Positions 1 through 40,168 of a stretch of 40,168 nt of DNA are shown here, in pieces. How positions within the stretch are numbered: position 1 is the first letter of the stretch; each line of letters opens with the position of its first letter. This DNA is from Candidatus Binatia bacterium. GTDB taxonomy: Bacteria > Desulfobacterota > Binatia > Bin18. The stretch covers positions 1-40,168 of the forward strand of contig JAJDZM010000082.1 of NCBI GenBank assembly GCA_022824615.1, given 5' to 3'. Made by a program: the position numbers and the translations under genes. A model generated the notes under the pieces. It was not told the origin of the DNA. It did no database searches and was given only the letters and a program-made list of their open reading frames with translations.

Positions 1-41
1 TTCGCTTTACAAGGCATATTGCGTATTGCATATTATGTTGT

Positions 42-272
42 ATGCGTCTGACGATTTCCCTGCCAGATCAGCTTGCCCACAAATTTCTTGCAACCGTTCC
101 AAGTCGCCAGCGATCAGCAACCATTGCCCGTTTGCTGGCATACGAACTTGCCCGATGCGAGCAGTCGATCGAAGCGGCCTGTCATGCGGCAAATGCTGAT
201 GAGGCACTCAGTGCAGAGATTGACGAATGGCAGGCGTTTGACGACGTTTTGGATGACGCTGGAACCTCATGA
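42..272 (+). CDS. Ribbon-helix-helix type antitoxin (MazE/PemI-like)
   Basis: N-terminal MRLTISLPDQLAHKFLATVPSRQRSATIARLLAYEL is RHH-like; 4 bp overlap with a downstream MazF-like toxin ORF. Confidence 0.75.
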   Translation: MRLTISLPDQLAHKFLATVPSRQRSATIARLLAYELARCEQSIEAACHAANADEALSAEIDEWQAFDDVLDDAGTS

Positions 273-598
273 ACCCACAGCGGGGAGAGGTCTGGTGGGT
301 ACGCCTCGATCCGACCCAAGGATCAGAGATTCGTAAAACACGACCGTGTTTGGTGCTGAGTGCGAATGCTCTCAATCGCCTCCGCAAGACTGTCGTGGTT
401 GTGCCGTTCTCGACCGCGGCGCAGGCGCACCCACCTGTAACAGTTGCGGTCGAATGCCAAGGGAGAGCGGCAGTTGCGGTGATTGACCAGGTTCGGGCTG
501 TTGCCAAGCCTCGTCTCCAATCTCGGATTGAGACCGCCTCGCCACAAACACTTCAAGCGGTCTTATCTGCTCTGGGACAGATACTGGAAATCCCGTAG
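269..598 (+). CDS. MazF/PemK family endoribonuclease toxin
   Basis: RGEVWWVRLDPTQGSEIRKTRPCLVLS and VIDQVRAVAKPRL motifs typical of MazF/PemK. Confidence 0.92.
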   Translation: MNPQRGEVWWVRLDPTQGSEIRKTRPCLVLSANALNRLRKTVVVVPFSTAAQAHPPVTVAVECQGRAAVAVIDQVRAVAKPRLQSRIETASPQTLQAVLSALGQILEIP

Positions 599-756
599 CA
601 TGGAGCAAACCCATGCAATATCCACAAGTTAATCGGGAACGTCGTCAGCGTCTTCGTCCAATGGGGTGAAGCTCCCGGTGTGCGCTGGCAGCCACCAGAC
701 TGCTATGACATAATTCGCATTCTTGCTGACCGAGAGAACTGGAGAGTGGAATCACG

Positions 757-2760
757 ATGTCTGCCATCGCTGCTGAGCCCGATATCGTGCCGCGTCTCGA
801 TGCGGCCATTCACGCCGCAACGGCCTGGCTGTATCGGGATCAGGCCGAGGACGGATACTGGGCGGGGATGCTGGAATCCAACTGCTGCATGGAAGCGCAG
901 TGGCTTCTGGCCATGCACTTCCTGAGCTATGCGCATCCGCATAAACAACAGATCGTTCAGACCCTGCTCAACGCCCAGCGCGAGGACGGCTCGTGGGAGA
1001 TTTACTACGACGCCCCGGATGGGGATATTAACACCACGGTCGAATGCTACGCGGCTCTGCGCGCGAACGGCTTTACCCCGGATGATGAACGCCTGCGCAG
1101 AGCACGGGAATGGATCTTTGCCCACGGTGGCTTGAGCGCGGTGCGGGTGTTTACCCGCTACTGGTTTGCGCTGCTCGGCGAATGGCCGTGGCAGAAAACG
1201 CCCAACCTGCCGCCGGAGGTGATATTCTTCCCCACCTGGTTTCCGTTTAACATCTATAATTTCGCCTCCTGGGCGCGGGCGACGATTCTTCCGCTGACCA
1301 TTCTGTCCGCCCGGCGCGTGGTCCGTCCCCTGCCGCCGGACTGTCGCTTGGACGAACTTTTTCCCGGGGGTCGTGAGCGCATGAACTACGACCTGCCGGC
1401 CCGGAGCGGTGTGTGGCAGTCATTCTTTTTTGCGGCTGACAAATTCCTGCACGCCTATCAGAAGCTTGGGGTCTTGCCCGGTCGCGAGGTCGCCATCCGG
1501 CAGAGTGTGGAGTGGATTATTCGTCATCAGGATGCGGACGGGGCCTGGGGTGGGATTCAGCCACCGTGGATTTACAGCCTGATGGCCCTCAATGTCGAGG
1601 GCTATCATCTGTCGCATCCGGTCATGGCCAAGGGTCTGTCCGCGCTTGATGATCACTGGTCCTATGAACGTGACGGCAGCCTGCATATTCAGGCCAGCGA
1701 ATCCCCCATCTGGGATACCCTGCTGGCCCTGCTGGCGCTGACCGACTGCGGTTTCCAGTTACAGCAGTCGGAACCCATGCAACAGGCGCTCGGGTGGGTG
1801 TTGAACAAGGAAGTGGACACGGTCGGCGACTGGCAGGTCAAAGTCCCCACCGCCCGTCCCGGCGGCTGGGCGTTTGAGCGTGAGAACGCCGCCTACCCGG
1901 ACGTGGACGACACCGCGGTGGCCCTTATTGTCTTGGCTCACCTCCGGGCGCAGAACCCTGGCGACAACCGTTTTGACGCGCCGATTGAACGCGCCAAAGC
2001 CTGGGTCCTGGCCATGCAGTCGGACAACGGCGGCTGGGGCGCGTTTGACAAGAACAACGATAAAGACCTGCTGACGAAAATTCCGTTCTGCGATTTCGGT
2101 GAGGCGCTTGACCCGCCCAGCGTTGATGTCACCGCCCATGTGCTCGAAGCCTTTGGCCTGCTCGGGTATGACAGCTCCCACCCGGCCCTGCGCCGCGGGC
2201 TCGATTACGTCCTGGCCGAGCAGGAGCCGGAAGGCAGTTGGTTCGGCCGCTGGGGAGTCAATCATATCTACGGGACCGCCGCGGTCCTGCCGGCCTTGAA
2301 AGCCATCGGTGAAGACATGAACGCAGCCTATGTGCACAAGGCCGGCCGGTGGCTGGCCGAGCATCAAAACGCGGACGGGGGCTGGGGTGAGACCTGCGCC
2401 TCCTATATGGACGACCGCTTGCGTGGCGCGGGTCCGAGCACGGCCTCGCAGACGGCCTGGGCCTTGCTGGCCCTGCTGTCCATTGAGGGCCAGCGTTTTG
2501 ACGCCGCGCTTCACACCGGACTCGACTACCTGCTCCGCACCCAACAGGACGGCACCTGGGAGGAGCCCTATTACACCGGTACCGGCTTTCCCGGCTATGG
2601 CACGGGCGCACGCACGAACCTGCATGTCCAGGAGATGAAAAGACGCTTCATGCAGGGCACCGAACTCCAGCGCGGGTTCATGATCAACTACAATCTGTAC
2701 CGGCACTACTTCCCGCTGATGGCGCTGGGCAGAGCGCGGACGTATTTGGCTGGAGGGTAG
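757..2760 (+). CDS. shc: Squalene-hopene cyclase
   Basis: 667 aa; several QW-type repeats (QEDGSWE, QDADGAWGG, QSDNGGWGAFD, QNADGGWGE), catalytic DxDD motif as DVDDTA, C-terminal FPGYGTGARTNLHVQEMKRRFMQGTELQRGFMINYNLYRHYFPLMALGR. Confidence 0.96.
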   Translation: MSAIAAEPDIVPRLDAAIHAATAWLYRDQAEDGYWAGMLESNCCMEAQWLLAMHFLSYAHPHKQQIVQTLLNAQREDGSWEIYYDAPDGDINTTVECYAALRANGFTPDDERLRRAREWIFAHGGLSAVRVFTRYWFALLGEWPWQKTPNLPPEVIFFPTWFPFNIYNFASWARATILPLTILSARRVVRPLPPDCRLDELFPGGRERMNYDLPARSGVWQSFFFAADKFLHAYQKLGVLPGREVAIRQSVEWIIRHQDADGAWGGIQPPWIYSLMALNVEGYHLSHPVMAKGLSALDDHWSYERDGSLHIQASESPIWDTLLALLALTDCGFQLQQSEPMQQALGWVLNKEVDTVGDWQVKVPTARPGGWAFERENAAYPDVDDTAVALIVLAHLRAQNPGDNRFDAPIERAKAWVLAMQSDNGGWGAFDKNNDKDLLTKIPFCDFGEALDPPSVDVTAHVLEAFGLLGYDSSHPALRRGLDYVLAEQEPEGSWFGRWGVNHIYGTAAVLPALKAIGEDMNAAYVHKAGRWLAEHQNADGGWGETCASYMDDRLRGAGPSTASQTAWALLALLSIEGQRFDAALHTGLDYLLRTQQDGTWEEPYYTGTGFPGYGTGARTNLHVQEMKRRFMQGTELQRGFMINYNLYRHYFPLMALGRARTYLAGG

Positions 2761-2874
2761 AGCAGCTTCGTCTGACCGAAGAAAACGGAGGAGAGTTCCC
2801 CTAAGGTTTCGGGACGCCCAGGTCCCGGCGGAGAGGGCAGTGTTAGAATCGATAGGAGAGCACGAGGGTCTTCT

Positions 2875-3522
2875 ATGAACGTGAGTAGTTTGCTCATACG
2901 GATTATCTTCCTAATCGTACCGGGAATCATAACGAGTAGACTTTATCACAAGTTTAAAGGTCCTCGGGGCCAGAAAGATTGGGAGTATTTCTTTGAAATC
3001 GGCGTATTTTCAATTGTAGATTACAGCATCTATTGGGCCTTCGTAGAGGGCTTGAATAGAACTGGACTCTTCAAATTTAACGTTACTGTTTTCCAAGCAT
3101 TCTTTGATGAGAAAATTCCTATATCCTGGGACGAGATAGTCATTGCATCACTAATAGGCATAGTCGTAGCTTTTGTCGCAGGATTCGTTTATCGCCGAAA
3201 ACTCATTAACAGAGTCGCACAAAAAGTTGGTGCTACTACTCGATACGGAGATGAGGATGTATGGGATTTTCTCTTTAATAGTGACGAAGTTGAATGGATT
3301 TTTGTGAGAGATCACAAATTAGATCTGGTGTATTATGGCCGAGCCTTAGCATATTCTGATACAGAAAAGGAGAGAGAAATTCTCCTTCAAGAGGTAAGCG
3401 TATACGAGAACCCAACAGGTGTACATCTATACAATACCCCAGCGCTTTACGTATCAAGAGATCGGCATGATCTCAGTATTGAGATCCAAGAAGCTGACAA
3501 TGACGTACACGAAAAGAGCTAA
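2875..3522 (+). CDS. DUF6338-like membrane protein
   Basis: N-terminal TM helices, then VWDFLFNSDEVEWIFVRDHKLDLVYYGRALAYSD ... LYNTPALYVSRDRHDLSIEI, resembling the DUF6338 family; locally AT-rich. Confidence 0.6.
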   Translation: MNVSSLLIRIIFLIVPGIITSRLYHKFKGPRGQKDWEYFFEIGVFSIVDYSIYWAFVEGLNRTGLFKFNVTVFQAFFDEKIPISWDEIVIASLIGIVVAFVAGFVYRRKLINRVAQKVGATTRYGDEDVWDFLFNSDEVEWIFVRDHKLDLVYYGRALAYSDTEKEREILLQEVSVYENPTGVHLYNTPALYVSRDRHDLSIEIQEADNDVHEKS

Positions 3523-3540
3523 GTAAGGAGGTAGGTTGAA

Positions 3541-3735
3541 ATGTCAAAAGAGTCTCATAGCCTAACTGAAAGGGGAAGCATAAAAGAGGGTAAATTTATT
3601 AAGGGCGGGTGGAATCAAGGTCCCAAAAGTCCAAAACCGAGTGTTACACCATCACCGCAGGGTTCCTCTCAGGGGGGAAGTAATTCCTCACCTGGAAGTT
3701 CGTCGGGAGGGAAATCGAAAGGATCGTCAGATTAG
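3541..3735 (+). CDS. Small Gly/Ser/Pro-rich, probably disordered protein partnered with the DUF6338-like gene
   Basis: 64 aa, 18 bp after the upstream stop, RBS-like taaggaggtagg before ATG, low-complexity C-terminus. Confidence 0.55.
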   Translation: MSKESHSLTERGSIKEGKFIKGGWNQGPKSPKPSVTPSPQGSSQGGSNSSPGSSSGGKSKGSSD

Positions 3736-3775
3736 AGCACAACACCGACCCCCACGAAGAGCCTCCATCCCTCCT

Positions 3776-3967
3776 TCAACTGGTGTCTGAGACGGCTTCA
3801 TGTTGAAGTAAGGGGTGTTCCGTGATCCGCACAGCCGAAGATTCGGACGCAGCCGTCAGAATACCCTTCAACTGACCGTGGTAAAAAATTGAGACACGCC
3901 CATTTCGCCCGAGAGCCTTGAGAATCTCATGCATTCGATATCTCAAATCGCCAATTGTCGCTCGCAT
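3776..3967 (-). CDS. Phd/YefM-like antitoxin-type protein without an adjacent toxin
   Basis: MRATIGDLRYRMHEILKALGRNGRVSIFYHGQLKGIL resembles Phd/YefM N-termini. Confidence 0.55.
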   Translation of the reverse strand: MRATIGDLRYRMHEILKALGRNGRVSIFYHGQLKGILTAASESSAVRITEHPLLQHEAVSDTS

Positions 3968-3977
3968 AACAATCTCC

Positions 3978-4928
3978 CTACAGCGCCTTTACATCGGCGT
4001 ACTCGCCGACTTCAATTCCGAACGATTCCGCCTGCTGGAGCAATTCCAGGGCGTTGCGGACGTGGGCGTAGTCGATCATCATGCCGTCGTACGTGACTGC
4101 CGCTTTGCCCGCCTTTTCGGCGTCAGCCATGGCCTGCATCACACCCTTATTCCACTCAATCTCTTCCTGGGAGGGGGCAAAAATCTCGTTGGCAATGGGC
4201 ACGGCGGACGGATGAATGAGCAGGCAGCCGCGAAAGCCGACTTCCCGCCCGCGCTGGATTTGCGCCCGAACCAGCTCGATATCACCGACTTCGAGCGAGC
4301 CGCCACCAATCGGATATTCAATGCCCGCGGCTCGTGCGGCCAGGAGAATATGCGACGCCATATACAGCGTTTCCAGGCCCTGGCGCGTCCACTTATAGCC
4401 AATGGCCTTGGTCACATCCCCGGACCGGGCACCAACGCCGCCAATGATATTCCCGACCCGCGGACAGGCCGTGGCCAGTTTATAGGCGTCCATGATGCCG
4501 CGCGCGGTTTCGGGCAGGGCCATGATCTCGACCGTGCCGATAGGCAGGCCGGCCTTGCGTTCAAACAACTCCAGCCAGGCGTCGACCTTGAGCACCTCCT
4601 CGACCGTCTCCAGCTTGGGCACAGCCACCGCGTCGAGGCCTTCGGTCACAATGGCTTCGATATCCTCGCCGGTCAGACCGGTATCCACGCCGTTCAGACG
4701 TACAAAGACACCCACGCCCCGGCCGCGCAAGCCTTCAATGCCGGTGCGGACGATCTGCCGCGCCTCAACCTTGTTGGCAATCGGCACCGCGTCTTCGAGG
4801 TCCAGCAGCAGCGCATCGGGACCGTACTTTGGAGCCTTGTCTATCCAGTCGGGTCGATTCCCCGGCACAAACATGGTCGAACGGTAGAGTTTCATGATCC
4901 GGTCTCCTGAGCAGACAGATTCGGACAC
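3978..4928 (-). CDS. HpcH/HpaI aldolase/citrate lyase family protein (CoA ester lyase)
   Basis: YRSTMFVPGNRPDWIDKAPKYGPDALLLDLEDAVP ... VRLNGVDTG ... ALPETARGIMDAY ... GCLLIHPSAVPIANEIFAPS. Confidence 0.92.
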   Translation of the reverse strand: MSESVCSGDRIMKLYRSTMFVPGNRPDWIDKAPKYGPDALLLDLEDAVPIANKVEARQIVRTGIEGLRGRGVGVFVRLNGVDTGLTGEDIEAIVTEGLDAVAVPKLETVEEVLKVDAWLELFERKAGLPIGTVEIMALPETARGIMDAYKLATACPRVGNIIGGVGARSGDVTKAIGYKWTRQGLETLYMASHILLAARAAGIEYPIGGGSLEVGDIELVRAQIQRGREVGFRGCLLIHPSAVPIANEIFAPSQEEIEWNKGVMQAMADAEKAGKAAVTYDGMMIDYAHVRNALELLQQAESFGIEVGEYADVKAL

Positions 4929-4931
4929 GCG

Positions 4932-5330
4932 CTATGACTGCCACAGGTCAGCCACCAGCGCCGTATCAATATAGGCCGTGCCTTCCCGCACTTTGCCGTC
5001 CGCGACCCGCATCACCCAGCAATAGCTGTTGTTATAGGGTTGCCCGGATTTGGCCGTGGCCGTGCCTTCCCATTGCAAGACGACATTGTCTCCTTCGGCA
5101 ATAATATTCACCACCGTGGGCTGAATGGGCCTGGCCAGCTTGGCGTTCAACGGCTTGGCCGCGCCGTCTAAAAATGCCTGACGGCTGGTATAGGCCCGCG
5201 AGACGGGACCGGAGCCGATCACCGTCCATTGAACATCCTCGGCCAGTATATTAAAGAACGCCGCGCCGTCTCCAGCAGCCCAGGCATCGAAAGCATCTTG
5301 GATCAATTTTTTGTTTTCAGCGGCTCCCAT
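4932..5330 (-). CDS. Nuclear transport factor 2 / SnoaL-like family protein
   Basis: 132 aa; IQDAFDAWAAGDGAAFFNILAEDVQWTVIGSGPVSRAYTSRQAFLDG is SnoaL-like. Confidence 0.85.
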   Translation of the reverse strand: MGAAENKKLIQDAFDAWAAGDGAAFFNILAEDVQWTVIGSGPVSRAYTSRQAFLDGAAKPLNAKLARPIQPTVVNIIAEGDNVVLQWEGTATAKSGQPYNNSYCWVMRVADGKVREGTAYIDTALVADLWQS

Positions 5331-5345
5331 ACGCTCCTCCTTTTC

Positions 5346-6002
5346 TCACGCCGTCTGCTTGTTATCCCAGGCGTCCCAATGGATGACGTCTTCGACCGGC
5401 GCGCGTGAGACCGGTCCGAATTTACCCTGCGGATAGCCCATCGGAATCAGGGCCGAGACTTCCATACCTTCCGGGATATTGAAGCGCTGTTTCAGCTCTT
5501 CTTCAAAGAAACAGTGGATGGTCGTCAGCGTGGCTCCAACCCCCAGGGCGCGGCAGGCCAGCAGAATGTTCTGGACCGCCGGATAGATCGTGCCGTGGAT
5601 GACCGCCGCGTTGGCCCGGTCGTGATTCATTGCGGCCAGCGGCGGATATTCCGTTTTCGCACAGGCCAGCAGCAGCACCGGCGCTTCGTCCAGATGCACG
5701 GCCAGGTGCGCGGCCGCGTTCAGCATGCGTTGCTGCGCCGGAGGCATGTCATCAGGGATGCCACGCTCGCCCATAAGCTTCTGCCAGGTATTCCAGTAAT
5801 AGTCGCGGATAAAACGTTTCCGCTCGGTCTCGCGGACCAGGATAAAGGCCCAGTCCTGCATATTGCCGCCACTGGGCGCCCGGATACCGGCGTCAATAAT
5901 TTTCTTGAGGGTTTCTTCCGGAATGGGGTCGGGTTTGAGTCGCCGCATCGCGCGGGTCGAGTACATGATTTCAAAAATACCGGCTTCTGTTGCTTCTGCC
6001 AT
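5346..6002 (-). CDS. Nitroreductase family protein
   Basis: IFEIMYSTRAMRRLKPDPIPEETLKKIIDAGIRAPSGGNMQDWAFILV ... NILLACRALGVGATLTT. Confidence 0.92.
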   Translation of the reverse strand: MAEATEAGIFEIMYSTRAMRRLKPDPIPEETLKKIIDAGIRAPSGGNMQDWAFILVRETERKRFIRDYYWNTWQKLMGERGIPDDMPPAQQRMLNAAAHLAVHLDEAPVLLLACAKTEYPPLAAMNHDRANAAVIHGTIYPAVQNILLACRALGVGATLTTIHCFFEEELKQRFNIPEGMEVSALIPMGYPQGKFGPVSRAPVEDVIHWDAWDNKQTA

Positions 6003-6034
6003 TGCTCTCCTCCTTGTGGCTCTCTGGACTGTCG

Positions 6035-7156
6035 CTATACGCTCAAACCGTACAGGCCAGCCGCATTGCTTACCACCATTTGATAAACCTCAGGCTCGGG
6101 CACTCCCGCGAAGTCCTGCGTGATTTGTCGCTGCGAATACGGGAAAGTCCCCTCGGTATGCGGATAGTCCGAACCCCACATAAGCCGGTCCGTTCCCAAC
6201 AGTTCTCGGGTCAGAATGCCGGCCCGGTCATCCTCAAACGTAGCCCAGAACTGCCGCTTGAAATACGTACTCGGCGCTTCGTCCAGCCGCGGCTCCATCC
6301 AGCGATGATGGTCGGCCCACCAGTGGTCCATCAGCCGCAGCAGGGCGGCAATCCAGCCGATGCCGCCCTCGACAATCACAAACCTGAGTTTGGGGTAACG
6401 GCGCGGCACGGCTCCCCAGATGAGATCGGCCAGGGCGTGCATGGGTAAGGAAATCTTGGTGTCCACCACCCCCATGCCCATGCCCAGCCGCTCAAACCTT
6501 GTGGCAAACGGCTCACCCGTGCTTGTCCCGGAATGGATGGACACGGGCAGGCCGATATCCTGAAGCGCTTCCCACAGGGGGTCGAATTCCGCGTGTCGGT
6601 AGGAGCGATCCGCAACCTCAGCCGGAATCGAGATCGAACGCAAACCCGGTTTGCGGGCAATGCGCCGCGCCTCTTCAATCGCCCACTCCATCGGGCCTTT
6701 CATGGGTAAAAACCCGGCCCCGATGAGCCGCTCCGGGGCCGCTGCGCAGAATTCGCTCAGCCAGTCGTTATACACCCGCCAACACGCCCGTTGGTAGGCA
6801 ACATCGGGCGCGGTCCAGAACTGCAAACCAAAAAGACCGGGATAGATCACCTCGGCCTTGAGGTGGTCCATGTCCTGGTCCGCCAGACGGGCCTGGGGGT
6901 CCCACGCGCCGGGACGGGTTTCGCTGTGCCGGTGGCCGACCACCGTGGTAATCTCTCCGGCAATCTTGTCTTCCATGGTCGCGCCTTCAAGGCCGACCGG
7001 AAAGGGAGACAGGCCATCAATGATGTAGTAGTCGGCCTCCGGGCGCGACTCGACCCGTGGCGCCCGGTCACGAAAGCGCTTATCCATTCTGGTGGTCCAC
7101 AGGTCCGCGGGTTCCACCACGTGGCCGTCGGCGGACACATAGCGCCCCGTCATCAT
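6035..7156 (-). CDS. Amidohydrolase family protein (amidohydrolase_2)
   Basis: RYVSADGHVVEPADLWTTRM ... LPVSIHSGTS ... LRFVIVEGGIGWIAALLRLMDHW ... LMWGSDYPHTEGTFPYS; start set at the MMTGRY Met rather than the longest ORF start (7228). Confidence 0.9.
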   Translation of the reverse strand: MMTGRYVSADGHVVEPADLWTTRMDKRFRDRAPRVESRPEADYYIIDGLSPFPVGLEGATMEDKIAGEITTVVGHRHSETRPGAWDPQARLADQDMDHLKAEVIYPGLFGLQFWTAPDVAYQRACWRVYNDWLSEFCAAAPERLIGAGFLPMKGPMEWAIEEARRIARKPGLRSISIPAEVADRSYRHAEFDPLWEALQDIGLPVSIHSGTSTGEPFATRFERLGMGMGVVDTKISLPMHALADLIWGAVPRRYPKLRFVIVEGGIGWIAALLRLMDHWWADHHRWMEPRLDEAPSTYFKRQFWATFEDDRAGILTRELLGTDRLMWGSDYPHTEGTFPYSQRQITQDFAGVPEPEVYQMVVSNAAGLYGLSV

Positions 7157-7288
7157 ATCGCCCTCCTCCATAATGCACTGGGCATACCGTGGGGTTTTGT
7201 CCTGTGTCAACCGCAGCCTTTGCTGCAAGCTTTACGGTATTGGGAGAGCCGTGGTATGGGAGGCGTATAGAGAGAAGGAGGGTCTGCC

Positions 7289-7741
7289 ATGATTCGCCCC
7301 AAAAAAGTCGGTCATGTTGTGCTCAAGGCGTGTGACCTCGCCCGCGCCGAGCAGTTTTATACCGAGGTGCTGGGCTTTGAGGTTGTCACCCGGCTCAAAC
7401 GGCCACGGGGCGTATTCTTCACCCTGGGTGAGCAACATCACGACCTGGCTGTCTTGGAGGTGCCGCCAGAGGCCGAGCCGGTGAAAAACAAGCAGGTCGG
7501 CCTGCACCACGTCGCCCTCCAGGTCGAGGACTTTGACGAGTTAAAAGAGAGTTATCGGACGCTCAAAGCCCACGACGTGAAGATCACCGCCACGATTGAC
7601 CACGGCATTACCAAGAGCATCTATTTTCTTGATCCCGAAGGCAATCAGTTCGAGCTGTACTACGATGTTGGCGCAGATGGTCTGGAGCGCATGCGTCGCG
7701 GAGACGCCAACGCCCTTGATCCGTTGGACCTTGAAGCGTAA
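7289..7741 (+). CDS. VOC family protein (glyoxalase/dioxygenase fold)
   Basis: KVGHVVLKACDLARAEQFYTEVLGFEVVTR ... DHGITKSIYFLDPEGNQFELYYD. Confidence 0.92.
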   Translation: MIRPKKVGHVVLKACDLARAEQFYTEVLGFEVVTRLKRPRGVFFTLGEQHHDLAVLEVPPEAEPVKNKQVGLHHVALQVEDFDELKESYRTLKAHDVKITATIDHGITKSIYFLDPEGNQFELYYDVGADGLERMRRGDANALDPLDLEA

Positions 7742-7765
7742 GGGCTCAGACAAGAACGCGCCGAG

Positions 7766-8974
7766 GTGAGTATGCCTGTCCCGATGCTGCGCCGCTTGCT
7801 TCTGAAGGGCTTTCGGAGTCTCCCATTGGAAGAGGTCGAGTTTGACAATCCAACTTTTCTGGTTGGTCAAAATGGCTCCGGCAAGAGTAATTTCGTCGAT
7901 GCTTTCGCCTTTCTGTCTGAAGCAATGGCCTCGCCGTTACAAGCGGTGCTTGACCGCCGCGGCGGCCTCGCCGCCGTCGGCACTGTCCGCAGACGAAGGA
8001 CTACGGAGGGTCGTCCGGCCAACCTGGGGCTACGGGCAGAGCTGAGAGACTTGGATGAGAAAACGAGGAGGGCCAGCTACGCATTCGAACTGCGCGCCCT
8101 GAAGGATTACGGTTTTGAGGTTGAGCGCGAACAGTGCTTTGTGAGGCGGCAGGACGGTTCTTGTCGTTGGTTCGATCGTTCCCGCGAAAAATTCCACAGT
8201 AGTGCAAAATTCCTGAGCCCGGCCCTGGAAGCAAACGCCCTTGCCCTTCCGTTGGTAGGGGGCAGCACGCAGTTTCGGGCAGTCCTGCGGTTCTTGGCTG
8301 AGATGCGGGTGTATCGAATCGAGCCGGCCCTGCTGCGAGAGATGCAGGACCCGGACGGAGGGATACGCCTGCGTTCTGACGGCGGGAATGCTGCCAGCGT
8401 ACTACGCGAGATCGAGCGCAAGTCGCCGGACGACTGGGCCAGAGTCGTTGAGCTTCTTGAGTGCATTGTCCCCAAAACTGTCAGCGTCCAGCCCAAGAAG
8501 CACGGCAACAAGCTGACGCTGGAGTTCACGCAGAAATGGACGGATTCGAAGCGAGTCAAGTTCGAGGCGTTCAATATGTCTGACGGCACACTACGGGCAT
8601 TGGGAATCCTCGCCGCGGTCTTCCAGCAACCGGCACCTTCGGTTCTCGTAGTTGAGGAGCCCGAATCCACGATGCACCCAGGAGCACTAGGCTCGATTCT
8701 GGATGTGTTGCGGCACGCCGGGCGCTTTATGCAGGTCGTCGTGACAACGCACAGTCCCGATATTCTCGACGCGAAATGGATCAAGGATCGTCACCTCAAG
8801 ATCGTCAGTTGGGAAAAAGGAGCGACCCATATTGATCCGGTTTCCGAAGCTACGCGCGCAGCACTTGGAGAGCATTTGATGGGAGCTGGTGAGTTGCTGC
8901 GTTCCAACGCTCTGGCGGCTGCTGAGCGGCCTACTGGCGGTTCACGCAATGCGACGCTCTTTGAGGGCGATTGA
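7766..8974 (+). CDS. AAA family ATPase (AAA_21/OLD-RecF-like)
   Basis: LLLKGFRSLPLEEVEFDNPTFLVGQNGSGKSNFVDAFAFL (Walker A), VLVVEEPESTMHPGAL (Walker B), VVVTTHSPDILD. Confidence 0.9.
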   Translation: MSMPVPMLRRLLLKGFRSLPLEEVEFDNPTFLVGQNGSGKSNFVDAFAFLSEAMASPLQAVLDRRGGLAAVGTVRRRRTTEGRPANLGLRAELRDLDEKTRRASYAFELRALKDYGFEVEREQCFVRRQDGSCRWFDRSREKFHSSAKFLSPALEANALALPLVGGSTQFRAVLRFLAEMRVYRIEPALLREMQDPDGGIRLRSDGGNAASVLREIERKSPDDWARVVELLECIVPKTVSVQPKKHGNKLTLEFTQKWTDSKRVKFEAFNMSDGTLRALGILAAVFQQPAPSVLVVEEPESTMHPGALGSILDVLRHAGRFMQVVVTTHSPDILDAKWIKDRHLKIVSWEKGATHIDPVSEATRAALGEHLMGAGELLRSNALAAAERPTGGSRNATLFEGD

Positions 8975-9606
8975 GCGTGAACATCCAACCAGTTGTGGAA
9001 GGACACGGCGAGGTGGAAGCAGCGCCAGTATTGCTACGCCGTCTCATAGGAGAAGCGCAAGCCTGGGAAGTTGGCGTCAATCGTCCAATCCGAAGGAATC
9101 GCTCCCAGTTGGTCCAGAGGGCCGAGTTGGAGAGGACGGTTAGACTGGCGAGACTTCAACCGAACTGTAGCGGGATTCTTATCTTGTTCGACGGAGACGA
9201 CGACTGCCCGGCAGAACTCGGCTCAAGAGTGCAGCAGTGGGCCGCGACGGTGTCGAGAGGGGTGCCGTGCGAAGTCGTCATGCCACACCGGGAATATGAA
9301 GCGTGGTTCCTGGCTGCAATCGAGTCGTTGCGCGGACTTCGAGGCGTCAAGCCTGACGCCCAGCCTCATCCGAATCCCGAAGCGCCACGTGGTGCAAAGG
9401 AGCAACTGGAAGCGAGGATGCACACCCGCGGAAGTTATATGGAGACGAAGGATCAGCCGGCGTTCAGCGCTCGGTTTTCTTTGGCTATCGCATATAGCCG
9501 ATGCCGGTCCTTCAGAAAGCTGACGAAATCGTTCGGTGTGTTACTCCGCGAGGCGGGGCGAGACGTTGAGGATTGGCCTCCCGTTGCCTGGATGGAGAAC
9601 GGTTAA
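8971..9606 (+). CDS. DUF4276 family protein (TOPRIM-like)
   Basis: VNIQPVVEGHGEVEAAPVLLRRL and ILILFDGDDDCPAELG (E...DxDxD TOPRIM-like pattern); TTGA overlap with the upstream ATPase stop. Confidence 0.85.
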   Translation: MSVNIQPVVEGHGEVEAAPVLLRRLIGEAQAWEVGVNRPIRRNRSQLVQRAELERTVRLARLQPNCSGILILFDGDDDCPAELGSRVQQWAATVSRGVPCEVVMPHREYEAWFLAAIESLRGLRGVKPDAQPHPNPEAPRGAKEQLEARMHTRGSYMETKDQPAFSARFSLAIAYSRCRSFRKLTKSFGVLLREAGRDVEDWPPVAWMENG

Positions 9607-9636
9607 GTCCGGCATCTTGCAGGAATAGGAGCCACT

Positions 9637-10035
9637 GTGCCTGTACACAAACCTGTTATTCACCATCAAGGCGACCTGGACTGGGAGGGCTGGACGGACC
9701 CGGACCTTGCCGCGAAGAGTCCGTGTCGCTGGAAGCTGCTCGTCACAGGCGAACGCGATGCAAGTAGCGGGCTCGTCAGCGGGATAGCGGAACTGCCGCC
9801 CGGCGCAGCGCTTCCCCTCCATCACCATGAACCTGAGGAAACCTATTATGTCGTCAGCGGTACCGGTCACGTTGCGATTGACGATTCCGAGGCATCCCTC
9901 GGCCCCGGCTCAGCGGTCTACATCCCGTCTAACGCGAAACATACCGTCCGCTGTACCGGCACCGAGCCGCTGGTTTTTGTATTCTGCCTTGCCTGCGACC
10001 GGTTCGACCAGAACATGTATCATTTCGATGCGTAA
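9637..10035 (+). CDS. Cupin domain-containing protein
   Basis: LPLHHHEPEETYYVVSGTGHVAIDDSEASLGPGSAVYIPSNAKHTVRCTGTEPL. Confidence 0.9.
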   Translation: MPVHKPVIHHQGDLDWEGWTDPDLAAKSPCRWKLLVTGERDASSGLVSGIAELPPGAALPLHHHEPEETYYVVSGTGHVAIDDSEASLGPGSAVYIPSNAKHTVRCTGTEPLVFVFCLACDRFDQNMYHFDA

Positions 10036-10039
10036 GGGA

Positions 10040-11842
10040 TTAAATAACCGCCTCTAATTGGATGATAACGTTGTCGCGGTCGCGCAGAAAACCAATACCG
10101 TTATACTGACCATCCAGATAATTGTATTGCACGGTAAAGCGGAACGGGTCGCGGATAAACGTGATTTCAGGCTGGACCAGCCAGGACCCTTGCCAGTCGT
10201 ACAAAAAGATCAGCTTGGGCTCGACCCTGCCCGAGAAATAGGCGGTTGAGATCAGCAGGGTTTGAATCAGTTGATGCTGGTCGATATTGACAAAGCTCTG
10301 ATTGTCCCGGTTGGGCTCATAAATCGGCGCGGCAAAATGTCCGAATCCGTACGAGCCCGACACTGCCGAGACCGGCGTGTCGTTAAAATCCAGGATGTGC
10401 CGGCCAAAAATCTGGCTGCTGATGAGAAAGGACTCGTTCGGGTTCAGCAGGCTGATATAGCGGGTCATATCGAACCCGAGAGACCAGCGCACCACATCGG
10501 ACCGGGTGATCTTATTCCGGTAGCGAAGCAGAGGACGGCCCGTGTCCGGGTCGGTGCCGACCTGTTGGAAGCCGGGTGTGATCCCACCCGTCAAGGCCGG
10601 CCCCAAAAGCTGGTCCGAGGCAGAATTGTGAAAAAACGGCTCAGAGTGGAAATAGGCGAACTCGCTGCGGAGAATGGACGAGATGCGGGGCACACCGAAG
10701 GTGAGCGAGCCGCCGCTGATCTGTATTTTCGGATACAGCGCCTCGGCCCGAAAGTGGTCGGTCAAAAAGCGACCCGTGTCGCCGGCCTGTACCGCGGCCT
10801 CAAAAGCGCCCAGGCTGACGGGTCGGTTGGTCGGCGTTACGATGCGCAGCACGGGCGTGTCCAGATAGGTGGCGTAGTGGGCCAGGCTGAACATGACCTC
10901 GCCCCACACGCCAACAATGCGCCCGCCCCCGCGCGCGTCCGCGAAATTCTTTGAGGGTTTTTTGATCAGACCGGTGACACCCGGCGGGTTGGGAGTAGAC
11001 CAGGGGGAGCCGGTCGGCACGGGTGCGGCAATTTTATCGTCAAAGACCAGAAAGCCTTCGAGGTTGAGTTCGGACAGCGGACCCACGCCGCCAAACCCAT
11101 ACACCACCCGAGCCATATCGAGCGGCACCCGTCGCTCGTCAAGCGAAACCAGGAAGCCCCCAAAACCGGCATCGAGCGGATTGATCTGATCCAGGAGCCG
11201 AAACACATCGGTCTCGCCCCACGACAGGTTCTGGCGTCCGACCCGCATGAAGAACGGCCCATAGGCATAGTTCACATAGGCTTCAAACAAGCGATGCCGA
11301 TGCCGCAAACGCTGGCGCGGGTCGGCATGACGACAGCCAAAGCGCCGAGGATGCGCCCGCTTTGCCTTGGTCGGTACATCGCAGTCCGCAAACAGCGGAT
11401 AGCGCTCCCGAAAAGCCGCCGGGCCGTAGTCCCACACCCCGTCGTATTCTCCCCGGTAGGTCACAAAGTAGTCCAGGGTGTCCGCCCGCAACAGCCGCAG
11501 GGGGGCGAAGAGCGCTTGCAGTGGCGCCAGCAGTCCGGTCGTATTCCCCGCCACCAGGCCGGTCAGGTCGTGGCTCAACTCACCCTGAATAAAGGTCCGG
11601 TTCTGGAGCATATTCCAGTCGTTATACGGAGTCTGGAGGCGCGTATTCTCCGCCGCCCGCTCGACCGAAAAGGCGGTGCGGTTGTAGACGCGACCGCTGA
11701 AGCGCAGGCTTTCGTCCTGATCGAGAAAAACCGCCCAGGCCAGACCCGGCTGTACGCTCAGCAGCACGCCAACCAGCAGGCCGACCCACAACTTTTTTCC
11801 CGGCAGGCCAACCGGCATCTCAACGTCCTGTGGAATATGCAT
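10040..11842 (-). CDS. DUF1302 family protein (outer-membrane-type)
   Basis: FLDQDESLRFSGRVYNRTAFSVER ... LRVGRQNLSWGETDVFRLLDQINPLD-like region; signal peptide; adjacent DUF1329 gene. Confidence 0.8.
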   Translation of the reverse strand: MHIPQDVEMPVGLPGKKLWVGLLVGVLLSVQPGLAWAVFLDQDESLRFSGRVYNRTAFSVERAAENTRLQTPYNDWNMLQNRTFIQGELSHDLTGLVAGNTTGLLAPLQALFAPLRLLRADTLDYFVTYRGEYDGVWDYGPAAFRERYPLFADCDVPTKAKRAHPRRFGCRHADPRQRLRHRHRLFEAYVNYAYGPFFMRVGRQNLSWGETDVFRLLDQINPLDAGFGGFLVSLDERRVPLDMARVVYGFGGVGPLSELNLEGFLVFDDKIAAPVPTGSPWSTPNPPGVTGLIKKPSKNFADARGGGRIVGVWGEVMFSLAHYATYLDTPVLRIVTPTNRPVSLGAFEAAVQAGDTGRFLTDHFRAEALYPKIQISGGSLTFGVPRISSILRSEFAYFHSEPFFHNSASDQLLGPALTGGITPGFQQVGTDPDTGRPLLRYRNKITRSDVVRWSLGFDMTRYISLLNPNESFLISSQIFGRHILDFNDTPVSAVSGSYGFGHFAAPIYEPNRDNQSFVNIDQHQLIQTLLISTAYFSGRVEPKLIFLYDWQGSWLVQPEITFIRDPFRFTVQYNYLDGQYNGIGFLRDRDNVIIQLEAVI

Positions 11843-11849
11843 TCCTGCC

Positions 11850-13178
11850 TTACTTCCCGCGCAACATGAGGGTCATGACAGTGAACTGAGTCGGGGAGAG
11901 ATCCCGATTCAGGAGAATCTTGGTGATCTGGAAATTGTTGGCCCGCTCAAGCTGGTAGTCAATCGAGCCCTGGGCGGCAATCTGCGCCACCCAGTCCTTA
12001 TTGCCCCACGGGTTGAATTCGGGATGCCGGGCAACAGTCAGAAAGCTCCGCTTATGCTGTCCCTCGTGGTCATACGTAAAGGCAAATAAGGGCAGAGAGG
12101 TCTGAACATCGATATAGAGGATGCGCTTGCTGTACAGGGGATGAGAATTTTTCGGTGTAGCCTCAACCACCACGGCCCGGCGCAGTTCCCAGGGATCAAC
12201 CAGATACCAATTTCCGCGCCCGCCCCAGGTGGGGGCACTGGCTCGGATCGGCCCCGGTGTCAGGACCGTCTGCTCGCGCAGATACTTCCAGTCATAGGCG
12301 TGAATATAGCCAAGGAAGCCGGAGCGGTCCTCAATCAGCACCACGCCCCGACCGGGCGAGATGTAGGGCATGTAAACAATTTTACGGGTCCGACGCGTCT
12401 CTGGATCATAGGCCCACTGGTCGTGTGGCAGGAAATCGTTGTCGGGCTGCACGGCCAGGATTTGATTCCCCTCGCTGTCGGACGGCGCCAGCATGCGGGT
12501 GTATTGTTTGGTGTAGATGCCGTGTTTCTCCCACCGCGGAAGGTTTTTGGCGCTGTCGGGACGATGCATGCCGTAGAGCGAGAAAAAGGCAAAGGTCTGC
12601 GAGCGTTCCACGTTGCCATTGCTGTTGACGAAGCTATTGACCGCCCACATTTGCGCGTCGTCGCCCTGGTCGCGGTAGCGCAGGTTCCAGGCCGCTTTCA
12701 GACCGGCCTGCGGGTCGTCGGCGTCGAGCACGGGAAAAGGCTGGCCGGCCACATAATTCTGGAGTTCGCCCTCCCCGACCACGACACCACGGTAGTGTTG
12801 AAGCGTTGCATCAATAAAGGACTGCCGGAGCGGCAGGTCCGTGGTCTCCTGCACGGTAATCGAAAAGTCACCCGCCGCCAGATAGGTCAGAATCTCCGGC
12901 GGCAAGACCGCCGAGGCGACTGAAGCGTTGGTGGCATCAAGTTTCAGGCCGGGCTGAATGCCCTCCACCCGTAGCGGCCCGTCTCGGTAGAGGGAGAAAT
13001 TTTCAAGAATGCGCTCACGTTCGCCCTCTTGCGCCTGGGCAACCGGGGCAGAGGACCCGAACATGACCCAGGACACCAGGCAGCACAGGAGGATACTCCC
13101 TCCACGAAAAATACTTGTCACGCGGTTTCCCCTGAGAAAGCCCCAGCCCAAAAAGAGTAAACGTGTCCGGCATCTCAT
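11850..13178 (-). CDS. DUF1329 domain-containing protein (LolA/LppX-like, outer membrane)
   Basis: WNLRYRDQGDDAQMWAVN ... GNWYLVDPWELRRAVVVEATPKNSHPLYSKRILYIDVQTSLPLFAFTYDHEGQ; true start may lie further in (before VTSIFRGGSILLCCLVSWVMFGSSAPVAQAQ). Confidence 0.82.
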   Translation of the reverse strand: MRCRTRLLFLGWGFLRGNRVTSIFRGGSILLCCLVSWVMFGSSAPVAQAQEGERERILENFSLYRDGPLRVEGIQPGLKLDATNASVASAVLPPEILTYLAAGDFSITVQETTDLPLRQSFIDATLQHYRGVVVGEGELQNYVAGQPFPVLDADDPQAGLKAAWNLRYRDQGDDAQMWAVNSFVNSNGNVERSQTFAFFSLYGMHRPDSAKNLPRWEKHGIYTKQYTRMLAPSDSEGNQILAVQPDNDFLPHDQWAYDPETRRTRKIVYMPYISPGRGVVLIEDRSGFLGYIHAYDWKYLREQTVLTPGPIRASAPTWGGRGNWYLVDPWELRRAVVVEATPKNSHPLYSKRILYIDVQTSLPLFAFTYDHEGQHKRSFLTVARHPEFNPWGNKDWVAQIAAQGSIDYQLERANNFQITKILLNRDLSPTQFTVMTLMLRGK

Positions 13179-13205
13179 ATCTATTGGAGGATACGTTTAC
13201 TCTTT
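13152..13205. repeat. Long inverted repeat (17 bp arms, 16/17 complementary, 20 nt spacer)
   Basis: Left arm AAAGAGTAAACGTGTCC (13152-13168); right arm GGATACGTTTACTCTTT (13189-13205). Confidence 0.85.
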
Positions 13206-13375
13206 ACATCCCCTCCGGGGCCGAGATACTGCTGGCCTTCGTTATCGAGCCTCTTTCTGCCTGAGAACGCGCAATTCCGCAACCGCTACCTCATAAAGGG
13301 CCAGACCGGCTTGCATCCCTTTCTCAGTCCCGTTAAGCAGACGGGGCAGTAGATTCAGACAGGAGGAAGGAAGCT

Positions 13376-13762
13376 ATGAGTGCACAAGAGATCGAAGCGG
13401 CAGCCAGAGGGTTCTTTGACGCCTTTACGCAATTGGATGTGGAAAAGGCGATTGGCATGTTGTCCGAAGACCTGGAGGTGATTGACCACGTTCCCTATCG
13501 GTTTGACAGCAAGGCAGAGTTCGCCGACTTTTTGCGGGGGGCGATGGCAGGCATTGCCTCGGCCAACTCCGGCCTGCGCCAACTGTCCTGCCGAATGGTC
13601 GGAGACAGTGCCGGGGTGGCAAACGCCTATGACACCTTCACCGGGGTGGGCAAGGATGGGCAGGTCAGCACCTTAAACGGACGGACCACCCTCGTCTTCG
13701 GCAAAGAAGACGGCCAGTGGAAAATCGTCAGCGCCCACTTTTCTCCCCTGCCGACCCATTAG
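13376..13762 (+). CDS. SnoaL/NTF2-like family protein
   Basis: IEAAARGFFDAFTQLDVEKAIGMLSEDLEVIDHVPYRFDSKAEFADFL ... TTLVFGKEDGQWKIVSAHFS. Confidence 0.88.
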   Translation: MSAQEIEAAARGFFDAFTQLDVEKAIGMLSEDLEVIDHVPYRFDSKAEFADFLRGAMAGIASANSGLRQLSCRMVGDSAGVANAYDTFTGVGKDGQVSTLNGRTTLVFGKEDGQWKIVSAHFSPLPTH

Positions 13763-13770
13763 TTTCATAG

Positions 13771-13866
13771 CTCCCCTCCACTCGGAGGGGGGCACGGAGT
13801 TCCGAGATGGGTGCCCACCCTTCCCTCCCTGGAGGGGTGCCGCATAGCGGCGGGGTGGGTTTCCTG
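13771..13866. repeat. Palindromic REP-like intergenic repeat cluster
   Basis: ctcccctccactcggagggg and ccctggaggggtgccgcatagcggcggggtgggtttcc; inverted near-copy at 22103-22147. Confidence 0.75.
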
Positions 13867-13878
13867 CCCCTTCTCTTC

Positions 13879-15363
13879 TCACCGCTCCAACGCCGTCACA
13901 ATCTCCCTAAAACGAGCCAGCCCGGACTCCAGGTTTTCAATGATCTCGGCTGCCAGTTCATCCGGCTCGGGCAGGTTGTCGAGATCGGCCAGACTTTTGT
14001 CTTTGAGCCAGAAAATATCCAGGCTGGTTTTATCCCGAGCGAGAATCTCGTCATACGAGAACGCCCGCCACCGCCCCTCAGGGTTCGCTTCCGCATCCCA
14101 GGTTTCCGTACGCTCCCAACGGTTTTGCGGGTGATAGCGCTGGATAAAATCCTGGAGGTCTTCAAAGCGCATGGGCTTTTTCTTGAGCGTGTGGTGGATA
14201 TTGGTGCGATAGTCGTAGTACCAGACCTGCTTCGTCCAGGGATGCGGGCTGGCTTCGTGGTTGTCGAAGAAAATCACATTGGCCTTGACCCCTTGGGCGT
14301 AGAACACGCCGGTCGGCAGACGCAGGATGGTATGCAGGTCGGTGTTGTCCAGCAGCTTTTTGCGAATCGTCTCGCCGGCCCCGCCCTCAAACAGCACATT
14401 ATCCGGCACGACAACGGCGGCCCGGCCGGTGGTCTTGAGCATGGTGCGGATATGCTGCACGAAATTGAGTTGTTTGTTCGAGGTGGTCGCCCAAAAGTCC
14501 TGCCGGTTATAGGTCAGATCGTCGGTTTCCTGCTCGCCCTCCTCGTTGGTGAAGCTCATGGAGCTTTTCTTGCCAAAAGGCGGGTTCGCCAGCACGTAGT
14601 CAAAGCGCTTAGCGGCATCGGCCACGAGCGAATCGTTGGGCGAAATGGGTACACCGCCATCAATCTCGCCAATGTTGTGCAAGAACATATTCATCAGACA
14701 CAGCCGGCGCGTGTTGGCGACGATCTCGTTGCCGTGAAATGCCTCGTGCTTGAGGAACACCTTCTGTTCCCGGTCGAGTTGAAAGTTGTCCCGGTTGTTG
14801 ATGAAGTCGTAGGCGGCCAGAAAGAAACCGCCCGTCCCGCAGGCCGGGTCGGCGATGAGTTTACCCGGTTCGGGTCGGACGCATTCGACCATAGCGCGGA
14901 TGAGGGCGCGCGGCGTGAAATACTGGCCCGCGCCCGACTTGGTATCCTCGGCATTCTTTTCAAGCAGCCCTTCGTAGATATCCCCCTTTACGTCGGCACC
15001 CATGCTCACCCATTCGGTGTCGTCCACCATGTCGATAAGGCGGAACAGTTTGGCCGGGTCCTGAATCTTGTTCTGGGCCTTGGTAAAAATCTGGCCCAGC
15101 ATGTCTTTCTGGGTGCCGAGCTTGCGAAGCAGGGTGACGTAGTGGCTTTCGAGTTCCGCCCCTTTTTTCGCCTTCAGGCTCTGCCAGTTATACTCGGCCG
15201 GGATGCCGACATCGCGGTTGTACGGTGGTTTGGCGTACTCGTCGGCCATCTTGAGGAAGATCAAATAGGTGAGCTGCTCCAAGTAGTCGCCATAGCTCAC
15301 CCCGTCGTCGCGCAGGGTGGTGCAGAAACTCCAGACTTTGGAGACAATGGGCTGCGTAGTCAT
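13879..15363 (-). CDS. hsdM: Type I restriction-modification system DNA methyltransferase subunit M
   Basis: TTQPIVSKVWSFCTTLRDDGVSYGDYLEQLTYLIFLKMADE ... GAGQYFTPRALIRAMV ... ADPACGTGGFFLAA (SAM motif I) ... YVLANPPFGKK (NPPF); start set at internal MTTQP. Confidence 0.95.
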   Translation of the reverse strand: MTTQPIVSKVWSFCTTLRDDGVSYGDYLEQLTYLIFLKMADEYAKPPYNRDVGIPAEYNWQSLKAKKGAELESHYVTLLRKLGTQKDMLGQIFTKAQNKIQDPAKLFRLIDMVDDTEWVSMGADVKGDIYEGLLEKNAEDTKSGAGQYFTPRALIRAMVECVRPEPGKLIADPACGTGGFFLAAYDFINNRDNFQLDREQKVFLKHEAFHGNEIVANTRRLCLMNMFLHNIGEIDGGVPISPNDSLVADAAKRFDYVLANPPFGKKSSMSFTNEEGEQETDDLTYNRQDFWATTSNKQLNFVQHIRTMLKTTGRAAVVVPDNVLFEGGAGETIRKKLLDNTDLHTILRLPTGVFYAQGVKANVIFFDNHEASPHPWTKQVWYYDYRTNIHHTLKKKPMRFEDLQDFIQRYHPQNRWERTETWDAEANPEGRWRAFSYDEILARDKTSLDIFWLKDKSLADLDNLPEPDELAAEIIENLESGLARFREIVTALER

Positions 15364-15609
15364 ACTGCCTTCTTGATCCCCTCCTTGGAGGGAATTATAT
15401 ACGATATTACCCATCAAGGGAGAGGGGCGTCCGCACTCGCCCTCCTCCCTTTACCACCTATCTTACGAGGCCATTTTTGTGGTTCGGCGCTTGACAGCTC
15501 GGTTTACAGGTGTCAACTTTAGCGTAACAAGTGCACTAATCCGGTCCAATCCGGCTGATTCCAGTTTGCTCCTGGTCGTGTTGCTGCACTTGAATAAAAG
15601 GGGTGCACC

Positions 15610-15768
15610 ATGAAGACTCAAAGGAAGGCATCACACAAGCGCGCTACTACGCGCAACGTGGGGGGGCATCCTGCTCGACTGATGCCTGAGTTGATTCCTG
15701 ATACGCCGGAGAATATCGCCCATGCTTCGATGATGGGACCGCCGAAGAAGCAGTGGCGCTATCTTTGA
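15610..15768 (+). CDS. Small uncharacterised protein (52 aa)
   Basis: ORF read directly: MKTQRKASHKRATTRNVGGHPARLMPELIPDTPENIAHASMMGPPKKQWRYL; below the length cutoff of the ORF track. Confidence 0.45.
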   Translation: MKTQRKASHKRATTRNVGGHPARLMPELIPDTPENIAHASMMGPPKKQWRYL

Positions 15769-15804
15769 GAAAGTGGACAGTAGTCCAAGAACCAGAAAAA
15801 CGCG

Positions 15805-16137
15805 GTGTGGATTGGGCGGCTTGTGGATAAGTTTTCGACGGAAGAAGACTTCCTTCATGCAGTTCATACCCAAGCCGCAGATTCGGCGAATGTTATCTTT
15901 ACACGGCATGCACGGGAGCGAATGGAGGAAAGGGAGATATTAGACGCCGACGTGCTACGGATTCTGCAAAGAGGCGACCTGAAAGGCCGGATAGAAAAGG
16001 AAAAAGAGGAGAACGGGTGGAAGTTGAAGATTGTCTATCTTTTGCGAGGAAACCGCGAAGCTGGTGTCGTGACCATAGTTTACTCCAATAGGCCAGAGTT
16101 GCGTGTAGTAACTGTGGAATGGGAGGACTTACCGTGA
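15805..16137 (+). CDS. DUF4258 domain-containing, MqsR/RelE-like putative toxin
   Basis: VIFTRHARERMEEREILDADVLRILQRGDLKGRIEKEKEENGWKLKIVYLLRGNREAGVVTIVY; followed by MqsA-like HTH gene. Confidence 0.8.
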   Translation: MWIGRLVDKFSTEEDFLHAVHTQAADSANVIFTRHARERMEEREILDADVLRILQRGDLKGRIEKEKEENGWKLKIVYLLRGNREAGVVTIVYSNRPELRVVTVEWEDLP

Positions 16138-16601
16138 AGACCAAACTCGCTTTCCGACACAAGAAAGACGAAATCAAGGGACCGTATCGCTATACTGCGT
16201 GTGGTCTGGATAATGTCTACTTGCTGAATGGGTACGAGCTGTATCAGTTGGAAGATGGAGAAGGGGTGTCTGTACGAGACTTGGAGGATCTACACTGCGC
16301 TATTGGGCGCTGTCTGGCAAAGCAAGACGGGCCGCTCCAACCCAAGGAACTCCGTTGGTTCCGTTTGCATCTGGACTGGACCCAAGACAAACTGGCAGAG
16401 ATCTTAGCATGTACGTCTGAGGCGGTAACACAATGGGAAAAGGGGGAATGTGCGCCATCTGAAAAGAACGATCTGTTTATCCGGCTGCTCTATCTGGATC
16501 ATATTGATGATGGTGCCGGATTTCAGACTCTTCTCGAACGCCTGAGACAACCGGCCTCACAACCGCCGACTAGTTGGATGATGGATCAAGCCGCCGCCTA
16601 G
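16134..16601 (+). CDS. MqsA-like HTH antitoxin / XRE-type regulator
   Basis: GTG start overlapping the toxin stop by 4 bp; HTH region LRWFRLHLDWTQDKLAEILACTSEAVTQWEKGECAPSEKNDLFIRLLYL. Confidence 0.8.
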   Translation: MKTKLAFRHKKDEIKGPYRYTACGLDNVYLLNGYELYQLEDGEGVSVRDLEDLHCAIGRCLAKQDGPLQPKELRWFRLHLDWTQDKLAEILACTSEAVTQWEKGECAPSEKNDLFIRLLYLDHIDDGAGFQTLLERLRQPASQPPTSWMMDQAAA

Positions 16602-16625
16602 CTCCTCTCTCCCGTTTTTCACCTT

Positions 16626-16654
16626 AAAGCCCGGCTGCTTAGCCGGGCTTTTTC
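16626..16654 (+). terminator. Rho-independent terminator
   Basis: aaagcccggctgcttagccgggctttttc: GC-rich hairpin plus T tract directly after the TA operon. Confidence 0.9.
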
Positions 16655-16756
16655 ATTACCTATTTCCCAACCAAGTCTTTGTATCGCAGCCGCCTATTCA
16701 TCAGACCCCGTGCCATACACTCCATTTGCACGGCAGTATAGGGCGCGTGTTCTCAA

Positions 16757-17074
16757 TTGATTGAGGTTGGAGGGGAGAAAGTTGAGATGGCAGAGGATTG
16801 TTTGAAGCGACTTGATCGTATTGAAACGGCACTTGTGTTTGCGTATTCGGCTTTAGCAAACGACCCGAACCTACGTCAAGGATTACAGAAACTCCTCGTA
16901 AAAGTCATCCAAGACGAAGATGCGGAGGATGGTTCAACCGCTCTTCCAAAAATCGACGGAATCACGGATGAGGTCCAACGCACGCTTGCGAGCAGCGCGG
17001 GCACGCTCTTCCACGACCTCCTCCGTGCTACGACGCTTCCTCGGAAACAGCCAACTCAGAGCGGTGAAGACTGA
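16757..17074 (+). CDS. Hypothetical protein
   Basis: 105 aa ORF, no recognised domain; same strand as the TA operon. Confidence 0.45.
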   Translation: MIEVGGEKVEMAEDCLKRLDRIETALVFAYSALANDPNLRQGLQKLLVKVIQDEDAEDGSTALPKIDGITDEVQRTLASSAGTLFHDLLRATTLPRKQPTQSGED

Positions 17075-17091
17075 GGAGAGATATTTTTTTG

Positions 17092-17110
17092 CTTACCCAT
17101 GATGGGTAAG
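17092..17110. promoter_or_regulatory. Perfect 9 bp inverted repeat (candidate operator)
   Basis: CTTACCCAT-G-ATGGGTAAG, upstream of the 17182 ORF. Confidence 0.5.
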
Positions 17111-17181
17111 ATTGTATATAGTTCCCCTCCTTTGTTTGTCACAAAGAAGACTAAGCTCTTCAGTGTTAAGTGCGTTTCGCA

Positions 17182-17721
17182 ATGACCCCTTTCACGCTTC
17201 TTATTGTACTCTTCATTGTCGCGTGGCCGCGTCAGGCCATCGCTGCCCCTCTCCCCCAGCACGATGTCTTACCTGGCGAGAATCCGACCGTGTGCGGGTC
17301 CCGGTGTGAGGAGCCGAATGCGCCCTGTTCCTATCCGGGTGACGATGGGGCGGTCCGCATTGAGACGGCACTGCATCAGAACGGGGGCATCTGCGTGCGG
17401 GTCGAGAACGCCACCGATGGGGCTCTCTTTCACGGGATTCCGGGTGCCCCGGGGCGGACCGACTTACGGGTGGAACGGCATGTCCGGGCCGGGCGGTGGC
17501 GGCGGGCCGCGCCGACCGTCCAATTATCCTTCACCCTCGCCTACCGGAGCCCGTGGCTTCAGACCGTCGCGCCCCACAGCTATTTCCATCCCTCGCTGCT
17601 CCTGTACAACCATCGGGACCTGCCACCGGGGCGCTATCGGGTCTGTTTCCGGTTCTTGCAGGGGAATCGCACAGAGACCCGGGTACGATGTGCACGGCCC
17701 TTTGCGGTGCCGCCCGATTAA
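17182..17721 (+). CDS. Hypothetical secreted protein
   Basis: Signal-peptide-like MTPFTLLIVLFIVAWPRQAIA; paired cysteines (CGSRCEEPNAPCSYPGDDGAVRIE, RYRVCFRF..CARPF). Confidence 0.6.
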   Translation: MTPFTLLIVLFIVAWPRQAIAAPLPQHDVLPGENPTVCGSRCEEPNAPCSYPGDDGAVRIETALHQNGGICVRVENATDGALFHGIPGAPGRTDLRVERHVRAGRWRRAAPTVQLSFTLAYRSPWLQTVAPHSYFHPSLLLYNHRDLPPGRYRVCFRFLQGNRTETRVRCARPFAVPPD

Positions 17722-17790
17722 ACGTGCCTTTTTTCGGGATAGAGGGCGGTCATGTGACTTTGCTATACAATTCCCTCCCAAGAGGGGATG

Positions 17791-17839
17791 GGGTGGTGCA
17801 GAAGTCCCAGACTTTGGAGACGATGGGAGCGGTGTTTAT
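17791..17839 (-). pseudogene. Remnant of the 5' end of a second hsdM gene
   Basis: Minus-strand reading ataaacaccgctcccatcgtctccaaagtctgggacttctgcaccacc = (I)NTAPIVSKVWDFCTT, matching intact HsdM MTTQPIVSKVWSFCTT; homology stops after this. Confidence 0.75.
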
Positions 17840-17880
17840 GCTTTATATAACATATGGCGCGCGCACTCTAGGGAGGCGAC

Positions 17881-18174
17881 ATGGAAAAAGAAACGTATAC
17901 CCCGTGGGACAGTGCCGAGTTTTTGGACGATGACGAAGCCCGGCTCGAATACTTGAAAGCCGCGCTCGAAGAAAACGACCCGGAATTTTTCGTCAAGGCG
18001 GTCGGCACCGTGGCGCGCGCTATGGGCATGACCGCCGTCGCCCAAGCAACCCACCTGGGCCGGCCCAGTCTGTATAAAGCGCTGTCCGGCGAGCGCGACC
18101 CCCGCATCGGCACGGTGATGAAGGTGCTGGGGGCGCTCGGGGTCCGTCTCACCGTCGCACCAAAAGCGGTGTGA
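17881..18174 (+). CDS. Addiction-module antidote protein, HigA/XRE-like
   Basis: LEYLKAALEENDPEFFVKAVGTVARAMGMTAVAQATHLGRPSLYKALSGERDPRIGTVMKVLGALGVRLTV is typical of the putative addiction-module antidote family; no toxin ORF directly upstream. Confidence 0.85.
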   Translation: MEKETYTPWDSAEFLDDDEARLEYLKAALEENDPEFFVKAVGTVARAMGMTAVAQATHLGRPSLYKALSGERDPRIGTVMKVLGALGVRLTVAPKAV

Positions 18175-18194
18175 CGCCACACCTGCCACACCAA

Positions 18195-18293
18195 GACGTA
18201 GAAAGGGGCTCCAGCTATCAGATTCAGATGAACGCTGTTTTACAGGCATTCAATGGTACGCTGGAGAAGCGGAAAGTTGATGTTGATGGGTAG
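18195..18293 (+). pseudogene. Possible C-terminal remnant of a BrnA/DUF4415-type antitoxin
   Basis: Reading DVERGSSYQIQMNAVLQAFNGTLEKRKVDVDG* resembles the KGYQTRINAVLRAF-type C-terminus; no start or N-terminus. Confidence 0.35.
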
Positions 18294-18301
18294 TTTGCCA
18301 G

Positions 18302-19500
18302 TCATGCCCTCGTCTTTCTCTTCTTTATTTTCTTGGCGTGGTTATTCTTCACCGCCTTCTCTCTTTCGGCCCTGATTCGATCCAGAAGAACTGACGCCGG
18401 TTCGTCGTTCGGGTCTTGTGAGACGAGTTGGCCGGAGAAGGCTTTCTTTAGGATCGATTGGCGAAGAGCATCGGTCTTTAGTAGCTGATTGTCAATCGCA
18501 ACTCTCTGGTCGTCTATCACCGACAAGATTGCTTCAAGTCGATCAACAAGTGCTCGTTGCTCCTCTAACGAACACAAGGGAACGACAAGATTCTCAAGTG
18601 TCGTCAAGTTGATGTTTTTCTGCGCTGTTGCCGGTGCATACGCCTCAATCCGTGTGCGCACCGACTTGATGAATAGCTCTACGTATTCAGGTAAGACCAG
18701 CGTCTTCGCAGCAGTGAACCCCACAACACTGTCAGGAAAGCAGCCGTCAAATCCGAGAAAGGCGGTCTCGGCAATATTCGCAGCGATGGTGATACACAGC
18801 GTTCCTTCCGGCCAAAGCTTGCTTTGCTCAAGGCCACGTTCGCTGTAAGTCTGAGAGTATTCACGGATGATGCGACCAGCCGCCTTGACTTCCGCCGTCT
18901 GGATAAAAGGATATGGTCCCCCGAAGAGTTCTGGCGCATTGCGTGGCCTATGTTTCGATTTGCCCCGTCCCAGTTCGCCCAAGTTGGCCAGTAGGGTATA
19001 AGCGTAACCCTCGGGCAATGGCGGAAGCTCTGCTAGGGTGTCAGAGCCCACTAGAAGCGGGTCAGCCGCCTTCCTTTCGTGCTTGATACGAGCAATCAAC
19101 TGCTCAGGCGTCTCAAGCTTGTCTTTATTCTCTTCGCGCCATTGCGCCGTGAGCTTGCCTTCGAAGGCGTGCTTGAGCACGGCCTGACGATAGACCTTGA
19201 GTTGCGCCTGAGCGGTTTTCAAGCTTTCGATGCCCTTGTCCAGTTCGGAAAAAAGTTCCTCGATCTTGGCGACGATGCGCTTTTGTTCTGCTACTGGAGG
19301 GACGATAACCGGAATAGATCGGGCGAAGTCTCTGGAAGAAATGCTCGCCTGATTCACGTGCTTCACACACCGATGAAGGTAGTAGCGAGCCATCCAGAGA
19401 TAGTGAAGTTGATAGGCGCCAAACTCAGGCACGACGGCTGGATTAAAGCGCACTCTAGTCATGTGATTAGAGAACGCGAGACCTTGCGCGTGCGGCGGCT
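18302..19500 (-). pseudogene. hsdS: Type I restriction specificity subunit, 5'-truncated
   Basis: FSNHMTRVRFNPAVVPEFGAYQLHYLWMARYY ... ISSRDFARSIPVIVPPVAEQKRIVAKIEELFSELDKGIESLKTAQAQLKVYRQAVLKHAFEGKL ... second TRD ... LCSLEEQRALVDRLEAILSVID. The first TRD lacks its N-terminal part, and the upstream DNA encodes an HsdR fragment in another frame. Confidence 0.82.
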
Positions 19501-19682
19501 TCAACCGCATCCGGGTCCATGGCCTGCAGCAGGTCGTGGACAATCTGTGTCAGTGGCGTCCCATCCATTTTTTTCGTCAAGCGGCGCTCTTCCTCCGGGG
19601 TGAGTTGTTTGTTCAGACGCGCCAGCCGTCCGGCCAGAGAACTCAGGCTGTCATCGTCGTGCGCACCGAGCATGACGCCGTA
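19467..19682 (-). pseudogene. Detached C-terminal segment of HsdR
   Basis: YGVMLGAHDDDSLSSLAGRLARLNKQLTPEEERRLTKKMDGTPLTQIVHDLLQAMDPDAVEAAARA reads as the expected continuation of ...KPSVSLKDLFY in the interrupted hsdR. Confidence 0.75.
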
Positions 19683-20229
19683 TCATAATACGGTTGGCCT
19701 CATTCCGATGATGGTTGCTCTGTTTCATTTCTTTGATGCCCCAAAAGAGTAGGAACAATTGGCCAAAGCCCACCACATACGCGGCTACCGCATCCTTCGT
19801 CAAGAACACAAAGACATCGCGCATAGAGTACCACGCCTCCTTACGGTAGTGTCTTCCGCTCAATCACGATTGCCTTATGCCTAACCACTCTTCAACCAGG
19901 ACGGCAGATCGTCAAAGCCTTCATACAGTTGCAGTGTTTCGAGATCATAGGATGCATGAGCTTCTTCTCGTATGGGGCATCGATCAAAAATATGATCCCA
20001 CATGGTATAAATGACGGTGGCCCCATCCACGCATTTCTCAATAGCTATTGCCGCATCCTCAGATGTAAAAATTCCTGATAGCCGTCCATTTCCCAATTAT
20101 CCTGTGGTGGGCGGGGGAAATGGGGAATGGATCGGATGTGATTCGCTAATTGTTTGAGTTTTTTCTTTTGCATAGTGGCTCCTTCAATCGTGATTGGTAA
20201 TCGGGATTTGATTTTGCTGGTGGTGAATC
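19683..20229. other. ~547 bp insertion interrupting hsdR
   Basis: Joining 20230 to 19682 on the minus strand would restore SLKDLFY-GVMLGAHDDD in frame; GTA/TAC at both junctions; no terminal inverted repeats seen. Confidence 0.65.
19881..20096 (-). CDS. Hypothetical 71 aa ORF inside the hsdR insertion
   Basis: MGNGRLSGIFTSEDAAIAIEKCVDGATVIYTMWDHIFDRCPIREEAHASYDLETLQLYEGFDDLPSWLKSG (TTG start). Confidence 0.35.
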   Translation of the reverse strand: MGNGRLSGIFTSEDAAIAIEKCVDGATVIYTMWDHIFDRCPIREEAHASYDLETLQLYEGFDDLPSWLKSG

Positions 20230-22044
20230 GTAAAAGAGGTCTTTGAGGGAGACACTCGGTTTGCGCTCTAAGGGGCGGCTCTCAGTCTTGAGCGACTTGG
20301 TGACGCCAATGGCATCAATAATCACAAAATGCGTCTTGTCACTCGTGGCAGACGGGGTGACTTTTTTGAGGTCGTCATGTCCGAGGGTTCGTGTCCCGCG
20401 CCCTTTCATCTGCTCAAAATAATTACGGCTTTTGACATCACGCATGAACAGCAGACATTCGAGCGGCTTGACATCCGTACCCGTGGCGATCATGTCCACC
20501 GTCACCGCAATACGCGGATAATAATCATTCCGAAAAGCGGCCAGGATCGACTTCGGGTCTTCTTCGGCTTGATAGGTCACTTTTTTGCAGAACGCATTGC
20601 CGGCGTCGAATTCCTCACGCACGATCTGGATAATGTCATCTGCATGACTGTCCGTTTTGGCAAATATCAACGTTTTGGGGATTTCTGTCCGTCCGGCAAA
20701 AATTGCAGGGCTCTTATCTCGAAAGGTCCGAATCACGTTTCTGATCTGGCTGGGATTGACCACATCTTTGTCCAACTGTGTGGCCGAGAAGTCTACATCC
20801 TCGTCCAGTTGTTCCCAGCGTTTTTTGCGCGTGAGCCGGTTTCGCTTATCCACATATTCCTGCGCCTGGATATGACCGCCCTGCTTGGTGATTTCAGTCT
20901 CAATGATGTACACATCGTGACCGACATTGACACCATCAGCGACCGCTTCTTCGTGTGAATATTCACTGACGATGTTTTCGTTGAAGAAGCCAAACGTGCG
21001 GCGGTCCGGCGTTGCGGTCAAGCCGACCAGAAACGCATCATAATATTCCAGCACTTGCTTCCACAGGTTGTAGATAGAGCGGTGACATTCATCAATGACG
21101 ACAAAATCAAAGAACTCAATGGGCAGGTCGCTATTATAGACAACAGGCAACGGGGCTTTGGGCTGGGCGTGTTCAGCCGGATTGTCCTGCTCGGCAGCCT
21201 CGTCCAAAGGTTCGCCTTTGAGAATGGAATACAGGCGTTGAATGGTGCTGATACAGACCTGAGTATCTTTTGCCACATAACTCGATTTGAGCCGCTGCAC
21301 ATTATACAACTCGGTGAACTTCCGGCTTTCCTCGTTCGACACGTAGGCCCTGAATTCCTGCTCGGCCTGTTCACCCAAATTCTTTGTATCCACCAAAAAG
21401 AGCACCCGCCTGGCATCAGCGTGCTTGAGCAGACGATAAATCGCAGTAATGGCCGTGAATGTTTTTCCAGAGCCGGTTGCCATCTGGATTAACGCCCGTG
21501 GGCGGTTCTGCTGAAAAGAGCGCTCCAGCTTGGTGATGGCACGAACCTGGCAGTCTCGCAGGCCGTCTTGATTGAGGTCGGGCAGCTTCAACAACCGACC
21601 ACGGAGCGTGGCGGGCTGAGTCAGCCACTCTTGGAGTACCCGCGGCTGATGAAAAGAGAATATCGGACGCGAACGTGGTTTGGGGTCACGTCCGTCACGA
21701 AAACGGGTCAGCACACCCGTGCTTTCATAAATGAACGGCAACGGCTTGTTCTGATTCACCCATTTGAGCTTGGCTTTGGCATAGTCGCCCGATTGCGTCT
21801 CCACCACGGTCAGGCGATGCCCTTCCTCCTCCTTTTTGGCTTCGATAATGCCAACCGGCTCGCGGTCAACAAAAAGGACGTAATCTGCCGGGCCAACGTC
21901 AGTCGGATATTCACGAACGGCAACCCCGAGGCCCGCGCTGAAATCGATGTCCTTTTTCTCTTGGACCACCCAGCCGGCCTGGGTGAGCAAGCTGTCAATG
22001 TTTTCGCGAGCAGCTTGTTCCGGGGTCTGGTTGGCTCTGGCCAT
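20146..22044 (-). pseudogene. hsdR: Type I restriction endonuclease subunit R, interrupted
   Basis: N-terminal nuclease region VGIIEAKKEEEGH, Walker A MATGSGKTFTA, VIDECHRSIYN, MKGRGTRTLG; then SVSLKDLFY diverges into an unrelated tail ending at 20146. Confidence 0.9.
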
Positions 22045-22102
22045 GTCCGTGGTGGTGTTATTGTGGTTTTGGATGGGCGGGAGTGTTTATGTCGAGCAGA
22101 AG

Positions 22103-22180
22103 GGGAAACCCACCCCGCCGCTTCGCGGCACCCCTCCCGAGAGGGGATGTTTCAGCGCCCCTCGGGGGAGGGGCACGTGG
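22103..22180. repeat. Palindromic REP-like repeat, inverted copy of the one at 13829-13866
   Basis: ggaaacccaccccgccgcttcgcggcacccctcccgagagggg followed by gcccctcgggggaggggc. Confidence 0.75.
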
Positions 22181-22193
22181 CTGGAGAAGCGGG

Positions 22194-23876
22194 CTAGGCG
22201 GCTCCGGCGCGCAGCACTTGACCGGGCAGGTCACCGGTGTGCTGCTGGTCTTGGTATAAGACCTCACCGTTCACAATCGTATGCATCACTCCCTGAGCGG
22301 GGACGACCAGCCGTCGCCCACCACCGGGCAGGTCGTGGCGCATCTCGGGCCGCCTGGGCGAGCCAATCGTGGTGGCATCAAAAATGGCGATATCAGCGGC
22401 CATGCCTTCAGCCAGCACGCCCCGATTGGGTACGCCAAAGAACCGGGCCGGTTCGGCAGTGATGCGCTGGACCGCCCGCTCAATCGGCATGAGCTGTTTT
22501 TCCCGCACCCAGGTGCCGAGCAGATAGGTGCAGTAGCCGGCGTCGCACAGCATATCCACGTGGGCGCCACCGTCCGACAGTCCGATCATCGTGTTGGGAT
22601 GGGTGATGAGTTCGGCCACGCGATTTTCGTCCGCGTTAAAGAGAGCCATGACGTACTGGATATTCAGATTGTCCTCAATGGCCAGATCGAGGAAAGTGTC
22701 CAGCCCGTCCTTCCCTCGCTCGCGGGCCACCTCGTCAACCGTTTTGCCCTCGTACTGTTTGAGCGCGGGATTGCTGACTTCCTGGATATCGACCCGGTCC
22801 CACTTCCCAGGAAAGACTCTGGGCTGCTCAAAGGTTTTGCGCCAGGCCTGGCGGAAGTCGGGGTCACGGTAGAGCGCGCTCTGCTCCTCTTCCGATTTAT
22901 TAAAGGCCGGATTCCAGCACTCCAGATTGGCGAAAATGAACGGGTTGCGCAGGTTGACCTGCACACTGAGCGGCCGACAGGTGACCTGCGGCACGATCCC
23001 GCGTTGAATCAGAGACTCGGTCTGGCGGAGCGTTTCCATACAGACATCGGGCTGGTCGTCGCGTGACAGCATGGCCAGCCAGGTCACCGGACGATTGCTC
23101 TCCGTGCCCAAATGGTCGAGCAAGGCGTAGTCACTCTCTGTGACGACACCCGGCTGGTCGTTCAGGGCGAGTTCAATCGAGCCCCGGCCCAGGTCTTTGA
23201 GGACGCCGGCGTAGGCGGCCAGTTCATCAAAGCTGGCCAGGCGGCAGGCGAGCGGCCGGCCCTGATAGCCGATATGCTGCGGGCCGTTGGTGGTTGAGAA
23301 ACCAAACGCCCCGGCCTGCATGGCCTCTCTCAGGAGGGCGGCGATCCGGGTTGTTTCCTCTGGCGTAGCGGCCCGCTCCATGGATTCTTCACCCATGACG
23401 TAATGACGAAACGGGGTCAGCGGAGCCATAAACCCGAGGTTGATCCCCGAGCCTCGCTTCGCCGCGGCATCCATATATTCGGGGAAGGTTTCCCAGTCCC
23501 AGGTCACGCCCTGTGACAGCACATCAAAAGGAATGGCCTCGACATTGACGAGATCCCAGGCTGCAATCTCGCGCACCTCGGGTTTGCACGGCGCCAAGCC
23601 CACGCCGCAATTGCCCATGATGACACTGGTCACACCGTGCCAGGACGACGGAGAGATGACCGGGTCCCAACAGATCTGGGCATCATAGTGGGTATGGTGG
23701 TCGATAAAGCCGGGGGTGACCGTCAGGTCGGACGCCTCAATGACCTTTTTTGCGCCGTCGCTGATTTTCCCAATTTCAGCAATCTTCCCCTCTGCCACCG
23801 CGATATCGGTCCGGACCGGCTGCGCGCCGCTCCCATCAACCACCGTGCCATTCTTAATCAGCAGATCGTAGGACAT
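22194..23876 (-). CDS. N-acyl-D-amino-acid deacylase / D-aminoacylase family amidohydrolase
   Basis: DLLIKNGTVVDGSGAQPVRTDIAVAEGKIAEIG ... VTPGFIDHHTHYDAQICWDP ... MGNCGVGLAPCKP ... GLSDGGAHVDMLCDAGYCT. Confidence 0.93.
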   Translation of the reverse strand: MSYDLLIKNGTVVDGSGAQPVRTDIAVAEGKIAEIGKISDGAKKVIEASDLTVTPGFIDHHTHYDAQICWDPVISPSSWHGVTSVIMGNCGVGLAPCKPEVREIAAWDLVNVEAIPFDVLSQGVTWDWETFPEYMDAAAKRGSGINLGFMAPLTPFRHYVMGEESMERAATPEETTRIAALLREAMQAGAFGFSTTNGPQHIGYQGRPLACRLASFDELAAYAGVLKDLGRGSIELALNDQPGVVTESDYALLDHLGTESNRPVTWLAMLSRDDQPDVCMETLRQTESLIQRGIVPQVTCRPLSVQVNLRNPFIFANLECWNPAFNKSEEEQSALYRDPDFRQAWRKTFEQPRVFPGKWDRVDIQEVSNPALKQYEGKTVDEVARERGKDGLDTFLDLAIEDNLNIQYVMALFNADENRVAELITHPNTMIGLSDGGAHVDMLCDAGYCTYLLGTWVREKQLMPIERAVQRITAEPARFFGVPNRGVLAEGMAADIAIFDATTIGSPRRPEMRHDLPGGGRRLVVPAQGVMHTIVNGEVLYQDQQHTGDLPGQVLRAGAA

Positions 23877-24077
23877 CTCTTTCCCCTCCCTGTATGGTTC
23901 CGAGCTTTTTAACGTGCCGTATCCCTATCCTGTTCCCTCGTGCGGGGTCAAGCGTTCCACTCCTATGAGGGCTTGACACACAGGCAGGAGAAAGCTGACA
24001 ATCCTTCTTCTCCGTCATACGACACGTAGCCTCATACCGCTGGGAGGCGACACGCTGGAGAAAGGACCTTCAGAGCG

Positions 24078-24785
24078 ATGGCAACCCCGGGCGCAGTCCT
24101 CCAGGAAGTCGAAGTCAAACTCCTCACCGAGGACGTGACGGTCTTCGACCAGCTCGCGGCCTGCTCCCAGTTCGGCCCTTTTTGTCTTGAACGCCGTCCG
24201 ACCTTACAGTTGCAGACAACCTATCTGGATACAGCCGACTTCCTCATCGCCCGGCATGCGCTGGCCCTGCGTCTCCGGCGCATAGGGGACGATGGCTGGG
24301 AAGTCTCGACCAAAGGACAGGGACAGGTCAAAGGGGCTATTCACGCGCGCCCGGAACGGACAGTGGTCCTGCCCAGCGCACCGACCTTCCCCTTCGTCCC
24401 GCCAGAAGAATTAGCCGACGGTTTACCGACCGTCGCGGCCGGCCAGACGCTGGCTCCCATTCTGATTTCCGAGGTGGAGCGCCAACGCCTGGCCATCAAG
24501 CGGAGCGCTGAACCACAAGCAGAGGCACTGGCAGAGATAGCGCTCGATACGGCGCGCTACCGTGATCCGAAAGCGCCGGAGCGGACCTTTGCTACGTTTT
24601 ATGAAGTCGAAGTCGAGTTGGAGACCGGCACGCAGGATGAGCTGAGACGGATCAGTCGTTTTCTCCAGGAGCGTTTTCCCTTACATCCGTCACGCGACAA
24701 CAAGCTGCACCGCGGGCTGGCCCTCTTATACGGTCCAGGGGTATGGAAAGTCCCCTATGCAAGCCCGCCACAATCAGGCGGGTGA
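24078..24785 (+). CDS. CYTH domain-containing protein (inorganic triphosphatase-like)
   Basis: QEVEVKLLTED ... LQTTYLDTADFLIARHALALRLRRIGDDGWEVSTKGQG ... FATFYEVEVELETG. Confidence 0.9.
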   Translation: MATPGAVLQEVEVKLLTEDVTVFDQLAACSQFGPFCLERRPTLQLQTTYLDTADFLIARHALALRLRRIGDDGWEVSTKGQGQVKGAIHARPERTVVLPSAPTFPFVPPEELADGLPTVAAGQTLAPILISEVERQRLAIKRSAEPQAEALAEIALDTARYRDPKAPERTFATFYEVEVELETGTQDELRRISRFLQERFPLHPSRDNKLHRGLALLYGPGVWKVPYASPPQSGG

Positions 24786-24817
24786 GGTCCGTGAACCGTC
24801 CTCTTGAGCCTTTTGTT

Positions 24818-26359
24818 TCATGACCACGGAGCGACCTCGACGATAAAGTCCGTAAAGGTTGTATGGACTTGCGCGCGCAGTTGCTCCTGCCGCGCTTCAA
24901 AGGTCTGCGTCAGGAGATGGACTGCGGTATCAGTGCGGTGCCGCTGGTCGGACGAACCCGGCACTGCACGGGCGAGTTCTCGCAGCATCTGCCGCTGGAC
25001 ATCGAGGTCGTTGAGTTGACCGAGTACATCCTGGAGGATACGCAGCCGTCGGACCGGTTCCGCCGTCATCTCCCGGGGAAACGCGCTGGCAAAAAACTCG
25101 AACATATAGCGCAGCTTCTTGCAGGCGATACGCAGTCTATGCAGGTGCTCGGGGGTGCTGTCCCTGAGAGTGTCAGGCGGTGCGGCGCTGAGCATCCGCC
25201 GACACTGCCCGCGGATGGCTTTTCGGACCAGCTTGTCCAGCTTGCGTTCTGCCTGCGGCCCCCTGGTCTTCGTCTCCGTTGTCGCGCTTTCCCAGCGCTG
25301 AAGAATGGCCTCAGACTGCGGGGTGTTCAGCGCCTCTACCAGCCGGTGATGGGTGGCATAGCGTTCTTGCTGAACGGCGCGAAAGAGTGGCTCCATATCC
25401 GGTCGCAGGTCTGACGGCACGGCGGCCAGATAGTCGGCTTGCTGGAGCAGCAACACGTCCAGGTCGCGCAGGTGGTTGGTCAGGCTACCCAAAAAAGACA
25501 GGTCCTTGCGCAGGTGTTTGGTCAAGCGCACCGGAAGCACCTTGGGCAGTTGGCCGAGCAAGGATCGGGCGCGCCGAACGGCGACGCGGAAATCGTGCAA
25601 AGACTCGGTATCGATATCGTGAAGGATACCCGGCCGGTTCTGTCTGACGATGTCGAGCAGAAAGGCCAGAATCACGCGCACCGCATGCTCAGCCCGCATG
25701 TCGGGCTCGAAGGTGAAAGCAAGTTTCGCGGAATACGCCCGAGCCTGCTGGACGGTGTACAGGGCGGCCGCAGGACCGCTCGGGGAAACCGCTGTCAGAC
25801 CCAAGGAGTCCAGCCACGCTCGCAGTTCACCCGCCACGGCCGACCCGGCATAGGTTGCAACCTCGATCTGGGCCGGAAGCGGGACGATTCGTCCGTAGTC
25901 TTTGGCGGCGCCTTCTTCAAAAACAATGTGCGCCACCGGTCGATAAGGAGCCGCCTGCTCAGCCACCGTAAAATATGCGGCGTGCACGACCCCTCGCTCC
26001 ATAAGCGCGCGGATTGAGACCAGCGGCAGGAGTTGCGCTTTGAGGGGACTCTCCGTCCACTTACTGACATAGGGCGGGAGCGCCGAGCATGACGTGCGTT
26101 CACTCACCGGACGGTTGTCCAGCGACCAGAGCGCAACCGTATCGTGCGCCTGACACAATGCCAGCCCACGCCGAAACAGACGCCAATCAAAAGTGTCGAA
26201 ATAATGCCGCGTCTGGATTCCTAAGGAGGCGAGCGCAACGGGAAAACGCGCCTGCAATTGACGCAGAAACTGGTCCTGAGTCGTGCTCTCTGGCAAGGTA
26301 TAGCGAGCCCGCGCACTCATGCCCGGCTCTGATCTGTTATGAGACATATCCCCGCGCAT
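24818..26359 (-). CDS. CHAD domain-containing protein with CYTH-like N-terminal region
   Basis: LHDFRVAVRRARSLLGQLPKVLP ... HLHRLRIACKKLRYMFEFFA ... LRILQDVLGQLNDL, paired conserved-His CHAD repeats. Confidence 0.9.
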   Translation of the reverse strand: MRGDMSHNRSEPGMSARARYTLPESTTQDQFLRQLQARFPVALASLGIQTRHYFDTFDWRLFRRGLALCQAHDTVALWSLDNRPVSERTSCSALPPYVSKWTESPLKAQLLPLVSIRALMERGVVHAAYFTVAEQAAPYRPVAHIVFEEGAAKDYGRIVPLPAQIEVATYAGSAVAGELRAWLDSLGLTAVSPSGPAAALYTVQQARAYSAKLAFTFEPDMRAEHAVRVILAFLLDIVRQNRPGILHDIDTESLHDFRVAVRRARSLLGQLPKVLPVRLTKHLRKDLSFLGSLTNHLRDLDVLLLQQADYLAAVPSDLRPDMEPLFRAVQQERYATHHRLVEALNTPQSEAILQRWESATTETKTRGPQAERKLDKLVRKAIRGQCRRMLSAAPPDTLRDSTPEHLHRLRIACKKLRYMFEFFASAFPREMTAEPVRRLRILQDVLGQLNDLDVQRQMLRELARAVPGSSDQRHRTDTAVHLLTQTFEARQEQLRAQVHTTFTDFIVEVAPWS

Positions 26360-26395
26360 CCCTTGTAGTATAGAGACCTGTGGAGACTAATAAAG

Positions 26396-26878
26396 ATGGC
26401 CCTGAAAATGGATGCGCACCCCGGCACCTATGCCCTCCTCTTGCAAGCGGACCGGCGGCAGACCGTCCAGGTTGGGCGGCTGGGCCAACTCGCCGTTGAG
26501 CCGGGCTGCTACGTCTACGTTGGCAGTGCCCTGGGACCGGGAGGCGTGCGGGCGCGGGTCGGTCATCATTCTCGGCTGGCGACCCGTCCGCATTGGCATA
26601 TTGATTATCTCCGCCGGGCTGCCACACTTCGGCACGTCTGGTATTCCTACGACTGCGTTCGCCGAGAGCATGCCTGGGCTGATATTTTCGCGCGCATGCC
26701 GGGCGCATCGATTCCCCTTCCCGGCTTTGGTGCGTCCGACTGCGCGTGTCCGGCCCACCTGTATTTCTTTTCGCGTCAACCCAGGCTGGACAGCTTTCGA
26801 CGCAGGTTGCGAGTTGCTCTTCCGCATCATGGTCGAGTGGATCGCGTGAGTGCGAAAGGAACAGCGCGTCTTGTCTGA
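26396..26878 (+). CDS. GIY-YIG nuclease family protein (DUF123-like)
   Basis: GTYALLLQADRRQTVQVGRLGQLAVEPGCYVYVGSALGPGGVRARVGHH ... RPHWHIDYLRRAATL ... PGFGASDCACPAHLYFF. Confidence 0.9.
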   Translation: MALKMDAHPGTYALLLQADRRQTVQVGRLGQLAVEPGCYVYVGSALGPGGVRARVGHHSRLATRPHWHIDYLRRAATLRHVWYSYDCVRREHAWADIFARMPGASIPLPGFGASDCACPAHLYFFSRQPRLDSFRRRLRVALPHHGRVDRVSAKGTARLV

Positions 26879-26925
26879 CGAGCCCGGACTGATCTATAGA
26901 GAAGCGGGGATAAAGGATAGCGATC

Positions 26926-28377
26926 ATGGGTGCACGCACGGGAGCAGAGTTTATTACGGGGCTGCGCGATCAGCGCGAGGTCTGGCTTGGCAACGAACGT
27001 GTCGAAGATGTCACCACCCATCCGGCCTTTCGAGCTGCGGTCGAGAGCGTTGCGCGTTTATACGACATGCAGCACGACCCGGCCTATCGGGACACGCTGT
27101 GCTACCCCTCGCCGACAAGCGGCGATCCGGTCGGTCTGTCGTTTCTGATCCCGCGCACGCGGGACGACCTCGTGCGGCGGCGGACCATGAGCAAGGTCTG
27201 GGCGGACGCGACCTGCGGTATGATGGGCCGCAGTGCGGACTTTCTCAATGCCATGGTCACCGCCTGGGCGGCCAAGGCCGACTATTTTGCCCAGCAGAGT
27301 CCGGAGTGCCAGGAACGCGTCTTGGACTATTATGAGCACTGCCGCGAGCATGACCTGTTTCTCACCCATACCTTGGTTGATCCACAGGTGGACCGCTCCA
27401 GGAACCGGGCCGAGCAGGACGACCCCTATCAGTGTCTCGGGATTGTCGACGAGACCGCCGAGGGGTTGGTGGTTCGCGGCGCGAAAATGATCGCCACGGC
27501 CGCGCCGTTCGCCGATGAGATTCTGGCCTGGCCCTTTCCGCCAACCCTGACCGCGGCAGAGTCCACCTACGCCATGGTCTTTATCATCCCGGTAGCCTCG
27601 CCGGGGCTGAAAATTCTGTGTCGCGAGTCCTTTACCCGGCCGGGTGCGGTCGAGGATCATCCGTTGAGCGCCCGGTTTGACGAGATGGACGCGGTCGCGG
27701 TTTTTGATGATGTGGTTGTCCCCTGGCAGCGCGTTTTTCTGCACAAAGACGTCAACCTGGTCGGCCAGATGTATACCGGCACCCGCATTCGCGAATGGAC
27801 GGCCCACCAGACCAATACGCGGCTGCTGTCCAAGCTCGAGTTTGTCTACGGCACGCTCAGCCTCATGGCCGAAGCCATCGGGGTCCAGGACAAAGCTGTT
27901 GTCCAGGAGACCCTGGGCGAGGCCGCCAGCTACGTGGAAATTATCAAATCCATCCTGCTGGCAGCGGAACACGAGGCCGAAATTGACCCGACTAACGGGG
28001 CCATCTACCCGGCCTTGACACCCCTCCAGGTCGGACGGGCCTGGGGACCGCGTATCTATCCGCGCTTGATGGCCATGATACGTCGGATTGGCGCGGGCGG
28101 GCTAATGCAGTTGCCGGCGACATTCTCGGCCTTTGACGGGCCGACCGGTCCGGACCTGGAAAAATACTATCGTGGCGCCCATATCCCGGCCCAGGACAAG
28201 GTCCGGCTCTTTAAGCTGGCCTGGGATCTGGTTGGCTCCGATTTTGGCTCACGGCACGAGCTGTACGAAATGTTCTACGCCGGCGACCCCAGCATGATTA
28301 CGGCCAGCCTGCATCGGGACTTCGACACCGCGCGGTGTACGAACCGGGTCAAGGCGTTTCTGGGTATGGGGGAGTAA
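26926..28377 (+). CDS. 4-hydroxyphenylacetate 3-hydroxylase N-terminal domain family protein (HpaB-like)
   Basis: RTGAEFITGLRDQREVWLGNERVEDVTTHPAFR ... FDEMDAVAVFDDVVVPWQRVFLHKDV ... YYRGAHIPAQDKVRLFKLAWDLVGSDFGSRHELYEMFYAGDP. Confidence 0.93.
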   Translation: MGARTGAEFITGLRDQREVWLGNERVEDVTTHPAFRAAVESVARLYDMQHDPAYRDTLCYPSPTSGDPVGLSFLIPRTRDDLVRRRTMSKVWADATCGMMGRSADFLNAMVTAWAAKADYFAQQSPECQERVLDYYEHCREHDLFLTHTLVDPQVDRSRNRAEQDDPYQCLGIVDETAEGLVVRGAKMIATAAPFADEILAWPFPPTLTAAESTYAMVFIIPVASPGLKILCRESFTRPGAVEDHPLSARFDEMDAVAVFDDVVVPWQRVFLHKDVNLVGQMYTGTRIREWTAHQTNTRLLSKLEFVYGTLSLMAEAIGVQDKAVVQETLGEAASYVEIIKSILLAAEHEAEIDPTNGAIYPALTPLQVGRAWGPRIYPRLMAMIRRIGAGGLMQLPATFSAFDGPTGPDLEKYYRGAHIPAQDKVRLFKLAWDLVGSDFGSRHELYEMFYAGDPSMITASLHRDFDTARCTNRVKAFLGMGE

Positions 28378-28382
28378 AGCCC

Positions 28383-28412
28383 TAGATCGGTATCGCCAGC
28401 AACTCGCTCAGG
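28383..28412 (-). pseudogene. 3'-end remnant of an alpha/beta hydrolase paralogue (direct repeat of 30528-30557)
   Basis: 26/30 nt identity to the 3' end of the 30527-31585 gene; minus strand reads LSELLAIPI* versus LSELLATPV*. Confidence 0.6.
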
Positions 28413-28565
28413 GGATGATGCTATAGTGCAGCGCGTCATCACGATTCTATCAGGTATAAACTTTTGGAAGATCGTAACATTGAGATTAGCGTAGAGAGTG
28501 AGGCCGGATTCGCAGCACAGCTATGATACAAAAAACGGGATGACGCCCTGAGAATAAAGTACGCA

Positions 28566-29384
28566 ATGAACCCTCAAGTCGCTTTGTACTTTCGCAAGGA
28601 ATTCCGCGAGGCCAGATATGCCGCCCTAAAAGACGCGGAGGGCTATCAACGAGTCTTGTTCGTGTTGGAGCGCCTCGGAGCGTATATGGTCGAAAAAGGC
28701 TGTCATGAAGAACACGAGCACGAAAAGGCAGATGGTCTCGGCGATTACAAGAATTGTATAACCGCCCTAGTCAAAAAATATCATCCTTTGGAAAAAGACC
28801 GTAAAAGACAGCCCAGTACGTATAGAGACTGTCATACTGCGTTCGGCAGTTTGTACGAGATGGTTATGCACGGTAGAAATGACGCTCTGCATCAGGGCGC
28901 TTTTGGGCGGATTCTCACCTTACATCTTGTGCAGCTAGCTCTGTTTTTGGAGGATACATTAATGACCATTATGACTGGCGAGATAAAAAATTATATGACA
29001 CGAAATCCCATGTGTGCGAGTGAATGGCAGCCGGTTAGTTTTGTTCGTCAGATGATGCTTGCGAACTCGTTCACGTACATTCCTGTGTATCTGAAAAGGG
29101 GGGATGCCGAGAGAGAAGAAGCGGCTTGGTATATAATTACTGATTGTGATGTTGCAATGTACCTCCAGCCCTTTAACAGCGATTGCCGAGCAAGACGGCT
29201 AACTAAATCAATCAAAGACGCAATTGAGTTGGGCGAGATGAATATAGAGAAAGCGGTTACTGTTCCCCCTGATAGGCCTGTTCGGGCTGTATTAAAACTT
29301 ACCGAAGGGAAGAAACCGGTATTAGTAAAACGCGACGATTGTAATGAATTGCAGGGTATCGCGACTACATTTGACTTGATGTAA
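28566..29384 (+). CDS. CBS-type protein with a HEPN-like N-terminal region
   Basis: N-terminal helical region with HGRNDALHQG (R-x4-H); C-terminal IKNYMTRNPMCASEWQPVSFVRQMMLANSFTYIPVYLKRG ... EKAVTVPPDRPVRAVLKLTEGKKPVLVKRDDCNELQGIATTFDLM is CBS-like. Confidence 0.55.
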   Translation: MNPQVALYFRKEFREARYAALKDAEGYQRVLFVLERLGAYMVEKGCHEEHEHEKADGLGDYKNCITALVKKYHPLEKDRKRQPSTYRDCHTAFGSLYEMVMHGRNDALHQGAFGRILTLHLVQLALFLEDTLMTIMTGEIKNYMTRNPMCASEWQPVSFVRQMMLANSFTYIPVYLKRGDAEREEAAWYIITDCDVAMYLQPFNSDCRARRLTKSIKDAIELGEMNIEKAVTVPPDRPVRAVLKLTEGKKPVLVKRDDCNELQGIATTFDLM

Positions 29385-29386
29385 GT

Positions 29387-29884
29387 CTATTCGACCTGAA
29401 GAAGTTGCCTTGCCTTTCCACGCAGCTCCTCGTCGCAACACCACTTGTGGTTTTTCTTCCATCTTTCTATCACCTTCACCTTCTCCTCAGACCATTGGAA
29501 TTGATCTCTCTCGGGATCATCCGCCGCTTCCTTGCAGTCGTCCCAGACTTCACTAAACGGGAACGCTTCCATTTTCCTCAGCCCAATTTCTGCGCAAATC
29601 TTCTCGTTGCCTAATCCCCTCATGCACCCTTCTATAACCTTTCTCGTTTTTAGCATCCGAATTCCCTCGTTGGTCTGTAAACAGTACAACATCTCCCCTG
29701 CATTATCCTGAGTTGGCGTAAAATGCATATGTTCACGCCCGTTGAAATCTGTCCACTTCACTAGATTTCCGTTTACCATTCCTTCATTCCATTCTGCGTC
29801 AGCCCTCCCTACCAGGGCTATAGCCATCCCCAATACTAACAATAACTTTCTCACCCTAATCTCCTCATCCGTGGCTCGATTCAT
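29387..29884 (-). CDS. Hypothetical secreted protein
   Basis: Signal-peptide-like VRKLLLVLGMAIALVGRADAEW; no recognised domain. Confidence 0.5.
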   Translation of the reverse strand: MNRATDEEIRVRKLLLVLGMAIALVGRADAEWNEGMVNGNLVKWTDFNGREHMHFTPTQDNAGEMLYCLQTNEGIRMLKTRKVIEGCMRGLGNEKICAEIGLRKMEAFPFSEVWDDCKEAADDPERDQFQWSEEKVKVIERWKKNHKWCCDEELRGKARQLLQVE

Positions 29885-30267
29885 CCATCGATTTTCAGAG
29901 GCGTATGGCGTGCCAGCACCTCGAAGTCGATGTCCTTATGAAGAACGGTCGTATCGGTGCGAATGGCAACTGCCCCGATAAGACAGTCAATGAGCTTGCG
30001 AACGGTTTCCCCTTCTTGCCGACAGTATCGATAAAGAACAGCCGCCTCGTCGTAGTCCCTTGAGAGCGTCGGCATGAGGACTGCGCGCGCAAGTAACCGG
30101 CGAAGGCTGTGCAGGTGCCGCTCATTCCGTGCGCCAGCGAGCACTTCCATCCGGACCGCATCGCAGATCGCGATTTCGCTTTCGAGCAGCGCCTCGACTC
30201 GATTGCAGACAGGTGAGCCAGTGTCTCGAAGGAACTCGACCCAGGCGGACGTATCTATCAGAATCAC
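29881..30267 (-). CDS. vapC: VapC-type PIN domain toxin
   Basis: MILIDTSAWVEFLRDTGSPVCNRVEALL ... ICDAVRMEVLAGARN ... LIDCLIGAVAIRTDTTVLHKDIDFEVLAR (PIN acidic residues). Confidence 0.93.
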   Translation of the reverse strand: MILIDTSAWVEFLRDTGSPVCNRVEALLESEIAICDAVRMEVLAGARNERHLHSLRRLLARAVLMPTLSRDYDEAAVLYRYCRQEGETVRKLIDCLIGAVAIRTDTTVLHKDIDFEVLARHTPLKIDG

Positions 30268-30485
30268 GTTGAGCGACCAGACCGCATTTCGTCGAGGTCA
30301 CCATCCCAACCCGACCCGCGAAGCCGTTTGGCTTCATCAACGTCAAGGGGTTCCGCTGCAAGTGCGCGAAGTGCCAGATTGATCGCCTCGCGCTTCGAGG
30401 TCAGGCGATAACGGCGCATGATTTCGGCGCAGGCCTCATCGTCGATATTTACGTTCGTGCGTGACATACACCTTGTATACACCAC
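30264..30485 (-). CDS. vapB: VapB-type antitoxin
   Basis: RTNVNIDDEACAEIMRRYRLTSKREAINLALRALAAEPLDVDEAKRLRGSGWDGDLDEMRSGR; 4 bp overlap with vapC. Confidence 0.92.
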   Translation of the reverse strand: MVYTRCMSRTNVNIDDEACAEIMRRYRLTSKREAINLALRALAAEPLDVDEAKRLRGSGWDGDLDEMRSGRST

Positions 30486-30526
30486 TATCGAAAGGGAGCC
30501 AAGGGCATGTTGCAGACGGAAGAATT

Positions 30527-31585
30527 CTATACCGGTGTCGCCAGCAGCTCGCTCAGGTGCTGGTCGATCTGTTTCAGATAGTCCGGCTCGATGCCAAACA
30601 GCCCGAGGTGGCCGTAGATGCTGTGAAGCACCCGGAATTCGCTGTTCGGAATGAGTTGCTGTTCGGCTTCACAGTCGCGCGGCGGGAAAAACATGTCTTC
30701 GTCAATCGGCATGACAAACACTTTTGCCCGAATCCTCTCAAGCGCCTGTTTGAGATCGCCACCGGTATGCCGGCTGACATCTCCCCGCTGCCATTTCCAG
30801 GCCATGCACAGCAGGTTGTTCGGATCCATGGGCAGAAAATAGTTCTCAACAAAACCGACCACAAAGTCTTCGGTGGAAGAGAAGCCCAGCTCCCGCCAGG
30901 GTTCCTGCTTGAACAGCTCGGTACAGAAGCCCATCACTGACCACAGGCGGGCCTGGCGACGCAATCCGACCTGGACCGCGTGCGGGTCGGTGTACCAGCC
31001 GTTATTCCAGGCCGGGTCCGAGGTGATGGCCTCGTTTAGGGTCTCAACGTACAGAAAGTCGTGCGGTGTATTCTTGGCCGTGCCGGCCAGCGGGGCCGCG
31101 CGCTTGACCATATCGGGATAGCGCACCGCCCACTCATAGGTCTGTTGGGCACCCATGGAGCCGCCACACACCAGTTCCAGGCGTTCAATACCAAACTGTT
31201 CGGTTACCAGCTTATGCTGGGCGCAGACATCGTCGCCGATCCGGATACGCGGGAAACGCGCCATATTGAACGGAGCGGGCGTATTGGACGGCGAACTTGA
31301 CAGACCGTTGCCGAGTTGGTTGGCGATAATAACGAAATACTTGTCCGGGTCGATGGCCCGGCCTTTGCCCACGTGGACGTCGGCCATGATCTTGCTGGTT
31401 CCCGAGTACCAGGTCGGCATGAGGATCGCATTGTCCTTTTGGGCGCTCAGCGTTCCCTGAGTGGTATAGGCGAGCTTGCCGTCGTGCAGGGTTCCACCTT
31501 CTTCCAGGGAAAAATTACCGAGCTCGAACAGCTCAAACGGCCCGTGGTTCTCGTGCGAGTAATAGTCGTTGAATACGCTGGCCAT
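30527..31585 (-). CDS. Alpha/beta fold hydrolase (homoserine O-acetyltransferase-like)
   Basis: FELGNFSLEEGGTLHDGKLAYTTQGTLS ... LVCGGSMGAQQTYEWAVRYPDMVKRAAPLAGTAKNTP ... GHLGLFG; start set at MASVFNDYY. Confidence 0.9.
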   Translation of the reverse strand: MASVFNDYYSHENHGPFELFELGNFSLEEGGTLHDGKLAYTTQGTLSAQKDNAILMPTWYSGTSKIMADVHVGKGRAIDPDKYFVIIANQLGNGLSSSPSNTPAPFNMARFPRIRIGDDVCAQHKLVTEQFGIERLELVCGGSMGAQQTYEWAVRYPDMVKRAAPLAGTAKNTPHDFLYVETLNEAITSDPAWNNGWYTDPHAVQVGLRRQARLWSVMGFCTELFKQEPWRELGFSSTEDFVVGFVENYFLPMDPNNLLCMAWKWQRGDVSRHTGGDLKQALERIRAKVFVMPIDEDMFFPPRDCEAEQQLIPNSEFRVLHSIYGHLGLFGIEPDYLKQIDQHLSELLATPV

Positions 31586-31695
31586 GCTCCGTCTCCTTGT
31601 CCGCTGAGCGTGTGTTTGAATCAGCCGTCTGGTTGGGGTATAGCTGATTCGGACGGAAAGCCCAAGGGAAATACAAGAGAGGGAATGCCTCACTT

Positions 31696-31785
31696 TGCAT
31701 ATCCCCCCTCACCCCAGCCCTCTCCCTCCAGGGGAGAGGGAGCAGACATTCCCTCCCCCTGGAGGGGAGGGGGGCGCTGAGCCGG
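31696..31785. repeat. Palindromic REP-like repeat cluster
   Basis: cccctcaccccagccctctccctccaggggagaggg and attccctccccctggaggggagggg. Confidence 0.7.
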
Positions 31786-31828
31786 CAGTTGGCAGGAGGC
31801 AAGTGAAGCGGGAACACCGGAAGAAACC

Positions 31829-32896
31829 ATGTCACACGACGTATCCACAGATGGCCTGAACGCGGAACTCGACGCCATCGAATACTACTTCGAGCAGGGC
31901 GTCACCGACGGGCTGCCCGTTGTCCCGCCAACGGAAGAGCGGATGCAGCTCATGCTGGCTGCCACCTCGCAGGCCGCAGACGAAGTGGTCGCCCTGGTGC
32001 CGCCCAATTTTGGTGAAGCCTCGGTCGAGAAGATCGCCGTGAATGCGGTCATGGCCGGCTGCAAGCCGGCATTTCTGCCGGTCGTGATTGCCGGTGTTCG
32101 GGCGATGTGCGACGAACGGGCCAATCTGCACGGCGTGCAGGGCACGACCCACACGGCCACGCCGCTGTTTATCATCAACGGCCCGATCCGCCAGCAGCTC
32201 GATATCAATTGTGCGGCCGGCGTGTTTGGTTCGGGCTGGCGGGCTAACGCGACCATCGGCCGGGCGCTGCGCCTGATCATGATTAATATCGGCGGCGCGC
32301 ATCCGGGTGAGATCGATAAGTCCACCATGGGCCATCCCGGCAAATACACCTATTGCATTGGCGAGTACGAAGAACAGAACCCATGGGACCCCCTCCACGT
32401 CGAGCGCGGCTACGAGCCGGAGCAGAGCACCATCAGCGTCTATTGCTGCGACGCCCCGCAGTGTGTCAGCAATCACGGCAGCCGCACGGCGCGTGGTATT
32501 CTGGATACCCTCGGTGCCAGCATGGCCGTCGGCTGGAGCGATAAGACCTATCTGGCCGGCAACTATATTGTCGTGCTCGGCCCGGAGCATGCCAACAGCA
32601 TTGCCGCGGATGGCATGAGCAAACAGGACGTCAAGCGCTATCTGTACGAGAACGTCCGTCGGCCGCTGCACGAGCTCCTGCCCGGACCGGACGGCAGTGA
32701 AGGTGTGAAGCGGGACAACCTGCCCGGTTGGCTGAACACCGCGGACGACTTCAGCCTGATCCCGAAAGTGTCCTCACCGGACGGTATTATTCTTGTCGTG
32801 GCCGGTGGGACGGCCGGACGCTTTTCCGTGCATATGTGCGGCTGGGGTGGCGGTGCCGGGCGGAGTGATCTGGTGACCGTACCCATAGAGATGTAA
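31829..32896 (+). CDS. Uncharacterised protein encoded directly upstream of the UGSC-family selenoprotein
   Basis: 355 aa; GVTDGLPVVPPTEERMQLML ... VEKIAVNAVMAGCKPAFLPVVIAGVRAM ... CAAGVFGSGWRANATIGRALRLIMINIGGAHPGEIDKSTMGHPGKYTYCIGE; 22 bp from the next start codon. Confidence 0.75.
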   Translation: MSHDVSTDGLNAELDAIEYYFEQGVTDGLPVVPPTEERMQLMLAATSQAADEVVALVPPNFGEASVEKIAVNAVMAGCKPAFLPVVIAGVRAMCDERANLHGVQGTTHTATPLFIINGPIRQQLDINCAAGVFGSGWRANATIGRALRLIMINIGGAHPGEIDKSTMGHPGKYTYCIGEYEEQNPWDPLHVERGYEPEQSTISVYCCDAPQCVSNHGSRTARGILDTLGASMAVGWSDKTYLAGNYIVVLGPEHANSIAADGMSKQDVKRYLYENVRRPLHELLPGPDGSEGVKRDNLPGWLNTADDFSLIPKVSSPDGIILVVAGGTAGRFSVHMCGWGGGAGRSDLVTVPIEM

Positions 32897-32918
32897 ACCC
32901 CCTCAAGAGGAGAACGAC

Positions 32919-33440
32919 ATGCCAAAACTCTATGACCCGACCGCAGCCTCGAAACAGGCCACCGCGGCACTCGCGGCCCGTTTACCGGACTTGCACGACA
33001 AGACAGTCGGTCTGCTCGACATCAGCAAGGCCAAGGGTAATTTTTTCCTGGATCGTGTGGAAGAAATGTTGACCACGCACTTTCAGCCGCGCGCCATCGT
33101 CCGGCGCATGAAGCCCACGTTTGCCCGTCCGGCACCGGATAACATCCGCCAGGAACTGGCGCGGGAGTGCGACGTTCTGATCGAAGCCCTGGCGGATTGA
33201 GGGTCGTGTACAACGTGCAGTGTGCACGACGGCATCTTTTTTGAAAAAGCCGGTATCCCCTCGGCGGTGTTTGCCACGACCGAGTTTTCCAATGCCGCAC
33301 TCGCACAGGCCAAGGCGCTCGGCATGCCGGATTTCACGGTCATCCTGGTGGAGCATCCCATTCAACCGCTCACACCGGAAGAAGTTCACGGACGGGCCGA
33401 GGCCGTGTTCGACCAGATGGTTGAAAAGGTGACTGAGTAA
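32919..33440 (+). CDS. UGSC family selenoprotein (in-frame TGA at 33198-33200 read as Sec)
   Basis: Continuous frame MPKLYDPTAASKQATAAL...LARECDVLIEALAD-U-GSCTTCSVHDGIFFEKAGIPSAVFATTEFSNAALAQAKALGMPDFTVILVEHPIQPLTPEEVHGRAEAVFDQMVEKVTE; UGSC motif spans the stop; RBS aagaggagaacgac before ATG. Confidence 0.9.
33203..33230 (+). promoter_or_regulatory. Candidate bacterial SECIS element
   Basis: GTCGTGTAC-aacgtgcagt-GTGCACGAC: 9 bp stem with one G-U wobble and a 10 nt loop, starting 2 nt after the UGA. Confidence 0.75.
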
Positions 33441-33473
33441 GCTTCTCGTCTCAGTAAAACCGGTCGTCCGAGC

Positions 33474-33812
33474 TTACCCAGCCAACGGGATGATGCCCAT
33501 CACCACCGGTTCATCACTCACCACTCGCGTGGTATGCCCCTGACCGGTCGTGTCTTCAACCAGGCGGGCGTCGCCGGGGCCAAAGCGCCGGGTGGTGCCG
33601 TCGCCCAAACCGATTTCCAGTTGACCGGAGAGAAGAATGACGTACTGTCGGCGCGGTGCGGGGTGCCAGTCCATAAAGGTCCCGACCGGCACTTCCACAA
33701 AAGAGATATGTGACGTGGCCTGCGGTTTGGTCAGGCCTGGATGTGAGGCCAGGCTTTGATCTTCGAAATGCGATTGGCTGTCGTCCCCGGTGTACAGACG
33801 ATAGAGTCCCAC
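33474..33812 (-). CDS. Cupin-like protein
   Basis: GTFMDWHPAPRRQYVILLSGQLEIGLGDGTTRRFGPGDARLVEDTTGQGHTTRV. Confidence 0.85.
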   Translation of the reverse strand: MGLYRLYTGDDSQSHFEDQSLASHPGLTKPQATSHISFVEVPVGTFMDWHPAPRRQYVILLSGQLEIGLGDGTTRRFGPGDARLVEDTTGQGHTTRVVSDEPVVMGIIPLAG

Positions 33813-33827
33813 TGTGTTTCCCCCTCC

Positions 33828-35426
33828 CTACTCCACGTCCGTAATCACGAAGTTCTGACTGGTTTGCTGCCACTCCAACCGGGTACTCTGCCCCGGATAC
33901 GGGAAGTCCTCCGCCACACATTCCCCCTCAACCCCCCGTAGAAACTCCTGCTGATCCCCCTCGCCCACCGTCGTCACCTGTACCGTTGCCCGGCCCAGTT
34001 CAAACCCATCCACAAAGGCCGTGACTCTGTGCACCCCAGCGCCCACCCGGTTCCAGTTGACTAACAACACAAACCCATTGTCCGCGTCCCCACAGGTCTC
34101 CTGCGTGTCCAACCGCTCCATGCCATACATCGCCAGGTGCTGCTCAACCTCTCCCCTCGCAGGCTCAATCTCGATCTCTACCTGCTCGGCGTCGCACACC
34201 CAACCCCACAGCGCCCTCACTCCACTCTGAAACGAGTGCGGACCCGGATTCTCCAGCACCCCCACCAGATCCCCTGGACCCTCCGGGCTCGGATAAAACC
34301 CCGAATTGACGACGAAGCTAATGAGGAATTCGGTTCCGTCTCTTCTCCGGAATGAACCGGTGAATATGCGGGCGTAGCCCACCTTGGGGACTTCAGCGCT
34401 GTCGAAAGCGTCGGCGGGGTTGTCGAAGTAATACTCCCAGAAGCCGCCTTCCGGGCTACTTTCCGCCGCGGCGATGAGCTGATCAAAGATGACTTCTCCG
34501 GTCGCGATGTCGCGGGAAATCCCTGCTTGTCGTAGCTCGAACCGGTCCGGAAACGCGCCGTGAAACAGGATGAGATTGGTGGCACGGTTTGTGACGCCGA
34601 CGTACACGGGGCCGTGTCGCCAGGGCCCGTTCGGATCCCGCAGGACGTTCTTTGCTTTCAAAATATCGCCATTCTGCTGCTGTGCGAGTGCGAGAAGGAA
34701 CTCTCCTGCTTGCGTGACGAAGGCCTTCAAGCTTGCACGGTCCACCACGTCCCTGGCCGTAACGGCCGGGTCGCCGGGATCGATATCTTCCTCAACCAAG
34801 TGAGATGCGTTGAGATCGAATCCCACGAGCAGCACGACCGGACTCCCGAATTTGGCCGAGACATAGACGGCGGCATGGCCGGAAGCGCCGGGGATACCGG
34901 GTACGTCGAACGGGCCGCCCTCCCCGGCGGTGGCATCCTCGAAGGCGGCCAGGGCCGCAGCAGGGTCGGTCAGGACAGCCGGGTCGATTCCCAATGCCTC
35001 AAGGATCGCTCCATATATCGCAGGCCTGAGTTGCCGGCCCGACAAGGACATGTCCTTCGCGTGAACGAACACCCGGCCGTCGATCCTCAGTTGGATAAGG
35101 TAGGTGGAGCCGGAACGGTACACACTCCCCTCTTGTCTGATAAGACATCCAACATACAATGTCCGTTGCGACGGCGTTGTTGTTCCCTGGCCAAACTGAT
35201 CTCTTACGGCCAGCGTGAAGTCCATCAGGCTCGCGCTGCCGTCTTCCACTTGTGACGCCGTCACGCGCGGGTCCGCAGGCGGCGTCACGCCGGTAGGCAG
35301 TGGGCAGTCGAGCTGCGCCTGCGCCAAGGCCGGGCGGGTGTCGGCAAAGACACCGACCAGCATCAGCAGGCCGCCCGTGAGAATCTGTAATGTCGAGGTC
35401 AGCCCTGTTCCGGTTCGCATCTTCAA
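33828..35426 (-). CDS. Secreted multidomain protein with Cache-like repeats and a Cys-containing C-terminal domain
   Basis: Signal peptide; two regions of Cache-sensor style (FDVPGIPGASGHAAVYVSAKFGSPVVLLVGFDL; GGFWEYYFDNPADAFDSAEVPKVGYARIFTGSF); C-terminal SFQSGVRALWGWVCDAEQVEIEIEP...CGDADNGFVLLVNWNRVGAGVHRVTAFVDGFELGRATVQVTT. Confidence 0.6.
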   Translation of the reverse strand: MKMRTGTGLTSTLQILTGGLLMLVGVFADTRPALAQAQLDCPLPTGVTPPADPRVTASQVEDGSASLMDFTLAVRDQFGQGTTTPSQRTLYVGCLIRQEGSVYRSGSTYLIQLRIDGRVFVHAKDMSLSGRQLRPAIYGAILEALGIDPAVLTDPAAALAAFEDATAGEGGPFDVPGIPGASGHAAVYVSAKFGSPVVLLVGFDLNASHLVEEDIDPGDPAVTARDVVDRASLKAFVTQAGEFLLALAQQQNGDILKAKNVLRDPNGPWRHGPVYVGVTNRATNLILFHGAFPDRFELRQAGISRDIATGEVIFDQLIAAAESSPEGGFWEYYFDNPADAFDSAEVPKVGYARIFTGSFRRRDGTEFLISFVVNSGFYPSPEGPGDLVGVLENPGPHSFQSGVRALWGWVCDAEQVEIEIEPARGEVEQHLAMYGMERLDTQETCGDADNGFVLLVNWNRVGAGVHRVTAFVDGFELGRATVQVTTVGEGDQQEFLRGVEGECVAEDFPYPGQSTRLEWQQTSQNFVITDVE

Positions 35427-35529
35427 ATCCTCCTCTCGGCTCCCGGGCGTGCCGCTGACACGTCCACGAAGGTCCGCCCGTTCCTATACCCGACAAACGC
35501 CCGGCTGTCACCATCACTAATGGGAGGAA

Positions 35530-36492
35530 CTACGGGGTTGGCTGCCGACTCTTCGCCCAGGCCGCCATGCCCCCAAACAAGTCGGCAAAGCTCGGCGCAG
35601 CGGTCTCAGCGCCGAACTCGCGGTAGAGCGTGTTGACGTTTACGACAATGCGCTCGGCATCCCCCCATGCGGCGTAATCGTGCAGCGCGATATCATTGGC
35701 CGCTTCGATTGCAGACAGGCCGGCGTCAAAGCGTTTGCGGGTTTCCTCTTCGATATATTGCAGATAGCCCCTGACCGACTCGACGCCACGCTTGTCGGTG
35801 ATCGGCCCATGCCCCGGCACCACGGTGTCAACATCCAGGGCAAGCATCAGCTCACACGCCTTGATCCAGTTGGCTATCGGTCCGTTCCACATCAGGGGTG
35901 TCCCATCAATAAAAAGAATATCTCCGGTAAAAATCGTCCGCTCGCCGGGCACATAGACCAGGACATCTCCCAGGGTATGGGCCGGGCCGACCTCAATGAG
36001 CTGAACATCCTTGTCTCCTACCTTGAGGTCGAGTCGTTTTTCAAACGTGCGCGAGGGATGGGTGGGGATGATATCGTCAAAGCGGAACGCGCCGAGAATC
36101 CGGGTGAGATACTCGCCCAACTCACCCATATCGGGAGCGGCTTTCATCATATCGGCGAGACGGCTGGGCGGGAGTTCTTGCATCTCTTGCGCACACGCCT
36201 TGGAGGCAATGATCTGCGCGCCGTGTACGAGCTGATTGCCGAACCAGTGGTCGCCGTTGGCGTGGGTATTCACCAGCGTATCGATCGACTGCGCGGCGCC
36301 GGTCGCGTCTTGCATAACCGCCAGCATCTCCCGCGTGAGAGCAAGGTCAAAGAGCGTATCAACCAGCAAAGACTGATCTCCATCCACAACCAGCCCGGCA
36401 TTGCTCCAGCCCCACGAACCGTCGGGCAGAAGATAGGCATACAGGCCATTCCCCAAATCGTGCAGTCCTTTGGCATAGTTCCATTTCGGCAT
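35530..36492 (-). CDS. MBL fold metallo-hydrolase
   Basis: LLVDTLFDLALTREML ... LVNTHANGDHWFGNQLV ... VGPAHTLGDVLVYVPGERTIFTGDILF ... VVPGHGPITDK. Confidence 0.94.
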   Translation of the reverse strand: MPKWNYAKGLHDLGNGLYAYLLPDGSWGWSNAGLVVDGDQSLLVDTLFDLALTREMLAVMQDATGAAQSIDTLVNTHANGDHWFGNQLVHGAQIIASKACAQEMQELPPSRLADMMKAAPDMGELGEYLTRILGAFRFDDIIPTHPSRTFEKRLDLKVGDKDVQLIEVGPAHTLGDVLVYVPGERTIFTGDILFIDGTPLMWNGPIANWIKACELMLALDVDTVVPGHGPITDKRGVESVRGYLQYIEEETRKRFDAGLSAIEAANDIALHDYAAWGDAERIVVNVNTLYREFGAETAAPSFADLFGGMAAWAKSRQPTP

Positions 36493-36685
36493 GGGTGTTT
36501 CCCTCCTTGCGTGTGGTCTTAGCAGGTGTCGGCTGAGACGAGTAGAGTCGGTCGTAGCGCGCTATCAGCGTGAGACTGTCTGGCGCCACTTCCCTTTTAC
36601 ACACGGACGCCTGCCTGATACAGCAGGACGGGCAGAGATTGGCAGGGCGGTGAGAGATGAGCAGGACGGATAAAGGAGCATAGGC

Positions 36686-37447
36686 ATGGCAGATTTGATG
36701 CAGGGTAAAGTCGCCCTTGTTACCGGTGGCAGTTCGGGTATTGGCCGCGCTACTGCGCTGACCTTCGCCCGGGAAGGGGCTCAGGTCGTGGTGTCCGATG
36801 TGGCGATTGAAGGCGGGGAAGAGACGGTCGGTCTCATACGGGAGGCCGGCGGTGAGGCGCTCTTTGTCAGCGCGGATGTGTCCCAGGCCGTACAGGTCGA
36901 AGCCCTCGTTGCCAAGACGGTCGAGACCTACGGACGGCTGGACGCGGCCCATAACAACGCGGGGGTTGAGGGCAGCTCGATGATGACAACCGACTATACG
37001 GAAGCGGATTGGGATCAGGTAATTGCGATCAATCTGACCGGCGTGTGGTTGAGCATGAAGTATGAGATTCCGCAGATGCTCACCCAGGGCGGGGGCGCAA
37101 TCGTCAACACGTCTTCAGCCGCCGGGCTGCTCGGCTTCCGCAGAGGCTCGGCCTATGTGGCCAGCAAGCATGGCGTGCTCGGCCTGACCAAAACCGCGGC
37201 TCTGGAATACGCCAAGTCCGGCATTCGGGTGAATGCCGTCTGCCCCGGCGCGATTGATACGCCCATGATGGGCCGGCTGACCGATCACCGTCCCCACCGG
37301 GCCGCAAAGATGGCCTCTTTTGAACCGGTCGGTCGCATGGGCAGCCCCCAGGAAATCGCCGAATCGGTGGTGTGGCTGTGCTCGGACGCGGCCTCGTTCG
37401 TCACCGGTCATGCGATGTCCGTCGATGGCGGCATGGTTGCCCAGTAA
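36686..37447 (+). CDS. SDR family oxidoreductase
   Basis: GKVALVTGGSSGIGRATALTFAREGAQVVVSDV ... NNAGVEG ... YVASKHGVLGLTKTAALEYAKSGIRVNAVCPGAIDTPM. Confidence 0.95.
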   Translation: MADLMQGKVALVTGGSSGIGRATALTFAREGAQVVVSDVAIEGGEETVGLIREAGGEALFVSADVSQAVQVEALVAKTVETYGRLDAAHNNAGVEGSSMMTTDYTEADWDQVIAINLTGVWLSMKYEIPQMLTQGGGAIVNTSSAAGLLGFRRGSAYVASKHGVLGLTKTAALEYAKSGIRVNAVCPGAIDTPMMGRLTDHRPHRAAKMASFEPVGRMGSPQEIAESVVWLCSDAASFVTGHAMSVDGGMVAQ

Positions 37448-37454
37448 AGATATG

Positions 37455-37733
37455 CTAGGACGCGGGCCGGGCGGTCCGTTCTATCAGGGCCTCTAACGCC
37501 CGCATGGTTTCGCGGTGTTGCTCGGTCGTGTCTTGCCGTTGCTCTTTGAATGCCGCCATAACTTCGTCGTGCATCTTGTCACGTTGACTGGCAGCCTTTC
37601 GCATGACCAACAACCCGCCGGCAATAAGCGCAGCCTGAGTCAACCCAACCCCCAGGGCAATAAGATTCCCTGTTTCTCTCAAGGCAATAATGGCTGTTTC
37701 ATATTCGGTCATATCTTCCTCTTGCTTTCTCAT
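37455..37733 (-). CDS. Small membrane / coiled-coil hypothetical protein
   Basis: One hydrophobic segment (NLIALGVGLTQAALIAGGLLVM) followed by a charged coiled-coil-like tail. Confidence 0.55.
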   Translation of the reverse strand: MRKQEEDMTEYETAIIALRETGNLIALGVGLTQAALIAGGLLVMRKAASQRDKMHDEVMAAFKEQRQDTTEQHRETMRALEALIERTARPAS

Positions 37734-37861
37734 ACCTCACACAGACCTCTTGGGCAAACACCAGAAAACAGAGACCTGTTCTGCTTCTAGCATTGAGGAG
37801 AACGGTCAAGTATATCAATCCCCTATGAAAATATCCCTTTGCAAGAATAAAGGAGGACAGC

Positions 37862-38623
37862 ATGGGAACGCTGACAAGCGGTAAAGTCGCCCTGGTCACC
37901 GGGGCCAGTTCGGGTATCGGGCGGGCCGCGGCCCAGATATTTGCCCGTGAAGGAGCCAAGGTCGCAGTGGCCGATGTTAATGTGGCCGGAGCCGAGGAAA
38001 CCGTAGCCATGATTCAGGACGCCGGTGGCGAAGCGTTCTGTATTCAAGCTGATATGTCCAAGGCTGCGGAAGTCGAGGCCATGGTTGGCGCGGTGGTCGA
38101 GACCTACGGCCGCCTGGACTGCGCCTATAACAACGCCGGCATTGAGGGGGCGCTGGCCTCAACCGCGGATTATACCGAGGCGGACTGGGCCCCGGTGATT
38201 GCGATTAATCTGACCGGCGTGTGGTTGTGCATGAAGTACGAGATTCTGCAGATGCTCAAAAACGGCGGTGGGGCTATTGTCAATACGTCCTCAGCCGCCG
38301 GGCTGCTTGGAGCGCCGCGGATGCCGGCCTATGTGGCGAGTAAGCACGGCGTGGTCGGCCTGACCAAAACCGCGGCCCTGGAATACGCCAAATCCGGCAT
38401 CCGGGTGAATGCTGTCTGTCCGGGCATTATTGACACGTCCATGGTCGGCCGGCTCAAAGAACGCCGGCCCAGAATGTTCGAGAAGATTGAAGCCGGCGAG
38501 CCCATCGGCCGTATGGGTCAGCCCGAAGAAATTGCCGAAACCGCGGTCTGGCTGTGTTCCGACGCGGCCTCGTTCGTGACCGGTCACGCCATGGCCGTTG
38601 ACGGTGGGATTGTGGCGCAGTAG
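37862..38623 (+). CDS. SDR family oxidoreductase (paralogue of 36686-37447)
   Basis: GKVALVTGASSGIGRAAAQIFAREGAKVAVADV ... NNAGIEGALASTADYTEADW ... YVASKHGVVGLTKTAALEYAKSGIRVNAVCPGIIDTSM. Confidence 0.95.
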   Translation: MGTLTSGKVALVTGASSGIGRAAAQIFAREGAKVAVADVNVAGAEETVAMIQDAGGEAFCIQADMSKAAEVEAMVGAVVETYGRLDCAYNNAGIEGALASTADYTEADWAPVIAINLTGVWLCMKYEILQMLKNGGGAIVNTSSAAGLLGAPRMPAYVASKHGVVGLTKTAALEYAKSGIRVNAVCPGIIDTSMVGRLKERRPRMFEKIEAGEPIGRMGQPEEIAETAVWLCSDAASFVTGHAMAVDGGIVAQ

Positions 38624-38653
38624 CCGAATCCAACAAAACAGGAGGGATTTTCT

Positions 38654-39550
38654 ATGGCGATGTATTGCGGACTACACGTGGGTGGCGGGGCAGCGCTGCG
38701 CGAGGTTGATGGGGCACGCAAAATCGGCGAGACCGCGGAAGCACTCGGCTATGACAGCATTGTGACCGGCGACCACATCACTATCCCCAAGAAGATAGAC
38801 TCGACCTATCCCTATGTTGACGCGGCCCAGGCGCGCGGCCAGGACCCCTATTCGGTGTTTACTTCAATGGAATGGATGGACGCCTTCACCGTCCTGGCCT
38901 TGCTCATTCCGGTTACACAAACCGTCAGGCTAGGGACCAGCGTAACGATTGTTCCCTATCGTCATCCCTTGGAAATGGCGCGGGTCGTGGCCTCGCTTGA
39001 TGTAGCATCGGGCGGACGGGTGATCTTTGGGGCCGGCGTGGGCTGGATGGCGGATGAGTTCGAATTGCTCGGCGTGCCGTACAAAGAACGGGCTCCCCGC
39101 ACGCGGGAATATATTGCCGTCATGAAAGAGGTCTGGACGAACGAGACGCCCCGGTTTGATGGCAAGTTTGTCCAGATCAACCGCGACCTGCATTTTGCGC
39201 CCAAGCCGACCCAAAAACCGCACCCGCCCATCTGGGTCGGGGGCGAATCCACCCCGGCGCTGAAACGGGTGGTTGAATTCGGTCAGGGTTGGCATATCGG
39301 TCCGCTGCCCCTGAGTGATGTGCAGCACCGTTTTGATGAATTGCGCCAGCTTATGGAAGCGGGCGGGCGGGATTATGCCGAGTTGGAAATCACCTCAATG
39401 GTTGACCCCAGCGTCACCGCAGCCGAGATTCGCGCCTACCGTGACGCGGGCCTGCACGGACTGCACGTCACCTGTGCCGCGCCTAAGCCCGAGGCCGTCT
39501 GTCAGGTCATGCGCGATTTCAAGTCCAGGATGGAAGAGGCGTTGGGGTGA
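38654..39550 (+). CDS. LLM class F420-dependent oxidoreductase
   Basis: AEALGYDSIVTGDHITIP ... VRLGTSVTIVPYRHPLEMARVVASLDVASGGRVIFGAGVGWMADEFELLGVPYKERAPRTREYIAVMKEVWT ... PPIWVGGESTPALKRVVEFGQGWH. Confidence 0.94.
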   Translation: MAMYCGLHVGGGAALREVDGARKIGETAEALGYDSIVTGDHITIPKKIDSTYPYVDAAQARGQDPYSVFTSMEWMDAFTVLALLIPVTQTVRLGTSVTIVPYRHPLEMARVVASLDVASGGRVIFGAGVGWMADEFELLGVPYKERAPRTREYIAVMKEVWTNETPRFDGKFVQINRDLHFAPKPTQKPHPPIWVGGESTPALKRVVEFGQGWHIGPLPLSDVQHRFDELRQLMEAGGRDYAELEITSMVDPSVTAAEIRAYRDAGLHGLHVTCAAPKPEAVCQVMRDFKSRMEEALG

Positions 39551-39579
39551 GACCGCCCTCAACGTACAGGAACGAACCA

Positions 39580-40080
39580 ATGGCCGTACCCTCGCAAGCT
39601 GAACTATACCGGCCGATTCTAGAGATTCTCGCCTCAGCCAGCGAGGGCGTGGCACCGAAGCCCCTCACTGAATTAGTGAGCGACCGATTCAATCTTTCGG
39701 ATGCGGACCGGCAGGAAATGGTTCCATCTGGGACAACATCAAGAATCTACGATCGGACCAGTTGGGCATGTAAGTATTTGAAAGACGCCGGTCTTTTGTA
39801 TTACCCGCCACGGGGTCCCAGGGAGATTACCCAGCAAGGACGAGAGTTTCTCGACAGCCACGCAGGCGCGCTAACCAATGCTGATCTGCCAAGGCTCCAG
39901 AAAGCCAACGGCACCAAAGCTGACACCACAGATACTTCTAGCGATGGCGTTGAAAGCAGCGCCGAGGCTACGCCCGAGGAATTGATGGCGCAGAGCGACC
40001 GGCAATTACGGGCCAAACTCGCCGACGAGTTCCTAGGCTCAGGACCTATAAATGATGATTGCTGGAGTGTAGTGTGGTGA
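39580..40080 (+). pseudogene. Mrr-type restriction protein, N-terminal winged helix only (truncated)
   Basis: Mrr_N-like ELYRPILEILASASEGVAPKPLTELVSDRFNLSDADRQEMVPSGTTSRIYDRTSWACKYLKDAGLLYYPPRGPREITQQGREFL ... TPEELMAQSDRQLRAKLADEFL, then switch to GSGPINDDCWSVVW* with no nuclease domain. Confidence 0.75.
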
Positions 40081-40168
40081 GTGTTGGATACCCAGTCTCT
40101 ATTGGAACAGGAGTTCTGTCATGTCAGGCCCTCCTCTGTGGCTCACCGATGCACAATTCGCCCGCTTG
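40034..40168 (+). mobile_element. Left end of a probable IS5-family insertion sequence (transposase runs off window)
   Basis: Sequence discontinuity in the Mrr-like gene at ~40034; ATG at 40121 opens MSGPPLWLTDAQFARL..., resembling IS5-family transposase N-termini. Confidence 0.55.

Follow-up and report, generated by a model that had tools for sequence, protein, structure and literature searches.

Proteins in which a HEPN domain is fused to CBS domains were listed in 2013 with the prediction that they degrade RNA under the control of a ligand, the examples being a HEPN-CBS protein of Pelobacter propionicus (gi 118580987) and a HEPN-CBS-HD protein of Nostoc (alr3009), listed under Swt1-like HEPN (Anantharaman et al., PMC3710099). 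More recently, DS-11, a single CBS+HEPN protein, was reported to protect E. coli from phage, and this protection is lost when the HEPN catalytic residues or the CBS residue Y157 are mutated; its authors inferred an unidentified adenine derivative as the ligand and stated that, before DS-11, there was no characterised defence system with CBS domains (DefensePredictor 2026, PMC13092281).

Here, we describe a HEPN-CBS gene in a 40,168-nt stretch of DNA (hereafter ‘the window’) from a Candidatus Binatia bacterium whose genome is a draft of 308 contigs with 89.6% completeness (GCA_022824615.1, contig JAJDZM010000082.1). An earlier note, made from the sequence of the window, had known of no earlier system built in this way; that claim of novelty fails because of the 2013 fusions and DS-11, and the window family appears to be a variant of a known design that is absent from the libraries searched. 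Our preferred reading, to which we assign a probability of roughly 0.6, is that the gene encodes a solo CBS-gated HEPN endoribonuclease acting as a one-gene, ligand-gated anti-phage defence.

The protein and its two domains

The open reading frame was confirmed as intact, with an ATG start. Its features are as follows:

28566-29384, plus strand: HEPN-CBS fusion protein, 272 aa (ORF; ~60 full-length relatives with the same architecture, a count in which the same gene was fetched twice in some cases)
28566-28979, plus strand: N-terminal HEPN-like helical domain, residues 1-138 (AlphaFold2 pLDDT 90.9; DUF4145 profile comparison)
28875-28892, plus strand: predicted catalytic motif R104-N105-D106-A107-L108-H109 (R-x4-H; conservation in 45 sequences)
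28983-29381, plus strand: CBS pair, residues 140-272, with T267-x-x-D270 in the second CBS (PF00571; Foldseek)

The C-terminal half is certainly a CBS pair, its two CBS motifs making up a Bateman module. PF00571 is matched above its Pfam cut-off over two stretches of the window protein (E 8.5e-6) and by 43 of the 45 aligned sequences, and Foldseek aligned this half with dozens of solved CBS pairs at a probability of 1.00, among them AcuB with AMP, ADP, ATP, and Ap4A. A CARF domain was considered and rejected, the sensor half being CBS by sequence and by fold. The usual nucleotide-contact motif in CBS domains is T/S-x-x-D/E. In the second CBS of this family, position 267 is T or S in 43/45 sequences and position 270 is D or E in 45/45; nearly all family members terminate at the helix bearing this motif, and the first CBS does not conserve the acidic residue of the motif. 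Judged from sequence, the conservation of the motif in the second CBS suggests a ligand.

AlphaFold2 modelled the whole protein with a pLDDT of 91.8 and a pTM of 0.84 and placed N-terminal helices at residues 3-22, 27-43, 58-72, 93-107, and 111-137. R104-H109 forms the end of helix 93-107 and the turn preceding helix 111-137; in this confident model, the motif is flanked by the two final helices of the all-helical N-terminal bundle, the position that it has in HEPN domains. When compared by hhalign with an alignment of DUF4145 (a HEPN family) built in this analysis, the family scored 28.9 (E 7.7e-4, residues 33-128), as against 16.8 for the reversed decoy and 12.9 for the best of 60 column shuffles, and RNDALH of the window protein was aligned with GNDAAH of DUF4145. 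The corresponding match to RiboL-PSP-HEPN was weaker (19.1 versus decoys of at most 15.4) and covered the motif and the last helix; a comparable RN-x-x-A-H signature, in many cases with x-G after it, is present in members of that family. The same two families gave the two lowest library E-values for the N-termini of the homologs (RiboL-PSP-HEPN, 0.0021; DUF4145, 0.0061), and the lowest PADLOC E-value was that of CARF_HEPN (0.0044).

Searches of PADLOC, PHROGs, and Pfam with the N-terminus yielded no convincing match: Pfam returned nothing significant for residues 1-140 of the window protein, and none of its HEPN models reached its cut-off. DUF4145 (PF13643) and RiboL-PSP-HEPN (PF18735) are the closest HEPN profiles found, with matches below their curated cut-offs, and the CBS-fused window family is a group distinct from both. 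When the HEPN domain was searched by itself, Foldseek returned nothing significant; among the 50 PDB matches listed, the best superposition was with 1wty (TM 0.51/0.58, E 3.7), a HEPN-type subunit from a minimal nucleotidyltransferase pair. Because of this Foldseek result, the assignment is strong rather than proven; we consider it very probable that the N-terminal ~135 residues are a HEPN domain.

The protein contains the CBS stretches quoted in the earlier note and MHGRNDALHQGAF, in which R104 and H109 form the R-x4-H motif. Spacing of the type R-x4-6-H was rejected as evidence on its own, being present in 86% of composition-preserving shuffles of the 272-aa protein; RNxxxH is present in 2.2% of such shuffles. 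The motif is significant because it is conserved across homologs, not because of its spacing. Among 45 aligned sequences, which represent at least 11 phyla and are mostly 28-49% identical to the window protein, R104, N105, A107, H109, G111, R115, E35, and E129 are invariant (45/45). D106 is kept in 44/45 and, given its replacement by A in one homolog and by M in another, is dispensable. One of the two patterns with which the genome collection was searched included the motif, so that conservation is partly ascertained in the loci found with that pattern. RNxxxH is also kept in the seven full-length loci that match the second, motif-free pattern only, in all plasmid homologs read (found without the motif pattern), and in 12/12 genomes from a motif-independent search with an N-terminal profile.

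These data bear on the possibility that the N-terminal half is a bundle without nuclease activity, HEPN-like or unrelated, whose R, N, and H would be structural or RNA-binding, and that the whole is a CBS-regulated binding or adaptor protein. Some HEPN families do lack activity, the domain has no significant Foldseek match, and E35, R115, and E129 are as invariant as R, N, and H; on the other hand, no full-length homolog examined has lost R or H, while most other positions vary, and the HEPN profile match exceeds its decoys. We regard a non-nuclease as improbable. The earlier note had read the C-terminal half as a CBS pair and the N-terminus as HEPN-like, and had named the predicted N-terminal fold and the conservation of R and H in homologs as checks. 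The two PF00571 stretches and the Foldseek probability establish the first of these readings; the helical bundle, the position of the motif, and the DUF4145 profile favour the second, Foldseek being non-significant; and both residues are kept in the homologs.

Distribution, insertion site, and neighbours

The HEPN-CBS family is laterally mobile, and the window copy has been recently acquired. Homologs were found at 51 loci in the species-genome collection, in 8/148 genomes of the class, on plasmids of Burkholderia, Cupriavidus, Acidovorax, and Deinococcus, and, when the alignment was used as query, on three IMG/VR viral contigs; with a single protein as query, no relative was found on viral contigs, and phage records held no match. 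In the full-length homologs, the two domains are arranged in the same way, and none of the full-length members found with the N-terminal profile lacked the C-terminal half. Distribution is patchy (12/351 genomes of one family; 1/297 genomes of the phylum). The gene tree is at odds with taxonomy: the window protein and that of locus L019 cluster with Gammaproteobacteria, apart from the other Binatia paralogs, a pattern that paralogy and loss might also have shaped. The closest named relative of the window protein comes from a congeneric Candidatus Binatia MAG, and the window genome itself holds a paralog with 43% identity as well as a decayed fragment of a HEPN-CBS gene. Two divergent paralogs are likewise found on the Burkholderia glumae plasmid p86s5p (locus L012, 7992-8753 and 12232-13008), ~4 kb apart.

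Alignment with six congeners delimits the segment in which the window copy lies. The segment and its surroundings comprise the following:

28380-29877, no strand: ~1.5-kb inserted segment containing the HEPN-CBS gene and, convergent with it, almost the whole of an orphan ORF (congener alignment; G+C)
29387-29884, minus strand: orphan ORF, 165 aa (no Pfam match)
29881-30267, minus strand: VapC-type PIN toxin adjoining the insert (PF01850, E 4.3e-16)
30264-30485, minus strand: VapB antitoxin, context (PF09957, E 2e-13)

Homology to congeners G003 and G002 breaks off at 28379 and resumes at 29878, the two flanks being 12 nt apart in G003, and homology to G001 breaks off at 28369 and resumes at 29878; the segment is also missing in G004, G005, and G006. 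Its G+C content is 46.8%, compared with 57.8% for the window, and is almost the lowest among segments of equal size. No terminal or target-site repeats were found at the insert, and a promoter and terminator scan found no sites. A search of 144 other genomes of the class gave no homolog of the orphan ORF; it was rejected as a partner of the HEPN-CBS gene, having no relative in the class and lying outside every neighbour cluster. The VapBC DNA (29881-30485) is kept in G001 and G003, is absent from G004, and in G005 is reduced to the start of vapC.

The insertion site, flanked by an HpaB-type and an alpha/beta-hydrolase gene, is variable; it accepts defence and toxin genes and is a small defence hotspot. 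This interval is nearly empty in G004. In G006, it (L138:2225-5403, equivalent to window 28412-30527) holds a Thoeris ThsB-type TIR gene (ThsB_TIR, E 1.7e-28) and an Eco29kI-type restriction gene, together with a weak DNA-methylase match, a ParA-like gene, and a ribbon-helix-helix (RHH) antitoxin-like gene. At the same site, two other congeners have mutually similar ORFs of 83 and 97 aa (L137:5338-5589 and L141:5514-5807), each with an apparent single membrane segment. The HEPN-CBS gene of G006 is elsewhere, between genes that we named, by inspection of their sequences, xanthine-dehydrogenase-like and copper-amine-oxidase-like; at that second site, the window genome has a decayed N-terminal remnant (L003:1505-1603, compared with L142:6212-6310 of the intact G006 gene). 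N-terminal HEPN-CBS remnants also occur in G007 and G008, at sites not matched to that of G006. Elsewhere in the window, 20146-22044 (minus strand) encodes a 632-aa restriction-helicase with HSDR_N, ResIII, and SNF2-type matches, shorter than usual type I R subunits.

Across 63 loci, no conserved partner, antitoxin, or operon was found beyond closely related genomes. Neighbours are mixed, housekeeping, plasmid, transposition, restriction, and HipA genes being among them, and defence genes are nearby at some loci only. Where the earlier note had spoken of a compact single-gene stress or immunity effector, the single gene therefore stands, with no conserved neighbour and a defence or mobile context, and the effector activity is a prediction. 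The lack of a conserved adjacent gene of any size beyond closely related loci also argues against the idea that the protein is the toxin in a toxin-antitoxin or addiction module not yet recognised, in which the CBS pair would be a dimerisation platform only. HEPN domains are frequent among the toxins of such modules, the window copy adjoins VapBC, and one plasmid copy is close to HipA/HipB-like genes; nevertheless, with the T/S-x-x-D/E of the second CBS also suggesting a ligand, we judge a toxin of this kind to be very improbable.

A stress or energy-charge regulator deserves somewhat more weight, although we still consider it unlikely: the CBS-gated HEPN RNase would trim cellular RNA when AMP/ATP or some other nucleotide changes, with no dedicated anti-phage role. 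CBS pairs commonly bind AMP, ADP, or ATP, the fold matches include AcuB with AMP, ADP, and Ap4A, and many of the neighbours are housekeeping genes. One Binatia paralog lineage adjoins a conserved ComM-like gene and appears vertically inherited, which looks less typical for defence. Nucleotide-controlled RNA stability has, moreover, been proposed for HEPN-CBS proteins (Anantharaman et al., PMC3710099). Patchy distribution, plasmid carriage, insertion at a site of defence genes, and decayed copies are unlike a core regulator.

Predicted mechanism and comparison with known systems

Under the preferred reading of a solo anti-phage RNase, the C-terminal CBS pair would form a dimer in which two N-terminal HEPN domains face each other and build a composite, metal-independent RNase site to which each protomer would contribute R104 and H109. 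An adenine nucleotide or derivative would bind the CBS pair, probably at the T/S-x-x-D/E of the second CBS, and switch the paired HEPN domains on or off, in whichever direction the gating runs. Phage infection could then, by altering the nucleotide pool, lead to cleavage of host and phage RNA and a stop of growth. The defence part of this reading draws on the patchy distribution, the carriage on plasmids and viral contigs, the discord between tree and taxonomy, the low-G+C insert, and the defence genes of G006; it is weakened by the mixed and housekeeping neighbours and by the vertically inherited-looking, ComM-adjacent Binatia lineage. By analogy, it may also lean on the precedent of DS-11, in which CBS and HEPN together block phage and both domains are needed (PMC13092281).

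Like the window protein, DS-11 combines CBS and HEPN in one polypeptide. Against its model, NCBIfam NF053863 (‘CBS domain-containing anti-phage protein’, 305 positions, cut-off 260 bits), the window protein gave no hit, and homologs scanned singly aligned over a short CBS stretch only, reaching 18.9 bits at most; membership in DS-11 was rejected on these grounds. Since CBS proteins match NF053863 at positions ~71-196, the HEPN domain of DS-11 is probably C-terminal, and the domain order appears reversed relative to the window protein (HEPN 1-138, CBS 140-272), the order in DS-11 being taken from model positions rather than from its sequence. The 2013 fusions resemble the window protein, as far as a comparison by description goes, in joining HEPN to CBS with predicted ligand-controlled RNA cleavage, and Nostoc alr3009 differs from it by an additional HD domain.

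We tentatively propose, at somewhat less than even odds, that the window family was assembled independently and makes up a second class of CBS-gated immune RNases of the HEPN type, in which the domain order is reversed, with members in at least 11 phyla and no dedicated Pfam, NCBIfam, or PADLOC model, and that it senses an infection-induced change in adenine nucleotides without a partner protein. A separate family with the two domains the other way round would point to more than one origin of CBS gating in HEPN RNases, and, if the proposal is true, many natural variants would be at hand for finding the ligand. The CARF-HEPN principle of nucleotide sensing would then also extend beyond CRISPR; as far as its neighbouring genes go, the window protein showed no association with CRISPR. 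In Csm6/Csx1 of type III CRISPR systems, as in the protein proposed here, a nucleotide-sensing domain gates a dimeric HEPN RNase; the sensor of Csm6/Csx1 is an N-terminal, Rossmann-fold CARF domain activated by cyclic oligoadenylate, whereas that of the window protein is a C-terminal CBS pair.
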